Assembly (NCBI RefSeq): GCF_036226925.1
Contig: NZ_CP109031.1
Coordinates: 6,200,001 to 6,264,000 of the forward strand
Origin: Streptomyces sp. NBC_00659
Lineage (GTDB): Bacteria > Actinomycetota > Actinomycetes > Streptomycetales > Streptomycetaceae
DNA length: 64,000 nt
Direction: 5' to 3'
Shown: positions 1-64,000 of the stretch, one piece after another
Layout of the letters: each line of letters opens with the position of its first letter
Numbering within the stretch: the stretch's first letter is position 1
Made by a program: the position numbers and the translations under genes
Notes under the pieces: generated by a model
Databases searched by the model: none
The model's input: the letters and a program-made list of their open reading frames with translations, nothing else
What the model was told of the DNA's origin: nothing

Positions 1-450
1 GTCATCACCGTCTTCGGGCTCCTCGGGCACCAGATCCTGGACTACCTGCACGTCTCCGTGCCCGCGCTGATGATCGCGGGCGGACTGCTGCTCCTGCTCA
101 TCGCCCTCGACCTGCTCACCGGCAAGACGGACGAGCCGAAGCAGACCAAGGACGTCAACGTCGCCCTCGTACCCCTCGGGATGCCGCTGCTCGCCGGGCC
201 CGGAGCGATCGTGTCCGTGATCCTCGCGGTGCAGAAGGCCGACTCGGTCGCCGGCCAGGTCTCCGTGTGGACCGCGATCCTCGCGATCCACGTCGTGCTG
301 TGGGTCGTGATGCGCTACTCGCTGCTGATCATCCGCGTCATCAAGGACGGCGGAGTGGTCCTGGTGACCCGGCTCGCGGGCATGATGCTCTCCGCCATCG
401 CGGTGCAGCAGATCATCAACGGTGTCACGCAGGTGATCCGGGGGGGCTGA
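1..450 (+). CDS. MarC family integral membrane protein (5' truncated)
   Basis: The frame is open from the first base, so the gene begins outside the window; the last 149 residues are present. Four hydrophobic segments are visible: a Leu-rich one after the PALMIAGG stretch, one at the VPLGMPLLAGPGAI signature, one around AILAIHVVLWVVM and a last one near LAGMMLSAIAVQQIINGV. The PLLAGPGAI motif followed by a C-terminal QIINGV is typical of the MarC/UPF0056 family, whose members have about 200 residues and six membrane spans. The family's role is unsettled; the old link to multiple antibiotic resistance has not held up, so no substrate is assigned. A strong hairpin follows directly, so this is the last gene of its transcript. 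Family assignment is confident, function is not. Confidence 0.85.
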   Translation, partial: VITVFGLLGHQILDYLHVSVPALMIAGGLLLLLIALDLLTGKTDEPKQTKDVNVALVPLGMPLLAGPGAIVSVILAVQKADSVAGQVSVWTAILAIHVVLWVVMRYSLLIIRVIKDGGVVLVTRLAGMMLSAIAVQQIINGVTQVIRGG

Positions 451-468
451 CGCCCTGCCGACACACAG

Positions 469-500
469 AGCCCCGCACGGCTTTCTCGCCGTGCGGGGCT
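469..500 (+). terminator. Intrinsic terminator after the MarC family gene
   Basis: Perfect 12-bp stem AGCCCCGCACGG / CCGTGCGGGGCT around an 8-nt loop, 18 bases after the stop codon. There is no long T-run, as usual in Streptomyces. Confidence 0.8.
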
Positions 501-594
501 CTGAAGTCTTTGCAGCGTCTGCTGTCCGCGACGCGGTTCGTCCTGCGAGGCGCCTTCGGTGCGCCCCTGTACCGCGAAGCGGACGGTCGTCGTG

Positions 595-747
595 TTACGA
601 AACGGTTGTGTCGGCCGGGCGGATCCACAGACGCTGCCCGATGGCGGCGGCCTGCTGAACGATCCGGTTGACGGAGGCGGCGTCTACGACAGTGCTGTCC
701 ACGGGCGTGCCGTCGACATCGTCGAGTCGCATGATTTCGAAGCGCAA
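595..747 (-). CDS. Conserved small protein, 50 aa
   Basis: A short reverse-strand gene. From a TTG start it reads MRFEIMRLDDVDGTPVDST and ends RLWIRPADTTVS before TAA. The TTG is preferred because AGGGAG lies six bases upstream. An ATG eight codons earlier (769-771) has AGGAGG directly abutting it, which is too close to act as its ribosome site. I recognise the MRLDDVDGTxVDSTVVDAASVN pattern as recurring in Streptomyces genomes, but no function is known to me. There is no signal peptide, membrane segment or cysteine; the protein is soluble with an acidic N-terminal half. It stands alone, divergent from the NYN-domain gene and convergent with the MarC family gene. Coding is supported by Streptomyces-like codon use and the conserved sequence rather than by length. 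Confidence 0.7.
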   Translation of the reverse strand: MRFEIMRLDDVDGTPVDSTVVDAASVNRIVQQAAAIGQRLWIRPADTTVS

Positions 748-964
748 GGGCTTCTCCCTTCGTCTGGTCATCCTCCTGAGGAGAACTACTTGGGTCTGAC
801 GAGCGAGGCATCACTGTCCTCGCTCACGTAGGGAGTCAACGGGATGCGTGTTACAAACATTCCCTACGCTAAGGAAATTTTTCGAGAACCTAATTACCGG
901 CGGGTAGCCCGGGTGGCGGAGACTGAACGGCGCCAGTTGTGTTCGCAGCGTGACCGCCGGGACA

Positions 965-1870
965 ATGGCATCGATGAACGACGACCACGCGGCTCTGGCC
1001 GCCCGCATAGACCGTACGAACGAGTTGCTCCAGCGCATGCTCGCCGAGGTCGCGAAGACCCCCTCCACCCACGCGATCTTCGTCGACGCCGGATATCTGT
1101 ACGCGGCCGCGGGGCGCCTCGTCGCCGGCACGGAGGACCGCCGTTCGTTCGACCTGGACACCGAGGGCCTCATCGAGGCACTCATCGACCGGGCCCGCAC
1201 GATCTTCGCCGACAGCAGGCTGCTGCGCGTCTACTGGTACGACGGCGCGCGGCGGCGCATCCACACCGCGGAGCAGCAGTCCATCGCCGAACTCCCGGAC
1301 GTGAAGGTCCGGTTGGGCAACCTGAACGCCAACAACCAGCAAAAGGGCGTCGATTCACTCATCCGCTCGGACCTGGAGTCCCTCGCCCGGCACCGCGCCA
1401 TCAGCGACGCGGCCCTGCTCGGCGGCGACGAGGACCTCGTCTCCGCGGTCGAGGCGGCCCAGGGCTACGGCGCCCGGGTCCACCTCTGGGGCATCGAGGC
1501 ACCCGAGGGCGGCAACCAGGCCGAGCCGCTTCTCTGGGAGGTCGACAGCCAGCGCACGCTCGACCTCGACTTCTTCAAGCCGTACGTGGCCAGGCGGACC
1601 GCCCAGTCGTACGACCCGACGGCGACGGTCCGGCCCACTCGGGAGGACGTGCGCTTCGTGGGCGCCCAGGTGGCCGCGAAGTGGCTGGCCGCACGCGGCC
1701 GTGAATCCCTGGCCGAGCTGCTTCCCGGCCACCCGTATCTCCCCGGCTCGGTCGACCAGGATCTGCTGGTCGAGGCCGAGGGGCTGCTCCAGTACTCCCT
1801 GCGCGGCCAGGCGGACCTGCGCCGCGCACTGCGGGACGGCTTCTGGGAGCACCTTCAGGCGCAGTACTAG
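965..1870 (+). CDS. NYN domain-containing protein
   Basis: About 301 residues. The N-terminal two thirds is a NYN (PIN-like nuclease) fold: THAIFVDAGYLY supplies the first metal-binding Asp, DSLIRSDLESLARHRAISDAALLGGDEDL supplies further acidic residues, and YGARVHLWGIE matches the last strand of the fold. The C-terminal part (PTREDVRFVGAQVAAKWLAARG...LLPGHPYLPGSVDQDLLVEAE) resembles a LOTUS/OST-HTH-like RNA-binding module. By family this suggests an RNA-cleaving or RNA-handling enzyme; the target is unknown. The start is uncertain: GTG at 950, ATG at 965 and ATG at 974 share the frame and none has a clear ribosome site. Monocistronic by position. Confidence 0.85.
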   Translation: MASMNDDHAALAARIDRTNELLQRMLAEVAKTPSTHAIFVDAGYLYAAAGRLVAGTEDRRSFDLDTEGLIEALIDRARTIFADSRLLRVYWYDGARRRIHTAEQQSIAELPDVKVRLGNLNANNQQKGVDSLIRSDLESLARHRAISDAALLGGDEDLVSAVEAAQGYGARVHLWGIEAPEGGNQAEPLLWEVDSQRTLDLDFFKPYVARRTAQSYDPTATVRPTREDVRFVGAQVAAKWLAARGRESLAELLPGHPYLPGSVDQDLLVEAEGLLQYSLRGQADLRRALRDGFWEHLQAQY

Positions 1871-1958
1871 GCCCCGGCGGACAACGTCTGCGCGTCCAGG
1901 GCGTCCAGGGCGTCGAGCGCCGGGCGCCGCGACGGCGCGAAGGTTGCCCGCCCGGGCA

Positions 1959-2852
1959 CTAGCCGAGGTTGCCGGGAGTGCTCGCGGGCAGCGTGCCGTC
2001 CCAGAACGCGGCCAGGGCGCGGGCGGTCTCCAGGGGCTGGTCGGCGTTCGGTGAGTGCTCCGCATCCTCGACGACCGTGCGGTGCGCGTCCAGCCGTACG
2101 GCCATCGTGTCCAGCAGGGTGACCGGCCAGGTGTCGTCACGTTCGCCGGACAGCACGTGCTTCGGGAGCGGGACGGCGGCCAGTTCGGCGACACGGTCGG
2201 GCTCTTCGCAGAGCTGGCGGCCCGTGGCGACGAGCTGGGCGGGACTGTTGCCGAGCCAGCGGCGGCGCAGGTCGGAGAGGTCGTCGAGCCCCGCGTCCAG
2301 CCCGCCGGTGTCGGTCTCCTCGGGCGGCTCCATCGCCTGGATCGCCTCCCACACCTCGGCCATGCTCATCACGGCCAGCGCGTCCCGCAGCAGCTTGACG
2401 CGCTGCTGCTGAGCCGTGGAGATCTGCGCGGGGCCGGAGGCCATGAGGGTCAGGGACAGGAACGGCGACGGGTCGGCCAGCACCGCGGCCCGCGCGATCT
2501 GGCCGCCGAGCGAGTGCCCCACGAGGTGCACCGGAACGCCGACGGCGGCGGCCTGCGCGAGCACGTCCTGCACCAACTCCCTCTGCGCGTAAGCCGTTTC
2601 GTCGTCGCGTGGTCCCTCGGTCTCGAACTGTCCGCGCCCGTCCACGGCCACCGTCCGGTAGCCCGCGGCGGCCAGCGGCGCGTGCAGCGCGATGAAGTCC
2701 TCCTTGCTCCCGGTGAACCCCGGCAGCAGCAGGACGGCTCCCTTGGACTGTCCCTCCGGCGCGGCGTCGAGCACGGCGAACTCGCCGCGCGCGGTCGACA
2801 ACCGGTACGCGCGGACACCGGCGGGCGGAACGAACGTGTAGGGCCTGCTCAT
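1959..2852 (-). CDS. Alpha/beta hydrolase
   Basis: 297 residues with the alpha/beta hydrolase fold. LLLPGFTGSKEDF forms the oxyanion-hole region, GHSLGG places the nucleophile at Ser114, the acid is probably Asp239 or Asp240 in SGERDD, and AEHSPNADQ supplies His266. There is no signal peptide, so it is cytoplasmic. The family covers esterases, lipases, peroxidases and C-C hydrolases; nothing here narrows the substrate. It starts at an ATG facing away from the helicase terminator and probably has its own promoter in the 90-bp gap. It belongs to the same superfamily as the hydrolase at 8916-9905, but the two are not close copies. Confidence 0.9.
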   Translation of the reverse strand: MSRPYTFVPPAGVRAYRLSTARGEFAVLDAAPEGQSKGAVLLLPGFTGSKEDFIALHAPLAAAGYRTVAVDGRGQFETEGPRDDETAYAQRELVQDVLAQAAAVGVPVHLVGHSLGGQIARAAVLADPSPFLSLTLMASGPAQISTAQQQRVKLLRDALAVMSMAEVWEAIQAMEPPEETDTGGLDAGLDDLSDLRRRWLGNSPAQLVATGRQLCEEPDRVAELAAVPLPKHVLSGERDDTWPVTLLDTMAVRLDAHRTVVEDAEHSPNADQPLETARALAAFWDGTLPASTPGNLG

Positions 2853-2944
2853 GCGGAGGAGGCTATCGGGCGTCGGCGAGGGCCGCTCGACGGGTGGGGT
2901 GGTCGGGGGCCGTCACGGTGGCCGTGTGCTGATGCGCGGGTACG

Positions 2945-2985
2945 CCGATGGCCCGGCCCCACCGGAAGGGGGACCGGGCCATCGG
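2945..2985 (-). terminator. Intrinsic terminator after the DEAD-box helicase gene
   Basis: Perfect 12-bp stem CCGATGGCCCGG / CCGGGCCATCGG, with an inner CCCC/GGGG pairing. It lies nine bases beyond the helicase stop codon. Confidence 0.8.
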
Positions 2986-2993
2986 ACGGGGGA

Positions 2994-5396
2994 TCAGCTC
3001 TCCGTGGGCTCCGCGGCGACGACCTTGCGGGTGCGTCGGCGGGTGGCGGGCTTGGTCTCCGTGGCCTCGGCGGCCTGGGCCGGGATCTCGGCGGCGGGAG
3101 CCGTCTCGACGGCCTTGCGGGTCCGGCGGCGTACGGGCTTGGCTTCGGTCGCCTCGGCGGCCTCGGCGGTGTCCGTGGCGGTGCTCGCTGCCTTGCGGGT
3201 GCGTCGGGGCTTGGCCTCGGCGACCGTCTCGGTGACCTCGGTCGCGGGGGCCTCGACGGTGTCCACGACCGCTTCCGCTGCCTTGCGGGTGCGTCGGCGG
3301 GTGGCGGGCTTGGTCTCCGTGGCCTCGGCGGCCTGGGCCGGGATCTCGGCGGCGGGAGCCGTCTCGACGGCCTTGCGGGTCCGGCGGCGTACGGGCTTGG
3401 CTTCGGTCGCCTCGGCGGCCTCGGCGGTGTCCGTGGCGGTGCTCGCTGCCTTGCGGGTGCGTCGGGGCTTGGCCTCGGCGACCGTCTCGGTGACCTCGGT
3501 CGCGGGGGCCTCGACGGTGTCCACGACCGCTTCCGCCGCCTTGCGGGTGCGTCGGCGGACGGGCTTGGCCGGAGCCTCGGTGACCTCGGCGGCCTCGGTG
3601 ACCGTCTCGTCGGCGGGAGCCGTCTCGACGGCCTTGCGGGTCCGGCGGCGGGCCGGCGCGGCCTGAGCCTCGGCGACGACCTCGGCGGCGGCGCTCTCGA
3701 CCACGGCCTCGGCGGCGGTCACCACCGCCTCCGCCGTCTCCACGACCGTCGAAGCGGGCTTGCGGGTCCGGCGACGGCGCGGCGCGGCCGGCTCGTCGAC
3801 GACGCCCTCAGCCGTCGCCACGGCGGCTTCCGCCGCCTCGGTCACGGGGGCGGCGACGGCTGCCGCGGCCTCGCCCGTTCCACCACGCGTCCGCCGACGG
3901 CGGCGCGGCGTGCGGGGCTCGGCGGTCTCGACGGACGCGGGCGACTCCGTGGTCGCCGGAGCGGCCGTGGACGCGGACGTCTCGTCCGCGGGAGCACCGT
4001 TGCGCGTACGACGGCGCTGGCGGGGAGTGCGCGGCCCGCGCTCACGCTCGGTGGGCGCGGGGGCGGGCGCGGCCGTACGGCCACCGCGGCCACGCGGACC
4101 GCCACGGCCACCGGTCTCGCCCAGGTCCTCGACGGCCTCGGCCGAGAGCCCGGCGCGGGTGCGCTCGGAACGCGGCAGGACACCCTTGGTGCCGGCCGGG
4201 ATGCTGAGCTCCTCGTAGAAGTGAGGAGAGGTCGAGTACGTCTCCGGCGGGTCCGGGAAACCGAGGTCCAGCGCCTTGTTGATGAGCTGCCAGCGCGGGA
4301 TGTCGTCCCAGTCGACGAGGGTGATCGCGATGCCCTTGGCACCCGCGCGGCCGGTGCGGCCGATGCGGTGCAGGTACGTCTTCTCGTCCTCGGGGGACTG
4401 GTAGTTGACGACGTGGGTGACACCCTCGACGTCGATACCGCGGGCGGCGACGTCGGTGCAGACCAGCACGTCGACCTTGCCGTTGCGGAACGCGCGCAGC
4501 GCCTGCTCGCGGGCGCCCTGGCCGAGGTCGCCGTGGACCGCGCCGGAGGCGAAGCCGCGCTGCTGGAGCTGGTCGGCGAGGTCCGCCGCCGTCCGCTTGG
4601 TGCGGCAGAAGACCATCGCGAGACCGCGGCCGTCGGCCTGCAGTATGCGCGAGACCATCTCCGGCTTGTCCATGTTGTGCGCGCGGTACACGAACTGCTT
4701 CGTGTTCGCGACCGTCGCGCCCGAGTCGTCCGGCTCCGAGGCGCGGATGTGCGTGGGCTGCGACATGTAGCGGCGCGCGAGACCGATGACCGCGCCCGGC
4801 ATGGTCGCCGAGAACAGCATCGTCTGACGGCGGGCCGGCAGCATGTTCATGATCTTCTCGACATCGGGCAGGAAGCCCAGGTCGAGCATCTCGTCGGCCT
4901 CGTCGAGGACGAGCGCCTTGATGTGCTTGAGGTTGAGCTTCTTCTGGCCCGCGAGGTCCAGCAGCCGTCCCGGGGTGCCGACGATGACGTCGACGCCCTT
5001 CTTCAGGGCCTCCACCTGGGGCTCGTACGCGCGGCCGCCGTAGATGGCGAGAACGCGTACGTTGCGGACCTTGCCCGCGGTCAGCAGGTCGTTGGTCACC
5101 TGCGTGCACAGTTCGCGCGTCGGGACGACGACGAGCGCCTGCGGGGCGTCGGTGAGCTGCTCGGGCTTGGCCCGGCCCGCCTCGACGTCCGCGGGGACGG
5201 TGACGCGCTCGAGGAGCGGAAGGCCGAAGCCCAGCGTCTTGCCGGTGCCGGTCTTGGCCTGGCCGATGACGTCGCTGCCGGAGAGGGCAACGGGGAGCGT
5301 CATCTCCTGGATGGGGAAGGGGTTGATGATGCCGACGGCCTCAAGGGCTTCGGCGGTCTCAGCAAGGATTCCGAGGTCTCGGAAAGTCGTAGTCAG
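2994..5396 (-). CDS. rhlE: DEAD-box RNA helicase with long repetitive basic tail
   Basis: 800 residues from the proposed CTG start. The helicase core is complete: Q motif near residues 22-30, Walker A AKTGTGKT at 47-54, PTREL near 92-96, DEAD at 165-168, SAT at 196-198 and HRIGRTGR at 343-350. It should unwind or remodel RNA in degradation, ribosome assembly or cold adaptation. After about residue 430 comes an unusual low-complexity tail of Ala/Glu/Thr-rich stretches punctuated by RRRTRK-type basic motifs, probably an RNA-binding tail. The tail contains an 86-residue tandem duplication. The start is decided by conservation of MTTTFRDLGI and an AGAGG site seven bases before CTG at 5394-5396. 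The only other in-frame start nearby, ATG at 5498, has no ribosome site. Confidence 0.92.
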   Translation of the reverse strand: MTTTFRDLGILAETAEALEAVGIINPFPIQEMTLPVALSGSDVIGQAKTGTGKTLGFGLPLLERVTVPADVEAGRAKPEQLTDAPQALVVVPTRELCTQVTNDLLTAGKVRNVRVLAIYGGRAYEPQVEALKKGVDVIVGTPGRLLDLAGQKKLNLKHIKALVLDEADEMLDLGFLPDVEKIMNMLPARRQTMLFSATMPGAVIGLARRYMSQPTHIRASEPDDSGATVANTKQFVYRAHNMDKPEMVSRILQADGRGLAMVFCRTKRTAADLADQLQQRGFASGAVHGDLGQGAREQALRAFRNGKVDVLVCTDVAARGIDVEGVTHVVNYQSPEDEKTYLHRIGRTGRAGAKGIAITLVDWDDIPRWQLINKALDLGFPDPPETYSTSPHFYEELSIPAGTKGVLPRSERTRAGLSAEAVEDLGETGGRGGPRGRGGRTAAPAPAPTERERGPRTPRQRRRTRNGAPADETSASTAAPATTESPASVETAEPRTPRRRRRTRGGTGEAAAAVAAPVTEAAEAAVATAEGVVDEPAAPRRRRTRKPASTVVETAEAVVTAAEAVVESAAAEVVAEAQAAPARRRTRKAVETAPADETVTEAAEVTEAPAKPVRRRTRKAAEAVVDTVEAPATEVTETVAEAKPRRTRKAASTATDTAEAAEATEAKPVRRRTRKAVETAPAAEIPAQAAEATETKPATRRRTRKAAEAVVDTVEAPATEVTETVAEAKPRRTRKAASTATDTAEAAEATEAKPVRRRTRKAVETAPAAEIPAQAAEATETKPATRRRTRKVVAAEPTES
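3023..3538. repeat. 258-bp tandem duplication inside the helicase tail
   Basis: Two head-to-tail units, 3023-3280 and 3281-3538, appear identical except for one base at the unit end (GCTG versus GCCG). The period is a multiple of three, so the frame is kept and 86 residues are duplicated. A degenerate third unit begins at 3539. Confidence 0.9.
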
Positions 5397-5774
5397 GGTG
5401 CTGCCTCTTCTGTGTGCGCGGTACGAGGCGAGCGCGGGGGTCGTGTCGGGACCGTGCCGGGGACGTCGGCCGCTCTTGACGGGCGGGCCGAGTGGCATGG
5501 GACCACTGCCGACGCTCGAGCTCTCGTGCCGCTGAGGGTTCCCTCCGGATGCCGTACGCAATGTGCCGTACCGACGAGGAGGGCTGTCGGGTCGGAGCCG
5601 ATCGGGCCACCGACCGGGCATCCTCATTCGTGCGGCCCGTCGAATACTCGCCGGGCGCATTACCACCATACCCCGGAATCGCGCACATGCGATGGCCGAT
5701 TTGGTCACGTAGTCGTCGTCACACAGGTTGAGCAGGGACTTCCCTCGTACGGTGGGCGGGCTATTGTGCGCTTC
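5397..5774. other. Divergent intergenic region between helicase and ferritin-like genes
   Basis: 378 bases without a supported gene. The helicase reading frame stays open through it on the minus strand, but codon quality and the conserved MTTTFRDLG start argue that this is untranslated leader. A locally AT-richer stretch near 5640-5720 (containing CATACCCC and TTTGGTCACGTAG) probably holds the two divergent promoters; no convincing -35/-10 pair could be fixed. Confidence 0.5.
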
Positions 5775-6536
5775 ATGACGACGCCTGACAACGCCGCTGA
5801 GAAGCCCGCCGAGGCCACCGCCGACACCGCCCCCGCGGCCACCGGGGTCGCCGCGCAGAACTGGGAGACGGCCTCGGCCGAGCCCCAGTACCGCGCCGCG
5901 GTCGTGGACCTGCTCGGAGCGCTCGCGTACGGCGAGCTCGCGGCGTTCGAGCGGCTCGCGGAGGACGCCAAGCTGGCGCCCACGCTGAGCGACAAGGCGG
6001 AACTGGCGAAGATGGCGTCCGCCGAGTTCCACCACTTCGAGCAGCTGCGGGACAGGCTCTCCGCGGTCGGTGCGGAGCCGACGCAGGCGATGGAGCCCTT
6101 CGTCGCCGCGCTCGACGGTTTCCACCGGCAGACGGCTCCCTCGGACTGGCTGGAGGGGCTCGTCAAGGCGTACGTCGGCGACTCGATCGCCAGTGACTTC
6201 TACCGCGAGGTCGCGGCCCGGCTCGACTCGGACACCCGCGGGCTCGTCCTCGGCGTCCTCGACGACACCGGTCACGCCGGTTTCGCGATCGAGAAGGTGC
6301 GCGCCGCGATCGACGCCGACCCGCGGGTCGGGGGCCGGCTCGCGCTGTGGGCGCGGCGGCTGATGGGCGAGGCGCTGTCCCAGTCGCAGCGCGTGGTCGC
6401 CGACCGTGACGCCCTGTCGACGATGCTCGTGGGCGGCGTGGCGGACGGATTCGATCTCGCGGAGGTCGGCCGGATGTTCTCCAGGATCACCGAGGCGCAC
6501 ACCAAGCGGATGGCCGCGCTGGGCCTGGCGGCCTAG
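5775..6536 (+). CDS. Ferritin-like fold protein (tRNA hydroxylase-like family)
   Basis: 253 residues. After a low-complexity acidic/Ala N-terminus of about 35 residues, a four-helix bundle carries spaced carboxylate and histidine ligands: ELAAFERLAEDAK, EFHHFEQL, a further helix with DSIASDFYREVAAR, and DDTGHAGFAIEKVR. That pattern fits a ferritin-like di-iron site. The family is annotated as ferritin-like or tRNA-(MS[2]IO[6]A)-hydroxylase-like, and a homologue sits beside rhlE in mycobacteria, so the pairing is conserved. A true tRNA hydroxylase activity is not shown by sequence. ATG at 5775 is chosen; a GTG nine bases earlier is possible. It is transcribed divergently from the helicase. Confidence 0.85.
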   Translation: MTTPDNAAEKPAEATADTAPAATGVAAQNWETASAEPQYRAAVVDLLGALAYGELAAFERLAEDAKLAPTLSDKAELAKMASAEFHHFEQLRDRLSAVGAEPTQAMEPFVAALDGFHRQTAPSDWLEGLVKAYVGDSIASDFYREVAARLDSDTRGLVLGVLDDTGHAGFAIEKVRAAIDADPRVGGRLALWARRLMGEALSQSQRVVADRDALSTMLVGGVADGFDLAEVGRMFSRITEAHTKRMAALGLAA

Positions 6537-6618
6537 GCACGGACACGCCCGGGACGGACACGCCCCTAAGGACTACCGGCGCGGTTCACGGTCGCGGAAG
6601 CGGGGCCTGCGCAGCGGC

Positions 6619-6888
6619 TTACGCCGTCGCCGAGCTGCGTCGAAAACGCTCCTCGGGGCGCAGCAGCAACGACAGCAGCGCCGCGGACACGGCCACCGCG
6701 CCGAGAAGGATGGCCAGGAAGTGGCCGGAGCCCAGGGCCGTGTGCGTCAGGAAGGCGCCGAACAGGGCTCCCGCCACGCCCGTCGACAGGACCAGGCTGC
6801 GTGCGGGCAACCGGTGGGGCAGGCGGTACGAGGCCGCCCACGCCAGCGCGAGACCGAGCAGCGCGGAGCCGAACGCTTCCAAGAACAT
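6619..6888 (-). CDS. Small integral membrane protein, 89 aa
   Basis: Three hydrophobic helices cover most of the protein (FGSALLGLALAWAASY, LVLSTGVAGALFGAFLTHTAL and FLAILLGAVAVSAALLSLLL), followed by a basic C-terminus RPEERFRRSSATA that should face the cytoplasm. GGGAGG lies upstream of the ATG at a workable distance. The family is not recognised beyond small actinobacterial membrane protein and no function can be proposed. It is convergent with the ferritin-like gene, 82 bases away, and is followed upstream by a repeat-rich region. Confidence 0.75.
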   Translation of the reverse strand: MFLEAFGSALLGLALAWAASYRLPHRLPARSLVLSTGVAGALFGAFLTHTALGSGHFLAILLGAVAVSAALLSLLLRPEERFRRSSATA

Positions 6889-7198
6889 GGGTGGGGTCCC
6901 TCCCGCACGGCCGGTGCAAATCGGTCGTAGCCGGTCCTACCCCTGAGGTTCGGAACGCAACCCTCCTCCGCGCCCGGCATGTGCTCCATCTGCCGAGGTG
7001 CCCGGCGCACGGGAGTGGCGGTGGTACGGATCGGGGTGCGCGCCGGAGCGGAAGCGGGCGTACACCGGTCGGAAGCGCCGGCGCGAACCGGCGGCCCCGG
7101 CGAACCGGCGGCCCCGGCGGGCCGGGCAGTAGGACGCAGTACGGGCCGCACGAAACAGAGCAGTACGGTCCGCGCGAAGCAGAGCAGTACGGTCCGCG
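6889..7198. other. Repeat-rich intergenic region
   Basis: No supported gene. It contains two copies of CGAACCGGCGGCCCCGG (about 7084-7117) and a 24-bp direct repeat array at 7138-7209, leading into the large hairpin at 7199-7259. Confidence 0.6.
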
Positions 7199-7209
7199 CG
7201 AAGCAGATA
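7138..7209. repeat. Three tandem 24-bp repeats
   Basis: Units 7138-7161, 7162-7185 and 7186-7209 share the core AGTACGGTCCGCGCGAAGCA with a few substitutions. The last unit runs into the left arm of the following hairpin. Confidence 0.85.
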
Positions 7210-7259
7210 CGGGAAGGGCCCGGTGACGATGTCACCGGGCCCTTCCCGTATCTGCTTCG
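7199..7259 (-). terminator. Very long perfect hairpin after the DUF3107 gene
   Basis: 29-bp perfect arms (7199-7227 and 7231-7259) around the 3-base loop GAT. The right arm starts 14 bases beyond the stop codon of the minus-strand DUF3107 gene, so termination is the likely role. Confidence 0.8.
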
Positions 7260-7272
7260 TCGCTCAGTCGCC

Positions 7273-7500
7273 CTACAGGGCGCTGAATCCGACCTTGCGC
7301 TGCGTGGGCTCGCCGAGCTCCACGTACGCCAGCCGGTCGGCCGGAACCAGGACCTTGCGGCCGTGGTCGTCCACGAGGCTCAGCAGCTGCGACTTGCCGG
7401 CCAGCGCCTCGGACACCGCGCGCTCGACCTCTTCCGGGGTCTGACCGCTCTCCAGAACGATCTCGCGGGGCGCGTGCTGCACGCCGATCTTGACCTCCAC
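7273..7500 (-). CDS. DUF3107 family protein
   Basis: 75 residues, starting MEVKIGVQHAPREIVLES and ending in TQRKVGFSAL. This is the full length of the DUF3107 family (the mycobacterial TB9.4/Rv3208A type). GTG at 7500 is chosen because GGAGGG lies seven bases upstream and the family begins here; an in-frame ATG farther upstream would add residues not seen in the family. The protein is small and acidic, with no membrane segment and no known enzymatic motif. In mycobacteria too it is next to a TetR regulator, here 191 bases upstream on the same strand with a terminator between, so the two are probably transcribed separately. Confidence 0.88.
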   Translation of the reverse strand: MEVKIGVQHAPREIVLESGQTPEEVERAVSEALAGKSQLLSLVDDHGRKVLVPADRLAYVELGEPTQRKVGFSAL

Positions 7501-7628
7501 GGCTTTGTCCCTCCGACGGTCAGTCATGTGCGCGTTCGTACGCGCCGTACGCAGCACACATTAGCCCGGCGAGGGGACGCGCACGCTCCGCCCGGGAACG
7601 CCAGGAGCGAACAGCCGACGGGAACAAA

Positions 7629-7660
7629 GAAGCGGCCGAGGGGCATGCCCCGGCCGCTTC
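7629..7660 (-). terminator. Intrinsic terminator after the tetR gene
   Basis: GAAGCGGCC and CGGCCGCTTC arms with GGGGC/GCCCC inner pairing and one bulged base. On the minus strand it is followed by TTTGTT. It lies 32 bases past the regulator's stop codon. Confidence 0.75.
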
Positions 7661-7691
7661 CTTCGCGTCGGTGATCCGGTGATCCGGCGGA

Positions 7692-8333
7692 TCAGTGGTT
7701 GTCGGTGCCGTGCAGCGGGAAACCCGCGATGCCCCGCCAGGCGAGCGAGGTCAGCAGCTGGACCGCCTGGTCGCGCGGGACACTGCGGTCGCTGTGCAGC
7801 CAGGAACGGGCCACCACCTGGGCCAGACCGCCGAGGCCCGAGGCGAGGAGCATCGACTCCTCGCGGGAGAGACCGGTGTCCTCGGCGATGACGTCGCAGA
7901 TCGCCTCGGCGCATTGGTGCGTCACCTTGTCGACGCGTTCGCGCACCGCCGGCTCATTGGTCAGGTCGGACTCGAAGACCAGCCGGAACGCGCCGCCGTC
8001 GTCCTCCACGTACGCGAAGTAGGCGTCCATCGTCGCGCGGACGCGCAGCTTGTTGTCCGAGGTCGACGCGAGAGCGGCCCGTACCGCCAGGAGCAGCGAC
8101 TCGCAGTGCTGGTCCAGCAGGGCGAGATACAGATCGAGCTTGCCCGGGAAGTGCTGGTAGAGAACCGGCTTGCTGACGCCCGCGCGCTCGGCGATGTCGT
8201 CCATGGCGGCCGAGTGATATCCCTGCGCAACGAAAACTTCCTGGGCGGCGCCGAGGAGCTGGTTGCGTCGGGCACGGCGCGGCAGGCGAGTGCCCCGCGG
8301 GCGTGCTGCCTCTGTCTGCTCGATGGCTGTCAC
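7692..8333 (-). CDS. TetR family transcriptional regulator
   Basis: 213 residues. The N-terminal DNA-binding domain has a clear helix-turn-helix at about residues 44-62 (MDDIAERAGVSKPVLYQHF) followed by the usual PGKLDLYLALL linker; the rest is a ligand-binding TetR_C-type helical domain (FAYVEDDGGAFRLVFESDL). GTG at 8333 is chosen because GGGAGGC is six bases upstream; upstream in-frame starts lack a site. The ligand is unknown. The mycobacterial homologue (Rv3208 position) is likewise beside DUF3107, so the regulator is part of a conserved block and may control a core process. The promoter on the minus strand probably includes GTACGAT near 8380. Confidence 0.92.
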   Translation of the reverse strand: MTAIEQTEAARPRGTRLPRRARRNQLLGAAQEVFVAQGYHSAAMDDIAERAGVSKPVLYQHFPGKLDLYLALLDQHCESLLLAVRAALASTSDNKLRVRATMDAYFAYVEDDGGAFRLVFESDLTNEPAVRERVDKVTHQCAEAICDVIAEDTGLSREESMLLASGLGGLAQVVARSWLHSDRSVPRDQAVQLLTSLAWRGIAGFPLHGTDNH

Positions 8334-8537
8334 GCCGCCTCCCAAAGTTGTCCACGTGCGGTGTGCGCCGCGCCGCCATCGTACTTTTCGGTAACCCTGC
8401 TGTGTGCGGTGCGAGCGGAGAATTTCACGGACCGGCCCCCTGCCCGGACGGCGCACAGTGTGCCGAAGGGGACGAGCTGGGCACCCGGCCGCCGTGACGG
8501 CCTGATCTGCGACGCCGGATCACCTGTGGATGTCAGG

Positions 8538-8756
8538 TCACCTGTAGTCGTCCTCGTTCAGCCGGACGACCCGGGCCTGCTCGGCCAGATCGCCGTCGTC
8601 GGCGTTGAGGCGGTCGCCCGGGGGTTCCGGGTCGACGTCGTCCGCGGGGTCCAGCTCGGCGGACTGCTCGGCGGCGTCGGCCTCGGGGGCCTCGATGTCG
8701 GGGATCTCCCGGAACTGGTCGTCGAACGTTCCGGGGTCTGTCGGGTCGACTGTCAT
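8538..8756 (-). CDS. Small acidic protein, 72 aa
   Basis: 72 residues from ATG at 8756, which has AAGAGG five bases upstream. It is strongly acidic throughout (DIEAPEADAAEQSAELDPADDVDPEPPGD) and ends ARVVRLNEDDYR. There is no membrane segment, cysteine or recognisable domain. It is probably intrinsically disordered and resembles short acidic Streptomyces proteins of the DUF5709 kind, though I cannot confirm that family. It lies divergent from the following hydrolase gene, with 159 bases between them that must hold both promoters. Confidence 0.7.
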   Translation of the reverse strand: MTVDPTDPGTFDDQFREIPDIEAPEADAAEQSAELDPADDVDPEPPGDRLNADDGDLAEQARVVRLNEDDYR

Positions 8757-8915
8757 GGTTCCTCTTCCCGAACGGTACGAGTGCGCTCCTGATGTGCGGA
8801 CGAGTGCCCTCGTTCGAAGCCTAGGAGACACGCGATCCGGACGCTATGCGATCGGCCCGCGATCTGTGACCGCGAACACATGAGCCACCGCGTGATCGTC
8901 TCGTAACATTGCGGC

Positions 8916-9905
8916 ATGTCTTCGACCGAACTCCCTACCGCGCCGGCCGCCAGTGTCACGCCGCGGGTCGGCGCCGTCAGGGTCGCGGAGGGAGAGCGAC
9001 TGCGATCGGTCGGGCTGCCCGGCATCACGTTGACGATCCGGTCGAGACCCCCGGTCAGGGAGGACCTCCCGCCCGCCCTGTACGTGCACGGTCTGGGCGG
9101 TTCCTCGCAGAACTGGTCGGCGCTGATGTCCCGGCTCGACGGGCTCGTGGAGAGCGAGGCCCTCGACCTGCCGGGCTTCGGCGACTCGCCGCCGCCGGAC
9201 GACGGCGACTACTCGGTCACCGGACACGCGCGGGCGGTCATCCGCCATCTCGACGCGTCCGGACGCGGTCCCGTACATCTTTTCGGCAATTCCCTCGGCG
9301 GGGCCGTCACGACACGCGTCGCTGCCGTGAGGCCGGATCTCGTCCGGACGCTCACGCTGGTGTCCCCCGCGCTGCCCGAGATCCGCGCGCAGCGCACGGC
9401 CTGGCCGACCGCGCTGCTCGCTCTGCCCGGGGTGGCGGGACTGTTCACGAAACTCACCAGGGACTGGAGCGCTGAGCAGCGCGTACGTGGGGTTCTGGCC
9501 CTCTGTTACGGCGATCCCGGCATCGTGACGCCCGAGGGGTTCCGTGACGCGGTCGAGGAGATGGAGCGACGGCTCGCCCTGCCCTACTTCTGGGACGCCA
9601 TGGCGCGCTCCGCGCGCGGGGTCGTGAACGCCTACACGCTGGGCGGCCAGCACGGACTGTGGCGTCAGGCCGAACGGGTGCTCGCCCCCACGCTCCTGGT
9701 CTACGGCGGCCGCGACCAACTTGTCGGCTACCGTATGGCGCAGCGCGCGGCCCGTGCGTTCCGCGACTCCCGGCTGCTGTCCCTGCCGGACGCGGGGCAC
9801 GTCGCCATGATGGAGTATCCGGAGACGGTCGCCACCGCCTTCCGTGAATTCCTGGCGGATCTGGGAGAGTTGACCTCTTCGGTGGCAGTCGGCGCGGAGA
9901 GCTGA
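8916..9905 (+). CDS. Alpha/beta hydrolase
   Basis: 329 residues. ALYVHGLGGSSQNW is the oxyanion region, GNSLGG places the nucleophile at Ser126, GGRDQLV gives Asp267 and PDAGHVAMME gives His295, a complete triad. No signal peptide. A TAACAT hexamer ends six bases before the ATG, so the mRNA is probably leaderless. The next gene (DUF3152) starts eight bases after the stop, its ribosome site overlapping this stop, so the two form an operon. The substrate is unknown; the sequence resembles the lipase/esterase and haloalkane-type members. Confidence 0.9.
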   Translation: MSSTELPTAPAASVTPRVGAVRVAEGERLRSVGLPGITLTIRSRPPVREDLPPALYVHGLGGSSQNWSALMSRLDGLVESEALDLPGFGDSPPPDDGDYSVTGHARAVIRHLDASGRGPVHLFGNSLGGAVTTRVAAVRPDLVRTLTLVSPALPEIRAQRTAWPTALLALPGVAGLFTKLTRDWSAEQRVRGVLALCYGDPGIVTPEGFRDAVEEMERRLALPYFWDAMARSARGVVNAYTLGGQHGLWRQAERVLAPTLLVYGGRDQLVGYRMAQRAARAFRDSRLLSLPDAGHVAMMEYPETVATAFREFLADLGELTSSVAVGAES

Positions 9906-9913
9906 GGCGGGAA

Positions 9914-11470
9914 GTGGGACGACACAGTCGTCGGGGGCGGGCCGGCAAGACGGACGCCGCGCAGACGCGAGCGGACGAGGCGGCACCGGCTCCTGCGCCG
10001 GGCCTGGACGGCGTCCGCCGCACGGCGACACGCCCGCCCGGCTCCCTGGGTCCCTACCCGCCCTCGGGCGGCAGTCCGCAGCAGGGCGCACCACGATTCT
10101 CCGACGGCACTCCGGCGCACGGTTTTTCGCAGGTCGCGGACGGCACTCCCGCGCGAGGGGTGCCGCGCTACGCGGACGGGACCCCGGCCCACGGAGTTCC
10201 GCGCTTCCAGGACGGCACTCCGGCCCATGGAGTCCCGCGCTTCCAGGACGGCGCCCCTGTACGCGGGGTGCCGCGTTCCTTCGAGGGGACCCCGGCGCAC
10301 GGAACGCCGCGTCTCCCCGACGGGACCCCCGCCCACGGAATGCCGCAGGTACGGGGCGGGCATCCCGAGCAGCGTGAACAGGGCGGCGGCTGGGGCGAGT
10401 CGAGGGCCGGCGGGGCTCCTCAGGGCGCGTCCGCCGGACCGCGGGTGCCCCAGCAGCGCCAGCAGGCCGTGGCAGGACCCCGGCAGGCGTACGTCGACGC
10501 GTTCGACCTCGGCGAGCGGCAGAGCGGCGGCGCGGCGGGCCGGACGGCCGGCCCCCGTACGGGGTTCGACGACCCCGCCGACTGGAACGCCCAGCCCATC
10601 GGCACCGGAGACCGGCCGCTGCCGGAGGCCGGCGAGCAGGACGAGGGCAAGGCCCGCAAGGGGTGGGCGTTCACCGGGATCGCGGCGGCCGCCGTCACCA
10701 CCGTGCTGGCCGTCGTCGTGGCCGGGCAGATGGCCACGGGAGGGCACGACGCCGACGCGCGGGCGCAGTCCGCCGACGCGGGCGGCCGGGCGACCCAGGA
10801 CTCCGCCTCGCGCGGCGACGACCGGCCCACCCAGTCGGGACAGCCGCAGGTGGCCGCAGTGCCCCTGACGTACGCCCAGCAGATGGCCAGGACCTACCCG
10901 CTGGGGGCGAAGCTCAAGGCGTCGGGGAAGTTCGCCGCGGTGCCCGGAGTCGCCGAGGCGCCCGGCAAGGGCCGCAAGTACACCTACCGCGTCGACATCG
11001 AGCAGGGCCTCGATCTCGACGGCGCGCTCTTCGCCGACGCCGTGCAGAAGACCCTGAACGACAAACGGAGCTGGGCGCACGGCGGCGCCCGGACCTTCGA
11101 GCGGATCGATTCCGGCAAACCGGACTTCGTCATCACGCTGGCGAGTCCCGGCACCACCGCCGAGTGGTGCGCCAAGTCGGGGCTCGACACCACGGAGGAC
11201 AACGTGTCGTGCGACTCGGCGTCCACCGAGCGCGTCATGATCAACGCATACCGCTGGGCCCAGGGCTCCAAGACCTACGGCTTCGGTGACGAGATTCACG
11301 CCTACCGGCAGATGCTGATCAACCACGAGGTCGGCCACAGGCTCGGATACGGGCACGTCACCTGCGAGAAGGACGGCGACCTCGCCCCGGTCATGCAGCA
11401 GCAGACCAAGTTCCTCGACCACGACGGAATCCACTGTCTGCCCAACGCCTGGCCCTATCCCAAGAGTTGA
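9914..11470 (+). CDS. DUF3152 membrane-anchored metzincin-like protein
   Basis: 518 residues. Residues 60-145 are a cytoplasmic low-complexity region with about eight copies of DGTPAHGVPRF-like units. A single membrane segment spans about 251-272 (WAFTGIAAAAVTTVLAVVVAGQ), so the C-terminal domain (about 315-518) is extracytoplasmic. That DUF3152 domain contains HEVGHRLGYGH (471-481), a full zinc-binding HExxHxxGxxH motif, and VMQQQT downstream as a possible Met-turn, plus four cysteines that could pair. This suggests an extracellular zinc protease of unknown target. GTG at 9914 has GAGGCGGGAA directly upstream. The mycobacterial homologue (Rv3207c) is also near moeZ. Confidence 0.88.
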   Translation: MGRHSRRGRAGKTDAAQTRADEAAPAPAPGLDGVRRTATRPPGSLGPYPPSGGSPQQGAPRFSDGTPAHGFSQVADGTPARGVPRYADGTPAHGVPRFQDGTPAHGVPRFQDGAPVRGVPRSFEGTPAHGTPRLPDGTPAHGMPQVRGGHPEQREQGGGWGESRAGGAPQGASAGPRVPQQRQQAVAGPRQAYVDAFDLGERQSGGAAGRTAGPRTGFDDPADWNAQPIGTGDRPLPEAGEQDEGKARKGWAFTGIAAAAVTTVLAVVVAGQMATGGHDADARAQSADAGGRATQDSASRGDDRPTQSGQPQVAAVPLTYAQQMARTYPLGAKLKASGKFAAVPGVAEAPGKGRKYTYRVDIEQGLDLDGALFADAVQKTLNDKRSWAHGGARTFERIDSGKPDFVITLASPGTTAEWCAKSGLDTTEDNVSCDSASTERVMINAYRWAQGSKTYGFGDEIHAYRQMLINHEVGHRLGYGHVTCEKDGDLAPVMQQQTKFLDHDGIHCLPNAWPYPKS

Positions 11471-11490
11471 CGGAAAGTGCCCGTATCGCT

Positions 11491-11519
11491 TTGACATGCG
11501 GAAAAAGATCGTTCATATT
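11491..11519 (+). promoter_or_regulatory. Near-consensus promoter of the leader peptide and ABC importer
   Basis: TTGACA (11491-11496), a 17-base spacer and CATATT (11514-11519). The expected start of transcription falls on or next to the A of the leader ATG at 11526, implying a leaderless mRNA. Confidence 0.75.
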
Positions 11520-11530
11520 TTCCGCATGTC
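11493..11530. promoter_or_regulatory. Candidate operator: 13-bp inverted repeat over the promoter
   Basis: GACATGCGGAAAA (11493-11505) and TTTTCCGCATGTC (11518-11530) are perfect inverted arms separated by 12 bases. They cover the -35 box, the -10 box and the leader start codon, the position expected for a dimeric repressor. Confidence 0.65.
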
Positions 11531-11618
11531 CTCCCGTCACGCCTCCGTTCGCGCCGCCATCGAGCTGGCGCTCATCGGCGTGACCGCGCTCTGCGTGGCC
11601 GACATTCACTGTTGCTGA
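11526..11618 (+). CDS. Leader peptide, 30 aa, ending Cys-Cys
   Basis: A 30-codon ORF reading MSSRHASVRAAIELALIGV and then TALCVADIHCC before TGA. It begins at the predicted transcription start, so it is probably translated from a leaderless mRNA. Three of the last eight residues are cysteine, with two adjacent at the end. Short actinobacterial leader peptides rich in C-terminal cysteine are known ahead of sulfur and cysteine metabolism genes, where ribosome stalling at Cys codons controls the operon. It precedes a complete peptide-type ABC importer by 200 bases. Attenuation is inferred, not shown. Confidence 0.7.
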   Translation: MSSRHASVRAAIELALIGVTALCVADIHCC

Positions 11619-11818
11619 CGCCCGCCCCCGGCGAGTGCGTCGCTCTCCTTCCCGTCTTGTTCCCGTGCGCTTCCGAACCTCCGCGGTTCGGCGCGCCCGT
11701 GCCCCTTTCGGTCCGGTCTGATTCCGACGCCTGACGCCCTGGGCGAGCTCTGCGCTCCGCTGTCTCACTCCGTGTCATTCCGTCTCAGTATTCGAGTCAT
11801 CCGAGAGGTCGTCTTCCG
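11619..11818 (+). promoter_or_regulatory. 200-nt leader between the Cys peptide and the importer
   Basis: It contains the hairpin CCGAACC-TCCGC-GGTTCGG (11673-11691), which can be extended by GCGC pairing on both sides. This is a candidate attenuator or anti-attenuator element. No classical T-run follows. GAGAGG upstream of 11819 is the likely ribosome site of the lipoprotein gene. Confidence 0.45.
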
Positions 11819-13537
11819 ATGCGTCAATCGTCCGTCATAGCGCGCCGCGTGGCCGCGGCATCCGTCAGCCTGGTCGTGGCAGCGGGCGCCGCCGCCTGCG
11901 GGCCGAAGGACAACGATGCCAAGAGCTCCGGTGGCGACTCCCAGCCTCACAAGGGCGGCACGCTCACCGTCCTGAACTCCAATCCGCAGTCGGACTTCGA
12001 CCCCGCGAGGCTCTACACCTCCGGCGGCGGCAACGTGCCCTCGCTCGTCTTCCGTACGCTCACCACCCGCAACCGCGAGGACGGGGCCGCCGGTGCCGAG
12101 GTCGTCCCCGACCTCGCCACGGACACCGGCCGCCCGAGCGAGAACGCGACCGTGTGGACGTACACCCTGAAGAAGGGCCTCAAGTTCGAGGACGGCACGC
12201 CGATCACCTCCGCCGACGTCAAGTACGGCATCGAGCGCTCCTTCGCCGCCGAACTCTCCGGCGGCGCGCCCTACCTGAGGGACTGGCTCATCGGCGGCGC
12301 CGACTACCAGGGTCCCTACAAGGACAAGAAGGGCCTCGACTCGATCGAGACGCCGGACGCGCTGACCATCGTGTTCCACCTGAACAAGCCCGAGGGCGAG
12401 TTCCCCTACCTGGCCACGCAGACGCAGTTCACGCCCGTCCCGAAGGCCAAGGACACCGGCACGAAGTACGAGGAGCACCCGGTCTCCTCGGGCCCGTACA
12501 AGGTCGTCAAGAACGAGAACGACGGCGAGCGTCTCACCCTGGAGCGCAACACCCACTGGTCCGCGTCGACCGACGCCGAGCGCAAGGCCTACCCGGACAC
12601 GATCGACGTACGGTCGGGGCTGGACTCCTCCGTGATCAACCAGCGGCTCTCCTCCTCCCAGGGCGCCGACGCCGCCGCCGTCACCACGGACACCAACCTC
12701 GGCCCGGCCGAGCTCGCCAAGGTGACCGGGGACAAGGCGCTGGCCTCGCGCGTCGGAACCGGCCACTTCGGCTACACGAACTACCTCGCCTTCAACCCGA
12801 AGGTGAAGCCGTTCGACGACCCGAAGGTGCGCCAGGCGATCTCGTACGCCGTCGACCGCAGCTCGGTGATCAACGCCGCGGGCGGCTCGTCCCTCGCCGA
12901 GCCGGCGACGACGTACCTGCCGAACCAGAAGTCCTTCGGCTACACGCCGTACGACCTCTTCCCGGCGGGCGCCTCCGGCAACGCGGCCAAGGCCAGGGAA
13001 CTGCTGGCGCAGGCGGGCCACAAGAACGGCCTGACCATCACGCTCACGCATTCCAACAGCAAGGACTTCGAGACCAGCCCGGAGATCGCGACCGCCGTCC
13101 AGGACGCGCTCAAGAAGGCCGGCATCACCGTCAAGCTCCAGGGTCTCGAGGAGAACGACTACAGCGACAAGATCCACAGCGCGAAGAACGAGCCCGGCTT
13201 CTTCCTCGCCCACTGGGGTGCCGACTGGCCCTCCGGCGGTCCCTTCCTGGCCCCGATCTTCGACGGCCGGCAGATCGTCAAGGACGGCGCCAACTTCAAC
13301 TCCGGCTTCCTCGACGACAAGTCGGTCAATGGCGAGATCGACGCGATCAACAAGCTGACCGATCTCGACGAGGCCGCCAAGCGCTGGGGCGCGCTGGACA
13401 AGAAGATCGGTGAGCAGGCGCTGACCGTGCCGCTGTTCCACCCCGTCTACAAGCGCCTGTACGGCGAGGGCGTCAAGAACATCGTGATCAGCGACTGGAC
13501 CGGCGTTCTGGACATCTCCCAGGTCGCGGTGAAGTAG
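11819..13537 (+). CDS. ABC transporter substrate-binding lipoprotein (SBP family 5)
   Basis: 572 residues. An N-terminal Arg-containing signal sequence leads to a lipid-attachment Cys27 (VAAGAAACGP); the -3 residue is Ala rather than the usual Leu. The rest is an SBP_bac_5 domain: GGTLTVLNSNPQSDFDPARLYTS at the start, WTYTLKKGLKFEDGTPITSADVKYGIERS as the family signature, and YAVDRSSVI further on. It should capture a peptide or peptide-like nutrient outside the membrane and deliver it to the permeases encoded next. The first permease gene starts four bases after the stop. The Cys-rich leader upstream suggests the ligand contains sulfur; the family includes GsiB (glutathione) as well as Dpp/Opp proteins. 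Confidence 0.93.
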   Translation: MRQSSVIARRVAAASVSLVVAAGAAACGPKDNDAKSSGGDSQPHKGGTLTVLNSNPQSDFDPARLYTSGGGNVPSLVFRTLTTRNREDGAAGAEVVPDLATDTGRPSENATVWTYTLKKGLKFEDGTPITSADVKYGIERSFAAELSGGAPYLRDWLIGGADYQGPYKDKKGLDSIETPDALTIVFHLNKPEGEFPYLATQTQFTPVPKAKDTGTKYEEHPVSSGPYKVVKNENDGERLTLERNTHWSASTDAERKAYPDTIDVRSGLDSSVINQRLSSSQGADAAAVTTDTNLGPAELAKVTGDKALASRVGTGHFGYTNYLAFNPKVKPFDDPKVRQAISYAVDRSSVINAAGGSSLAEPATTYLPNQKSFGYTPYDLFPAGASGNAAKARELLAQAGHKNGLTITLTHSNSKDFETSPEIATAVQDALKKAGITVKLQGLEENDYSDKIHSAKNEPGFFLAHWGADWPSGGPFLAPIFDGRQIVKDGANFNSGFLDDKSVNGEIDAINKLTDLDEAAKRWGALDKKIGEQALTVPLFHPVYKRLYGEGVKNIVISDWTGVLDISQVAVK

Positions 13538-13541
13538 CACC

Positions 13542-14609
13542 GTGAGCGAGGCACTTGTCGCCTCCCCGGCCCCCGCGGCGGACTCGTCCGCCGCGGGGGC
13601 CTCGGGGGCCCGTCAGTTCTGGCGGCGGCTGCGTGCGCAGCGCGCCGCCCTCGTCGCGGCGGCCCTCGTCGCGCTGCTCGTCCTGATCGCGCTCGCCGCA
13701 CCGCTGCTCACGGCGATCGAGGGCCAGGACCCCACCACCTACCACCCCTCGCTGGTGGACTCCGCGCGCGGCGGCGTCCCCGTCGGCCCGCTCGGCGGCA
13801 TCGGCGCCGACCACTGGCTCGGCGTCGAACCCCAGACCGGCCGCGACCTGTTCGCACGCCTCGTCTACGGTGCCCGGGTCTCCCTGGGCGTCGCCCTGGG
13901 GGCGACGGTCGTGCAGGTCCTCATCGGGGTCGTGGTCGGTGTCGCCGCCGCCCTCGGCGCGCGCTGGGTCGATCAGCTGCTGAGCCGGTTCACCGAGATC
14001 ATCATCGCGATGCCGCTCATGATCATGTCGCTGGCCCTGCTGGCGATCGTGCCCAGCGGCTTCCCCCGGCCCCTGCTGGTCGCACTCGTCATCGGCCTGA
14101 TCGCCTGGGGCAACGTCGCGAAGATCACGCGAGCCCAGACGCTCGCCCTCAAGGGACTCGACTACGTCTCCGCCGCCCGGCTCAGCGGCTGGGGCACCTG
14201 GCGGATCGCCCGCCGCGAACTGCTGCCGGGACTCGCCGCGCCGGTCATCACGTACGCCGCGCTCCTCGTCCCGATGAACATCACGGTGGAAGCCGCGCTC
14301 TCCTTCCTGGGGGTCGGAGTCAAGCCCCCGACTCCCTCATGGGGACAGATGCTCACCGCCGCCGACGTCTGGTACCAGGCCGCCCCGCAGTACCTGCTGC
14401 TGCCCGCCGGCGCGCTCTTCGTCACCGTCCTGACGCTGACCGTCCTGGGCGACGGCATCCGCACGGCCCTCGACCCGCGCGCGGCCTCCCGCCTGCGCGT
14501 CGGCACCGGCCGCAAGCAGGAGGCCAAGGCGGACGCGGACACCAGGAAGTCCCCGGCGGACACGAGCGCCGAGGCGGAAGCCGCCGGCGGGAAGGGGGCC
14601 GGGGCATGA
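13542..14609 (+). CDS. ABC transporter permease (DppC/GsiD type)
   Basis: 355 residues. A cytoplasmic N-terminal extension is followed by an OppC_N-like segment (FWRRLRAQRAALVAAALVALLVLIALAAPLL), a periplasmic-side loop with GRDLFARLVYGARVSL, and then the BPD_transp_1 domain with the EAA-type loop AARLSGWGTWRIARRELLPGLAAPV, which contacts the ATPase. About six membrane spans. The last 45 residues are a charged tail. GTG at 13542 is five bases after the previous stop codon, so it is co-translated. The stop overlaps the ATG of the second permease by four bases. Confidence 0.92.
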   Translation: MSEALVASPAPAADSSAAGASGARQFWRRLRAQRAALVAAALVALLVLIALAAPLLTAIEGQDPTTYHPSLVDSARGGVPVGPLGGIGADHWLGVEPQTGRDLFARLVYGARVSLGVALGATVVQVLIGVVVGVAAALGARWVDQLLSRFTEIIIAMPLMIMSLALLAIVPSGFPRPLLVALVIGLIAWGNVAKITRAQTLALKGLDYVSAARLSGWGTWRIARRELLPGLAAPVITYAALLVPMNITVEAALSFLGVGVKPPTPSWGQMLTAADVWYQAAPQYLLLPAGALFVTVLTLTVLGDGIRTALDPRAASRLRVGTGRKQEAKADADTRKSPADTSAEAEAAGGKGAGA

Positions 14610-15604
14610 ACGGCTTCGGAGGATTCGTCCTGCGCCGCTCCGCCGGCACCGTGATCACCCTGCTCGCCATCTCGGTGATCGTCTACGTCGTCTTCTTCGT
14701 CACCCCCGGCAACGTCGCCCAGATCACCTGCGGCCCCCGCTGCTCCCCGGAGCAGGTGCACCAGGTGGCGCAGCAGTTGAGGCTCGACGACCCCCTCTAC
14801 GTGCGCTACTGGCACTTCCTCCAGGGCATCCTCGTCGGCCAGGACTACTCCACGGGCACGTCCGTGGAGCACTGCTCGGCGCCCTGCCTCGGCCAGTCGT
14901 ACCAGAGCGGCCGGCAGGTGACCCAGCTGATCGTCACGAAGCTGCCGGTCAGCCTGTCGCTCGTGTTCGGCGCGATGATCCTCTGGCTGATCCTCGGCGT
15001 CGGCACCGGAGTCCTGTCCGCATGGCGGCGCGGCCGTCTCACCGAGCGCGTGCTGACCGGCGTCACGCTCGCGGGCGTGGCCACCCCCGTCTTCGTGATC
15101 GGCCTCGTGCTGATGATCGTCGTCTGCGGGCAACTGAGGCTGCTGCCCTTCCCGCAGTACGTCAGCCTCACCGAGGATCCCGAACAGTGGGGCTGGAACC
15201 TGCTGTTGCCATGGCTCTCCCTGGCCCTCATCGAGGCCGCCACGTTCGCCCGGCTCACCCGGGCGTCGATGCTGGAGACGCTCGCCGAGGACCACATCCG
15301 GACCTTTCGCGCGTACGGCGTCGGCGAGCGGTCGATCATCGGCCGGCACGCGCTGCGCGGGGCGTTCGCGCCGATCATCGCGCTCAACGCCAACAACGTC
15401 GGCGGTGCCATCGGCGGAGCGGTGCTCACCGAAACCCTCTTCGGGCTGCCCGGCATCGGCCAGGAACTGGTGCACGCGGTGAACGTCGTCGACCTTCCCG
15501 TGGTCGTCGGCATGGTCCTGGTCATCGGCTTCTTCGTGGTCATCGCCAACGCCGTCGCGGACGTGCTCTACGCGGTGGCCGACCGACGGGTGGTGCTGGC
15601 ATGA
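14606..15604 (+). CDS. ABC transporter permease (DppB/GsiC type)
   Basis: 332 residues. An N-terminal membrane helix (TVITLLAISVIVYVVFFVTPG) is followed by an external loop with two Cys pairs (CGPRCSPEQ and CSAPCLG), unusual for this family and possibly disulfide-bonded. The transport domain carries the EAA loop YGVGERSIIGRHALRGAFAPIIA and the family end ETLFGLPGIGQELVHAV. It starts with an ATG that overlaps the preceding TGA (ATGA) and ends overlapping the ATPase start in the same way, so the operon is tightly coupled. With its partner it should form the transmembrane channel of the importer. Confidence 0.92.
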   Translation: MNGFGGFVLRRSAGTVITLLAISVIVYVVFFVTPGNVAQITCGPRCSPEQVHQVAQQLRLDDPLYVRYWHFLQGILVGQDYSTGTSVEHCSAPCLGQSYQSGRQVTQLIVTKLPVSLSLVFGAMILWLILGVGTGVLSAWRRGRLTERVLTGVTLAGVATPVFVIGLVLMIVVCGQLRLLPFPQYVSLTEDPEQWGWNLLLPWLSLALIEAATFARLTRASMLETLAEDHIRTFRAYGVGERSIIGRHALRGAFAPIIALNANNVGGAIGGAVLTETLFGLPGIGQELVHAVNVVDLPVVVGMVLVIGFFVVIANAVADVLYAVADRRVVLA

Positions 15605-17382
15605 GCGACTCTTCCCCGACCCTCTCCACGCTTCGGCAGGCGGTTCCGGGCGCTTCACCCGGTACCTCCGCGGACTCCTCCACGGCCGGTTCCGCCGCCC
15701 CGCTGGTCGAAGTGAACGACCTCGTCGTCGACTTCGGAGGCCTGCGTGCCGTCGACGGGCTCTCCTTCCGGCTGGAGAAGGGCGCCGCACTGGGTCTGGT
15801 CGGCGAGTCCGGCTCGGGCAAGTCCACCGTGGCGTCGGCCCTGCTGGCGCTCCACCGGGGCACCGGAGCACACGTCGACGGCACGGTCCGCGTGGCCGGC
15901 GTCGACGTGCAGCGGGCGTCCGACGACGAACTGCGGCGGCTGCGCGGCGGAAAGGCCGCCATGGTCTTCCAGGACCCGCTGTCCTCCCTCGACCCGTACT
16001 ACGCGGTGGGCGACCAGATCGCCGAGGTGTACCGGGTGCACACCAAGGCGTCCCGGCGAGCGGCACGCGCGCGTGCGGTGCGGACGCTGGACCGTGTCGG
16101 CATCCCCGACGCCGCCCGCCGGTCCCGCTCGCGCCCGCACGAGTTCAGCGGCGGCATGCGCCAGCGCGCCCTCATCGCCATGGCGCTGGCCTGCGAACCC
16201 GAGCTCCTGATCGCCGACGAGCCCACCACGGCCCTGGACGTGACCGTCCAGGCGCAGATCCTCGACCTCCTGCACACCCTGCGGCAGGAGACCGGCACAG
16301 GGCTGCTGCTGGTCACCCACGACGTCGGGGTCGCGGCCGAGAGCGTCGACGAGATCCTGGTCATGCGGCACGGACGCGCGGTCGAGCACGGGCCCGTGGG
16401 CGCTGTCCTCGGCGCGCCCCGGGAGCCGTACACCCGCGAACTCCTCGGCGCCGTCCCACGGGTGGACACACCTCGGGCGCCCCGGCCGGCCCGGCTCGAA
16501 GACGGTGCCGCTCCGGCCGGGGGAGCCGGGCCGGACGACGTCCTCCGGCCCGATGACGTCGTCCTCGAGGCGGCCGGGCTCCGGCGGGAGTTCGGGCGCG
16601 GGAAGCGGCGGTTCGCCGCCGTCGACGACGTGTCGCTGAGCGTCCGCCGGGGCGAGACCCTCGGCATCGTCGGCGAGAGCGGCAGCGGGAAGACGACCCT
16701 GGGAAGGATGCTGGTCGGACTCCTGGAACCCACTGCCGGCGTGGTCCGTCACGAGGGGCGCGTACAGTCCGGCGTCCGCCCCTCGGTGCAGATGGTCTTC
16801 CAGGACCCGGTGTCGTCCCTCAACCCGCGGCGCAGTGTGGGCGAGTCCATCGCCGACCCGCTGCGGGCGCGAGGGATGAGGGTCCCCCCGCTCGGGCGAA
16901 GCCGAGAGTGGGGGAGGGACGAGGGGCGCATCCGGGGGCGCGTACAAGAACTGCTGGAGCGCGTGGGGCTCGAAGGGGCGCACTACGACCGCTATCCCCA
17001 CGAGTTCAGCGGCGGACAGCGCCAGCGCGTCGGCATCGCGCGGGCCCTGGCCGCCGAACCGCACGCCATCGTGTGCGACGAGCCGGTCTCCGCGCTCGAC
17101 GTCACCACGCAGGCCCAGGTGGTCGCCCTGCTCGGCGAGCTGCAACGGGAACTCGGGCTCGCGCTGGTGTTCGTGGCGCACGATCTCGCGGTCGTGCGCC
17201 AGGTCAGCGACCATGTGGCCGTGATGCGGCGCGGCCGGATCGTCGAGTACGGTCCCGCCGACGAGGTCTACGAGAGCCCCCGCGACCCGTACACCCGGCA
17301 GCTGCTGGCCGCCGTACCGGCGCTCGACCCGGAGATCGCGGCACGGCGCCGCGCGCGGCGCGAGGAGGCGTCCCCGGCGTGA
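15601..17382 (+). CDS. Fused double ATP-binding protein of peptide importer (GsiA-like)
   Basis: 593 residues containing two complete ABC domains. First: Walker A at 68-76 (GESGSGKST), signature FSGGMRQR at 182-189 and Walker B LLIADEPTTALD. Second: Walker A at 358-365, signature FSGGQRQR at 469-476 and Walker B IVCDEPVSALD. Both end in the oligopeptide-type HxPYTRxLL region. Dpp/Opp systems usually encode the two ATPases separately, while the glutathione importer GsiA is a fused protein, which supports a Gsi-like layout. Residues about 427-441 (GMRVPPLGRSREWGRDE) are encoded by a palindromic repeat inserted in frame in the second domain, in the variable region between the Q-loop and the signature, so activity is probably kept. 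Confidence 0.92.
   Translation: MSDSSPTLSTLRQAVPGASPGTSADSSTAGSAAPLVEVNDLVVDFGGLRAVDGLSFRLEKGAALGLVGESGSGKSTVASALLALHRGTGAHVDGTVRVAGVDVQRASDDELRRLRGGKAAMVFQDPLSSLDPYYAVGDQIAEVYRVHTKASRRAARARAVRTLDRVGIPDAARRSRSRPHEFSGGMRQRALIAMALACEPELLIADEPTTALDVTVQAQILDLLHTLRQETGTGLLLVTHDVGVAAESVDEILVMRHGRAVEHGPVGAVLGAPREPYTRELLGAVPRVDTPRAPRPARLEDGAAPAGGAGPDDVLRPDDVVLEAAGLRREFGRGKRRFAAVDDVSLSVRRGETLGIVGESGSGKTTLGRMLVGLLEPTAGVVRHEGRVQSGVRPSVQMVFQDPVSSLNPRRSVGESIADPLRARGMRVPPLGRSREWGRDEGRIRGRVQELLERVGLEGAHYDRYPHEFSGGQRQRVGIARALAAEPHAIVCDEPVSALDVTTQAQVVALLGELQRELGLALVFVAHDLAVVRQVSDHVAVMRRGRIVEYGPADEVYESPRDPYTRQLLAAVPALDPEIAARRRARREEASPA
16881..16917. repeat. Streptomyces-type palindromic repeat inside the ATPase gene
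   Basis: GGTCCCCCCGCTCGG / GCGAAG / CCGAGAGTGGGGGAG forms an imperfect inverted repeat of the kind scattered between Streptomyces genes. Here it lies within coding sequence without breaking the frame. Confidence 0.65.
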
Positions 17383-17592
17383 TCCGGGGGCCGGTGGCCC
17401 GCGGATACGTGCCCGCGTGATCTCGTAGCGCGACGAAACGCGACCTGCGCGGGAAAGTTACGACCGTTCACCCCTTTTGGTGGTGCGATGGACAACCGTC
17501 CGTCGTACCACCTCCTTGTCCGCATACCTTCGTCCCGCTGTGAGCCGCCGGGTCAACGGCGGCTCCCCATACGGGAGATCGGGGGTGTGCTC

Positions 17593-19377
17593 GTGCGCAT
17601 CGGACTGCTTACGGAGGGTGGCTATCCGTATGTGAGCGGTGACGCCGGACTCTGGTGCGACCGGCTCGTGCGCGGGCTCGGGCAGCACACGTTCGACATC
17701 TACGCGCTCAGCCGCACCGAGCGCCAGGAGGACCGGGGCTGGATCCAGCTGCCGCCCCAGGTCGGCCGCGTCCGCACGGCACCGCTGTGGACGGCGCACG
17801 ACGACGGCGTGGTGCACGGGCGCCGGGCCCGGCGCCGGTTCTCCGAGGCGTACGGAGAGCTGCTCGCGGCGGTGTGCGGCGGACCGCGGGCCGCGAGCCC
17901 CGGAGGCCCCGAAGCTCACAGAGTCCCCGAAGTTCACGGAGTCCCCGGAATCCCGGCGGATGCCGTCGGCGCCGAGGCGGACCGTTTCGCCAGCGCCCTG
18001 TACGGACTGGCCGAACTCGCCCGGGACGAGGGCGGACTGGCGGGCGCCCTGCGCTCCGAGAACGCGGTGCGTGTCCTCGAACGCGCCTGTCGCGCACCGG
18101 GCGCACTCCGTACGGCCCGCACCGCGCGTGTTCCCGACCTGCTCACCGTCGCCGCGCACATCGAGCGCGCCCTGCGCCCCCTCTCGCTGGACTGGTACGA
18201 GGACGACACGCTCGGCTCGGCGGACCTCTGCCACGCCGCGGCCGGCGGGGCGGCGGCGTTGCCCGGCCTCCTCGCCCGGCACTTCCTCGGCGTCCCGCTG
18301 CTGGTCACCGAGTACGGCGTGCACCTGCGGGCGCACTACCTGGCCGCCGCGACCCTCGAAGAGGCCCCCGCCGTCCGGGCGCTGCTCGCCGCGTTCCACG
18401 GCCGGCTCGCCACCGAGGTCTACCGCGCGGCCGTGATCGTCACGCCCGGCAACACACACGCCCGCCGCTGGCAGGAGCGCTGCGGCGCCGACCGCGCCAA
18501 GCTGCGCACCGTCCACCCCGGCATGGAGGCCGCCCGCTTCGCGGACGTCGGGGAGGGAGCGCCCGGCAGCCGGTGTGCCGACCCCGACACGCTGGTGTGG
18601 GTCGGCCGCGTCGAGCCGGCCAAGGACCTGATGTCCCTGCTGCACTCCTTCGCCGAGATCCGCAGGGCCGAGCCGCGGACCCGGCTGCGGATCGTCGGCG
18701 CCCCCGCCGAGGATCCGGACTCCGCCGCCTATCTGGCCCACTGCAAGGCGCTGGCCGCGCAACTCTTCCCCGACGAGGCGGAGGGGGTGCACGCCGTCGG
18801 CGACAACCCGGTCTCCTTCGAGGAGATCGGCGGCCCCGAGATCCCGAGCCTCGCGGAGGCCTACGCCTGCGGAGCCCTGGTCGTCCTGTCCAGCGTCGTC
18901 GAGGGCTTCCCGGTCAGCCTCGTCGAAGCCATGCTCTGCGGCCGGGCGACCGTCTCCACGGACGTGGGCGCGGTCGTCGAGGTCATCGGCGGTACGGGTC
19001 TTGTGGTCCCGCCGCGCAATCCGCGGGCACTGGCGGAGGCGTGCGTGGCACTGCTGCGCGACCCCGAGCGCCGTGAGCGGCTCGGCGCGGCCGCCCGTGC
19101 CCGCGCCCTCGAACTCTTCACCGTCGAGCAGAACATCACGGCATTTCACGGCATTTACCTGGAGATCGTCTCGCACTCCCCGGTGCGTCGCCTCGTCGTG
19201 GACGACGAGGGGGAGCCGCTGCCCTTCGGCGTTCCCGCAGAGGCCCATGTGCCGGGGCGCTGGACCGAGACCCGCTTCATGACCGCGTGCCGGCCGCGCT
19301 GGGCGGAAGGGGCACCGGTACGGGCCACTGTGCCCCCGTCCACGCCGCTACCTGTTTCCGTGGGGGAGGGCACGTGA
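17593..19377 (+). CDS. GT4 glycosyltransferase, PelF-like (DUF3492)
   Basis: 594 residues. It begins MRIGLLTEGGYPYVSGDAG, the N-terminal signature of PelF/DUF3492 glycosyltransferases, and contains TEYGVHLRAHYLA in the acceptor-side domain. VWVGRVEPAKDLMSLL opens the donor-side Rossmann domain, and EGFPVSLVEAMLCGRATVSTDVG (near 436-458) is the nucleotide-sugar E-x7-E motif. PelF polymerises an N-acetylgalactosamine-rich chain in the Pel system, using UDP-sugar. GTG at 17593 is chosen, with GGGGG seven bases upstream; GTG at 17587 is also possible. Residues about 100-130 contain a short low-complexity insertion (GPRAASPGGPEAHRVPEV). The stop overlaps the next start (GTGA). Confidence 0.9.
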   Translation: MRIGLLTEGGYPYVSGDAGLWCDRLVRGLGQHTFDIYALSRTERQEDRGWIQLPPQVGRVRTAPLWTAHDDGVVHGRRARRRFSEAYGELLAAVCGGPRAASPGGPEAHRVPEVHGVPGIPADAVGAEADRFASALYGLAELARDEGGLAGALRSENAVRVLERACRAPGALRTARTARVPDLLTVAAHIERALRPLSLDWYEDDTLGSADLCHAAAGGAAALPGLLARHFLGVPLLVTEYGVHLRAHYLAAATLEEAPAVRALLAAFHGRLATEVYRAAVIVTPGNTHARRWQERCGADRAKLRTVHPGMEAARFADVGEGAPGSRCADPDTLVWVGRVEPAKDLMSLLHSFAEIRRAEPRTRLRIVGAPAEDPDSAAYLAHCKALAAQLFPDEAEGVHAVGDNPVSFEEIGGPEIPSLAEAYACGALVVLSSVVEGFPVSLVEAMLCGRATVSTDVGAVVEVIGGTGLVVPPRNPRALAEACVALLRDPERRERLGAAARARALELFTVEQNITAFHGIYLEIVSHSPVRRLVVDDEGEPLPFGVPAEAHVPGRWTETRFMTACRPRWAEGAPVRATVPPSTPLPVSVGEGT

Positions 19378-20774
19378 CGATCGACAGCGCGGGACACAGT
19401 GCGGGACCGGGTGCCCCGCACGAATGCGACGACCCGAGCGAACAGGCCCGGCCCGCCCCGACGACCCCCGCCCCGACGACCCCCGCGACGCCGATCACCG
19501 CCCTGGCCGGGCTGACGACGCGTCCTGGCACGACGACCGGCCCCGGCACGGGGGACGAGCTGTCGCCACACGACGCCGGTCCCTTGCGCGATACGGACAG
19601 CGGCGGGGGCAGGGGCGGAGCCGGGGCCGGCGCCTCGGCGCGCGGTATCGCTCCCCTGCGCGAGGGCGACTCCGCACGTGAGGGTTTCCAGGGCACGCGA
19701 GGGTCCGCCGGGCGCCGTGGCGCGGTGGACCCCGTGAAGGCACTCATGCACCGTCACCGCGAGCTCTGCGAACGGGCCGTGGACCCCCTGGAGATCGCGG
19801 CGGGTCTGGAGGCGCACGGGGTCACCGACCGGACCGCCGCCCGCCTGCGCCACCGGGACGTCTTCTCGCTCGCCGAGGAGATGTACGCCCGCGCGGCCCG
19901 CGACGGGGAGGCGGCCCCCCGCACCGAGCCCCCCGGACGCCCGGGACCGCGCGCCTACTGGGCGGCGCTCGCCCTGGTGCCGGGCGTCCTCGGCGCGGCC
20001 GTCGTCGCCGGGCTGCGGCTCACCGGCGGGCAAGCTCGTCCGGCCGCCGCCGCGTTCGGCGCCCTGGCCGTCGCGTCGGGCCTGTACCTCGCCTTCCGGC
20101 GCGGCCCCTTGAGCACCTCGCACCGCACGACGGGCGCCGCACGCGTGGGGATCTGCTGGCTCATCGCGTACGCCCTCGCCGGAGACGGACTGCTGAGCGC
20201 CGCCCGGGACGGCGGCCCGCACGGCCCCTGGCCCCTGGCAGCCGCACCCGTGCTGGCTCTCCTGCTGGCCTGCGCCCCGGCGGCCTGGTGCGCCCACCTC
20301 TTCGCCGCCCGCGCCCGCCGCCGACTGAGCGCGAGCCGCGGCCTGGAGGAGTTCGCCACCTCCGTACGTCCCCTGCTCCTCGGGGCGTTCGGCCTGTTCA
20401 CAGTCGGGCTGTACGGGCTTCTCGCGCTGTGCGGGACGGTACTGGACGAGCCGCCCGCCTACGCCGGAGCCGGTGCCCTCGGCGCACTGGTCCTCCTGGC
20501 GCGGCTGCTCACGGCACGCGGCTTCACCCGCGTCCCGGGCCGCGCGCTGGCCGGCGCGGGTGCGGTGGAGGCCACGGCCCTCGCCATGGTCTTCGCCGCG
20601 CGACTGCCCGGCTGCTCGTTCCTGGCCGCCCCCGTCGACAGCCTGGTCGAAGCGGCGGGCGCCGGGGCCGTGCCGGCCCTGGCCTGCGGGGCGGGCGCCC
20701 TCGTCCTCCTCGTCCAGGCGACCCGCACGCTCACCCGCGCCTCGGCCCACGCCCCGCTCCGCGAGGGCCCATGA
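19374..20774 (+). CDS. Multi-spanning membrane protein of the glycan locus
   Basis: 466 residues. The first 115 are Pro/Thr/Gly-rich and disordered. Residues about 118-180 form a soluble helical segment (KALMHRHRELCERAVDPLEIAAGLEAHGVTDRTAARLRHRDVFSLAEEMY). Eight hydrophobic helices then follow up to a short tail. GTG at 19374 overlaps the previous TGA and has GGGGGAGGG three bases upstream. No catalytic motif is seen. Its place directly after a PelF-like enzyme matches that of PelG, the transporter partner, but PelG has about twelve spans and I do not see its signature, so export of the glycan is only an inference. Confidence 0.8.
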   Translation: MTIDSAGHSAGPGAPHECDDPSEQARPAPTTPAPTTPATPITALAGLTTRPGTTTGPGTGDELSPHDAGPLRDTDSGGGRGGAGAGASARGIAPLREGDSAREGFQGTRGSAGRRGAVDPVKALMHRHRELCERAVDPLEIAAGLEAHGVTDRTAARLRHRDVFSLAEEMYARAARDGEAAPRTEPPGRPGPRAYWAALALVPGVLGAAVVAGLRLTGGQARPAAAAFGALAVASGLYLAFRRGPLSTSHRTTGAARVGICWLIAYALAGDGLLSAARDGGPHGPWPLAAAPVLALLLACAPAAWCAHLFAARARRRLSASRGLEEFATSVRPLLLGAFGLFTVGLYGLLALCGTVLDEPPAYAGAGALGALVLLARLLTARGFTRVPGRALAGAGAVEATALAMVFAARLPGCSFLAAPVDSLVEAAGAGAVPALACGAGALVLLVQATRTLTRASAHAPLREGP

Positions 20775-20926
20775 GCCGCGATCGATCCGAGCCCCCCGGC
20801 GCACCGAGCCCCCGGCGCACCGAGCACGCCGGCGAACCGAGCCCCCTGCCCGGCGGTCCGTTTCCGCCGGGCGGCCGGGCGGCCGAGGCCACCCGGAACC
20901 GGCCCACGACGGCCCCACCGCCGTGA
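20771..20926 (+). CDS. Possible small ORF, 51 aa
   Basis: Starts ATGAG overlapping the previous stop (ATGA) and encodes a Pro/Arg-rich peptide ending RPTTAPPP. It has no recognisable family or structure. The overlap is the only support; it may be chance in GC-rich DNA. Confidence 0.25.
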   Translation: MSRDRSEPPGAPSPRRTEHAGEPSPLPGGPFPPGGRAAEATRNRPTTAPPP

Positions 20927-20932
20927 GCCCTC

Positions 20933-20961
20933 CCCGGATCCGGGCAGTTTCCCGGATCCGG
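20933..20961. promoter_or_regulatory. Repeated palindrome upstream of the epimerase gene
   Basis: CCCGGATCCGGG (20933-20944, itself a palindrome), CAGTTT, then CCCGGATCCGG (20951-20961). It could be an operator or an RNA hairpin between the membrane-protein and epimerase genes. Confidence 0.4.
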
Positions 20962-21034
20962 ACCCCCTTCTCCCGCGGGGCCGACACCGCGGGCCCTCCC
21001 CGACCTACGGCATCACCTTGAAGGAGACAGTCAG

Positions 21035-21082
21035 ATGATCACCTCCCGAACCGGAGAATCCGCCCCGGGAGCCGCCCGATGA
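21035..21082 (+). CDS. Tiny ORF, 15 aa, translationally coupled to the epimerase
   Basis: Reads MITSRTGESAPGAAR and stops at TGA. It has the best ribosome site in the neighbourhood (GAAGGAGACAG five bases upstream), while the epimerase itself has only a weak one. Its stop overlaps the epimerase ATG (ATGA), so it may exist to load ribosomes onto that gene. Confidence 0.45.
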   Translation: MITSRTGESAPGAAR

Positions 21083-22041
21083 GGGTCCTGCTGATCGGAG
21101 CCAACGGCTACCTCGGCCGCTTCGTCGCCGACAGACTGCTCGCCGACCCGGCCGTGCAGCTCACCGCCCTCGGCCGGGGTGACGACGCCGACGTACGGTT
21201 CGACCTCGCCTCGGGCAGCCCCGGCGCGCTCACCCGCTTCCTGGACGCGGTGCACCCCGGAGTCGTCATCAACTGCGCGGGCGCCACCCGCGGCGGTGCC
21301 CGCGAACTGACCCGGCACAACACCGTCGCCGTCGCCACCGTCTGCGAGGCCCTGCGCCGCAGCGGCTGCGGGGCCCGGCTCGTCCAGCTCGGCTGCGGCG
21401 CCGAGTACGGGCCCAGCCAGCCCGGTTCCTCCACCGCGGAGGACGCCGTGCCGCGCCCGGGCGGCCCGTACGGAGTGAGCAAGCTCGCCGCGACGGAACT
21501 CGTCCTCGGCTCCGGCCTGGACGCCGTCGTCCTGCGTGTCTTCTCACCCGCGGGACCCGGCACGCCCGCCGGATCCCCGCTCGGACGGCTCGCCGAAGCC
21601 CTGCGCCGCGCCATGCAGGCCAGCGACGGCGAACTCAAGCTCGGCGGCCTCGGCGTCCAGCGCGACTTCATCGACGTCCGTGATGTCGCCCGCGCCGTCC
21701 ACGCCGCCTCCCTGTCCGCCGCACAGGGGGTGATCAACATCGGCTCGGGCCGCGCCGTACGCCTCCGCGACGCCGCCGCCGTCCTCGCGCGCGTGGCCGG
21801 CTACAGCGGCAGCCTGCACGAACTCGACGGCCCGCCCGGCCCGTCCATGAGGCCGTCCATCGGCCACCCCCGTCCCGAACCCGACCACGTGGCCCCGGTG
21901 TCGTATCCCTACCCGGACGGCTGCGGCAGCTGGCAGCAGGCCGACGTGCGCACCGCGCGCGACCGGCTCGGCTGGCGGCCCCGGATCAACCTCGAGGAAT
22001 CCCTGGCCGACATCTGGATGGAGGCGGCATGTCGTATCTGA
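21079..22041 (+). CDS. NAD-dependent epimerase/dehydratase
   Basis: 320 residues of the extended short-chain dehydrogenase fold. The nucleotide-binding motif is GANGYLG (7-13), and the catalytic pair is Tyr131 and Lys135 in YGVSK. NCAGAT and QRDFIDVRDVARAV fit sugar-nucleotide epimerases and reductases. Its likely role is to make or interconvert a UDP- or dTDP-sugar for the glycan built by the neighbouring glycosyltransferase; which sugar cannot be read from sequence. The ATG overlaps the stop of a 15-residue ORF, and the gene overlaps the next one by 13 bases. Confidence 0.88.
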   Translation: MRVLLIGANGYLGRFVADRLLADPAVQLTALGRGDDADVRFDLASGSPGALTRFLDAVHPGVVINCAGATRGGARELTRHNTVAVATVCEALRRSGCGARLVQLGCGAEYGPSQPGSSTAEDAVPRPGGPYGVSKLAATELVLGSGLDAVVLRVFSPAGPGTPAGSPLGRLAEALRRAMQASDGELKLGGLGVQRDFIDVRDVARAVHAASLSAAQGVINIGSGRAVRLRDAAAVLARVAGYSGSLHELDGPPGPSMRPSIGHPRPEPDHVAPVSYPYPDGCGSWQQADVRTARDRLGWRPRINLEESLADIWMEAACRI

Positions 22042-22778
22042 CCAGGACCGCGACCGGCAGCGCGAGCACCGACCTGGGACTCGGCTTCGGTGTCCCCGGC
22101 TATGCGCATCCCCTCGTCGCTCCGCTGGAATGGGACGAACTCACCCGCCCCGGCACCCCCTTGCGCTGGGTCGTGCTGAACGTGGACAACGGCCCCGGCG
22201 AGCGGCCCGACCCGCGCTGTCTGGAGGCCACCGGACGGCTGCGCAACGCGGGCGTCCGGGTGCTGGGACTTCTCGACGCCGCCCATGGCGTACGCCCCTT
22301 CGGCGAGACGATCGCCGACGCGCGCCGTCATCTCGACTGGTACAAGGCCGACGGATTCCTCCTCGACCGCTGCCCCACCGAACGCGCCGCGCTGCCCGAC
22401 GTCCGCCGGACGGCCGGCGCGCTGCGCGCGCTGCGGGACGGCGCCCACATCGTGTTCGGCCACGGCACCCACCCGCATCCGGGATATGCCGAGAGCGCCG
22501 ACCAACTGGTGACCTTCTCGGGCCCCTGGAGCGAATACCGCTGGTCGCAGGTTGCCGAGTGGACCGCCGACTATCCCCCCGAGCGCTTCTGCCATTTCGT
22601 GCACGGCGTGCCGCGCGGTCACCTGGACGAGGCACTGCGCATCGCGCGCTGGCAGGGCGCCTCGACGATCTACTTCACCGACCGCACCGATCACGGTGGG
22701 ACGGCCGACCCCTGGGAGACGATGCCCGGCTACTGGGACGAGATCGTCTCGCGGATCGGAACGGGTGTCTCGGAATGA
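22029..22778 (+). CDS. Spherulation-specific family 4 protein (putative glycoside hydrolase)
   Basis: 249 residues. It matches the Spherulin-4 family: VPGYAHPLVAPLEWDELT at the start, RWVVLNVDNGPGERPD, RVLGLLDAAHG, DWYKADGFLLDRCP with acidic residues at strand ends, and WEYxx-type TIYFTDRTDH later. This is a TIM-barrel fold related to endo-alpha-1,4-polygalactosaminidases (GH114). No signal peptide is visible, which is odd for an enzyme acting on an exported polymer. Paired with a PelF-like polymerase, it recalls PelA, where a hydrolase domain processes the GalNAc-rich chain. ATG at 22029 has GGAGGCGGC directly upstream and lies inside the epimerase gene. Confidence 0.82.
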   Translation: MSYLTRTATGSASTDLGLGFGVPGYAHPLVAPLEWDELTRPGTPLRWVVLNVDNGPGERPDPRCLEATGRLRNAGVRVLGLLDAAHGVRPFGETIADARRHLDWYKADGFLLDRCPTERAALPDVRRTAGALRALRDGAHIVFGHGTHPHPGYAESADQLVTFSGPWSEYRWSQVAEWTADYPPERFCHFVHGVPRGHLDEALRIARWQGASTIYFTDRTDHGGTADPWETMPGYWDEIVSRIGTGVSE

Positions 22779-22841
22779 AGAAGGGCGTGGCAGTGTTACG
22801 GGGAGAACAACTGTAGTGATAGACCGACCAACGGAGTCCCC

Positions 22842-24020
22842 GTGTCGCTGCCACCCCTGGTCGAGCCAGCCTCTGAGCTCACCGTAGACGAGGTCCGCAG
22901 GTACTCCCGCCACCTGATCATCCCCGATGTGGGCATGGACGGGCAGAAGCGGCTGAAGAACGCCAAGGTGCTCTGTGTGGGCGCCGGCGGCCTCGGATCG
23001 CCGGCGCTGATGTACCTGGCCGCGGCGGGCGTCGGCACGCTCGGCATCGTGGAGTTCGACGAAGTCGACGAGTCGAACCTGCAGCGCCAGATCATCCACA
23101 GCCAGGCGGACATCGGCCGTTCCAAGGCCGTGTCCGCGCGCGATTCCGTACTGGGTATCAACCCGTACGTGAACGTGGTCCTTCACGAAGAGCGGCTCGA
23201 GGCCGAGAACGTGATGGACATCTTCAGCCAGTACGACCTGATCGTCGACGGCACCGACAACTTCGCGACCCGCTACCTGGTCAACGACGCGTGCGTGCTC
23301 CTCGACAAGCCGTACGTCTGGGGCTCGATCTACCGCTTCGACGGCCAGGCCTCCGTCTTCTGGTCCGCGCACGGTCCCTGCTACCGCTGCCTCTACCCGG
23401 AGCCCCCGCCGCCGGGCATGGTCCCCTCCTGCGCCGAGGGCGGCGTCCTCGGCGTGCTGTGCGCGTCCATCGGGTCCATCCAGGTCAACGAAGCGATCAA
23501 GCTCCTCGCGGGCATCGGTGAGCCGCTCGTCGGCCGCCTGATGATCTACGACGCCCTGGAGATGCAGTACCGCCAGGTCAAGGTCCGCAAGGACCCGAAC
23601 TGCGCGGTCTGCGGCGAGAACCCCACCGTCACCGAGCTCATCGACTACGAGGCCTTCTGCGGCGTCGTGTCCGAGGAGGCCCAGGAGGCCGCCGCCGGCT
23701 CGACGATCACTCCCAAGCAGCTCAAGGAGTGGATCGACGACGGCGAGAACATCGAGATCATCGACGTCCGCGAGGTCAACGAGTACGAGATCGTCTCGAT
23801 CCCCGGCGCCAAGCTGATCCCGAAGAACGAGTTCCTCATGGGCACCGCCCTGGAGAGCCTGCCGCAGGACAAGAAGATCGTCCTGCACTGCAAGACGGGT
23901 GTCCGCAGCGCGGAGGTCCTCGCCGTCCTGAAGTCCGCCGGTTTCTCCGACGCGGTGCACGTCGGCGGCGGTGTGATCGGCTGGGTCCACCAGATCGAGC
24001 CCGAGAAGCCGGTGTACTGA
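22842..24020 (+). CDS. moeZ: Adenylyltransferase/sulfurtransferase MoeZ
   Basis: 392 residues. An E1-like ThiF/MoeB domain (about 15-260) has the ATP-binding GAGGLG (48-53), zinc ligands C180, C183, C254 and C257, and the adenylyl-thioester Cys197. A rhodanese domain (about 287-392) has the active Cys350 in HCKTGVRS. It activates the C-terminus of small sulfur carriers (MoaD, CysO, ThiS type) by adenylation and transfers sulfur for molybdopterin, cysteine and thiamine routes. GTG at 22842 has ACGGAG five bases upstream. It stands alone, with its own promoter in the 63-bp gap. moaE (56015-56476) is the other molybdopterin gene in the window. Confidence 0.95.
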   Translation: MSLPPLVEPASELTVDEVRRYSRHLIIPDVGMDGQKRLKNAKVLCVGAGGLGSPALMYLAAAGVGTLGIVEFDEVDESNLQRQIIHSQADIGRSKAVSARDSVLGINPYVNVVLHEERLEAENVMDIFSQYDLIVDGTDNFATRYLVNDACVLLDKPYVWGSIYRFDGQASVFWSAHGPCYRCLYPEPPPPGMVPSCAEGGVLGVLCASIGSIQVNEAIKLLAGIGEPLVGRLMIYDALEMQYRQVKVRKDPNCAVCGENPTVTELIDYEAFCGVVSEEAQEAAAGSTITPKQLKEWIDDGENIEIIDVREVNEYEIVSIPGAKLIPKNEFLMGTALESLPQDKKIVLHCKTGVRSAEVLAVLKSAGFSDAVHVGGGVIGWVHQIEPEKPVY

Positions 24021-24046
24021 CCGGCGGACCGGACCGCACTTTCGGT

Positions 24047-24087
24047 GGCGGGGGTTTCGTGGACCTGGTGTCCGTGGAACCCCCGCC
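24047..24087. terminator. Bidirectional terminator between moeZ and a peptidase gene
   Basis: GGCGGGGGTT (24047-24056) and AACCCCCGCC (24078-24087) form a 10-bp stem with a partly self-pairing loop. It lies between convergent stop codons. Confidence 0.7.
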
Positions 24088-24091
24088 GTCG

Positions 24092-25645
24092 TCATGAACA
24101 GACCTTGCCGTCCTTCGGCACCGTTCCGTCCAGCAGATAGCTGTTCACGGTCGAGTCGACACAGTCGCTCCCGCTCCCGTAGGCGCCATGGCCCTCGCCC
24201 TTCCAGGTGAGCTCCACTCCCACGCCCTTGCCGAGCTCGTCCGCCATCCTGCGCGCGCCCTCGTAGGGTGTCGCCGGGTCCCCGGTGTTGCCGACGACCA
24301 GGACGGGTCCGGCTCCCGGAGCACTGACCTCGGGAGTGTCGTACTGGCCGGCCACCGGCCAGTCGTGACACCAGCCCGCCGTGTCCCAGCCCATGAAGTC
24401 CCCGAAGACGGGCGAGATCTTCTCGAACTCGGGCAGCCGCTTCCTGGTCTCCTCGGGAGTCGGCCGCTCCTTGTCGTCCAAGCACGATATGACCCGCTGG
24501 GACTGGGTCGTCGTGCCGTAGTGCCCCGAGGCGTCACGGTCGTTGTAGTTGTCGGCGAGCGTCAGCAGGGCCGAACCGTCCCCGCCCTCGGCGTTCTTCA
24601 GAGCTTCGGTGAGGCTCGGCCAGCGCTCCTGGCTGTAGAGCGGCAGCACGATGCCGGTGAGGGCCAGTGTCTGGCTCAGCTTGCGCCCGCCGGAAGCGGG
24701 CAGCGGGTTCGCGTCGATCCGCTTCAGCAGGTCCGCGATCTTCCGGGAGCCCTGCTTCGGGTCCTGCCCGGTGGACTTGAGGTAGTCGTCCAGGGCGCGC
24801 TGGAAGCCCAGCGTCTGGTTCTTGGCATGGCCCACGGTGTCGGCGCTCGGGTCGACGACCGCGTCCAGCGCCAGGCGTCCCACGTTCTTCGGGAACAAGT
24901 GGGCGTACACACCGCCCAGTTCGGTGCCGTACGAGATGCCGAAGTAATGCATCCGGCGGTCGCCGAGGACCTGGCGCATCAGGTCCATGTCGCGGGCCGT
25001 GTCCGTCGTCGAGACGTGGGACAGCAGCTTCCCGGCGGCCTTCGCGCAGGCCTTCCCGAAGTCCGTGGCGTCCTGCAAGTACGCAGCCTCCTCGGCCGCG
25101 TCGTCCGGTGTCGCGTCCACCGACTCGGAAGCCTGGACCGCCTTGTCCCCGCGGCACCGCACCCCTTCGCTGGCAGCCACCCCGCGCGGGTCCCAGCTCA
25201 CCAGGTCGTAGCGCCGGTGGAGCGGGTCGACGATGCTCTCGTACCACGGCATCGTGGAGACGCCCGAGCCGCCGGGACCGCCGAAGTTGAAGAGGAGCGA
25301 GCCGATGCGCTTGCTCTGGCCGCCGGTCGCCTTGGAGCGGATGAGGGCCAGGCCGATCGTCGCACCGCCCGGCTTCGCGTAGTCCAGCGGTGCCTTGAGC
25401 GTGGCGCACTGCCAGCCGTTCCCGGGCGCGGGGGAGTCCGAAGTGCCTTTGCATCGGCCCCAGTCGAGCCTCTGCGAGGTGAGCGAGGCGGGCAGCCCCG
25501 GCGACCCGCCGGAGGGCGGCGCGCTGGACGGCGCCTTGTCGCCGTTCTTCTCCTCGTTCTTGCCGCCGTCCGGCGAGCCCCCGCCGCAGCCGACCAGCAG
25601 CAACGCGGCGGCGGCCGCGGCCGTCCACCGTGCGAAACGTGTCAT
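24092..25645 (-). CDS. Secreted alpha/beta hydrolase lipoprotein (tripeptidyl aminopeptidase-like)
   Basis: 517 residues. The signal peptide ends in LLLVGCGGG, giving a lipid-anchored Cys20. The mature enzyme has the S33-type proline iminopeptidase fold: NFGGPGGSG oxyanion region, nucleophile Ser238 in GISYG, Asp456 in GNTGDPATPY and His486 in GEGHGAY, with the C-terminal TAP-like domain. Six or more cysteines probably pair outside the cell. It should remove tripeptides or esters at the cell surface. It is a paralogue of the next gene and lies head to tail with it, 115 bases apart. Confidence 0.9.
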   Translation of the reverse strand: MTRFARWTAAAAAALLLVGCGGGSPDGGKNEEKNGDKAPSSAPPSGGSPGLPASLTSQRLDWGRCKGTSDSPAPGNGWQCATLKAPLDYAKPGGATIGLALIRSKATGGQSKRIGSLLFNFGGPGGSGVSTMPWYESIVDPLHRRYDLVSWDPRGVAASEGVRCRGDKAVQASESVDATPDDAAEEAAYLQDATDFGKACAKAAGKLLSHVSTTDTARDMDLMRQVLGDRRMHYFGISYGTELGGVYAHLFPKNVGRLALDAVVDPSADTVGHAKNQTLGFQRALDDYLKSTGQDPKQGSRKIADLLKRIDANPLPASGGRKLSQTLALTGIVLPLYSQERWPSLTEALKNAEGGDGSALLTLADNYNDRDASGHYGTTTQSQRVISCLDDKERPTPEETRKRLPEFEKISPVFGDFMGWDTAGWCHDWPVAGQYDTPEVSAPGAGPVLVVGNTGDPATPYEGARRMADELGKGVGVELTWKGEGHGAYGSGSDCVDSTVNSYLLDGTVPKDGKVCS

Positions 25646-25760
25646 GAGTGCCCCCCTCGCCAGTGGTCCGCACGAGTTCGCGGATCACATGCAGGCCATA
25701 GTAGGCGCCGGCCGCCGACCACCGTCGAGGCCTGTGGATAACGCTCTGACCTGCTGCTTT

Positions 25761-27299
25761 CTAGGAACAGACGGTGCCGGTCGACGGCACGGTTCCCTCC
25801 AGCAGGTAGCCGTTCACCGCACCCTGCACGCACTTGTTCCTGCTGTCGTACGCCCCGTGCCCCTGGCCTTTGTACGTCAGCTCGACTCCGACGCCCTTGC
25901 CGAGCGCGTTCACCATCGCCCGGGCTCCCTCGTACGGCGTCGCGGGGTCGCCGGTGTTGCCGACCACGAGGATCGGCGCCGAGCCGGGGGCGCTGACATC
26001 CGGGTGCTCGGCGGCTCCCGGCACCGCCCAGTCGGTGCAACTGACCATGCCCCAGGCCAGATAGTCGCCGAACAGCGGTGAGGCGGCCCGGAAGCCGGGA
26101 ACCTTCGACTTCACATAGTCCGCGGTGTAACGCGGCTTGTCGTCGGCGCAGTTGATGGAGATGTTCGCGGGGGTGATGTTGCTGTACTGGCCGTTCTCGC
26201 TGCGCCCGTTCATCGAGTCCGACAGCAGCATCAGCACCTTGCCGTCGCCGTCGTAGGCCTGTTGGAGTCCCTCCGTCAGGTACTCCCAGAAGTCCTTGGA
26301 GTACAGCGACTGCGCGATGCCGCTCGTCGCGGCGGTCTGGGTGAGCCGGCGGGGGAAGACACCGGGGATCGGGTTGCTGTCGAGGTCCTTCAGCAGTCGG
26401 GCGATGCGGTCCTTGACGTCCTGCGGGCTGTCGCCGATGGGACAGTCCTCGACCTTCGAGGTGCAGTCCTCGGCGAAGTTGTCCAGCGCGAGCTGGAAGC
26501 CCTTGGCCTGGCCGAGGGAGCTCTGTTCCGCGTTCTGGGTCGGGTCGACGACCCCGTCGAACACGGCTCGGCCCACGTTCTTGGGGAACAGATGGGCGTA
26601 GACGCCGCCCAGTTCGGTGCCGTACGAGATGCCGAAGTAGTGCAGCTTGTCGTCGCCGAGCACCTGCCGCATCAGATCCATGTCGCGAGCGGCGTCCGTC
26701 GTGCGCACATGGGGGAGGACCTTGCCGGAGTTGTTCTCGCAGGCCGCGTTGAACGTCCTGGTGTTCCGCAGGAGCGCCTGCTGCTCGGCGGCGTCGTCCG
26801 GCGTGGCGTCCTGCTGGAAGAACCTGTCGAGCTGCTGGTCGTTCTCGCACTTCACCCCCGCGCTGCGGCCGACTCCGCGCGGGTCGAAGCTCACCAGGTC
26901 GTACCGGGTGCGCAGGGCGTCGTAGTCCTGGCCGAAGGCGGGCAGCGTGGCGACGCCCGAGCCGCCGGGTCCGCCGAAGTTGAAGATGAGCGAGCCGATG
27001 CGCCTGCCGGGATCGCCGCTCGCCTTCGCCCGGATCAGCGCGATCCCGATCGTGTCGCCCTTGGGGTCGGACCAGTCGAGGGGCACCTTCAAGGTGGCGC
27101 ACTGCCATTCCGCCCCACCCGGCAGAGGCGAGGGGGCGCTGCCGCCGCCCTGGGCCTCGGACGGCGCCGGGCACGCCTTCCAGTCCAGCTTCTGCGCCGT
27201 CAGATCCTTCTCCTTGGAGTCACCGCTGCAACCGGACACCCACGAGGCCAGCAGGACGGCGGTGACGAACACGGCGGCGCGCGGGGACGGGTTCGGCAT
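25761..27299 (-). CDS. Secreted alpha/beta hydrolase lipoprotein, second copy
   Basis: 512 residues from ATG at 27299. The signal peptide ends in WVSGC (Cys24, a standard lipobox). Catalytic residues are Ser225 (GISYG), Asp451 (GNTGDPATPY) and His481 (GQGHGAY). The stretch YFGISYGTELGGVYAHLFPKNVGR is shared almost exactly with its neighbour, showing tandem duplication and divergence. It has the same TAP-like C-terminal domain and end (GTVCS). ATG at 27308 (MGNMPN) is possible, but 27299 has GGATGGGG six bases upstream. Likely role is extracellular peptide trimming; the two copies may differ in specificity. Confidence 0.9.
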   Translation of the reverse strand: MPNPSPRAAVFVTAVLLASWVSGCSGDSKEKDLTAQKLDWKACPAPSEAQGGGSAPSPLPGGAEWQCATLKVPLDWSDPKGDTIGIALIRAKASGDPGRRIGSLIFNFGGPGGSGVATLPAFGQDYDALRTRYDLVSFDPRGVGRSAGVKCENDQQLDRFFQQDATPDDAAEQQALLRNTRTFNAACENNSGKVLPHVRTTDAARDMDLMRQVLGDDKLHYFGISYGTELGGVYAHLFPKNVGRAVFDGVVDPTQNAEQSSLGQAKGFQLALDNFAEDCTSKVEDCPIGDSPQDVKDRIARLLKDLDSNPIPGVFPRRLTQTAATSGIAQSLYSKDFWEYLTEGLQQAYDGDGKVLMLLSDSMNGRSENGQYSNITPANISINCADDKPRYTADYVKSKVPGFRAASPLFGDYLAWGMVSCTDWAVPGAAEHPDVSAPGSAPILVVGNTGDPATPYEGARAMVNALGKGVGVELTYKGQGHGAYDSRNKCVQGAVNGYLLEGTVPSTGTVCS

Positions 27300-27371
27300 G
27301 TTCCCCATCCTGCGGGCGGGCGGGGTGGGGCGCTCGGGGCGCGAGCCGTGTGGGTGAGGGCGCGACCGAGG

Positions 27372-27393
27372 GCCCGCGCCCATGGGCGCGGGC
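27372..27393. terminator. 22-bp perfect palindrome between two minus-strand genes
   Basis: GCCCGCGCCCATGGGCGCGGGC is perfectly self-complementary. It is 151 bases past the stop of the flippase-kinase gene and upstream of the peptidase gene; it could terminate transcription or bind a regulator. Confidence 0.4.
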
Positions 27394-27543
27394 TGGGACG
27401 GGGCCGTCCGCCCGCCGCCGGTACGGACGGGGAGGGGCTGGCCGTCAACCCCTGTCACGGACAGGGCCGGGGGCCCGGTCCGCCGCTGGTACGGGCCGGT
27501 GCGGGCGCGTAGGGGCGGTCCTCGCGCGGGGTCTCGCGGGTCC

Positions 27544-30423
27544 CTAGAGCGCGCCCTTGCGTGTCAGGTGGTTGAAGAACAGCCATCCGGGCAGCACCGG
27601 GAGCCACAGTGTCAGCAGCCGGTACAGCAGCACCGCCGGCGCCGCGACCTCCTTGGGCAGGCCGACGGCGATCAGGCCGACGGTGAGGGTCGCCTCGACC
27701 GCGCCCACACCGCCCGGGGTCGGGGCTGCCGAGCCGAGTGCGTTGCCGGCGAGGAAGACGACGGCGACGCTGGCGAGGCTGAGCGAGGTCGTCTCCTCGT
27801 TGCCGAACGCCCGGATCGACGCGTCCAGGCACATCACGAAGCAGGCCGTCAGCAGCAGCATGCCGCCGATGCCGGTGACGAGCTTCTGCGGCCGCTGCAG
27901 CACGTCCAGCATGCGCGGCACGACGCCCGCGAACAGCGACCTCACGCGCGTGGAGACGAACTTGCGCAGCAGCGGCACCGACGTCACCACGAGGATGAAC
28001 ACCGCGACCGTCAGCAGGCCCGCGATGACCGTGCGGGACGGCGACAGGGACGGCGTCTTCTCCGTACCGGTCAGATAGCCGAAGGACAGCAACATCAGGA
28101 TGTGGCAGCCGAGCCCGAACAGCTGCGACGCGCCGACACTGGCCACCGCGAGCCCCGGCCGTACCCCGGCACGCTGGAGGAAGCGCGTGTTGAGGGCGAC
28201 GCCGCCGACCGCGGCGGGTGCCACGATCTTCACGAACGAGCCGGCGACCTGGGCCGCCGCCGTCCGCAGGAAGGGCACCCGCTCGGGTACGAAGCCGAGG
28301 AGGCTCATCGCCGCCGCGAAGTAGCTCAGGGCGGAGAACAGCGCGGCCGCCGCGACCCAGCCCCATTCGGCGTTGTCGAAGAGGGTCCCGAACTCGATGT
28401 GGGTGAGCTGGGTGAGCAGGAAGTACGCGCCGATCGCCCCGGCGATGAGACTGATCAGCGTGCGGGGCTTGACCCGTTCCAGCCGGGCCGGCTCCACGGG
28501 TGCCTGGGGTCTGATCAGCAGGACCTGGTGGCGGATCTGGGTGAGCAGATCCTCTTCGCGTGCCTCGTCCAGGGCCTCGTCGATGGCTCGCTTCTCGGCG
28601 CGCTGCTCCGCGCGTACGGCCTTCTTCCCGGCCTTCTCCGGCAGGGGCGGGGCCGCTTCCCCGCCTTCCTCGGCCGCTTCCGCGGCGCGGGCGAGTTTGG
28701 CCTGACGCGAGGCCTCCAGCACCGCCTCGCGTTCGCGCTGCGCGCGCTCCCGGGCGAGTCTGCGCAGCGTCGCGCGCGTGGAGCGCGTCAACGCGATCGG
28801 CTGGAGCATGGGCAGGCAGTTCGCGACGGCGTCAGGGCCGAGTACGCCCACCGCGGACGCCACCGCGCGCTCGGCGCCCACGCGCAGCCCGAGGGTGGTC
28901 ACGAGCTGGGCGATGTCCATGCGCAGCACCAGATCGCCCGCCGCGATCTCGCCGCCGCGCAGATCCGTGAGGATCACCGTGCCGGAACGATCCACCAGAA
29001 TCGCGTCGCCTGCGAGCCGGCGGTGCGCGATGCGCCGGGACTGGAGCGCCTGCACCTGGTGCCAGGTGTCGCGCAGCAGTTCGTCGGTGATCAGCTCGTC
29101 GGGCAGGGAGTCCAGGGTGTGCGCGCCGGTGTGCTCGTAGACGAGCATCACGGCGTCCGGGCCCAGCTCGGAGGTCGCGATCAGCTTGGGCGCGTTGGCG
29201 CCGGCCGCGATGGCCGCGTAGGCGAGGAGGGCTTCCTGCTCCAGGGCCTGGCGCAGTGACTGGAGGCTGCGGCGCGTGGTGATGCCGCGCAGCGTCAGCC
29301 GGCGCCAGACGCGGTAGAAGAAGCCCTGTGCCTGCTGCTCGCGGTCGACGACCGTGACGTCGAGCGGCGGGCCGTCCTCCAGGGTGACGAAGTAGCGCCG
29401 GCCGCGGTCTCCGCTCTCCGTGCTCTCCGGCATCTCCTCGCGGGCCGCGCTGACCGGGTGGAAGCCGACGTGCCGAAGGCCCGCCATCAGCGTCCGTCCG
29501 GTCGGACGCACGTTCGGCGAACCGACCGCGTACAGCGTCCCGTAGGCGACGGTCCAGCCGATCAGCACCGTCAGAATGATCGAGAACGGGGTCGTGTAGC
29601 CGGTGACCAGCATGGAGAAGGCGTCGAGGAGCAGCACGACCCACAGGACCCCGCGCCAGCGCGGTCTGCGGGACATGCCGACCGCCGTCATGTAGGCGAT
29701 GACCGGTGCGAGATAGCCGTGCACCGGGTCGGTGAGGGCGTGGACGTCACCGGGCGAGGGCTGGGTGAGCGCCTCCTGGATGGAGCCGGGGGCGCCCTTG
29801 GCGACCCACAGGTCCGTGGCGAGTGTCACTCCGTGCGCGAGGACCGCGGCGAGGACGCCGTCGGCGATGCGCAGTCCGTCCCGTTTGATCAGCCGCTCGA
29901 TGGCGAAGGCGACCGGTACCAGCAGGATCGCGATGCTGGACGCCAGTCCGGCGATCTTGATCAGCAGATCGGGTGCCTGCCCGGTGCCCTTGTTGATGTC
30001 CTGTTCGAGGCCCGAGGTGGTGCCGTGCGCGAACGCGGCGATGGCCAGCAGCACCACGATCGCGAGAACGCCGACCAGGAGCCGCATCAGGTCGGAGGGG
30101 CGGTGCACGCGCGCGGGAAGCAGCGGTTCGTCGCCCTCGACCTCGTCCGTGTGGACCTCGTCCGCGCAGAGGGTGCCGCGCTCGGCCTGCCGCTTCTCGT
30201 CCCCGGGGGTCAGGGACGGGTTCGCCCGGGTCTCAGGAGACGGGGTCTCCCGGGCCTCGGGAGAGGATTCCGCGGCCTCGCCGGAGTCCGTCCCGCCCGT
30301 CACGGAGGCGGACTCGTTCGTCTTGTCGTCCGAGTCCTTCTCGTCGACGCCGTCGGTGTCCGGGCGTGACGAGGCAGCGGAGGTGCCCTCCGCGTCTTCG
30401 GGGTGCACGCCCTGCTGCCTCAT
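27544..30423 (-). CDS. Large membrane protein: degenerate kinase-like domain fused to MprF-type flippase domain
   Basis: 959 residues. A disordered acidic N-terminus (1-100) is followed by about six membrane helices (110-290). A soluble kinase-like region (about 330-530) contains HRRLAGDAILVD and ILTDLRGGEI where a true kinase has HxD...N and DFG, so key residues are altered. A charged coiled-coil stretch (about 560-630, ARERAQREREAVLEASRQ) leads to a UPF0104/lysylphosphatidylglycerol-synthase TM domain (about 650-940) with the family signatures GSFVKIVAPAAVGGVALNTRFLQRAG and APTPGGVGAVEA. The flippase domain suggests movement of a lipid across the membrane. ATG at 30423 has AAGAAGAG upstream. 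The mycobacterial relative (Rv3205c/Rv3200 zone) is not a clear match. Confidence 0.82.
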   Translation of the reverse strand: MRQQGVHPEDAEGTSAASSRPDTDGVDEKDSDDKTNESASVTGGTDSGEAAESSPEARETPSPETRANPSLTPGDEKRQAERGTLCADEVHTDEVEGDEPLLPARVHRPSDLMRLLVGVLAIVVLLAIAAFAHGTTSGLEQDINKGTGQAPDLLIKIAGLASSIAILLVPVAFAIERLIKRDGLRIADGVLAAVLAHGVTLATDLWVAKGAPGSIQEALTQPSPGDVHALTDPVHGYLAPVIAYMTAVGMSRRPRWRGVLWVVLLLDAFSMLVTGYTTPFSIILTVLIGWTVAYGTLYAVGSPNVRPTGRTLMAGLRHVGFHPVSAAREEMPESTESGDRGRRYFVTLEDGPPLDVTVVDREQQAQGFFYRVWRRLTLRGITTRRSLQSLRQALEQEALLAYAAIAAGANAPKLIATSELGPDAVMLVYEHTGAHTLDSLPDELITDELLRDTWHQVQALQSRRIAHRRLAGDAILVDRSGTVILTDLRGGEIAAGDLVLRMDIAQLVTTLGLRVGAERAVASAVGVLGPDAVANCLPMLQPIALTRSTRATLRRLARERAQREREAVLEASRQAKLARAAEAAEEGGEAAPPLPEKAGKKAVRAEQRAEKRAIDEALDEAREEDLLTQIRHQVLLIRPQAPVEPARLERVKPRTLISLIAGAIGAYFLLTQLTHIEFGTLFDNAEWGWVAAAALFSALSYFAAAMSLLGFVPERVPFLRTAAAQVAGSFVKIVAPAAVGGVALNTRFLQRAGVRPGLAVASVGASQLFGLGCHILMLLSFGYLTGTEKTPSLSPSRTVIAGLLTVAVFILVVTSVPLLRKFVSTRVRSLFAGVVPRMLDVLQRPQKLVTGIGGMLLLTACFVMCLDASIRAFGNEETTSLSLASVAVVFLAGNALGSAAPTPGGVGAVEATLTVGLIAVGLPKEVAAPAVLLYRLLTLWLPVLPGWLFFNHLTRKGAL

Positions 30424-30608
30424 GGTCTCTTCTTGATCTCGTATCACCAGTCACCGCCCGCACGATGGTGGCATGCCCGACCGACACACGGGGGCATCAG
30501 GGTGCAAATGCGGGGCGCGCAATCTGCTACAAGCGTCACCCGGCGGGAAGGAATATGCACAGTCGCCGCGGGGTCGCGTTGTCGGTGGGGTGGGGCAGGA
30601 TGGGGCGG

Positions 30609-30974
30609 ATGAGCGAGGAGAGCCTTCCGGCGGACGCGCTGCCGGAGTACGCGGAGCGGGTCCTCGACGTCGCCGAGCAGATCCCGCCCGGCCGCGTCAT
30701 GACGTACGGCGACATCGCCGAATGGCTGGAAGAGGGCGGGCCGCGCCAGGTGGGCCGGGTGCTGGCCCTGTACGGCGGAGCGGTTCCGTGGTGGCGCGTC
30801 ATGCGTGCCGACGGTGTGCTGCTGCCCGGCCACGAACTGGACGCGCTGGCCCGCTACCGCGCCGAGGGGACGCCTCTGAAGGAGGCGAGCCGGGCCGCCG
30901 CGGGTCATCTGCCACGCGTCGACATGAGACGGGCCCGATGGGACGGCGGCGAACGCGCGGAAGGTCACACCTGA
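30609..30974 (+). CDS. Alkyltransferase-like protein (MGMT family, no reactive Cys)
   Basis: 121 residues of the O6-alkylguanine-DNA alkyltransferase DNA-binding fold: IPPGRVMTYGDIAEWL at the recognition-helix region and RQVGRVLALYGGAVPWWRVMRADGVLLPG where the alkyl-accepting PCHRV should be. Cys is replaced by Trp (PWWRV), so it cannot take an alkyl group. By family (ATL proteins) it should bind O6-alkylguanine lesions and hand them to nucleotide excision repair. ATG at 30609 is preferred, with a CAGGAT hexamer seven bases upstream as for a leaderless mRNA; ATG at 30600 is possible. The homologue Rv3204 is also next to adnAB. Confidence 0.88.
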   Translation: MSEESLPADALPEYAERVLDVAEQIPPGRVMTYGDIAEWLEEGGPRQVGRVLALYGGAVPWWRVMRADGVLLPGHELDALARYRAEGTPLKEASRAAAGHLPRVDMRRARWDGGERAEGHT

Positions 30975-31229
30975 CAGCTTCCGGCATTCACGGGGCCGAA
31001 GGGGACACTGAGGCCCGTACGAGGGAAACGAGGCACATCCGTGACATGCCGTACGTTCGTGCCCCATGGGACGCACGGGACGTGCGAGGCATGAGGGAAG
31101 AATCGGAAGCCCTCCTTCCGTGAACCGGACCGGCGTAGCGTCGTCGGCACGCGTCCCCCTCACCCCGCGGTCACCGCCCTGCACGCGGCCGTCCGCCCAC
31201 CCGTACGACCACCAGGACCGGCGAACCAC

Positions 31230-34200
31230 GTGAGCTCCACTTCCTCCACCAGGCGCCTGACGCACCCCTTCGTGCGCCAGGGGGCCCGCGGTGCGTACCG
31301 GCTGGTGCGTACCGCCCCGGCCCGGGTGGATCCCCCTCGTCTTGACGCAGGACAGCGCGCGGTGGTTGACCACGGGAGCGGGCCGCTGCTCGTCCTCGCG
31401 GGTCCCGGTACGGGCAAGACGACCACGCTCGTCGAATCCGTGGCCGCCCGGATCGAACGCGGCGGCGACCCGGAACGGATCCTGGTGCTCACGTTCAGCC
31501 GCAAGGCGGCCGTCGAGCTCCGCGACCGCATGGCGCTGCGCATAGGGGCCGCCCGTGCGCCCCGGGCCACCACGTTCCACTCCTTCTGCTACGCCCTGAT
31601 CCGGGCCCACCAGGACAGCGACCTGTTCGTGGAGCCCCTGCGGCTGCTGTCCGGCCCCGAGCAGGACGTGGCCGTGCGTGAGCTGCTCGCGGGCCAGCCC
31701 GATCTGGAGCGGCTGGGTCTCGCCCATGTGCGCTGGCCGGACGAACTGCGCGCCTGCCTGACCACGCGCGGCTTCGCGGACGAGGTCCGCGCGGTTCTCG
31801 CCCGCAGCCGGGAGCTCGGGCTCGGCCCCGACGCCCTGGAGGCCTTCGCGCGGCGCATCGGCCGCCCGGACTGGGGCGCGGCGGCCGCCTTCCTCGCCGA
31901 GTACCTCGACGTCCTCGACATGCAAGGAGTCCTCGACTACGCGGAACTGGTCCACCGCGCGGTGCTCCTCGTCCGCCGCCCCGAGGTCGCCGAGCGGCTC
32001 GCGGCGCAGTACGACGCCGTCTACGTGGACGAGTACCAGGACACCGACCCCGCGCAGGTGCGGCTGCTGCGCGGCCTCGCCGGCGGCGGGCGCACCCTCG
32101 TCGCCTTCGGCGACCCCGACCAGTCGATCTACGCCTTCCGCGGTGCCGACGTGAACGGCATCCTGGAGTTCCCCGACGCCTTCCCGCGCGTGGACGGCCG
32201 CCCGGCCCCGGTCGAGGTTCTCGGCACGTCCCGCCGCTCGGGCGCCGATCTGCTGGAGGCCACCCGCCGGCTCACCCTGCGCATGCCGCTGACCCGGCTG
32301 CCGGCGCAGAAGGTGCGCGCCCACCGCGAGCTGTCCCCGGTACGGGACGGGGGGCACGTCGAGGTCTACACGTACCCGACGTCCGGGACGGAGCTCGACA
32401 ACATCGCGGACATCCTGCGACGCGCCCACCTGGAGGACGGTGTTCCCTGGGGAGAGATGGCCGTCCTCGTGCGCGCCGGTTCCCGCACGATCCCCACGAT
32501 CCGGCGGGCGCTCACCTCGGCCGGCGTGCCCCTCGACATCGACGGCGACGATCTGCCCCTGCGGCACGAACCCGCGATCGCGCCGCTGCTGACGGCCCTG
32601 CGGGCGGTGGCCCGTGCGGAGTCGGAGACCGGTACGGAAGGGCCGTCCGATGCGGAAGGGCCGTCCGATGCGGAAGGGCCGTCCGATACGGAAGAGTCGT
32701 CCGATGCGGTTGGGATGTCCGGCGCCGATGGGGTGTCCGATCCGGGCGGGATGTCCGGTGCCGCCGAAGATCCACGGGAGGGGACGGCCGGCGTCCGCGC
32801 CGCGTCCTGGCTCGACACCGAGACCGCGCTCACCCTCCTGGCCTCGCCTCTCGCGAGCATGGACGCCGCCGACCTGCGGCGCCTGGGGCGTGCCCTGCGG
32901 GAGGAGGAGCGGGCCGGCGGAAACCTCGTACCGCCGCCGTCCGACGTCCTGCTAGCCCGCGCGCTGGCCGAGCCGGAGCGGCTCGTCGCGCACGATCCCG
33001 CGTACGCCCGGGGTGCCCAGCGCCTCGGCGCGCTGCTGCGCAAGGCGCGTGAGCGTCTCGCGGGCGGCGGCACGGCCGAGGAGGCCCTGTGGGACCTGTG
33101 GGACGGCACACCCTGGCCGCAGCGCCTGGAGCGGGCCGCCCGGCGCGGCGGCGCGGCCGGCCGCAACGCCGACCGGGACCTCGACGCCGTGTGCGCGCTG
33201 TTCGCGACCGCCGGACGCGCGGAGGAGCGCACCGGAGGCCGTGGCGCCCTGAACTTCCTGGAGGAGATCGACGCCGAGGACATCGCGGCCGACACGCTCA
33301 CCCGCAGGGCTTTCCGCCCCGAAGCCGTACGCCTGATGACCGCCCACCGCTCCAAGGGGCTGGAGTGGCGCCTCGTCGTCGTCGCGGGCGTCCAGGAGGG
33401 TCTGTGGCCGGATCTGCGCCGCCGCGGCTCCCTGCTGGAGGCCGACCGCATCGGGCGGGACGGACTCGCCGAACCCCTCACCCCCGGGGCACTCCTGTCC
33501 GAAGAGCGCCGGCTCTTCTACGTCGCCGCCACCCGCGCGCGTGAACGGCTCGTCGTGACGGCGGTGAAGGCACCGGCCGACGACGGCGACCAGCCCTCCC
33601 GTTTCCTCACCGAGCTCGGCGTCGAACCCAAGGACGTGACCGGCCGCCCGCGCCGCCCGCTGGCCGTCGCCCCGCTGGTCGCCGAGCTGCGCGCCACCAC
33701 GGTCGACCCGCGTGTCTCGGAGAGCCTCAGGCAGGCCGCCGCCCGCCGCCTCGCGCGGCTCGCCGCGCTCGCCGACGAGGACGGCCGCCCGCTGGTCCCC
33801 TCCGCGCACCCCTACCGCTGGTGGGGCATGTACGAGCCGACGGAGAGCAAGATCCCGCTGCGCGACCGCGACCAGCCCGTCGTGCTCTCCGGCAGCGCCC
33901 TCGACCAGCTCGCCAACACCTGCGCCCTGCAGTGGTTCCTCGGGCGGGAGGTGAAGGCCGACGCGCCCGCGACAGCCGCCCAGGGCTTCGGCAACGTGGT
34001 GCACGTCCTCGCCGACGAGGTCGCGTCCGGGCGTACCCCCGCGGACCTCGACGTCCTTATGGAGCGCCTCGACTCCGTGTGGAACGCGCTCGCCTTCGAC
34101 GCGCCCTGGAAGTCCGCGCAGGAGAAGGAGCACGCGCGCGTGGCGCTCGAACGCTTCCTGAAGTGGCACGTCATGGACCGCACCGGCCGTACGCCGGTGG

Positions 34201-34679
34201 CCAGTGAGCACGACTTCGACGTGACGCTCGAAGCGGGCTCCTACGAAGTGCGCATCCGCGGCTCCATGGACCGTGTCGAGGCCGACACCGAGGGCCGCGC
34301 CTACGTGGTCGACTTCAAGACCGGCAAGCAGGCGCCGAGCGCCGCCGAGGTGACCCACCACCCGCAGCTCGCCGTCTACCAGCTCGCCGTCGGTGAAGGC
34401 GCGGTCGACGACGTCTTCGACGGCGTACGTCCCGAAGCGGGCGGCGCCGAACTCGTCCAGCTCCGCCAGGGCGCTGCCAAGAAGAACGGCGGCGAGACCC
34501 TTCCCAAGGTGCAGGCGCAGGAGCCGCTGGAGGGCGAGTGGGTCGGCGACCTGCTGGCGAACGCCGCCGGCAAGGTCCTCGACGAGCGGTTCTCACCGAC
34601 GACGGGTCAGCACTGTACGCACTGCTCCTTCCGGGCGTCCTGCAGTGCCCGGCCGGAGGGCCGCCAGGTGGTCGACTGA
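31230..34679 (+). CDS. adnA: Helicase-nuclease AdnA-like subunit
   Basis: 1149 residues. UvrD-type motor: Walker A GPGTGKTT (58-65), the motif II helicase box DEYQDTDP near 265, and HRSKGLEW in domain 2. The C-terminal RecB-type nuclease has D1028 and K1030 in VVDFKTGK. An AddB-like iron-sulfur motif is present: Cys898, then Cys1129, Cys1132 and Cys1138 (CxxCxxxxxC). With AdnB it should resect double-strand DNA ends for recombination. An 18-bp tandem repeat encodes EGPSDA units (about residues 470-510), an insertion in a surface region. GTG at 31230 has only AGGACC nearby. It is followed by adnB after 132 bases. Confidence 0.9.
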   Translation: MSSTSSTRRLTHPFVRQGARGAYRLVRTAPARVDPPRLDAGQRAVVDHGSGPLLVLAGPGTGKTTTLVESVAARIERGGDPERILVLTFSRKAAVELRDRMALRIGAARAPRATTFHSFCYALIRAHQDSDLFVEPLRLLSGPEQDVAVRELLAGQPDLERLGLAHVRWPDELRACLTTRGFADEVRAVLARSRELGLGPDALEAFARRIGRPDWGAAAAFLAEYLDVLDMQGVLDYAELVHRAVLLVRRPEVAERLAAQYDAVYVDEYQDTDPAQVRLLRGLAGGGRTLVAFGDPDQSIYAFRGADVNGILEFPDAFPRVDGRPAPVEVLGTSRRSGADLLEATRRLTLRMPLTRLPAQKVRAHRELSPVRDGGHVEVYTYPTSGTELDNIADILRRAHLEDGVPWGEMAVLVRAGSRTIPTIRRALTSAGVPLDIDGDDLPLRHEPAIAPLLTALRAVARAESETGTEGPSDAEGPSDAEGPSDTEESSDAVGMSGADGVSDPGGMSGAAEDPREGTAGVRAASWLDTETALTLLASPLASMDAADLRRLGRALREEERAGGNLVPPPSDVLLARALAEPERLVAHDPAYARGAQRLGALLRKARERLAGGGTAEEALWDLWDGTPWPQRLERAARRGGAAGRNADRDLDAVCALFATAGRAEERTGGRGALNFLEEIDAEDIAADTLTRRAFRPEAVRLMTAHRSKGLEWRLVVVAGVQEGLWPDLRRRGSLLEADRIGRDGLAEPLTPGALLSEERRLFYVAATRARERLVVTAVKAPADDGDQPSRFLTELGVEPKDVTGRPRRPLAVAPLVAELRATTVDPRVSESLRQAAARRLARLAALADEDGRPLVPSAHPYRWWGMYEPTESKIPLRDRDQPVVLSGSALDQLANTCALQWFLGREVKADAPATAAQGFGNVVHVLADEVASGRTPADLDVLMERLDSVWNALAFDAPWKSAQEKEHARVALERFLKWHVMDRTGRTPVASEHDFDVTLEAGSYEVRIRGSMDRVEADTEGRAYVVDFKTGKQAPSAAEVTHHPQLAVYQLAVGEGAVDDVFDGVRPEAGGAELVQLRQGAAKKNGGETLPKVQAQEPLEGEWVGDLLANAAGKVLDERFSPTTGQHCTHCSFRASCSARPEGRQVVD
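32634..32705. repeat. Four tandem 18-bp units inside adnA
   Basis: GCGGAAGGGCCGTCCGAT-type units at 32634, 32652, 32670 and 32688 (the middle two identical), followed by a decayed copy. They add (E/D)GPSDA hexapeptides in frame. Confidence 0.85.
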
Positions 34680-34811
34680 GCTGCTCCGGGGACATGACGT
34701 CAGCGAGTGACGCATAGCACCACATGTGCTGACCTGCTGTTCTTTCACCCCGGGCGCCGATCTGCGCCGATCTGGCCACCGCTGTCAGCGGACGCCGCTA
34801 GCCTCTGCGAC

Positions 34812-37800
34812 ATGCCCGCCCGTATCACCGACCCCGAACAGCTCAAAGAGCTCCTCGGCATCCCGTTCACCCCGGAACAGACGGAGTGCATCACAGCGGA
34901 GCCCGCCCCGCAGGTGATCGTGGCCGGAGCGGGTTCGGGCAAGACCACGGTGATGGCGGCCCGCGTGGTGTGGCTGGTCGGCACCGGGCAGGTGGCCCCC
35001 GAGCAGGTCCTCGGTCTGACGTTCACCAACAAGGCGGCGGGCGAACTCGCCGAACGGGTCCGCAAGGCGCTCGTCAAGGCGGGAGTCACCGACCCGGACG
35101 TCATCGACCCGGACAACCCGCCGGGCGAGCCGGTCATCTCCACGTACCACGCCTTCGCGGGCCGGCTGCTGACCGACCACGGCCTGCGCATCGGTCTCGA
35201 ACCGACGTCCCGGCTCCTCGCCGACGCCACCCGCTACCAGCTCGCCGCGCGCGTGCTGCGCGAGGCACCGGGCCCGTACCCGGCACTGACCCGCTCCTTC
35301 CCCGACCTGGTCGGGGACCTCCTGACCCTCGACTCCGAGCTCTCCGAACACCTCGTGACGGCCGGGGACCTGCGTGCCCACGACGCCGAGCTGCTGCGCA
35401 CCCTGGAGAGCGCGCGACTCACCAACGCGGATCTGCGCAAGGTCCCCGAGGCCGCCGCGGCCCGGCGCGAACTCGCCGAGCTGGTGGGCCGCTACCGCGC
35501 GGCGAAACGCGAGCGCGACCTCCTCGACTTCGGCGACCAGATCGCCCTCTCGGCCACCCTCGCCAGTACCCGTCCCGAGGTCGGGGAGATCCTGCGCGAC
35601 GAGTTCCGGGTGGTCCTGCTGGACGAGTACCAGGACACGTCGGTGGCCCAGCGCATCCTGCTCGCCGGGCTGTTCGGTGGCGGCACAGGGCACCCCGTCA
35701 CGGCGGTCGGTGACCCCTGCCAGGCGATCTACGGCTGGCGCGGCGCCTCCGTCGCCAACCTCGACGACTTCCCCGAGCACTTCGCGCGCCCCGACGGCCG
35801 CCCCGCCACCCGCCAGTCGCTCAGCGAGAACCGCCGCAGCGGCGGCCGCCTGCTCGACCTCGCCAACGGCCTCGCGGAGCCGCTGCGCGCCATGCACGCG
35901 GGCGTGGAGGCCCTGCGGCCCGCCCCCGGGGCCGAGCGGGACGGCCTGGTGCGCTGCGCGCTGCTGCGCACCCACGCCGAGGAGATCGGCTGGCTCGCCG
36001 ACTCGATCGCCCATCTCGTCCGCACCGGAAAGGCACCCGCCGAGATCGCCGTCCTGTGCCGCACCGCCACCGACTTCGCCGAGATCCAGGGCGCGCTCGT
36101 CGCCCGTGACATCCCCGTCGAGGTGGTGGGCCTCTCCGGCCTGTTGCACCTGCCCGAGGTGGCCGACCTGGTGGCCGTCTGCGAAGTCCTCCAGGACCCG
36201 GGGGCGAACGCCTCCCTCGTCCGGCTGCTCACCGGTCCGCGCTGGCGGATCGGCCCGCGCGACCTCGCCCTCCTCGGGCGCCGCGCCCGGCTGCTCGTGT
36301 CCCACGCGCGCGGGGGGGCCGACGACGACGATCCGGACCGCAGGCTCGCAGCGGCCGTCGAGGGGGTCGACCCGGCCGAGGTGATATCGCTCGCCGACGC
36401 CCTCGACACGTTCCTGGAGACGCCCTTCGAGGCCGCGGGGGACGACGACGGGCTGCCCTTCTCGCCGGACGCGCGCGTGCGCTTCGCGCGGCTCGCCGCC
36501 GAACTGCGCGACCTGCGCCGCTCGCTGGCCGACCCGCTCATGGACGTCCTGCACCGGGTCCTCGCCGTCACCGGCCTCGAGGTCGAGCTCTCCGCGTCCC
36601 CGCACGCCCTGGCCGCCCGCCGCCGCGAGACCCTGTCCAACTTCCTGGACGTCGCCGCGTCCTTCGCCTCCGGCGACGGCGAGGCGAGCCTGCTGGCCTT
36701 CCTCGGGTTCCTGCGCACCGCCGCGCAGTACGAGAAGGGGCTGGACAACGCCCTGCCCGGCGGCGAGAACACGGTCAAGGTGCTCACCGCGCACAAGTCC
36801 AAGGGCCTGGAATGGGACGTGGTGGCCGTCCCCGGCCTCGTCGACGGCACCTTCCCCAGCGGCCAGGGCCGCGAGAAATGGACCGCCCAGGGCAAGGTCC
36901 TGCCGCACCGGCTGCGCGGTGACGCCGACACCCTGCCCGACGTCGACACCTGGGACGCCAAAAGCATCAAGGCCTTCCACGAGGCCATGAAGGCGCACCA
37001 GCACACCGAGGAACTGCGCCTCGGCTACGTGACGTTCACCCGCCCCCGTTCGCTCCTGCTCGGCTCCGGCCACTGGTGGGGGCCCTCCCAGAAGCGGACG
37101 CGCGGCCCCTCGGACTTCCTGCACGCCCTCCACGACCACTGCGTGGCCGGACACGGCGAGATCGAGGTCTGGGCGGACGAACCGGCCGAGGACGAGGAGA
37201 ACCCGGCCCTGCGCGCGGCGGCCGCCGACCACGCCTGGCCGCTCCCGCTCGACGACGAGGCCCTCGCCCGCCGCCGCGCGGCGGCGGAGACCGTACTCGC
37301 CCACCTGGAGCGGGTCGCCTCCCACGACGAGGCCCACCCGGGCGCCGACGCGGGCAGGGGCAAGCGGCACCCGTACCCGGCCGCCCACGACCCCGGCTCG
37401 CACGACGATCCGGAATGGCCGCCCCCGCCCGAGGACGACACCCCGCCCTACGACGAGTACGACGACTACGAAGAGGACGGCCTCCCCGAGGACGAGTTCC
37501 CCGGAGGGAGCCTTCCCGGAGAGCACTCCCCGCGGGGCGGCGTCCCGGATAGCGCCCTTCCCGAAGGCACCCTTCCCGAAGACGACGACTCGGACTGGGA
37601 CTCCTGGGCGACGGAGCGGCCGGGAGAGCGCCCGGCCGGCCGCGGGAGCGAACGTCCCACGGTGCCGCACCAGGCCCAGGGCCCCGCCACCCGCCGGCAC
37701 CCCCGGGAGACCGGGAGTGAGCGCTTCACGCCCGAGGAGGCGCGCACCCTCGCGTCCTGGGACCGCGACCTGGACGCGCTCACCGGAGAGCTCATGCGCG

Positions 37801-38474
37801 CCCGCGCGAGCGTCACCCACGTCCCCCTGCCCGCCTCGCTCACCGCCTCCCAGCTGGTGCGTCTGGCCGCCGACCCGGACGGCTTCGCGCAGGAACTAGC
37901 CCGCCCCATGCCGCGCCCCCCGCAGCGCGCCGCACGCCGGGGCACGCGCTTCCACGCCTGGGTGGAGTCCCGCTTCGAAGAACTGCGGCTGCCGATGCTG
38001 GACCCCGAGGACCTGCCCGGCGGCGAGGCGGAGATCGCCGACGAGCACGACCTGGAGACCCTGAAGGACGCCTTCGAACGCAGTCCCTACGCGCACCGCA
38101 CCCCGTACCGCGTCGAGGCGCCCTTCCAGCTCGCGATCGCCGGCCGGGTCGTCCGCGGCCGGATCGACGCCGTCTACAGGAACGGCGAAGGCGAGGAGAC
38201 GACGTACGAGATCGTCGACTGGAAGACCGGCCACGGCCGCACGGCCGACCCGCTCCAGCTCGCGCTGTACCGCCTGGGCTGGGCCGAGCGGCAGGGAGTG
38301 CCCCTGGAATCCGTCACGGCCGCGTTCCTGTACGTCCGCGACGGCGAGGTCGTACGACCGGACGGCCTCCCGGACCGCGCGGCGCTGGAACGGCTGCTCA
38401 CCGAGGACCCGACGGGTGTCCAGGACGAGGTTCCGGCAGAACCGCCGGACGAACACGCCTCCGTGGGCGGATAG
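34812..38474 (+). CDS. adnB: Helicase-nuclease AdnB-like subunit
   Basis: 1220 residues. Walker A AGAGSGKT (38-45), motif II LLDEYQDTS, QAIYGWRGA and HKSKGLEWD mark a UvrD/RecB motor. The nuclease has D1136 and K1138 in IVDWKTGHG; the Fe-S cysteines seen in the partner are absent. Residues about 836-970 are an acidic, Pro-rich disordered insertion (PPPPEDDTPPYDEYDDYEEDG) between motor and nuclease. ATG at 34812 is preferred: a TAGCCT hexamer ends seven bases upstream, as in leaderless mRNAs, so the gene may have its own promoter as well as read-through from adnA. The last bases overlap the -10-like box of the next gene. Confidence 0.9.
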   Translation: MPARITDPEQLKELLGIPFTPEQTECITAEPAPQVIVAGAGSGKTTVMAARVVWLVGTGQVAPEQVLGLTFTNKAAGELAERVRKALVKAGVTDPDVIDPDNPPGEPVISTYHAFAGRLLTDHGLRIGLEPTSRLLADATRYQLAARVLREAPGPYPALTRSFPDLVGDLLTLDSELSEHLVTAGDLRAHDAELLRTLESARLTNADLRKVPEAAAARRELAELVGRYRAAKRERDLLDFGDQIALSATLASTRPEVGEILRDEFRVVLLDEYQDTSVAQRILLAGLFGGGTGHPVTAVGDPCQAIYGWRGASVANLDDFPEHFARPDGRPATRQSLSENRRSGGRLLDLANGLAEPLRAMHAGVEALRPAPGAERDGLVRCALLRTHAEEIGWLADSIAHLVRTGKAPAEIAVLCRTATDFAEIQGALVARDIPVEVVGLSGLLHLPEVADLVAVCEVLQDPGANASLVRLLTGPRWRIGPRDLALLGRRARLLVSHARGGADDDDPDRRLAAAVEGVDPAEVISLADALDTFLETPFEAAGDDDGLPFSPDARVRFARLAAELRDLRRSLADPLMDVLHRVLAVTGLEVELSASPHALAARRRETLSNFLDVAASFASGDGEASLLAFLGFLRTAAQYEKGLDNALPGGENTVKVLTAHKSKGLEWDVVAVPGLVDGTFPSGQGREKWTAQGKVLPHRLRGDADTLPDVDTWDAKSIKAFHEAMKAHQHTEELRLGYVTFTRPRSLLLGSGHWWGPSQKRTRGPSDFLHALHDHCVAGHGEIEVWADEPAEDEENPALRAAAADHAWPLPLDDEALARRRAAAETVLAHLERVASHDEAHPGADAGRGKRHPYPAAHDPGSHDDPEWPPPPEDDTPPYDEYDDYEEDGLPEDEFPGGSLPGEHSPRGGVPDSALPEGTLPEDDDSDWDSWATERPGERPAGRGSERPTVPHQAQGPATRRHPRETGSERFTPEEARTLASWDRDLDALTGELMRARASVTHVPLPASLTASQLVRLAADPDGFAQELARPMPRPPQRAARRGTRFHAWVESRFEELRLPMLDPEDLPGGEAEIADEHDLETLKDAFERSPYAHRTPYRVEAPFQLAIAGRVVRGRIDAVYRNGEGEETTYEIVDWKTGHGRTADPLQLALYRLGWAERQGVPLESVTAAFLYVRDGEVVRPDGLPDRAALERLLTEDPTGVQDEVPAEPPDEHASVGG

Positions 38475-38484
38475 GCTCAGGAAC

Positions 38485-39897
38485 ATGAGCAAGCCCGTTG
38501 ACAACGCCGTCAGCACCGTCCGTACGTACATCGAGACCCACCGCGCCGCCTTCCTCGACGACCTCGGTCGGTGGCTGCGCATCCCCTCGGTCTCGGCTCA
38601 GCCCGAGCACGCCGCGGACGTGGCACGCAGCGCCGACTGGCTCGCCGCCAAACTCCGGGAGACCGGCTTCCCGACCTGTGAGGTCTGGCCGACGGCGGGC
38701 GCGCCCGCCGTCTTCGCCGAGTGGCCCTCCGCGGACCCCGACGCACCCACGGTCCTCGTCTACGGACACCACGACGTTCAGCCCGCCGCCCGCGAGGACG
38801 GCTGGGACACCGACCCCTTCGAGCCGGTGATCCGGGGCAACCGCCTCCACGCGCGCGGGGCCGCGGACGACAAGGGCCAGGTGTTCTTCCACACACTCGG
38901 CGTCCGGGCCCACCTCGCCGCCACGGGGCGCACCACCCCGGCCGTGCACCTCAAGCTGCTGATCGAGGGCGAGGAGGAGTCCGGCTCCCCGCACTTCCGC
39001 GAGCTCGTCGAGAAGCACGCGCGGCGGCTCGCCGCCGACGCCGTGATCGTCTCCGACACCGGCATGTGGTCCGAGGACACCCCCACCGTCTGTACGGGCA
39101 TGCGGGGCCTCGCCGAGTGCGAGATCGTCCTGCACGGACCCGAGCAGGACATCCACTCCGGATCCTTCGGCGGCGCCGTGCCCAACCCCGCCACCGCGGT
39201 CGCCCGCCTGGTCGCGGCCCTGCACGACGAGCACGCGCGCGTGGCCGTACCCGGCTTCTACGACGGGCTCACCGAACTCACCGACCGCGAGCGCGAACTC
39301 TTCGCCGAACTGCCCTTCGACGAGGAGCGATGGCTGCGCACGGCCAGGTCGACGGCCACCCACGGAGAGGCCGGTCACACCACCCTGGAGCGCGTCTGGG
39401 CCCGCCCGACCGCCGAGGTCAACGGCATCGGCGGCGGCTACCAGGGCGCGGGCAGCAAGACGATCATCCCGTCCTCGGCCCTGGTCAAGCTCTCCTTCCG
39501 GCTCGTCGCCGGGCAGGACCCGGACCACATCGAGAAGGCCGTACGCGCCTGGGCGGCCGAGCAGGTGCCCGACGGCATCCGGCACGAGATCACCTTCAGC
39601 CCGTCCACCCGCCCGTGCCTGACCCCGCTCGACCACCCCGCCCTGCAGTCCGTCGTACGCGCCATGGGCCGGGCCTTCGAGCAGCCGGTCCGCTACACCC
39701 GCGAGGGCGGATCGGGACCGGCGGCCGACCTCCAGGAAGTTTTCGGCGCCCCGGTGCTCTTCCTGGGCATCTCCGTTCCCTCCGACGGCTGGCACGCCCC
39801 CAACGAGAAGGTCGAACTCGACCTCCTCATGAAGGGCGTGGAGACGGCCGCCTACCTGTGGGGCGACCTCGCCGAGAACTGGCGCGAGACACACTGA
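38485..39897 (+). CDS. M20 family dipeptidase
   Basis: 470 residues of the M20/M25/M40 zinc peptidase family. Metal-binding residues are His in VLVYGHHDVQP, the bridging Asp in ARGAADDKGQ, Glu-Glu in IEGEEESGSP, Asp in VSDTGMW and the late His in SDGWHAPNE. The lid/dimerisation domain holds HSGSFGGAVPNP. It should cleave dipeptides or N-acyl amino acids in the cytoplasm; it resembles the carnosinase-like CNDP group. ATG at 38485 lies seven bases after TAGGCT, whose TAG is the stop codon of adnB, so it may be transcribed leaderless from there. Confidence 0.93.
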   Translation: MSKPVDNAVSTVRTYIETHRAAFLDDLGRWLRIPSVSAQPEHAADVARSADWLAAKLRETGFPTCEVWPTAGAPAVFAEWPSADPDAPTVLVYGHHDVQPAAREDGWDTDPFEPVIRGNRLHARGAADDKGQVFFHTLGVRAHLAATGRTTPAVHLKLLIEGEEESGSPHFRELVEKHARRLAADAVIVSDTGMWSEDTPTVCTGMRGLAECEIVLHGPEQDIHSGSFGGAVPNPATAVARLVAALHDEHARVAVPGFYDGLTELTDRERELFAELPFDEERWLRTARSTATHGEAGHTTLERVWARPTAEVNGIGGGYQGAGSKTIIPSSALVKLSFRLVAGQDPDHIEKAVRAWAAEQVPDGIRHEITFSPSTRPCLTPLDHPALQSVVRAMGRAFEQPVRYTREGGSGPAADLQEVFGAPVLFLGISVPSDGWHAPNEKVELDLLMKGVETAAYLWGDLAENWRETH

Positions 39898-39992
39898 ACA
39901 AGCCGAACCGCAGCCCCAAGAGCGCACCGCACGCGCGTCCTGCTGAACCGCCCGCCGAAACAACCGTTCCACCGGGGGAGTTGGAAGCATCC

Positions 39993-40937
39993 GTGACCAC
40001 CTGGACCGACCACAGTGCCGACCGTCCCATCTCGCTCACCGCTCCGAGCGGCATTGACCGGGCCGCCCACCACCGGCTCGACGAGGCCTGGCTCGCGGCG
40101 GCCTGGAGCCACCCCACGACCCGCGCCTTCGTGGTCTCCGGCGGTCAGGTGCTCATCGACGAGATGGCCGACGGCACCACCGAACTGCTGATGACGCCCT
40201 CCTTCGAGGCCCCGCTCACCGAGGCCCACCGCTATTTCCTGGGCACGGACGACGACGGGGTGAGCTACTTCGCGCTCCAGAAGGACGCGCTTCCCGGCCG
40301 TATCGACCAGTCCGCCCGCCCGGCGGGCCTGCGCGAGGCCGGTCTCCTGCTGTCCCCGCGCGACGCAGGTCTGATGGCCCACGCGGTCGCGCTGGAGAAC
40401 TGGCAGCGACTGCACCGCTTCTGCTCCCGCTGCGGCGAGCGCACCGTCATCGCGGCCGCCGGTCACATCCGCCGCTGCCCGGCGTGCGGCGCCGAGCACT
40501 ACCCGCGCACCGACCCGGCCGTGATCATGGCCGTCACGGACGACGAGGACCGCATCCTGCTGGGCCGGCAGGTGCACTGGCCCGAAGGCCGCTTCTCCAC
40601 CCTCGCGGGCTTCGTCGAGCCCGGAGAGTCGATCGAGCAGTCGGTGCGCCGTGAGGTCTTCGAGGAGGTCGGGGTCACGGTCGGCGAGGTCGACTATGTC
40701 GCCAGCCAGCCCTGGCCGTTCCCCTCCAGCCTCATGCTGGGCTTCCGGGCCCGCGCCACCTCGTCGGAGATCGACGTCGACGGCGAGGAGATCGAGGAAG
40801 CCCGCTGGTTCTCCCGGGACGACCTGCGGTCCGCCTTCGAGTCCGGGGAGGTGCTGCCTCCCTACGGAATCTCGATCGCGGCCCGCCTGATCGAGCTCTG
40901 GTACGGCAAGCCCCTGCCGACCCGCAACGCCCCCTGA
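39993..40937 (+). CDS. nudC: NAD(+) diphosphatase NudC
   Basis: 314 residues. Zinc ribbon C144, C147, C162 and C165 is followed by the NUDIX box (GFVEPGESIEQSVRREVFEEVG, 206-227) and the NADH-diphosphatase signature SQPWPFPSS (238-246). It splits NAD(H) to AMP and NMN(H) and in bacteria also removes NAD caps from RNA. GTG at 39993 is chosen; GGGGGAG lies upstream, though somewhat far. Its mycobacterial homologue (Rv3199c) is likewise next to mrx1 and uvrD2. A bidirectional terminator follows. Confidence 0.94.
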   Translation: MTTWTDHSADRPISLTAPSGIDRAAHHRLDEAWLAAAWSHPTTRAFVVSGGQVLIDEMADGTTELLMTPSFEAPLTEAHRYFLGTDDDGVSYFALQKDALPGRIDQSARPAGLREAGLLLSPRDAGLMAHAVALENWQRLHRFCSRCGERTVIAAAGHIRRCPACGAEHYPRTDPAVIMAVTDDEDRILLGRQVHWPEGRFSTLAGFVEPGESIEQSVRREVFEEVGVTVGEVDYVASQPWPFPSSLMLGFRARATSSEIDVDGEEIEEARWFSRDDLRSAFESGEVLPPYGISIAARLIELWYGKPLPTRNAP

Positions 40938-40957
40938 GCGGGCCCCGGACATGACGC

Positions 40958-40987
40958 TGCCCCTCCGGCGAGCTCGCCGGAGGGGCA
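40958..40987. terminator. Bidirectional terminator between nudC and mrx1
   Basis: Perfect palindrome TGCCCCTCCGGCGAG / CTCGCCGGAGGGGCA, 15 bp per arm, between convergent stop codons. Confidence 0.8.
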
Positions 40988-41006
40988 TTGCCGTGCGCGC
41001 GTGAGC

Positions 41007-41261
41007 TCAGGCGGTGAGGGCCTGCTTCACCTGGGCGAGACTCGGGTTCGTCATGACGACCTCGGCGCCGCCGGCGGCGACCACCAGGACCGTCGGAACG
41101 GTCTGGTTGCCGCCGTTCGCCTTCTCGACGAACGCCGCGGACTGCGGGTCCTGCTCGATGTTGATCTCGTTGTACGCGATGCCCTCACGGTCCATCTGGC
41201 TCTTGAGCCGACGGCAGTAGCCGCACCACGTGGTGCTGTACATCGTCACAGTGCCCTGCAT
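41007..41261 (-). CDS. mrx1: Mycoredoxin (glutaredoxin-like)
   Basis: 84 residues with a glutaredoxin fold: VTMYSTTWCGYCRRL places the active CxxC at Cys13 and Cys16, followed by TVPTVLV (cis-Pro loop) and the C-terminal helix. The type matches Mrx1, which reduces mycothiol mixed disulfides in actinobacteria. ATG at 41261 has GGAG nine to twelve bases upstream. It is divergent from uvrD2 and convergent with nudC. Confidence 0.92.
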   Translation of the reverse strand: MQGTVTMYSTTWCGYCRRLKSQMDREGIAYNEINIEQDPQSAAFVEKANGGNQTVPTVLVVAAGGAEVVMTNPSLAQVKQALTA

Positions 41262-41560
41262 GTCTCATGCGCTCCTTCACGGCTTGGGGTGCGTGGTCGC
41301 TGCAAGTGGAACGCAGGTCATCCTGTCACCATTCCCGTGGGGGGTATCGGGGACGTCCGCCGGGACGTGACGCTCGCCGCACCCGTGTCCCACCGCAGGC
41401 GAGACGGCCGCGGCGAAGCAGGAGCATGGCACCGGGGCATGGCCGAAAGGCGACTCCGGCACACGCGGCGCACGTGACGCTCGCCGCATTCGTACGACCG
41501 CAGCCGTCTCCCTGTGGACAACCGGCTCACCCGCCTCCGCCGACCTGGCAGCATGGCTGT
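41262..41560. other. Divergent region between mrx1 and uvrD2
   Basis: 299 bases without a gene. It carries a 17-bp direct repeat ACGTGACGCTCGCCGCA at 41365-41381 and 41472-41488. CAGCAT ends six bases before the uvrD2 GTG, suggesting a leaderless transcript on that side. Confidence 0.5.
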
Positions 41561-43756
41561 GTGACAGCAGCAACGCACTCCACCCTCTTCCCGCAGGTTC
41601 CGGACACGGCCGACGCGGTGCTCGACGGGCTCGACCCCGAGCAGCGCGCGGTCGCGACCGCCCTGCACGGTCCGGTGTGCGTGCTGGCGGGAGCCGGCAC
41701 GGGCAAGACGCGGGCGATCACCCACCGCATCGCCTACGGGGTGCGCGCAGGGATCCTCCAGCCCTCCAGCGTGCTCGCGGTCACCTTCACCAACCGGGCC
41801 GCGGGAGAGATGCGCGGACGGCTGCGCCAGCTCGGCGCCGGAGGAGTCCAGGCCCGCACCTTCCACTCGGCCGCGCTGCGCCAGCTCCAGTACTTCTGGC
41901 CGAAAGCCGTCGGTGGCGGACTGCCCCGGCTCGTGGACCGCAAGATCCAGCTCGTCGCGGACGCGGCGGCCGCCTGCCGCATCCGCCTCGACCGGGGAGA
42001 GCTGCGGGACGTCACGGGCGAGATCGAGTGGTGCAAGGTCACCCAGACCATCCCCGCCGACTACGCCGCGGCCGCTGCCCGCGCCGGACGCGAAGCCCCC
42101 CGGGACCCGGCCGAGACCGCCAAGATCTACTCGGCGTACGAGGACCTCAAGCGTGACCGCGCGGTCATCGACTTCGAGGACGTCCTGCTGCTCACGGTCG
42201 CCATCCTCCAGGACCGGCACGACATCGCCGAGCAGGTCCGCTCCCAGTACCAGCACTTCGTGGTCGACGAGTACCAGGACGTCAGCCCGCTCCAACAGCG
42301 CCTCCTGGAGCTGTGGCTCGGCGAGCGGGACAGCCTCTGCGTGGTGGGCGACGCCAGCCAGACGATCTACTCGTTCACCGGTGCAACCCCCGACCACCTT
42401 CTCGACTTCCGTACCCGCCATCCCGGAGCCACCGTCGTCAAGCTCGTCCGCGACTACCGCTCCTCGCCCCAGGTCGTCCACCTGGCCAACGGACTGCTGT
42501 CCCAGGCCCGCGGCCGGGCCGCCGAGCACCGTCTCGAACTGATCTCCCAGCGGCCCCCGGGCGCCGAGCCCGTCTACGCCGAGTACACGGACGAGCCCAC
42601 CGAGGCCGAGGGCGCCGCACGCCGCATCCGCGATCTCATCGCCTCGGGCGTCCCCGTCGGCGAGATCGCGATCCTGTTCCGCACGAACTCCCAGTCCGAG
42701 ACCTACGAACAGGCGCTCGCCGACGCGGGTGTGTCCTACCAGTTGCGCGGCGCCGAGCGGTTCTTCGACCGCCCCGAGGTGCGCAAGGCGGGTGCGGCCC
42801 TGCGCGCCGCGGCCCGTTTCGGCGGCAACGACTCGCTCCTCGACGACGCCGTCGACCTGCCGTCGCAGGTCCGTGCCGTGCTCTCGGGAGAGGGCTGGAC
42901 CGGTAAGCCCCCGGCGGGCTCCGGCGCGGTCAGAGAGCGCTGGGAGTCGCTGGCCGCCCTGGTGAACCTCGCGCAGGACTTCGCGATCGCCAAGCCCGGC
43001 GCGACGCTCGGCGACCTGGTGGCCGAACTCGACGAACGCGCGAGTGCCCAGCACGCCCCGACCGTGCAGGGTGTCACCCTCGCCTCCCTGCACTCCTCCA
43101 AGGGACTGGAGTGGGACGTCGTCTTCCTGGTGGGGGTCGCCGAGGGCATGATGCCGATCACCTACGCAAAGACCGAAGAACAGATCGAGGAGGAGCGCCG
43201 CCTGCTCTACGTCGGTGTCACCCGCGCCAGAGAGCACCTCTTCGTCTCCTGGGCGCTCGCCCGCTCGCCCGGAGGCCGCGCGGGCCGGCGCCCCAGCCGG
43301 TTCCTCGACGGTCTGCGTCCCGGCTCCGTCGCCATGGCGGGCGGTCGCGCCGGCGCCGTCGGCGGCGGTATCGAGCGCGGCGCCGCGAGAACAGGCCTCG
43401 TCGCAGAACGGCGTACGAGCCGCAGCCCCGCGCGCTGCCGGGTGTGCGGCCGCACGCTCACCGACGCAGGCGAGATGAAGCTGATGCGCTGCGACGGCTG
43501 CCCCTCCGACATGGACGAGGGTCTCTACGAGCGGCTGCGCGAGTGGCGCGCGGTGCAGGCGGAGCGCAGCGGGCAGCCCGCGTTCTGCGTCTTCACCGAC
43601 AGGACACTGATGGCGATCGCGGAGACCGCGCCGGACGACGAGGGCGAGCTCGCTCGCATCCCCGGCGTCGGTGTCCGCAAACTGAACCGTTTTGGAGCCG
43701 ACGTTCTGGCCATCTGTGCAGGTCGGGAGGTCGCGGAACACGGTGAGGGCAACTGA
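41561..43756 (+). CDS. uvrD2: ATP-dependent DNA helicase UvrD2
   Basis: 731 residues. SF1A motor: GAGTGKTRAI (Walker A), DEYQDVSPLQQ (motif II), VGDASQTIYSFTGA (III) and HSSKGLEWD (V). After the motor come four cysteines in CRVCGRTLTDAGEMKLMRCDGC (about 625-650), the tetracysteine linker typical of UvrD2, and an HRDC domain (about 660-730: PAFCVFTDRTLMAIAE...IPGVGVRKLNRFG). In mycobacteria UvrD2 is an essential 3'-5' helicase. GTG at 41561 is chosen by family alignment. Its position between mrx1 and whiB7/wblC is conserved. Confidence 0.95.
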   Translation: MTAATHSTLFPQVPDTADAVLDGLDPEQRAVATALHGPVCVLAGAGTGKTRAITHRIAYGVRAGILQPSSVLAVTFTNRAAGEMRGRLRQLGAGGVQARTFHSAALRQLQYFWPKAVGGGLPRLVDRKIQLVADAAAACRIRLDRGELRDVTGEIEWCKVTQTIPADYAAAAARAGREAPRDPAETAKIYSAYEDLKRDRAVIDFEDVLLLTVAILQDRHDIAEQVRSQYQHFVVDEYQDVSPLQQRLLELWLGERDSLCVVGDASQTIYSFTGATPDHLLDFRTRHPGATVVKLVRDYRSSPQVVHLANGLLSQARGRAAEHRLELISQRPPGAEPVYAEYTDEPTEAEGAARRIRDLIASGVPVGEIAILFRTNSQSETYEQALADAGVSYQLRGAERFFDRPEVRKAGAALRAAARFGGNDSLLDDAVDLPSQVRAVLSGEGWTGKPPAGSGAVRERWESLAALVNLAQDFAIAKPGATLGDLVAELDERASAQHAPTVQGVTLASLHSSKGLEWDVVFLVGVAEGMMPITYAKTEEQIEEERRLLYVGVTRAREHLFVSWALARSPGGRAGRRPSRFLDGLRPGSVAMAGGRAGAVGGGIERGAARTGLVAERRTSRSPARCRVCGRTLTDAGEMKLMRCDGCPSDMDEGLYERLREWRAVQAERSGQPAFCVFTDRTLMAIAETAPDDEGELARIPGVGVRKLNRFGADVLAICAGREVAEHGEGN

Positions 43757-43779
43757 TTCAAACTCGTCGGGAAAATAGT

Positions 43780-43809
43780 TTGCGCATGCCCCGGCAATCC
43801 CCATAGGTT
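43780..43809 (+). promoter_or_regulatory. wblC promoter with AT-rich upstream box
   Basis: TTGCGC (43780-43785), an 18-base spacer and TAGGTT (43804-43809). GAAAATAG sits just upstream of the -35. WhiB7/WblC proteins bind AT-rich sequence at exactly this place with their AT-hook, so autoregulation is likely. Confidence 0.65.
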
Positions 43810-43920
43810 CTTAACCACGGCAGCAGCGGCCTTCTCGAAGGCCCTGGTTCCGTGCTGTACTTAATATCCGTCGGATCGGTTCGCCCCGGTCCCCCAAGAC
43901 GCCGAGAGGAGGCGATTCCA

Positions 43921-44247
43921 GTGATCAGCATCGACACCAGCTTCATCAACACCGTGAAAATGACCGATCCCTCGGTCGTCGTCTCCATGTGCCCGCTCGG
44001 CGTCTCGAACCTGGGTACCGGTCTGTCCGGCATTCCTGCCGTCCGGCCGGCGTCCTCCCTGTCTCTCACGGGTCTTCCCGTCCGTGAGCGCAATGAGCGA
44101 CCGATTCAGGCACTGGAAGCGGCAGTAGTGGCAGAAGCACATGCCTATGCCTTTGCGGCAGCCGGTGCCGGATCCCTGAAGCAGACGCAGCAGCACCACA
44201 CGATGTGGGCCTTCCGTGGGCCTGAACCCTGGAGTGATCCAGCCTGA
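43921..44247 (+). CDS. Upstream ORF of wblC, 108 aa
   Basis: GTG at 43921 with GAGAGGAGG seven bases upstream, a strong ribosome site. The product starts MISIDTSFINTVKMTDPSVVV and ends in MWAFRGPEPWSDPA. It has no domain, and codon use is less biased than in neighbouring genes, which fits a sequence read for its translation rather than its product. The stop codon lies inside a 7-bp hairpin 25 bases before an intrinsic terminator. When translation slows, the RNA should refold and let polymerase reach wblC. Identification rests on position and structure; the peptide itself was not compared with others. Confidence 0.7.
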   Translation: MISIDTSFINTVKMTDPSVVVSMCPLGVSNLGTGLSGIPAVRPASSLSLTGLPVRERNERPIQALEAAVVAEAHAYAFAAAGAGSLKQTQQHHTMWAFRGPEPWSDPA

Positions 44248-44271
44248 TCCACCATCAGGCCGGCGCCTTCA

Positions 44272-44304
44272 GGGCCGCGGAACCCCACCCGGGATCCGCG
44301 GCCC
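44272..44304 (+). terminator. Attenuator terminator in the wblC leader
   Basis: Stem GGGCCGCGGA / TCCGCGGCCC (10 bp, perfect), 13-nt loop, followed by TTCTGTTTGT, a real T-rich tract that is rare in this genome. It lies 119 bases before the wblC start. Confidence 0.8.
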
Positions 44305-44423
44305 TTCTGTTTGTCCCCGACCGGGGACGGCAGAGCGAAGGGGCCTCGGGACAAGAAAAGAACCCGGTACCAGCCGCCAACCGGCCGACCCCGGCCGGCA
44401 CGACCAGACGAGGAAGACGAACC

Positions 44424-44792
44424 GTGCAACTCGAAGCGCACGCCCCGTCCGTACCGCCTTCCGAAACGATCCCCCCGCCCGGCCTCACGGAGGACTCCAC
44501 CTTGATCCCCCTCACCGCGCTCACCGCGCTCGACGACGCCATCGAGAACCTCGGCGTGCCCGTCCCCTGCCGTTCCTACGACCCGGAGGTCTTCTTCGCC
44601 GAGTCGCCGGCCGATGTCGAGTACGCCAAGTCCCTCTGCCGCACCTGCCCGCTGATGGAGGCCTGCCTCGCCGGCGCCAAGGAGCGGCGTGAGCCCTGGG
44701 GCGTCTGGGGTGGCGAGCTCTTCGTCCAGGGTGTTGTCGTGGCCCGCAAGCGGCCGCGTGGCCGCCCGCGCAAGAACCCGGTCGCGGTATGA
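44424..44792 (+). CDS. wblC: WhiB-like transcription factor WblC/WhiB7
   Basis: 122 residues. Four cysteines for the iron-sulfur cluster (Cys49, Cys72, Cys75, Cys81, with CxxCxxxxxC), the turn motif WGVWGG (92-97) and the C-terminal AT-hook RGRPRK (112-117), diagnostic of the WhiB7/WblC class. It binds the primary sigma factor and activates genes for intrinsic resistance to translation inhibitors. GTG at 44424 follows GAGGAAGACG. Expression is probably controlled by the leader described at 43816-44423. The stop overlaps the next ATG. Confidence 0.95.
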   Translation: MQLEAHAPSVPPSETIPPPGLTEDSTLIPLTALTALDDAIENLGVPVPCRSYDPEVFFAESPADVEYAKSLCRTCPLMEACLAGAKERREPWGVWGGELFVQGVVVARKRPRGRPRKNPVAV

Positions 44793-45112
44793 ACATCCGA
44801 GGAACGATCGACCGCCCCCTGACGCACGACCCCAAGAAGCAGGCCCCGATGAAGCCGTTCACGAGCGAGCCCGCAGGCTCCGCGACCCCAGACTTCGCCA
44901 GCACCGGCGCGAACGACTCGCGCCAGAACAGGACCCGAGAGATGCAACTCATCCCAGAAGCCTTGGCTCGTGCGCATATGCACGAGCGACTGCACCAGGC
45001 CGAGCAGGAACGCCGGGCCATGCGCCTCGTGACCGCTCGCCGCATGCAGCGCAGGGCCGAGCGCGCTTCGATGCGAGCCCGGCGCGCGCTGGCCATGGCG
45101 GTCATGCAGTAA
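44789..45112 (+). CDS. Small basic protein downstream of wblC
   Basis: 107 residues if it begins at the ATG overlapping the wblC stop (ATGA). A second possible start at 44942 (MQLIPEALARAHMHERLHQ), after GGACCCGAGAG, gives 56 residues. That C-terminal part is a single Arg-rich amphipathic helix (RLVTARRMQRRAERASMRARRALAMAVMQ) and is the part I recognise as recurring after wblC in Streptomyces. The first 50 residues look unstructured. Function unknown; nucleic-acid or membrane association is possible given the charge. It is followed by a strong terminator, so wblC and this gene form one unit. Confidence 0.7.
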   Translation: MNIRGTIDRPLTHDPKKQAPMKPFTSEPAGSATPDFASTGANDSRQNRTREMQLIPEALARAHMHERLHQAEQERRAMRLVTARRMQRRAERASMRARRALAMAVMQ

Positions 45113-45168
45113 TCGACGCACGCCGTCGTAGCAGCCGTTGCAGTCGCAGCACACACAGGCAGGAAAGC

Positions 45169-45204
45169 CCGCGGGGGCCGGTCCGAACGGACCGGCCCCC
45201 GCGG
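45169..45204 (+). terminator. Intrinsic terminator of the wblC unit
   Basis: 17-bp perfect stem CCGCGGGGGCCGGTCCG / CGGACCGGCCCCCGCGG with a minimal AA loop. Confidence 0.85.
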
Positions 45205-45251
45205 TGCGTTGCACCGCGCGAACCGCCCGCCGCGGCGATATCGTCGCCCGA

Positions 45252-45476
45252 GTGACGAGTCTTCCCGAAGACAGTGACAGCACCGGCCCCGCATCGAAGC
45301 CCGACGCCGACGAAGCCGAGAAGATCGTGTGCGCCCACTGCGGCACCACGGCCACCGGCCCCCGGCCGACGTGGACCTGTTCCGTCGAGAACGGCACCCG
45401 CCACTACTTCTGCGACGACTGCGCCCGCAGCAACCTCAGAGCGATCGAGGGCCGTCTCGACTCGGCCTGGTGGTAG
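45252..45476 (+). CDS. Small zinc-ribbon-like protein, 74 aa
   Basis: 74 residues. An acidic N-terminus (LPEDSDSTGPASKPDADEAEK) is followed by IVCAHCGTT and later WTCSVENGTRHYFCDDCARSNLRAIEGRLDSAWW. Two CxxC pairs plus a lone Cys suggest a treble-clef or zinc-ribbon fold. Function unknown. No ribosome site precedes the GTG; a TATCGT box seven bases upstream would fit a leaderless mRNA. It is convergent with the ABC1 kinase gene. Confidence 0.7.
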   Translation: MTSLPEDSDSTGPASKPDADEAEKIVCAHCGTTATGPRPTWTCSVENGTRHYFCDDCARSNLRAIEGRLDSAWW

Positions 45477-45560
45477 CCGGACCCGACGACCCTCCCACCC
45501 CGCCGGCCGGGCCCGACGGCCGCTCCTTCCGCCCCGGCCGGTCCGCGGCGGGACGCGGAC

Positions 45561-46967
45561 TCACGCCTCGGCGGCCGCCACTTCCTCGCCCAGCACCTCG
45601 ACCTCCAGCACCTCGGCTCCCAGGTCCTGGGCCTCCAGGTCCTCCTCCGGCACGAACCCCGGCAGCCACTCCTCCAGTTCGTCGCGCAGCCTGACCGTCG
45701 CGCCGAGCTGGCACAGGACACCTATGGTGCTGAGGGTCACCCGGTGTATGAGGAGATACGCGGGCGGCAGGTTCAACTGCCTGCCCAACTGATGGGCGGG
45801 GGAGCGCGGGTCGGCGATGCGGGCGGCCTGGTTGCGCATCCAGCCTCGGGTGAAGGTGAACTCCTCCACCTCGGCCGGTTCGATGATCGGCAGCAGATAG
45901 TCCAGGACCGCGTCGGGTGCGAGGTCTATCGACTCCTTGACGAAGCCTTCCTCACAGAGCAGTTCGTAGACCGACTCGGCGTCGCCGTCCAAGGTCATCC
46001 GGAGGGAATCGCCGATCGGCTGGGGCAGGCCGCCGGGAAGCCGGTCCACCGTGCCGAAGTCCAGGACACCCAGTCGCCAGCCGCCCTCCCCGTCCGGCAG
46101 GAGACGGAAGTTGCCCGGGTGCGGATCGGCGTGCAGCAGGCCGGTGCGCGCCGGGCCCGAGAAGAGGAACCGGGCCAGCAACTGGCCGGCGCGGTCCCGC
46201 TGTTCCGGCGTGCCGTCGGTGATCACCTCCGACAGCGGCACACCGTCGATCCACTCCGTCACCAGGACCTGCTCGCACTGGTGGACCACCGCGGGCACCA
46301 GCACGTCCGGGTCGTCCGCGAACTCCTCGGCGTGCGCTGCCTGGGCCTGCGCCTCCAGGCCGTAGTCGAGTTCCTCGGAGACCCGGTCGCGCAGCTCCGT
46401 GATGAGCGGCTTGATGTCCATTCCGGGGATCAGGGGCCCCAGGAGCCGGGCGAATCGGCTGAGTTGGGTCAGGTCGGACAGAAGGGCCTCGCCCGCCCCC
46501 GGATACTGCACCTTGACGGCGACCTCACGTCCGTCGTGCCACACCGCCCGGTGCACCTGGCCGATCGAGGCGGCCGCCGACGGCTTGTCCTCGAACTCCA
46601 CGAACAGCTCGGCCCAGTCCGCGCCGAGCCGCTCCTCCAGAACGGAGTGGACCGTGCGCGTCGGCATGGGAGGTGCCGCGTCCTGGAGTTTCGTCAGCGC
46701 CGCACGGTAAGGGCCCGCGATCTCCTCCGGCAGCGCCGACTCGAACACGGACATTGCCTGCCCGAACTTCATCGCACCGCCCTTCAGCTCTCCGAGGACC
46801 TTGAAGAGCTGTTCGGCCGTGCGCTGCTGGAGTTCGCGGCCCACGATCTCCGCCGACTTCCCGCCGATCCGCTTCCCGAGTCCCCAGGTCGCCCGCCCGG
46901 CGAAGCCGAGTGGCAGCGCGGCCAGTTTGGCAGTCCGGGTGACTGCCTTCCGGGGAAGATCAGACAT
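45561..46967 (-). CDS. ABC1/AarF family atypical kinase
   Basis: 468 residues. The ABC1 signatures are all present: KxGQ motif (KFGQAMS), AAxSIGQVHRA with Ala-rich loop, VAVKVQYPG with the catalytic Lys, ELDYGLEA, HADPHPGNF as catalytic loop and VLDFGTV as metal-binding DFG. A variable acidic tail ends the protein. ABC1 kinases act in quinone or lipid metabolism; actinobacteria lack ubiquinone, so the substrate may be menaquinone-related or lipid. ATG at 46967 has GGAGGGCGC directly upstream. It overlaps the end of the E1-like gene by eight bases, so the two are co-translated. The mycobacterial homologue Rv3197 is next to whiB7. Confidence 0.92.
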   Translation of the reverse strand: MSDLPRKAVTRTAKLAALPLGFAGRATWGLGKRIGGKSAEIVGRELQQRTAEQLFKVLGELKGGAMKFGQAMSVFESALPEEIAGPYRAALTKLQDAAPPMPTRTVHSVLEERLGADWAELFVEFEDKPSAAASIGQVHRAVWHDGREVAVKVQYPGAGEALLSDLTQLSRFARLLGPLIPGMDIKPLITELRDRVSEELDYGLEAQAQAAHAEEFADDPDVLVPAVVHQCEQVLVTEWIDGVPLSEVITDGTPEQRDRAGQLLARFLFSGPARTGLLHADPHPGNFRLLPDGEGGWRLGVLDFGTVDRLPGGLPQPIGDSLRMTLDGDAESVYELLCEEGFVKESIDLAPDAVLDYLLPIIEPAEVEEFTFTRGWMRNQAARIADPRSPAHQLGRQLNLPPAYLLIHRVTLSTIGVLCQLGATVRLRDELEEWLPGFVPEEDLEAQDLGAEVLEVEVLGEEVAAAEA

Positions 46968-48150
46968 GCGCCCTCCAGGTCCCAGCAAGCTGTGCCGCGT
47001 GCGGCTGTCGCCCTGACATTGTTGCGTGTGCTTCGCCGTCCTCGGGGGTTCGCTCACCATTTGTTTTCGCAGCGGTGCCGCAGGAGCAGGCGGGGTGCGC
47101 CCGGACCTGTGTCGACCGCCACTCGCATCCGGGCAGTGACGCCTCCCAGCGGGCCCCCGTGCAGGCGGGCGGATCCCCGTCCAGGAAGGTGAGCGCGTGG
47201 CTCGCGGAGAGTCCGGCGACCACCGCGGACAGGGCGAGATCGCACGCCGCCACCCGGCGCTGCCGCCCGGAGCGCCACTGCGCGACCAGCCGCGGCCAGG
47301 TCGGATCCATGTCGGCGCGCCGCTGGTCCAGGCAGCCCGCGCAGCCCGTGTCGCCCGGCAGGACCAGGGGACCCACGACTCCGGTCGCTTCGGCGACCCC
47401 CGCGTAGAGGTGGGGCGTTCCCGAGGCGATCAGGCCCTCGGCCGCGGCGGGGTCCGGCGCGTGGACGGCGAGGCCGTCCCGGGGAGCGAGGATCACGAGG
47501 GACAGTCCGCGCGTCTCCTCCCCCTTGTCGTCCCTGGCGGACGCGCGGGGAGGACGGTCAGGGGCGGCGCGGCGCACCGCCCGCCGGGCGGCTTCCTCCC
47601 GGCGTTCGCCGATGGACTCGACAGGAAGGCCGCCGGGCGCCACGTCCCACGGTTCGACACGGCCGAGGTCACGCACCTCGACCTCGCCCACACCGGCACC
47701 CGCGAGCAGCGCGGCCAGCAGGACCCCCACCCGGCCGGCGCCCCGCACCCGTACGCGCAGGTGGCGGCGGGCGGCCAGGCGCTCGACGGCCCCGCCCGGC
47801 TCGCGAGAGAGAAGGGAGAGGGAGGCGAGGTCCGGCCGCAGCCGGTCCATGACCTCCTTCCTCTCGCGCAGAGCGTCCGCGTTCGGGCCGCCCCCGGTCG
47901 TGTCGTCCAGGAGGCCGGACCCGGCCAGCCGGTCGACCAGCCCGTCCACATGGCCGTCGGGCAGTCCCATCTCGCGTCCCTGCTCGCGCAGCAGCGGCAT
48001 TCCGCGTGTCCCGTCGAGCAGTTCGAGGAAGCTGCCTGTCGCCGTGTCCATCGGGCCCAGCACCATCGCGTGCGCCGGTGTCATCCCGAACTGCACGGTG
48101 TTGAGATCCCGCCAGCCGCGCCGCAGAGCGGGCTTCACGATCGGATGCAT
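46960..48150 (-). CDS. Orphan ThiF/E1-like protein (TOMM cyclodehydratase N-terminal type)
   Basis: 396 residues. The first 90 resemble the winged-helix leader-binding region of cyclodehydratase-type proteins (TVQFGMTPAHAMVLGPMD...FLELLDGTRG). Then comes a Rossmann core VRVRGAGRVGVLLAALLAGAGVGEVEVRDLGRVEPWDVAPGGL typical of ThiF/E1 enzymes, and cysteines CAGC (zinc pair) and CSC near the end. The strand-loop sequence is degenerate at the adenylation site, so activity is doubtful. No precursor peptide or YcaO gene lies near. It overlaps the ABC1 kinase gene, so the pair form an operon. ATG at 48150 has GGGGTAGG close upstream. Function unknown. Confidence 0.78.
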   Translation of the reverse strand: MHPIVKPALRRGWRDLNTVQFGMTPAHAMVLGPMDTATGSFLELLDGTRGMPLLREQGREMGLPDGHVDGLVDRLAGSGLLDDTTGGGPNADALRERKEVMDRLRPDLASLSLLSREPGGAVERLAARRHLRVRVRGAGRVGVLLAALLAGAGVGEVEVRDLGRVEPWDVAPGGLPVESIGERREEAARRAVRRAAPDRPPRASARDDKGEETRGLSLVILAPRDGLAVHAPDPAAAEGLIASGTPHLYAGVAEATGVVGPLVLPGDTGCAGCLDQRRADMDPTWPRLVAQWRSGRQRRVAACDLALSAVVAGLSASHALTFLDGDPPACTGARWEASLPGCEWRSTQVRAHPACSCGTAAKTNGERTPEDGEAHATMSGRQPHAAQLAGTWRAHV

Positions 48151-48367
48151 GACCTACCCCCGTAGACCCGTAGTACGTCCCCGTATGTCCGCGACGCACT
48201 CCCGCAGCGCGGACCGAGTGCCAGCATGCCCGTGCCCGCCGGAACCCGCCGAAAGTTGTCCACAGACGGCACCGTTCGTCGTACGAATCAGACGGGCAGA
48301 GCGCGGATCGGCACCGAACCGTCCCGGGGGCGGGACTTCAGCCATGTGCAGCAGGTAACGTCGGGGC

Positions 48368-48964
48368 GTGCCCGCCGACCCACCGCACAGCGCCGCGACA
48401 TCACAGCGCAGCACGACGAGCCCGCCGCCGAGCGGTTCGGGGGCGAGCGCGATCGAGGTCCGCAGGAGCGCCCGACGGCGCAGAACGGTCTCCGCGTACC
48501 GAGAGGGCGACCGCACCGTCGTCCTCATCCCCGCCCGGATGTCCGAGGCGGAGGAGAAGCGCTGGGTGACCGTCATGCTCGACAAACTGGCCGCCCAGGA
48601 AAACCGACGGGTGCTCGGCGACACCGAGCTGGCCGAACGCGCCGAGCGGCTGTCGGCCCATTACTTCGACGGTCGCGCGCGGCCCAAGTCGGTGCGCTGG
48701 GTCACCAACCAGAACACCCGCTGGGGCTCCTGCACCCCCGCAGAGGGCAGCATCCGTCTGTCGCACCGGTTGCAGGGCATGCCCGAGTACGTCGTCGACT
48801 ACGTCCTCCTCCACGAGCTCGCCCATCTGCTCGTACCCGGTCACGGGCCCCGATTCTGGCGGCTCCTGGAGGCCTATCCGCGCACCGAGCGCGCCCGCGG
48901 CTATCTCGAGGGCGTCGTCGCCGCGGAGCGGCTGCCCCACCTCCCGGCGGGACGCGACGAGTAG
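48368..48964 (+). CDS. M48-like zinc metallopeptidase (YgjP/SprT type)
   Basis: 198 residues. The motif VLLHELAHLLVPGHGPRFW gives HExxH at 149-153 with a third ligand at His159. NQNTRWGSCTPAEGSIRLSHRL upstream is the WGSC signature of the YgjP-like (DUF45) family. The first 30 residues are disordered. No membrane segment is present, so it is cytoplasmic; substrate unknown. TAACGT ends six bases before the GTG, a typical leaderless arrangement. It is divergent from the E1-like gene. Confidence 0.88.
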   Translation: MPADPPHSAATSQRSTTSPPPSGSGASAIEVRRSARRRRTVSAYREGDRTVVLIPARMSEAEEKRWVTVMLDKLAAQENRRVLGDTELAERAERLSAHYFDGRARPKSVRWVTNQNTRWGSCTPAEGSIRLSHRLQGMPEYVVDYVLLHELAHLLVPGHGPRFWRLLEAYPRTERARGYLEGVVAAERLPHLPAGRDE

Positions 48965-49092
48965 GGGCGCGCGGACCGTCCCGTCCGGAGTGCGATTGTG
49001 TACCGGGTCTGTACCGGCTTCGTCCACTTCCGGACTTTGCCGTTAGCCTGGCGCGACGCACTCGCATTCGGGATGGGGGACGGTCGTTACGC

Positions 49093-50796
49093 ATGGCCAG
49101 GGAATTCCAACGCGGCCACAAGGCCAAGATCAGTGACCTCACCGCGGGCACGGACCTGTACGTAGGCGTACAGATCACCGGCCCCGGACTCACCTTCGAC
49201 ATCAGCTGCTTCGGTCTGGACGCCGACGAACGGCTGACGGACGACCGGTACTTCGTCTTCTTCAACCAGCCGAAGTCCCCCGAGGAGTCCATTCAGCTGC
49301 TCGGCGCGCAGTCAGGCGACACGGAGTCCTTCCGGGTCACCCTCGACCGGATTCCGGCGCAGATCCAGAAGCTGTCCTTCACGGCTACGCTCGACGGTGC
49401 CGGACAGATGTCGCAGATCGCTCCCGGATACCTCCGTGTCGTCGCGGGCGGCGAGGAGGTGGCCCGGTACGCGTTCAGCGGTGCCGAGTTCTCCACCGAG
49501 CGCGCCGTGATGCTGGGCGACTTCTACCTCAAGGACGTCTGGCGCTTCGCCGCGGTGGGACAGGGCTTCGACGGCGGTCTCGACGCGCTGCTGAAGAACT
49601 TCGGCGGCGAGGTCGCCGAGGAGGAGCCCGCCGCCGCCCCTCAGCAGCAGCCAGGCGCCGCGCCGTCCTTCGCCCCGCCCGCCCAGAGCGCCCCCGCGCC
49701 CACGTTCGGCGCGCCTCCGGCGCCCGCTCCGGCGCCCGCGCAGGGCTTCGCGCCGCCCCCCGGGGCCGCGCCGCACGCCCCTGCGCCCGCACCCGCGCCC
49801 TCGATGCACGGCGCGCCGACGATCGTGGCGCCGCTGCACACCCCGCCGGGCGGCACCGTCCCGCCACCGGGCCCCGCGCCCTACGGGCAGCCGCCCGGTC
49901 CCCCGCCCGGCTACGGCCAGCAGCCGCCCGGCCAGACGGCTCACATGCCGCCCGGCTACGGCCAGCAGGCACCGACCGCTCCTCCCGGATACGGTCAGCA
50001 GCCCCCGACGGCGCCCCCCGGCTACGGCCAGCAGCCGCCGTACGGCCAGATCCCCGGCCAGGCACCCGGGCAGTACCCGGGTCAGCCCGGAGCCCCGTCC
50101 CCCTACGGCGCACCCCAGGGCGCTCCGCAGGGCGGGGCCGGCGTGGCCGCGGCGCTGGGAGCCTTCAAGGAGACGCCCACCGGTCAGCGGTGGACTCCGC
50201 AGAACAAGAAGCTCATCCGTGTCGACCTCGGCATCGGAGGCCAGCCCGTACTCGCCCGCCAGGGCAGCATGGTGCTGTACCAGGGCAAGGTCGACTTCAG
50301 CTACAAGGGCGCCGGGTTCGCCGGCCGGCTCGTGGGCAACGCCACCGGCCAGGAGATGCAGCTGATGCGCTGCACCGGCCAGGGCCAGGTGTTCTTCGCC
50401 GACAACGCCACCCATGTGCACCCCATCGAGCTCCAGGGGGACGCGATCTGCGTCTCCGCGGAGAACGTCCTCGCCTTCGACGAGTCCCTCCAGTACGAGG
50501 TCCGTCGCATCGAGGGGCACGGCATCCCCGGGGGCGCGCTGTTCACGATGCAGTTCCAGGGGACGGGCACCATCGTCGTCAAGACGCACGGCGCGCCCGT
50601 CGTCCTGCCGGTGACCCCCACGACGTTCGCCGACTGCAACGCCGTCGTCGCCTGGTCCGCCGCAGCGCAGGTGATCGTCTCCAGCCAGGTGAGGATGCGC
50701 CGGAACGCCTACCCCGGTGACACCGGCGAGAGCGTGAACCTCCAGTTCCGTGCCGCGCCAGGCAATTTCGTCGTCGTCCAGCCGTACGAGGTCTGA
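49093..50796 (+). CDS. TerD domain-AIM24 domain fusion protein
   Basis: 567 residues. Residues 1-180 are a TerD-family domain (MAREFQRGHKAKISDL; DLYVGVQITGPGLTFDISCFGLDAD; AVMLGDFYLKDVWRFAAVGQGFDGGLDALLKNFG). Residues about 181-363 are a Pro/Gln/Gly-rich linker with PPGYGQQ repeats. Residues about 364-567 are an AIM24 domain (VLARQGSMVLYQGKVDFSYKG...GPIVVVQPYEV type). TerD domains bind calcium and are linked to tellurite/stress and surface responses; AIM24 is of unknown function in bacteria. First gene of a three-gene operon with two more AIM24 proteins. Confidence 0.88.
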   Translation: MAREFQRGHKAKISDLTAGTDLYVGVQITGPGLTFDISCFGLDADERLTDDRYFVFFNQPKSPEESIQLLGAQSGDTESFRVTLDRIPAQIQKLSFTATLDGAGQMSQIAPGYLRVVAGGEEVARYAFSGAEFSTERAVMLGDFYLKDVWRFAAVGQGFDGGLDALLKNFGGEVAEEEPAAAPQQQPGAAPSFAPPAQSAPAPTFGAPPAPAPAPAQGFAPPPGAAPHAPAPAPAPSMHGAPTIVAPLHTPPGGTVPPPGPAPYGQPPGPPPGYGQQPPGQTAHMPPGYGQQAPTAPPGYGQQPPTAPPGYGQQPPYGQIPGQAPGQYPGQPGAPSPYGAPQGAPQGGAGVAAALGAFKETPTGQRWTPQNKKLIRVDLGIGGQPVLARQGSMVLYQGKVDFSYKGAGFAGRLVGNATGQEMQLMRCTGQGQVFFADNATHVHPIELQGDAICVSAENVLAFDESLQYEVRRIEGHGIPGGALFTMQFQGTGTIVVKTHGAPVVLPVTPTTFADCNAVVAWSAAAQVIVSSQVRMRRNAYPGDTGESVNLQFRAAPGNFVVVQPYEV

Positions 50797-50807
50797 GGGA
50801 GCCCGTC

Positions 50808-51488
50808 ATGAACCAGCCACTCGCGGGCTTTGCCCCTGCGCCCGTCACCGCGCGCATGGAGAACCACGGCAATCACATGCTGAAGGTCGCCATGCAGACC
50901 GGAAACGACCTCCTCGCGCGCGTGGGGTCGATGGTCGCCTACGAAGGGTTCGTCCAGTACGAGCCCAACCCGCCCGCCGTACGCCAGATCGCCCGTGACT
51001 GGATGACCGGCGAGGGCGCGCCCCTCATGAAGTGCTCCGGCGACGGCCTGCTCTACCTCGCCGACTACGGGGCGAACGTCGTCGTGATCAACCTCAACGG
51101 GGACGCGATCTCCGTCAACGCGACGAATCTGCTCGCCTTCGACGCTCACCTCACGTGGGGCGTCGAGCGCGTGAAGGGACTCGCCAAGTTCGCCGGACAG
51201 GGTCTGTGGAACACCAAGATCTCCGGTCAGGGGTGGGTCGCGCTGACCTCCCGCGGCAAGCCGATCGTCGTCGACTGCGGCGGCGGTGAGGACGAGACGT
51301 ACGTCGACCCGGACGCGCTCGTCGCCTGGTCCCCGAACCTCAAGGTGAAGGGCAAGCGCAGCTTCAAGGCGCAGTCGCTGATCGGACGCGGCAGCGGAGA
51401 GGCGTACCAGATGGCGTTCTCCGGGCAGGGCATCGTCGTCGTCCAGCCCAGCGAGGACAGCACCGACCGCCTCCGAGTCCGGGGCTGA
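50808..51488 (+). CDS. AIM24 family protein
   Basis: 226 residues, almost entirely an AIM24 domain: LLARVGSMVAYEGFVQYEP, LMKCSGDGLLYLADYGANVVVINLNGDAISVNATNLLAFDAHLTWG and GQGIVVVQPS at the end. It is a single-domain relative of the C-terminal half of the preceding fusion. ATG at 50808 has GGGAGC eight bases upstream and lies 11 bases after the preceding stop. The repeated beta-strand pattern suggests a double-psi/trefoil-like beta fold. Function unknown; mitochondrial AIM24 affects membrane organisation in yeast, a distant comparison only. Confidence 0.88.
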   Translation: MNQPLAGFAPAPVTARMENHGNHMLKVAMQTGNDLLARVGSMVAYEGFVQYEPNPPAVRQIARDWMTGEGAPLMKCSGDGLLYLADYGANVVVINLNGDAISVNATNLLAFDAHLTWGVERVKGLAKFAGQGLWNTKISGQGWVALTSRGKPIVVDCGGGEDETYVDPDALVAWSPNLKVKGKRSFKAQSLIGRGSGEAYQMAFSGQGIVVVQPSEDSTDRLRVRG

Positions 51489-51504
51489 GGGGGAGCAGGA
51501 CATC

Positions 51505-52260
51505 ATGCAGAGCCCGCTTTTCGGCTACAACGAGCAGCAGACCCAGGACCGCTACAGCCTGCAGAACTCGCAGATGCTGCGCGTCGTCCTGGAGGGTCAC
51601 GACGACATCCTCGCCCGCAAGGGCACCATGGTCGCGTACCAGGGTCTCGTCGAGTTCGACGCCGAGTACCAGAACAACGGCCAGCGCCGGGGGCGTGCGC
51701 ACACCGGCGAGGGCCTCGACCTGATGCGCTGTCACGGCCAGGGCACGGTCTACCTCGCCAACCTCGGCCAGCACGTGCACGTGGTCGACATCGAGCAGGA
51801 CGGCCTCACCGTCGACAGCAGCTATGTGCTGGCGATGGACTCCGGTCTGCACCACGAGGTCATCGCCGTGGACAGCCAGTACGGCATCTCCGGCTCCGGC
51901 AAGTACCAGCTCAACATCACGGGACGCGGCAAGGTCGCGCTGATGACCTCCGGGATGCCGCTGATGATGCAGGTCACCCCGGACAAGTACGTCAACTGCG
52001 ACGCCGACGCGATCGTCGCGTGGTCCACCGGTCTGCGCGTGCAGATGCAGGCCCAGACCCACTCCTCCGGAGTGTGGCGGCGCCGGGGCAACACCGGTGA
52101 GGGCTGGGAGCTCAGCTTCATGGGCACCGGTTACGCGCTCATCCAGCCCAGCGAACTGCTGCCGCCGCAGAACGCGGCGATCGGCCAGGGGCTGCGTGCC
52201 CAGTACGGCATGGGGCAGCAGGGCGTGCACGCGCAGAACCAGGGCAACGCCTGGAGCTGA
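51505..52260 (+). CDS. AIM24 family protein, second copy
   Basis: 251 residues, AIM24 domain with ILARKGTMVAYQGLVEFDAEYQ, LMRCHGQGTVYLANLGQHVHVVDIEQDGLTVDSSYVLAMDSGLHHEVI and GTGYALIQPSELL. It differs from the previous gene by a longer C-terminal tail (PPQNAAIGQGLRAQYGMGQQGVH...). ATG at 51505 follows GGGGGAGCAGGA. The three tandem genes probably form one complex or act on one process. A 27-bp terminator hairpin follows. Confidence 0.88.
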   Translation: MQSPLFGYNEQQTQDRYSLQNSQMLRVVLEGHDDILARKGTMVAYQGLVEFDAEYQNNGQRRGRAHTGEGLDLMRCHGQGTVYLANLGQHVHVVDIEQDGLTVDSSYVLAMDSGLHHEVIAVDSQYGISGSGKYQLNITGRGKVALMTSGMPLMMQVTPDKYVNCDADAIVAWSTGLRVQMQAQTHSSGVWRRRGNTGEGWELSFMGTGYALIQPSELLPPQNAAIGQGLRAQYGMGQQGVHAQNQGNAWS

Positions 52261-52299
52261 CGTCCGCCCGTCCCGGAAGCGACGGGCCGGGCGAGCGGA

Positions 52300-52357
52300 G
52301 GTCGGGCAGGGGTAAGGGGCGACCGCTCTTGCGGTCGCCCCTTACCCCTGCCCGACC
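52300..52357. terminator. 27-bp bidirectional terminator hairpin
   Basis: Perfect 27-bp arms (52300-52326 and 52331-52357) with a TCTT loop, between the AIM24 operon and the convergent NUDIX gene. Confidence 0.9.
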
Positions 52358-52366
52358 GCGTGCCGG

Positions 52367-52888
52367 TCACAGCCGGGCGCGGGCCGCCTCCAGGAGCCGT
52401 ACGACAGAATCGTCGGCCGCCTCGGCGACCTCGTCGTAGGCGAACCAGCGCAGGTCGAGTGACTCGTCGCTGATGGCCTCGACGGCGTCGGCCGGGGCGA
52501 GGACGGCGTACTGGACGTCCAGGTGCCAGTGGCACGGCGCCGGGATGGCGTGCCGGTCCAGCGTCACGGGGCCGCCCGGCAGCAGGGTCAGACCCTCGAT
52601 GCCCGACTCCTCCGCCGCCTCGCGCAGGGCGGCCTCGGCCAGGGTCGGGTCGCCCGGCTCGCAGTGCCCGCCCGTCTGGAGCCACATCCGGAGCTTGCGG
52701 TGCAGCGTCAGCAGGACGCGGCCGCGTGACGGGTCGATCACCAGGGCGCTCGCCGTGAGGTGCCCGGCCCGGCAGGACTTCCACATCCCGTCCGGGTGCG
52801 CGGACAGGTGGTCCAGATAGACCTGGCGCAGCTCTTCCTGGCCCTCGTGGCTCTTCAGCACGAGGGCCGCGTCGTCGTGCAGGCTCAC
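52367..52888 (-). CDS. NUDIX hydrolase
   Basis: 173 residues. The NUDIX box reads GGHCEPGDPTLAEAALREAAEESG, complete in its REAAEE core. Flanks are TASALVIDPSRGRVLLTLHRKLRMWLQTGG before and PCHWHLDVQYAVLAP after; substrate unknown. GTG at 52888 overlaps the TGA of the upstream metalloprotease gene (GTGA), so the two are co-translated. It probably hydrolyses a nucleoside-diphosphate-linked compound. Confidence 0.9.
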   Translation of the reverse strand: MSLHDDAALVLKSHEGQEELRQVYLDHLSAHPDGMWKSCRAGHLTASALVIDPSRGRVLLTLHRKLRMWLQTGGHCEPGDPTLAEAALREAAEESGIEGLTLLPGGPVTLDRHAIPAPCHWHLDVQYAVLAPADAVEAISDESLDLRWFAYDEVAEAADDSVVRLLEAARARL

Positions 52889-54315
52889 TCGGCGCCGTCG
52901 CCCTTGCCGGAGTCCTCCGAGTCGTCGTGCTTCTTCAGGTCCGGCTTCTCGGCGGTGCCGCTCGCGGCCTCGCCGAGCATCTTGTCGATCTCCGAGAAGT
53001 CCATGTGCTCGCGGTGCACGAAGCCGTCCGGGTCGTCCAGGTCGGACGCCGTCGGCAGCATGTCCGGGTGGGCCCACAGGCCGTCCCGGCCGTCCACACC
53101 GCGCGCGTCCGTGAGCGAGGCCCACAGGCGCGAGGCGTCGCGGAGCCGGCGCGGGCGCAGCTCCAGACCGATCAGGGTGGCGAACGTCTGCTCGGCGGGA
53201 CCGCCCGTGGCGCGGCGGCGGCGCAGCGTCTCGCGCAGCGCGTCGGCCGACGAGAGCCGGGGCTTGGCCGCCGAGTGGACCACCGCGTCGACCCAGCCCT
53301 CGACCAGCGCGAGCGCCGTCTCCAGGCGGGCCAAAGCCGCCTTCTGCTCCGGCGTGTCCTCGGGCTGGAACATGCCCTGCTGGAGTGCCTGCTGGAGCTC
53401 CTCGGGGTTCTGCGGGTCGAACTGGCCGACCACGTCCTCCAGCTTCGCGGTGTCGACCTTGATCCCGCGCGCGTAGCCCTCGACAGCGCCGAACAGGTGC
53501 GAGCGCAGCCACGGCACGTGTGCGAAGAGGCGCTGGTGGGCGGCCTCGCGCAGGGCGAGGTAGAGCCGTACCTCTTCCTGGGGGACGCTCAGGTCCTTGC
53601 CGAACGACTCGATGTTCAGCGGCAGCAGCGCGGCCTTGCCGACCGGGCCGAGCGGCAGACCGATGTCGGTCGAGCCGACGACCTCTCCGGCGAGCACGCC
53701 GACGGCCTGGCCGATCTGCGTACCGAACATGGCGCCGCCCATGGAGCGCATCATGCCGATCAGCGGGCCCGCCATGGCCTGCATCTCCTCGGGCAGCACA
53801 TCGCCCATGGCCGCGCCGACCCGCTCGGCGACCGGGTCGACGAGCTCCTTCCACACCGGCAGGGTCGCCTCGACCCACTCCGCCCGGCTCCAGGCCAGCG
53901 CGGAGGCCGCGCCGGACGGCAGGGACGTCGCGTCGTCCAGCCAGTGATCGGCCAGACGGACGGCCTCCTCGACCGCGAGTCGCTCGGCGGGGCCGACGCT
54001 CGCGTCCTTGGTGCCGTCGGAGGTGCCCTGGGCGACCGTCTGCCGGGCGATCTGCTTGGCCATGTCCCAGTTCACCGGGCCGCCCTCGTACGAGAGCATC
54101 TGTCCCAGTTGCTGGAACGCGGCGCCCAGGTCGTTCGGGTTCATCGAGCCGAACATGGCTGCGAGCGGATTGTCGGCTCCGGGACCACCGGCTCCGGGCG
54201 GCCCGAAACCGAACGGTCCCTGACCACCACCGCTCTGCTGGTCCTTCTTCTTGCCCTCGTCGCCGTTGTCCGGCTCCTCCGGCGGAAGGCCGAATCCGAA
54301 TGGGGTGTCACTCAC
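52885..54315 (-). CDS. Zinc-dependent metalloprotease family protein (DUF2342)
   Basis: 476 residues. The Gly/Pro-rich N-terminus (FGFGLPPEEPDNG, FGFGPPGAGGPG) leads into the helical DUF2342 core: GPVNWDMAKQIARQTVAQ, WSRAEWVEATLPVWKELVDPVAERVG, FGTQIGQAVGVLAGEVVGSTDIGLPL and REAAHQRLFAHVPWLRS. The family is named zinc-dependent metalloprotease, but a standard HExxH is not present here; the EAAHQRLF segment is the nearest metal-site candidate. The C-terminus is acidic. GTG at 54315 has GAGGAATCCC upstream. The homologue in mycobacteria is Rv3195, beside the PDZ and UPF0182 genes as here. Confidence 0.87.
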   Translation of the reverse strand: MSDTPFGFGLPPEEPDNGDEGKKKDQQSGGGQGPFGFGPPGAGGPGADNPLAAMFGSMNPNDLGAAFQQLGQMLSYEGGPVNWDMAKQIARQTVAQGTSDGTKDASVGPAERLAVEEAVRLADHWLDDATSLPSGAASALAWSRAEWVEATLPVWKELVDPVAERVGAAMGDVLPEEMQAMAGPLIGMMRSMGGAMFGTQIGQAVGVLAGEVVGSTDIGLPLGPVGKAALLPLNIESFGKDLSVPQEEVRLYLALREAAHQRLFAHVPWLRSHLFGAVEGYARGIKVDTAKLEDVVGQFDPQNPEELQQALQQGMFQPEDTPEQKAALARLETALALVEGWVDAVVHSAAKPRLSSADALRETLRRRRATGGPAEQTFATLIGLELRPRRLRDASRLWASLTDARGVDGRDGLWAHPDMLPTASDLDDPDGFVHREHMDFSEIDKMLGEAASGTAEKPDLKKHDDSEDSGKGDGAE

Positions 54316-54505
54316 GGGATTCCTCGGCTGGTAAGGCCGCCGGTTCGTTCCGACGGCGGCTGCCCACAACACCACCCAGCGTAGACACCTGAACCCGATC
54401 GGGCCTCGGTGCTTCGCCGACTCGTCGCCTGCGGCAGGATGGATGCCAACTGGTAGGGACGCGTCAGACGCGTCCATTACTGAAGACAACCGCTGGAGAC
54501 GCCCG

Positions 54506-55621
54506 GTGAGTTCCCCAGATCCGCAGGTTCGCGCAGCGCGAAACCACTCAACCAGCCCAGCCTCGCGCGGCCCCGTCGTCGCGGTCACCGGCGCGGCGGC
54601 CGGTGTGGGCGCGCTGCTCACCGAGCGGCTGGCCGCCAGCGAGGAGATCAAGCGGGTCGTCGCCATCGACGAGCGGCGCGGCGAGTGCGCCGACGCCGAG
54701 TGGCACATCCTGGACGTCCGGGACCCGGCGATCGCCGAGAAACTGCGCGGGGCGGACGTCGTGGTCCATCTGGCGCTCGACCTCGATCTGGAGACGGACG
54801 CGGCGGCCCGGACCGCCTACAACGTCCGGGGGACGCAGACCGTGCTCACCGCCGCCGCGGCGGCCGGGGTCCACCGGGTCGTGCTGTGCACGTCGGCGAT
54901 GGTCTACGGGGCGCTGCCCGACAACGAACTGCCCCTGTCCGAGGACGCCGAACTGCGGGCGACGGCGGAGGCGACGGGCGTCGGCGACCTGCTGGAGATC
55001 GAGCGGCTCGCGCGCCGTGCGCCGCGTGCGCACCCTGGGCTGAACGTGACCGTCGTACGGCCCGCGGTACTCGTCGGAGGGGGTACGGACACTGCGCTGA
55101 CCAGGTATTTCGAGTCTCCTCGGCTGCTGGTCGTGGCGGGGTCGAGGCCCGCGTGGCAGTTCTGTCACGTCGAGGACCTGTGCGCCGCGCTGGAGTACGC
55201 GGTCGTCGAGAAGGTCGAGGGCGAGCTGGCCGTCGGGTGCGACGGCTGGCTGGAGCAGGAGGAGGTGGAGGAGCTGAGCGGGATCCGGCGGATGGAGCTT
55301 CCCTCCGCGGTCGCGCTGGGCGCCGCCGCCCGGCTTCACCGGATCGGGCTCACTCCCTCGCCCGCCGGGGACCTCGCCTACACGATGTACCCCTGGGTGG
55401 TGAGCGGGAGCCGCCTGCACGACGCCGGGTGGCGGCCGCGCTGGACCAACGAGGAGGTCCTGGCGGAGCTGCTGGAGGAGGTCGCGGGGCGCCACACGGT
55501 GGCCGGCCGGCGGCTGGGCCGCAAGGACGCGACCGCGGCGGGCGCTGCGGGCGCGACGGTGGCCCTGCTGGGCGCGGCGGCGGTGGTCCGCCGGGCCCGG
55601 AAGGCCCGGCGCAGGTTCTGA
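54506..55621 (+). CDS. NAD-dependent epimerase/dehydratase (SDR)
   Basis: 371 residues. The nucleotide-binding motif GAAAGVG (VVAVTGAAAGVGALL) starts the Rossmann fold; ADVVVHLALDLD, NVRGTQTVLTAAAAAGVHRVVLCTSAMVYGALPDNELPL and WQFCHVEDLCAALEYA are typical extended-SDR elements. The Tyr in VYGA may act in catalysis, but the YxxxK motif is not clean, so the enzyme may be a non-standard member. The C-terminus has a short hydrophobic Ala/Gly stretch followed by RRARKARRRF. GTG at 54506 has TGGAGACG upstream. It is divergent from the metalloprotease gene. Confidence 0.85.
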   Translation: MSSPDPQVRAARNHSTSPASRGPVVAVTGAAAGVGALLTERLAASEEIKRVVAIDERRGECADAEWHILDVRDPAIAEKLRGADVVVHLALDLDLETDAAARTAYNVRGTQTVLTAAAAAGVHRVVLCTSAMVYGALPDNELPLSEDAELRATAEATGVGDLLEIERLARRAPRAHPGLNVTVVRPAVLVGGGTDTALTRYFESPRLLVVAGSRPAWQFCHVEDLCAALEYAVVEKVEGELAVGCDGWLEQEEVEELSGIRRMELPSAVALGAAARLHRIGLTPSPAGDLAYTMYPWVVSGSRLHDAGWRPRWTNEEVLAELLEEVAGRHTVAGRRLGRKDATAAGAAGATVALLGAAAVVRRARKARRRF

Positions 55622-56014
55622 CAATGGGTCCGCGCCGCTACGCCACCGGGGTGACCGCCGACAAGCCACGCCGGTTCTCGACGCGCGGCGCCGGTTCTCG
55701 ACGGGCGGCGCGGGACCCCGCCGGGCACCGGTCCCCGGCGGGCCGCGTCGCGCTGGGCCGCTGGCCCACGCAGAGCAGAGCCAGCCGCCGTGCCGCGCTG
55801 AGCTGCGCCGTGCCGGGCTGCGCCCGTGCGTGCAGTGCCGGGCTGCGCCGCGTCGGCCCCGACCGACCCCGCCGTGCAGGGCCGCGCAGGGTCGCGCCCG
55901 GCTGAGCTGAGCCGTGTCGTGCCGGCGCGTCCGGAGGAGGCTCCAAGCGGTACGCGTGCGTGCCGGGTGAAAGCCGTATTCCACCGGGTCGGCGGGGTGC
56001 GGCACGATGGGGGC
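55622..56014. other. GC-rich repetitive intergenic region
   Basis: 393 bases with no supported gene. It holds a 20-bp tandem pair CGCCGGTTCTCGACGSGCGG (55669-55708, one mismatch) and two copies of GTGCCGGGCTGCGCC (55810-55824 and 55835-55849). CACGAT ends six bases before the moaE start. Confidence 0.6.
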
Positions 56015-56476
<462 letters not shown>

Positions 56477-56580
56477 GAGCGGCCGGATCCTCCGGTGACC
56501 GGCACCCATCCGGCACCCATCCTGGTCCGATCGACTGATAACCGCCGTCCGGTTGCGTAACCGGGGCCCTGCCGCGAGCG

Positions 56581-56615
56581 TTGACACTGCGGATGGTTAA
56601 TCTGCTGATCATCAG
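56581..56615 (+). promoter_or_regulatory. Possible promoter and palindrome upstream of a small membrane protein gene
   Basis: TTGACA at 56581-56586 is a consensus -35; no good -10 is seen at 17-18 bases. CTGAT-C-ATCAG (56605-56615) is an 11-bp palindrome in the -10 region and could be an operator. Confidence 0.4.
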
Positions 56616-56646
56616 TAGCGGTCGCTCTTGGGGTTGGGAGGTCGAC

Positions 56647-56832
56647 ATGGCGGCGCTTGCCTGGTTGCTGATTCCGCTGATGGCCGCGATCGGTGCCGGT
56701 CTGTGGGGCAGTTGGGCCGGTCGGAATCGCAAGGCCGCGGGAGACGGTGTCGAGCTCGCCGGATACACGCGCTTCCGTGAGGCCATGGAGCGGACCGACG
56801 CCCGGGAGAAGTCACACTCCGACGCGCTCTGA
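56647..56832 (+). CDS. Small single-span membrane protein, 61 aa
   Basis: 61 residues beginning MAALAWLLIPLMAAIGAGLWGSW, one membrane helix near the N-terminus, followed by a charged cytoplasmic tail RNRKAAGDGVELAGYTRFREAMERTDAREKSHSDAL. GGGAGG lies five bases before the ATG. Short proteins of this design recur next to the secreted PDZ protease gene in Streptomyces, but I know no function. The preceding 60 bases hold a consensus -35 and a palindrome. Confidence 0.75.
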   Translation: MAALAWLLIPLMAAIGAGLWGSWAGRNRKAAGDGVELAGYTRFREAMERTDAREKSHSDAL

Positions 56833-57119
56833 GGTCCACCGGTCGGTCCCCGAGCTTGCGCGACGCGTCCGTGCGTTCGAGGGGCCGTGTCCGCTGTCAC
56901 GGCCGGTTCTGAACCGTCCCGGGCCCGCCGGGAAGGTTCCGGGCGGCTCCGAACCGTCCCGAGCCGACTCGGAGTGGCCCCGGGCGGCCCGGACCCTACG
57001 GAGCGCCTCGGGGTGCCGCCCGGAACACGCGTTTCCTTGCCTTTCGGGCGTATTCTGGGCCCACCACGTACGGACGGCCCCGACGGTGCGCTTACACCAC
57101 CGTCCCGTACTGTCGTTCC

Positions 57120-58217
57120 ATGCCACGCCGCACCGCGACGATGCTCGCCTCCACCCTGATCCTGATCGCGCTCCTGTGCGCGGGAGTGTTCATCAAAGTG
57201 CCGTACTCGGAGATGTCGCCGGGCCCCACGGTGAACACGCTGGGTGACCACGAGGGTGAGCCGGTGCTGCAGATCTCGGGCCGCAAGACGTATCCGACGA
57301 CCGGACACCTGAACATGACCACGGTCCGGGTCACGAGCGCCGACTACAACATGAACCTCGTCGAGGCCGTGTACGGCTGGCTGGCGCACGACAGCAAGAT
57401 CGTGCCGCACGACACGCTCTACCCGAACGGCAAGACCGAGCAGGAGTCGACGCAGGAGAACGCCGAGGAGTTCAGCCAGTCGCAGGAGAGCGCCAAGGTG
57501 TCCGCCCTGAAGGAACTGGGCATTCCCGTGAAGTCCTGGGTGATCGTCTCCACCGTCGTCAAGGACTCTCCGGCCGAGGGACGGCTGCACGCGGGTGACG
57601 TGATCAAGGCCGTCGACGGTACGGCCGTGAAGGAGCCCGAGGACGTCGGGAAACTCGTCACCAAGCACAAGCCCGGTGACAAGGTCGTGTTCAGGATCGT
57701 GCCCGCCAAGGAGCAGGCCGCCGCCACGAAGGAACACACGACGGCGACCGCGACCAAGGATGTGACGATCACCACGGTCAAGTCCGACGACGACAGCGCC
57801 GACCGCGCGGTCGTCGGGATCTCGGCCGGGATCGACCACACGTTCCCGTTCACCATCGACATCAAGCTCGCCGACGTCGGCGGCCCGAGCGCGGGTCTGA
57901 TGTTCTCGCTCGGCATCGTGGACAAGCTCACCCCGGGGAACCTCACCGGAGGCAAGTTCGTGGCCGGCACCGGCACGATCGACGACGACGGCAAGGTCGG
58001 CCCGATCGGCGGCATCGACATGAAGACGGTCGGCGCGCGCAACAAGGGTGCCCAGTACTTCCTGACGCCCAAGGACAACTGCGCCGAGGCCGCCGAGGAC
58101 ACCCCCGACGGACTCAGGCTCGTCAAGGTCGACACCCTCGACGACGCGATGAAGGCCCTCAAGGACATCAACGCGGGCCGGACGTCCGACCTGCCCAAGT
58201 GCGGTACCAAGGGCTGA
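57120..58217 (+). CDS. Secreted PDZ-Lon (S16) serine protease
   Basis: 365 residues. An N-terminal membrane anchor (LASTLILIALLCAGVFIKV) is followed by the family start YSEMSPGPTVNTLG, a PDZ domain (about 140-195: SPAEGRLHAGDVIKAVDGTAV) and a C-terminal Lon-type protease domain with the catalytic Ser257 in GGPSAGLMFSLG and Lys302 in GGIDMK. No AAA+ domain is present, as expected for this extracytoplasmic family (SdrC/YlbL-like). TACTGT six bases before the ATG suggests a leaderless transcript. Its neighbours (metalloprotease, PPA1309, UPF0182) are the same in mycobacteria (Rv3194c). A long terminator follows. Confidence 0.92.
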   Translation: MPRRTATMLASTLILIALLCAGVFIKVPYSEMSPGPTVNTLGDHEGEPVLQISGRKTYPTTGHLNMTTVRVTSADYNMNLVEAVYGWLAHDSKIVPHDTLYPNGKTEQESTQENAEEFSQSQESAKVSALKELGIPVKSWVIVSTVVKDSPAEGRLHAGDVIKAVDGTAVKEPEDVGKLVTKHKPGDKVVFRIVPAKEQAAATKEHTTATATKDVTITTVKSDDDSADRAVVGISAGIDHTFPFTIDIKLADVGGPSAGLMFSLGIVDKLTPGNLTGGKFVAGTGTIDDDGKVGPIGGIDMKTVGARNKGAQYFLTPKDNCAEAAEDTPDGLRLVKVDTLDDAMKALKDINAGRTSDLPKCGTKG

Positions 58218-58232
58218 CGGACACCGCCCGCC

Positions 58233-58277
58233 CGCGGCAGGGGGCGCCTCGCGAGTCGCGGGGCGCCCCCTGCCGCG
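58233..58277. terminator. Bidirectional terminator
   Basis: CGCGGCAGGGGGCGCC / GGCGCCCCCTGCCGCG arms with extra CGCG pairing near the loop, between the convergent protease and PPA1309 genes. Confidence 0.8.
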
Positions 58278-58289
58278 TGTGTGCGCGGA

Positions 58290-58832
58290 TCAGTCCGCGA
58301 ATGTCGCCGACAGCGCCTCCGCCAGGCCCGGCACGAGGCCCGCGCCGGTGAGCACCTCCGTCGCCGCGTCCTTCTCGCGCAGCCGCAGCGCCGAGTCGCG
58401 GGTGCCGTCGCGCAGGACACCGACCGTCATGCGCACCTCCTGGCGGTCCGGGTGTGCCGCGACCCACTGGGTGAGCTTCTTGCCGCTCAGCCCCTCCGGG
58501 ACCGCGTTCTCCGCGGACGGCGGCAGCATCAGCCGCTCCACGGTGAGCGCGCAGCCGACGACGGCGTCGGGCCAGGCGATGGTGCCGAGGAACTCGTCCA
58601 GCGGCTTGCCGGCAGGGATCTCCTCCTGCTCGACGGGGGTGAGACCGGTGGTCTTCTGCTCGTGCTCCAGGCCGAGCTGAGCGGCGAGGCCGGGTTCCTG
58701 GGCCCGCAGCCGTGCGGTGTCTACGAGGGCGAAAAGGCGGGCGGGCTGGTCCCAGCCGAGGCCGGATGCGTACTCGTCGATCTCGAGTACGGCCCGGGTC
58801 AGGGGGCTCGCTGCCATGGGAGTGTTGGACAT
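58290..58832 (-). CDS. PPA1309 family protein
   Basis: 180 residues. It begins SNTPMAASPLTRAVLEIDEYASGLGWDQPARLFALVDTARL, the conserved opening of this actinobacterial family, and contains FLGTIAWPDAVVGCALTVERLMLPP and RTRDS-type DGTRDSALRLREKD. It is acidic and cytoplasmic with no known activity. ATG at 58832 is chosen; GTG at 58838 is possible. It is divergent from the UPF0182 gene, 152 bases away, as in other actinomycetes. Confidence 0.85.
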   Translation of the reverse strand: MSNTPMAASPLTRAVLEIDEYASGLGWDQPARLFALVDTARLRAQEPGLAAQLGLEHEQKTTGLTPVEQEEIPAGKPLDEFLGTIAWPDAVVGCALTVERLMLPPSAENAVPEGLSGKKLTQWVAAHPDRQEVRMTVGVLRDGTRDSALRLREKDAATEVLTGAGLVPGLAEALSATFAD

Positions 58833-58984
58833 GGTCACAATCCTGCCTCGTTCGTAACCTGAATCGGGAACCGAGTAAAGCGTGAGTAAGTTGCATAGAT
58901 GAGGCTCCTCGATCACGGAGCCTTGCTGACGGTCCTCCGACATGGAGGCCTGAAGGATTCGACAGCGACTTCGAGGTGCGCACC

Positions 58985-61984
58985 TTGGCTTTCCAGATGC
59001 CGGACCGCGGCGGAGGCCCGACGGGGCCGCGGATCAGAGTGGGCCGGCCGTCCCGGCGTGTCCGGACCCTGCTCATGACACTGGGCGTGCTGGCCGTACT
59101 GGCCATGGCCTTCGTCATGTTCGCGGGGTTCTGGACGGACTGGCTCTGGTACCGCTCGGTTCATTACTCGTCGGTCTTCACCACCACACTGTGGACCAAG
59201 ATCGGGCTCTTCTTCGTCTTCGGTCTGCTGATGGCGGCCGCGGTGGGCTTCAACATCTGGCTGGCGCACCGGCTGCGCCCGCCGCTGAGCGCCATGTCGA
59301 TGGAGCAGCAGAGCCTCGACCGCTACCGCATGGGCATCGCGCCCTACAAGCGCTGGCTGCTGCTCGCGATCACCTCCCTGGTGGGGCTGATCGCCGGCGC
59401 GTCCGCCTCGGGCCAGTGGCGCACGTGGCTGATGTGGGTGAACGGGGTTCCCTTCCACCAGAAGGACCCCCAGTTCCACCTCGACGTCTCGTTCTACGCC
59501 TTCGACCTGCCCTGGTACCGCTTCCTGCTCGGCTTCGGCTTCGCCGCCGCCGTGCTCTCCCTGGTCGCCGCCGCGCTCACGCACTACCTGTACGGCGGTC
59601 TGCGGATCACGAGCCCCGGAGCGCGTGCCACGGCCGCGGCCACCGGACACCTCTCGGTGCTCCTGGGCGTCTTCGTCGCACTGAAGGCGGTCGCCTACTG
59701 GCTCGACCGGTACGGGCTCGCGGTGAAGTCCAGTGACTTCAAGGCGACCGGCAACTGGACGGGTCTGCGGTACGTCGACGCGAACGCGTACCTGCCGGCC
59801 AAGACGATCCTGTTCTGCATCGCCGTCATCTGCGCGCTGCTCTTCTTCGCGACGCTGTGGCGGCGCACCTGGCAGCTGCCGGTGATCGGCTTCGGCCTCA
59901 TGGTGCTCTCGGCCGTCCTCATCGGCGGCCTGTACCCCGCGATAGTCCAGAAGTTCCAGGTCGAGCCGAACGAGCAGGCCAAGGAAGCGCCGTACGTCGA
60001 GAAGAACCTCAAGGCGACCCGCGACGCGTACGGGATCGCCGGCACCGACGTGCAGGACTACGCGGGGGCGAGCGACACCAAGGACAAGGCCGAGCTCCGT
60101 GACGACGCCGACACCGTCGCCAGCATCCGGCTGATGGACCCGAACATCGTGTCGCCGACCTTCCAGCAGCTCCAGCAGGTGCGGAACTACTACGGCTTCC
60201 CGTCGAACCTGGACGTCGACCGGTACACCAAGGACGGCAAGGACCAGGACACGGTCATCGGTCTGCGCGAGCTGAACCTCGCGGGCATCCCGAAGAGCAA
60301 CTGGATCAACGACCACTTCCGGTACACGCACGGATACGGCGTCGTCGCGTCCAAGGGCACCACGGCCGACAGCGAGGGCCGCCCGGTCTTCACCGAGTAC
60401 GACCTGCCGTCCAAGGGCGACCTGGGCGCGTACCAGCAGCAGATCTACTACGGGGAGAAGACCACCCAGTACTCGATCGTCGGCGGTCCCCAGAAGGAGA
60501 TCGACTACTCCGACGACAGCGGTGAGAAGACCACCAGCTACAAGGGCAAGAGCGGCATCAGCCTCTCCAGCCCGGTCAACCGCGCCGCGTACGCGGTGGC
60601 GTTCGGTGAGCCGCAGATCATGTACTCGGGCGCGATCGGCGAGGGTTCGCGGATTCTCTACAACCGCACGCCCAAGGAGCGGGTCGAGGCGGTGGCCCCC
60701 TGGCTGACCATCGACGGCGACGCCTACCCGGCGGTCGTCGACGGGAAGATCCAGTGGATCGTCGACGCGTACACCACCACCAACGGCTATCCGTACGCCT
60801 CACGCACCACGCTCGGCGACACCACGGCGGACTCGCTGACGGCGGCCAACAACCAGCGCGCGGTGGTGGCCCAGCAGAACCAGGTCAACTACATCCGCAA
60901 CTCGGTGAAGGCGACCGTCGACGCGTACACCGGCGACGTCAAGCTCTACCAGTGGGACACCAAGGACCCGGTCCTGAAGACCTGGATGAAGGCGTTCCCG
61001 AACACGGTGAAGTCGAAGGACTCGATCTCGCCGGCGCTGATGGCTCATCTGCGGTATCCGCAGGACCTGTTCAAGGTCCAGCGCGAACTGCTCACCCGCT
61101 ACCACGTCAAGGACGCCCAGACGTTCCTGAGCGGCAGCGAGGTGTGGCAGGTCCCGGACGACCCGACCAACAAGTCGGGCAGCGCGGTGCCGCCGTACTA
61201 CCTGAGCATGAAGCTGCCGGGGAAGTCGTCGCAGGCGTTCTCGCTGACGACGACGATGACACCGAACGGCCGTGACAACCTGAGCGCGTTCGTGTCGGTC
61301 AACGCCGAGGCGGGGACACCCGGTTACGGCAAGATCAGCATTCTGAAACTGCCGACCGGCAGAACGGTCGACGGACCCAAGCGGGTGCAGAGCCAGTTCA
61401 ACTCCGAGCCGTCCATCGCCGAGTCGATCAGGCTCCTCAGAGGCGGCGACTCGGAGGTCGAGTACGGCAACCTGCTGACCGTTCCGCTGGACGGCGGACT
61501 GCTCTACGTGGAACCGGTCTACGTCCGCGGCGGCGACCTCAAGTACCCGCTGCTGCGCAAGGTGTTGGTGACCTACGGAGGCAACACCGCCTTCGAGGAC
61601 ACGCTGGGCCAGGCGCTCAACAAGGTCTTCGAAGCGGAGAGTTCGACCGAGCCGCCGGACGAGGGCACCACGAAACCGCCCACGTCGAGCAACCCGACGG
61701 TCCAGGCCGCGCTCGCCGACGCGCAGAAGGCCTTCGACCAGGGGCAGGAAGCCCTCAAGAAGGGTGACTGGAAGGCGTACGGCGAGGCCCAGAAGGACCT
61801 TGAGGACGCGTTGAAGCGGGCCGAGGACGCGCAGGCCAAGGCGGACAAGGCCGCCGGCGGTTCCGGCGCGGACAAGACGGACGGCAAGGGCACCGACAAG
61901 AGCGGCGGTACCGGCGGCGGCCCCAGTCCGAGCAGCAGCCCCAGCAGCAGCCCGAGCAGCGAAAAGAGCTCCGGAACCAGCTGA
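58985..61984 (+). CDS. UPF0182 family large membrane protein
   Basis: About 999 residues. Seven membrane helices occupy roughly residues 20-330 (first: [23 protein letters not shown]). A large extracytoplasmic domain follows with the UPF0182 signature blocks [68 protein letters not shown] and [12 protein letters not shown]. The C-terminus is a Lys/Asp-rich coiled segment and a Ser-Pro tail. Function is unknown, but the family is near-universal in actinobacteria. TTG at 58985 has GAGGTG eight bases upstream; GTG at 58976 and ATG at 58997 are alternatives. Confidence 0.92.
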
Positions 61985-62026
61985 TCAGGACCCACCCCGC
62001 GCCGTGGTACGGTTGAGGAACAACAG

Positions 62027-62100
62027 CGCGGGGTGGAGCAGCTCGGTAGCTCGCTGGGCTCATAACCCAGAGGTCGCAGGTTCAAATCCTGTCCCCGCTA
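62027..62100 (+). tRNA. Initiator tRNA-fMet (CAT)
   Basis: 74 nt without encoded CCA. Anticodon CAT at 62061-62063 sits in a stem with three consecutive G-C pairs (GGG/CCC), and the first base pair is mismatched (C1 against U72); both are initiator features. T-loop TTCAAAT and D-loop AGCTCGGTAG are normal. Confidence 0.95.
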
Positions 62101-62108
62101 CTGAAGTC

Positions 62109-62143
62109 GAAGGCCCGGATCCAGTTCATGGATCCGGGCCTTC
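62109..62143 (+). terminator. Terminator after the tRNA
   Basis: 15-bp perfect stem GAAGGCCCGGATCCA / TGGATCCGGGCCTTC with a GTTCA loop, nine bases past the tRNA. Confidence 0.8.
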
Positions 62144-62291
62144 GGCGTGTGTGACGCCACGCCGGGGCGTACCCGGTGACCTGGCGACTCGTGTGAAGTG
62201 CCGCGACATGCGAGGGCAGTTGGGCGATCTGTGTTTGACTTGTCTCTCTGTGGGCATGTCGACAAAACGCTGAAGTGACCTAACTGGCTGC

Positions 62292-62308
62292 GGTATACCA
62301 GGTGTACC
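62292..62308. promoter_or_regulatory. GGTATACC-type inverted/direct motif upstream of the SEL1-repeat gene
   Basis: GGTATACC-A-GGTGTACC, two related half-sites 21 bases before the start codon. It could be an operator over the start region; TATACC may also be a -10 box. Confidence 0.35.
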
Positions 62309-62329
62309 CAGTTTGCAGGTGGTGCGACG

Positions 62330-64000
62330 ATGGACGTTATGGGGGACAAGGCAACTCTGTTGGATACAGGGCGGTTTGCGGAGTCTGCCGACTTTGAGCG
62401 GCCTGTGGATCTCACGCAGCCTTCCGACCGGGACGAGACCGGCGAGGCCGCCGAGGAAGCGCGCCGCTGGTCGGCCGCGGAAGCCGGCGACGTCGAGGCG
62501 ATGAGCGTCCTCGGGGCCATGCTGCTGCGCCGCGGCGATCTCGACGCGGCCGAACCGCAGTTGCGCGCGGCCACCGCCGCGGGCGACCGTGCCGCCGCCA
62601 ACAATCTGGGCGTCCTCCTCTACCAGCGTGGATATGCCGACGAGGCCGCCGGATGGTGGCGGATCGCCGCCGTGGCCGGCAGCGCCGCCGCCGCGCACGC
62701 GCTCGGCCGGCACCACCGCGAGCGCGGTGACGAGCCCGCCGCCGAGTACTGGCTGCGCCAGTCCGCCGAACAGGGTCACGCCCTGGGCGCGTACGCCCTC
62801 GCCGATCTGCTGGAGCATCGTAGTGACGTGGGTGCCGAGCAGTGGATGCGGGCCGCCGCGGAGCGCGGGCACCGCGAGGCCGCGTACCGGCTGGCGCGCG
62901 CGCTCGACCGCAAAGCCCTGGACTCAGGCGAGGCCGTGGGTGACAACGGTGTCATCGGGGCCGCGGGACAGGCCGCCGAGCAGTGGTACCGGCAGGCCGC
63001 CGCGCGCGGGCACCGCAGGGCCGCGCTGCATCTCGGGGCGATCCTGGAGAAGCGCGGCGACCTCAAGGAGGCGGGGCGCTGGTATCTGACGTCCGCCAAG
63101 GACGGGGAGGCGCGCGCCGCGTGCGCCCTCGGGTTCCTGCTGCGCGACGCCGGGGACCCCGACAGTGCCGCCGTCTGGTGGCTGCGGGCCGCGCAGGACG
63201 GGGACGGGAACGCCGCCAACGCGCTGGGCGCCCTGCACGCAGAGCGGGGTGAGACCCAGACCGCCGAGCGGTGGTACCGGGCCGCGATGGACGCGGGTGA
63301 CGTGAACGGCGCCTACAACCTCGGGCTGCTCTGCGCCGAGCAGGGGCGGACCGCGCAGGCCGAGCAGTGGTACCGCAGGGCCGCGTACGCCGGTCACCGC
63401 GAGGCCGCCAACGCCCTGGCGATCCTGCTGCTCCAGGGCGGCGACGCGGCCGGGGCCGAGCCGTGGTTCTCCAAGGCCGCGGAGGCCGGGAGCGTGGACG
63501 CCGCGTTCAACCTCGGCATCCTGCACGCGGGACGCGCCACGGAGGGCGACGACGCCGCGGCGCTGCGGTGGTACGAGCGTGCCGCCGCCGCCGGACACAC
63601 GGAGGCGGCGCTCCAGGTGGGCATCGCGCGGCTGAGAGAGGGCGACGAGCCGGCTGCCGAGCGGCATCTGCGGTGCGCCGCGGGAGGGGGCAGCGCGGAG
63701 GCCGCCTACCGGCTCGCCGCCGTGCTCGACGCCCGGCGGCCCCCGGCGCCCGCGCACGAACTCGGGGAGCCCGCGCAGGAGAAGAGCGAATGCGAGGAGT
63801 GGTACGAGCGGGCCGCGTCCCAGGGGCACCGGCGCGCGCAGGTGCGGGTCGGGATGCTGGCCGCCGCGCGGGGCGATGTGGTGGAGGCGGCGCGCTGGTA
63901 CCGCGAGGCCGCAGAGGCCGGGTCGCGCAACGGCGCCTTCAACCTCGGGCTGCTGCTCGCCCGCGAGGGGAGCGAGCCGGAAGCGGCGCTGTGGTGGACT
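62330..64000 (+). CDS. SEL1/TPR repeat protein (3' truncated)
   Basis: At least 557 residues; the frame is open to the window end. After a variable 40-residue start (MDVMGDKATLLDTGRFAES) it consists of about 13 SEL1-like repeats of 30-40 residues with the pattern A-A-E-x-G-x-x-x-A-A-x-x-L-G-x-L-L-x-x-x-G-D-x-x-x-A-E-x-W-Y-R-x-A-A. SEL1 repeats form a solenoid for protein binding. No signal peptide is seen, so it is probably cytoplasmic. AGGTGG lies nine bases before ATG 62330; ATG at 62339 is an alternative. Function unknown. Downstream genes lie outside the window. Confidence 0.9.
   Translation, partial: MDVMGDKATLLDTGRFAESADFERPVDLTQPSDRDETGEAAEEARRWSAAEAGDVEAMSVLGAMLLRRGDLDAAEPQLRAATAAGDRAAANNLGVLLYQRGYADEAAGWWRIAAVAGSAAAAHALGRHHRERGDEPAAEYWLRQSAEQGHALGAYALADLLEHRSDVGAEQWMRAAAERGHREAAYRLARALDRKALDSGEAVGDNGVIGAAGQAAEQWYRQAAARGHRRAALHLGAILEKRGDLKEAGRWYLTSAKDGEARAACALGFLLRDAGDPDSAAVWWLRAAQDGDGNAANALGALHAERGETQTAERWYRAAMDAGDVNGAYNLGLLCAEQGRTAQAEQWYRRAAYAGHREAANALAILLLQGGDAAGAEPWFSKAAEAGSVDAAFNLGILHAGRATEGDDAAALRWYERAAAAGHTEAALQVGIARLREGDEPAAERHLRCAAGGGSAEAAYRLAAVLDARRPPAPAHELGEPAQEKSECEEWYERAASQGHRRAQVRVGMLAAARGDVVEAARWYREAAEAGSRNGAFNLGLLLAREGSEPEAALWWT

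Follow-up and report, generated by a model that had tools for sequence, protein, structure and literature searches.

In the 64,000-nt stretch of Streptomyces DNA analysed here (hereafter the window), we have identified a leaderless short open reading frame (ORF) before an ABC importer operon that is probably a cis-acting, cysteine-responsive attenuator, with sensing at a single UGU codon, for an importer whose substrate would contain sulfur and probably be peptide-like. The broader statement, that the element is a cysteine- or sulfur-responsive attenuator, is highly probable. The features upon which this proposal is based are summarized in Table 1.

Table 1. Positions of the leader, its control region and the importer genes in the window.
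Feature	Position	Strand	Remarks
Promoter: -35 TTGACA, 17-nt spacer, -10 CATATT	11491..11519	+	Sigma-70-type, 10/12 match
Perfect 13-bp inverted repeat, 12-nt spacer, spanning promoter and start codon; candidate operator	11493..11530	.	
Leaderless leader-peptide ORF, 30 codons + TGA	11526..11618	+	NF042937 match, genus conservation
Conserved peptide core, codons 12-28 (IELALIGVTALCVADIH)	11559..11609	+	pN/pS 0.45 vs. 1.19 (codons 3-10)
Cys29 codon TGT, proposed sensor codon	11610..11612	+	TGT in 120/120 leaders
Untranslated gap, exactly 200 nt, C-rich, G-poor; presumed attenuation site	11619..11818	+	
Local hairpin CCGAACC/GGTTCGG of the preliminary description	11673..11691	+	Not recovered in consensus folds
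GAGAGG, Shine-Dalgarno-like, before SBP start	11803..11808	+	
SBP_bac_5 substrate-binding lipoprotein (SBP), 572 aa	11819..13537	+	
Permease, OppC_N + BPD_transp_1, GTG start	13542..14609	+	
Permease, BPD_transp_1_N + BPD_transp_1	14606..15604	+	
Fused double ABC ATPase (double ABC_tran), 593 aa	15601..17382	+	Two Walker A motifs in 60/60 orthologues

The leader peptide and its family

The leader peptide (MSSRHASVRAAIELALIGVTALCVADIHCC) is encoded by an ORF that closes with TGT TGC TGA, and the Cys-Cys end reported in a preliminary description of this region is thus present in the window. Judged by its sequence, the leader falls into a family of cysteine-linked leader peptides that already has a name, viz. 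NCBIfam NF042937 (leader_Ms4533A, 'Ms4533A family Cys-rich leader peptide'), which it matches over the full length (1-30/30) with 59.5 bits against a cut-off of 31. Because the ORF scores over the curated family cut-off and is conserved in the genus, it is beyond chance. The leader was detected in 190 of the 392 Streptomyces genomes searched (E<=1e-4). Loci were picked by family score among the matches listed, and 120 of the 121 tried were matched by a leader-locating pattern that requires L14, L16, G/A at 18, V19, V24, D26, and C29; these residues are therefore fixed by construction in the counted rows, and the codons used are not prescribed by the pattern. In the one miss (L165), V24 is the sole required residue that is changed, and the stop codon is TAG. 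The counted genomes are related, so the loci are not independent.

The Cys-Cys end is not the conserved feature: of the 120 Streptomyces leaders, 20 have C at residue 30, 86 have R and 14 have S. No contiguous Cys tract is present in 100 of the 120 (the window leader itself has CC), and 33 hold a single Cys in the core. Free variation of the Cys codons had been named as grounds for giving up the cysteine reading; C23 and C30 do vary, but C29 does not.

Linkage to the importer operon

Conservation of the leader across Streptomyces fails for its CC end but holds for its place before the same importer, an orthologous SBP-permease-permease-ATPase operon being located downstream in all 60 of the long loci fetched (SBP 74-94%). 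Twenty of the 202 leader-negative genomes were tested and none has an SBP orthologue; seven have 40-43% relatives and 13 have nothing at E<=1e-100. When the search was anchored on the SBP, the leader was matched in 79 of the best 80 loci among 365 relatives (86-96% identical, with species overlapping the leader-anchored set), and the 80th (L292) has a leader with V24L. The genes described earlier, viz. a family 5 SBP, two permeases and a fused ATPase, are all present with ATGA overlaps at 14606-14609 and 15601-15604, except that the SBP-permease junction is a 4-nt gap.

The importer resembles GsiABCD in its kinds of genes and its fused ATPase, and the GsiA and GsiB models give the top NCBIfam scores for the ATPase and SBP. 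However, it misses all four curated cut-offs by about 2- to 7-fold in bits (GsiA 507.6 vs. 1077, GsiB 84.8 vs. 594, GsiC 172.9 vs. 463, GsiD 184.2 vs. 484), and the best-scoring solved relative of the SBP is OppA2 (2wok), oligopeptide-binding protein 2 from the clavulanic acid pathway. The label 'Gsi-like' is consequently not supported as membership, nor is a glutathione-type ligand, and a true glutathione importer is very unlikely; the ligand would belong to a sulfur-containing, probably peptide-like class. An initial assumption of orthology to S. coelicolor SCO5476-SCO5480, an operon cited by a range of five tags, was given up.

The same peptide core is found in 19 loci of a second genome family (f4, probably Mycobacteriaceae), the sample consisting of the 19 loci fetched, with the matching genomes G612 and G651 left out. 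In L138, the sole f4 locus typed by models, the peptide precedes a sulfate SBP, CysT, CysW, and a sulfate ATPase, all four above their curated cut-offs, and sulfur control is therefore well supported. The members of NF042937 share with the window leader a full-length match, a leaderless geometry and a position upstream of an ABC importer. The 19 members from f4 differ in the importer (sulfate in L138) and in that 16 of them have two to four consecutive Cys, whereas the Streptomyces members are associated with a family-5 SBP importer and mostly have one conserved Cys. The preliminary proposal of a leaderless Cys leader before a sulfur-acquisition-type operon is thus sustained by the family match, the 60 long loci, the sulfate transporter of L138 and a second leader family that occurs before sulfur genes (see below).

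Promoter and predicted transcription start

The promoter TTGACA-17-CATATT is the sole match across 701 nt (shuffles: mean 0.0, sd 0.2), and the transcription start predicted from its geometry is the ATG at 11526, in agreement with the near-consensus promoter described earlier; the ORF would thus be leaderless. The -35 element is matched in 115 of the 120 leader-anchored Streptomyces loci (window included), in 107 of them as TTGACA, and its spacing to the ATG is 36 nt in 90 loci, 37 in 20 and 35, the value of the window, in five. By the same geometry, the window leader corresponds to the mycobacterial type of leaderless gene, in which the promoter start is the ATG.

The inverted repeat (arms 11493-11505 and 11518-11530), absent from the preliminary description, has a single occurrence in the genome and could be an operator through which a DNA-binding regulator exerts the sulfur control, with the leader being secondary. 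Its perfect arms are consistent with such a role, as are the arm covariation over 146 unique promoters (0/2000 permutations) and the finding that, of 31 combinations, 5 different triplets are complementary throughout vs. 2.2 expected (183/5000 shuffles); a combination test on the arms gave 136/5000. This covariation is weak, however, the observed pairing being reached by 138/2000 permutations over 48 nonredundant promoters; just two of the 145 unique promoters form 13/13 pairs, and six of the pairs are accounted for by ACATG in the -35 region and CATG at the start codon. Control by an operator is accordingly unlikely.

A fixed UGU codon at Cys29

Codon 29 is TGT in all 20 leaders counted outside the genus, as it is in the Streptomyces leaders (Table 1), and in the SBP-anchored set it is TGT in 79/79 matched loci as well as, read by eye, in L292. 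Among the Cys codons of the operon genes TGT accounts for 12 of 564 (aligned CDS, counted within tblastn stretches of >=60% identity), among those of seven window CDS for 4 of 24, and at the other Cys codons of the leader for 9 of 78 (C23) and 1 of 20 (C30). One tRNA-Cys was found, with a GCA anticodon, and the isoacceptor-charging theory, which needs several isoacceptor tRNAs, therefore fails to explain UGU. We consider UGU29 likely to be the sensing codon, and its rare spelling suggests, as a matter of sequence, a fussier sensor than a plain Cys run. In the classical theory, as given in passages of PMC1183508, a single-Cys leader is predicted to be a poor sensor.

UGU is also characteristic of a second leader family, NF042934 (cis_reg_atten), nine members of which are over cut-off in the same genome; several leaders of this type there occur before sulfur genes. 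Of 49 NF042934 loci, 44 have TGT and 0 TGC, one (L211, a match over cut-off that ends ...RVSSAY-stop) is without Cys, and four weak ones (L222-L225, <=15 bits) are unread, so the rule holds in 44 of the 45 read. The pattern failed on 11 of the 49, among which L212, L216, L234, L238, L245, and L248 were read afterwards as TGT. Like the window leader, these leaders are short ORFs ending near a TGT Cys codon, and that of L213 also precedes an SBP_5 protein (a different one), but their peptide motif, R-H-V-D-L-x-R..., is unlike that of the window leader.

Constraint on the peptide core

The substitution pattern shows amino-acid-level constraint on the core ELALIGV…VADI, with pN/pS values of 0.27-0.45 in its conserved stretches vs. 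1.19 for codons 3-10 (of the 20 leaders outside the genus, 15 were aligned in this analysis). Counting residues, ELALIGV lies 9-15 and VADI 1-4 positions before the P-site residue, and the conservation therefore falls upon exit-tunnel residues, as in arrest peptides. In arrest peptides such as E. coli tnaC, conserved residues at tunnel distances precede a pause adjoining the stop codon, and there is no terminator. The window leader resembles tnaC in its conserved residues at these distances before a predicted pause site by the stop and in the absence of a terminator; unlike in tnaC, the arrest is putative and its cue would be uncharged tRNA, not a free amino acid. Constraint of this kind also agrees with a trans-acting role of the 30-aa peptide as a small protein, but the Cys codon is fixed even at its synonymous position and the leader keeps its place before one operon, both of which favour a role in cis and make this highly improbable.

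At L14 (CTG), A15 (GCG), V19 (GTG), and A25 (GCC), the codon is held more strictly than in any SBP column with that residue (a null computed without two loci whose SBPs are cut), and part of the leader conservation may for this reason be at the RNA level. That the nascent peptide helps the sensing is a tentative suggestion. More tentative still is a one-codon sensor, as opposed to a counter of Cys codons, in which the fixed UGU would be read by the single GCA tRNA-Cys via G-U wobble and sensitised by the nascent peptide in the tunnel.

The gap and the proposed mode of attenuation

In the proposed mechanism, transcription would begin at the ATG of the leaderless ORF, and a ribosome would read 28 codons and arrive at UGU29, two codons upstream of the stop. 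With ample Cys-tRNA, it would pass UGU29, terminate and depart, and the gap would then lower operon expression; with scarce Cys-tRNA, it would stall on UGU29, keeping the gap inactive, and the importer would be made. The length and hairpin attributed earlier to this gap are as described, but its predicted folding is no more stable than that of shuffled sequences (z -0.15). No intrinsic terminator (hairpin plus U-run), the mark of a classical attenuator, was found in 11300-12000, and no Rfam match at E<=1 in 11400-11900. Rho-type and translational modes of action are about evenly matched.

Canestrari et al. 2020 reportedly described polycysteine leaderless sORF attenuators of mycobacteria. Such mycobacterial sORFs are also treated in parts of Shell et al. 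2015 (PMC4633059). These attenuators and the window leader have in common a leaderless short ORF, a C-terminal Cys and a downstream sulfur operon; they differ in that the Streptomyces members mostly lack the contiguous Cys run and that the fold model gives no support for leader-RBS pairing in the Streptomyces loci. Translational attenuation of the M. smegmatis polycysteine-leader type, in which leader RNA pairs with the operon RBS and a stalled ribosome breaks the pairing, has a little less than an even chance. Attenuation systems with RBS pairing of this kind are described, and M. smegmatis cysteine genes cited as translation-attenuated, in passages of PMC13236596 and PMC9031893, and the Shine-Dalgarno region is predicted to be mostly paired (mean unpaired 0.317, 119 loci). 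However, most of its predicted partners (5.2 of about 6.8 paired positions) fall within the gap and hardly any (0.13) in the stall zone, and a ribosome parked on codon 29 leaves the predicted accessibility unchanged in the 119 loci (0.317 to 0.318); the fold model gave no sign of sequestration of the RBS by leader RNA, the ribosome mask over the stall zone being without effect.

No covarying stem was found in the leader and gap alignments. A consensus fold of 61 loci was weak; its pairs, formed within the leader and with the Shine-Dalgarno region, were not repeated with 117 loci (two more outside the main cluster left out), where folding gave no more than a 5-bp stem within the leader core that shows no covariation, and both folds lack support. 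The stem GGCGU (codons 18-19)/ACGCC (after the stop) is conserved but uncompensated, ACACC occurring in only 1 of 32 GGTGT loci, and an anti-Shine-Dalgarno in the gap was discarded, its complementarity being no better than shuffles (mean z 0.24).

Transcriptional attenuation by Rho acting on the C-rich gap, on the model of E. coli tna, where a ribosome paused near the stop shields Rho entry, has the same standing as the translational mode. It is consistent with the lack of a terminator and with the gap composition (41% C and 26% G over 61 loci; C minus G +0.155 vs. a background of 0.044), 60 of 119 loci ranking among the highest 5% of sense windows from their own locus for C>G excess, but this excess is modest. 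One locus with a 1454-nt gap was omitted from the accessibility, complementarity and C/G counts. Rho attenuation was proposed in 2005 for mycobacterial cys leaders, in a paper (PMC1262725) that itself describes its prediction as rather weak, given that the motifs lack conservation.

Significance of the UGU rule

Genomes in which UGC predominates here keep one Cys codon fixed as UGU, a sharp regularity outside the published theory of regulatory codon choice, and a Streptomyces peptide-type importer is now tied to sulfur control. If the one-codon sensor is true, the UGU rule shared by the two leader families would mean that a whole actinobacterial sulfur network is read via a rare Cys codon.

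Conservation of the Leader Peptide and Its Association with the Importer Operon

The leader belongs to a kind that is already known and named, since it scores 59.5 bits over its full length (cut-off 31) against NCBIfam NF042937, the "Ms4533A family Cys-rich leader peptide," of which it is the single match over cut-off in the window's genome. Of 392 Streptomyces genomes searched, 190 have a member of this family at E ≤ 1e-4, and 188 have one scoring over the cut-off. A sample of 394 genomes from the class yielded 40 at E ≤ 0.001, with 36 over the cut-off; these 40 comprise 18 Streptomyces (the window's own included), 21 members of family f4 and 1 of family f18. Family f4 is probably Mycobacteriaceae, because its downstream genes fit and the model is named after Ms4533A, an M. 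smegmatis gene. The arrangement given in the preliminary description, viz. a promoter with its expected start on the ATG of a 30-codon ORF followed by 200 nt, a family 5 solute-binding protein (SBP_5), two permeases and a fused ATPase, is confirmed in the window.

Features of the leader-importer locus and related sites in the same genome
Feature	Position	Strand	Remarks
Sigma-70-type promoter TTGACA-17-CATATT	11491-11519	+	10/12 consensus matches
Perfect 13-bp inverted repeat	11493-11530		From -35 box to base +5 of leader ORF
Leader ORF, 30 codons	11526-11618	+	ATG at expected transcription start of promoter
Leader-SBP gap	200 nt	+	Between leader ORF and SBP gene
Operon: family 5 solute-binding lipoprotein, two permeases, fused double ATPase	After gap	+	ATGA overlaps at last two junctions
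Fused ATPase	15601-17382		
Palindromic element	16887-16915		In frame in second ATPase domain; ~12 extra residues relative to locus L039
DUF3152 protein	9914-11470		Repeats like GTPAHGVPRF; ends 20 nt upstream of leader promoter
L211, NF042934 leader	769254-769298 (genome)		29.4 bits, over cut-off; frame stops where Cys codon would be
L213, NF042934-family leader	493903-493956 (genome)		TGT Cys; before a second SBP_5 gene

The leader's position before a fused-ATPase importer is conserved in the 60 long Streptomyces loci fetched (~9.6 kb each): all four operon genes are matched behind the leader in every one (SBP 74-94%), and the ATPase carries two Walker A motifs in 60/60, the best ATPase stretch in L058 and L065 spanning one half only. 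When the SBP was used as the anchor, the leader was matched by pattern in 79 of the best 80 of 365 loci (86-96% identical), and in the 80th (L292) it is present with V24L and a TAG stop. An SBP search of 20 of the 202 leader-negative genomes gave no match at E ≤ 1e-100 in 13 and relatives of 40-43% in 7. Within the genomes sampled, the leader and the operon are thus either both present or both absent. The palindromic element in the ATPase gene is one of three genome sites at ≤2 mismatches; among 22 relatives (of 49 matched), this position is occupied in L054 by another insert of comparable size and in L062 by a shorter one.

The leader pattern requires L14, L16, G/A18, V19, V24, D26, and C29, which are thus fixed by construction among the counted rows; it fits 120 of 121 Streptomyces loci (120 fetched plus the window), the exception (L165) lacking V24 only. 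Residue 18 is Gly in 120/120 although the pattern allowed Ala. The Cys-Cys end first remarked on in the window is not the conserved feature, because residue 30 varies (Arg 86, Cys 20, Ser 14) among the 120 leaders. Residue 23 varies too (Cys 78, Ser 29, Ala 11, Thr 2), and 33 of the leaders have a single Cys in the core. Among 115 distinct leaders, pN/pS (uncorrected proportions from codon counting, with non-independent pairs) is 0.45 for codons 12-28 (0.39 for 12-20, 0.65 for 21-23, and 0.27 for 24-29) vs. 1.19 for codons 3-10, showing that the peptide is under selection starting near residue 12.

A UGU Codon Rule at Cys29

The pattern required Cys at position 29 and left its codon free, and this codon is TGT in 120/120 Streptomyces leaders. 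Across the aligned parts of the operon in these loci, Cys is encoded by TGC 552 times and by TGT 12 times, and seven of the window's CDS use TGC 20 times and TGT 4 times; within the leader, C23 is TGT in 9/78 and C30 in 1/20. Leaders from outside Streptomyces have TGT for the Cys that follows VAD-x-x in 20/20; taken together, the Cys codons after VAD are TGT in 42 cases and TGC in 6, and those before VAD are TGC in 6/6. A second leader family, NF042934, follows the same usage in the window's genome and 20 relatives, where the corresponding Cys is TGT in all 38 leaders first matched and the remaining Cys codons are TGC in 30 cases and TGT in 3. The 11 unmatched of the 49 NF042934 loci comprise six with TGT, L211 without Cys, and four weak matches that were left out. 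We regard L211 as a decayed or different leader.

Because the flanks differ between NF042937 and NF042934 leaders, this rule more probably has a cause at the level of the codon than in an RNA motif common to both. In comparison with SBP columns of the same residue and species (for Cys, one column, TGC at 99%), unusual fixation extends to L14 CTG, A15 GCG, V19 GTG, and A25 GCC (0/31, 0/32, 0/20, and 0/32 columns equally fixed), and was not seen at L16, G18, V24, and I27. Elf and Ehrenberg explain bias in regulatory codons through the selective charging of isoacceptor tRNAs and emphasize that regulatory codons make up a large proportion (PMC1183508). Neither accounts easily for the leader, because it often has a single Cys codon and one tRNA-Cys gene was found, by a pattern that accepted either G or A as the first base of the anticodon and could miss a divergent second gene; ARAGORN reads its anticodon as GCA. 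UGU29 would be accounted for by slow decoding through a G-U wobble or by a contribution of the nascent chain. Counting back from the P-site residue with UGU29 in the A site, VADI would lie at 1-4 residues and ELALIGV at 9-15, the two zones that known arrest peptides use.

Cys leaders are already in print for mycobacteria and for a few further actinobacteria (PMC1262725, PMC4633059, PMC9094748, PMC9031893, PMC13236596, within which Canestrari 2020 is cited), and the eight leader peptides given in the accessible part of an S. lividans re-annotation include none termed cysteine-dependent (PMC8079986). Our literature search, with subscription papers mostly outside its reach, found no report of a Cys leader preceding an SBP_5 importer in Streptomyces, nor any of the UGU rule.

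Possible Mode of the Proposed Attenuation

Rho-dependent attenuation was proposed in 2005 for mycobacterial cys leaders (PMC1262725). The C-rich, G-poor gap (C 0.411 and G 0.263 in 61 loci) is compatible with it, but weakly so; C minus G is +0.155 vs. 0.044 in other sense windows of the loci and falls in the top 5% in 60/119. The perfect inverted repeat at the promoter is possibly an operator in one clade. All 13 pairs are present in 2 of 145 unique promoters, some species having other complementary bases; the observed pairing was reached in 0/2000 permutations for 146 unique promoters, in 138/2000 for 48 nonredundant promoters, and in 136/5000 on 31 triplet combinations. No terminator was found around the leader and gap, consensus folds gave no consistent RNA structure in the gap, and the window's gap folds like shuffles (z -0.15). 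Predicted Shine-Dalgarno pairing has its partners mainly in the gap, and with a ribosome on codon 29 the mean predicted accessibility of the Shine-Dalgarno region is unchanged (0.317 vs. 0.318, 119 loci), rising by >0.1 in 10 loci and falling in 9.

Association of the Leaders with Sulfur Metabolism

The window's SBP and permeases have no match in the 20 NF042937 loci outside Streptomyces, 19 of which (all except L145) carry a distant ATPase ~3-5 kb downstream. At L138 the leader is followed by a sulfate SBP, CysT, CysW, and a sulfate ATPase, all four scoring above their curated cut-offs, and L127, L129, and L139 resemble this locus by eye. At L145 the leader scores 29.9 bits, under the NF042937 cut-off, and the next ORF is arylsulfatase-like over 109 residues, far below cut-off.

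The window's genome also holds 9 NF042934 leaders over cut-off. The ORFs downstream of NF042934 leaders, chosen by eye and then typed (L209 and L211 left out), include a luciferase-like monooxygenase, cysteine dioxygenase, an SsuA-family SBP, a sulfite/nitrite reductase, a rhodanese, an SBP_5 protein, and an FMN reductase behind leaders over cut-off, and an acyl-CoA-dehydrogenase-like protein, a molybdopterin oxidoreductase, and TauD behind weaker matches; the ORF at L217 had no NCBIfam match at 1e-20. The association of the leader with sulfur is strong but indirect.
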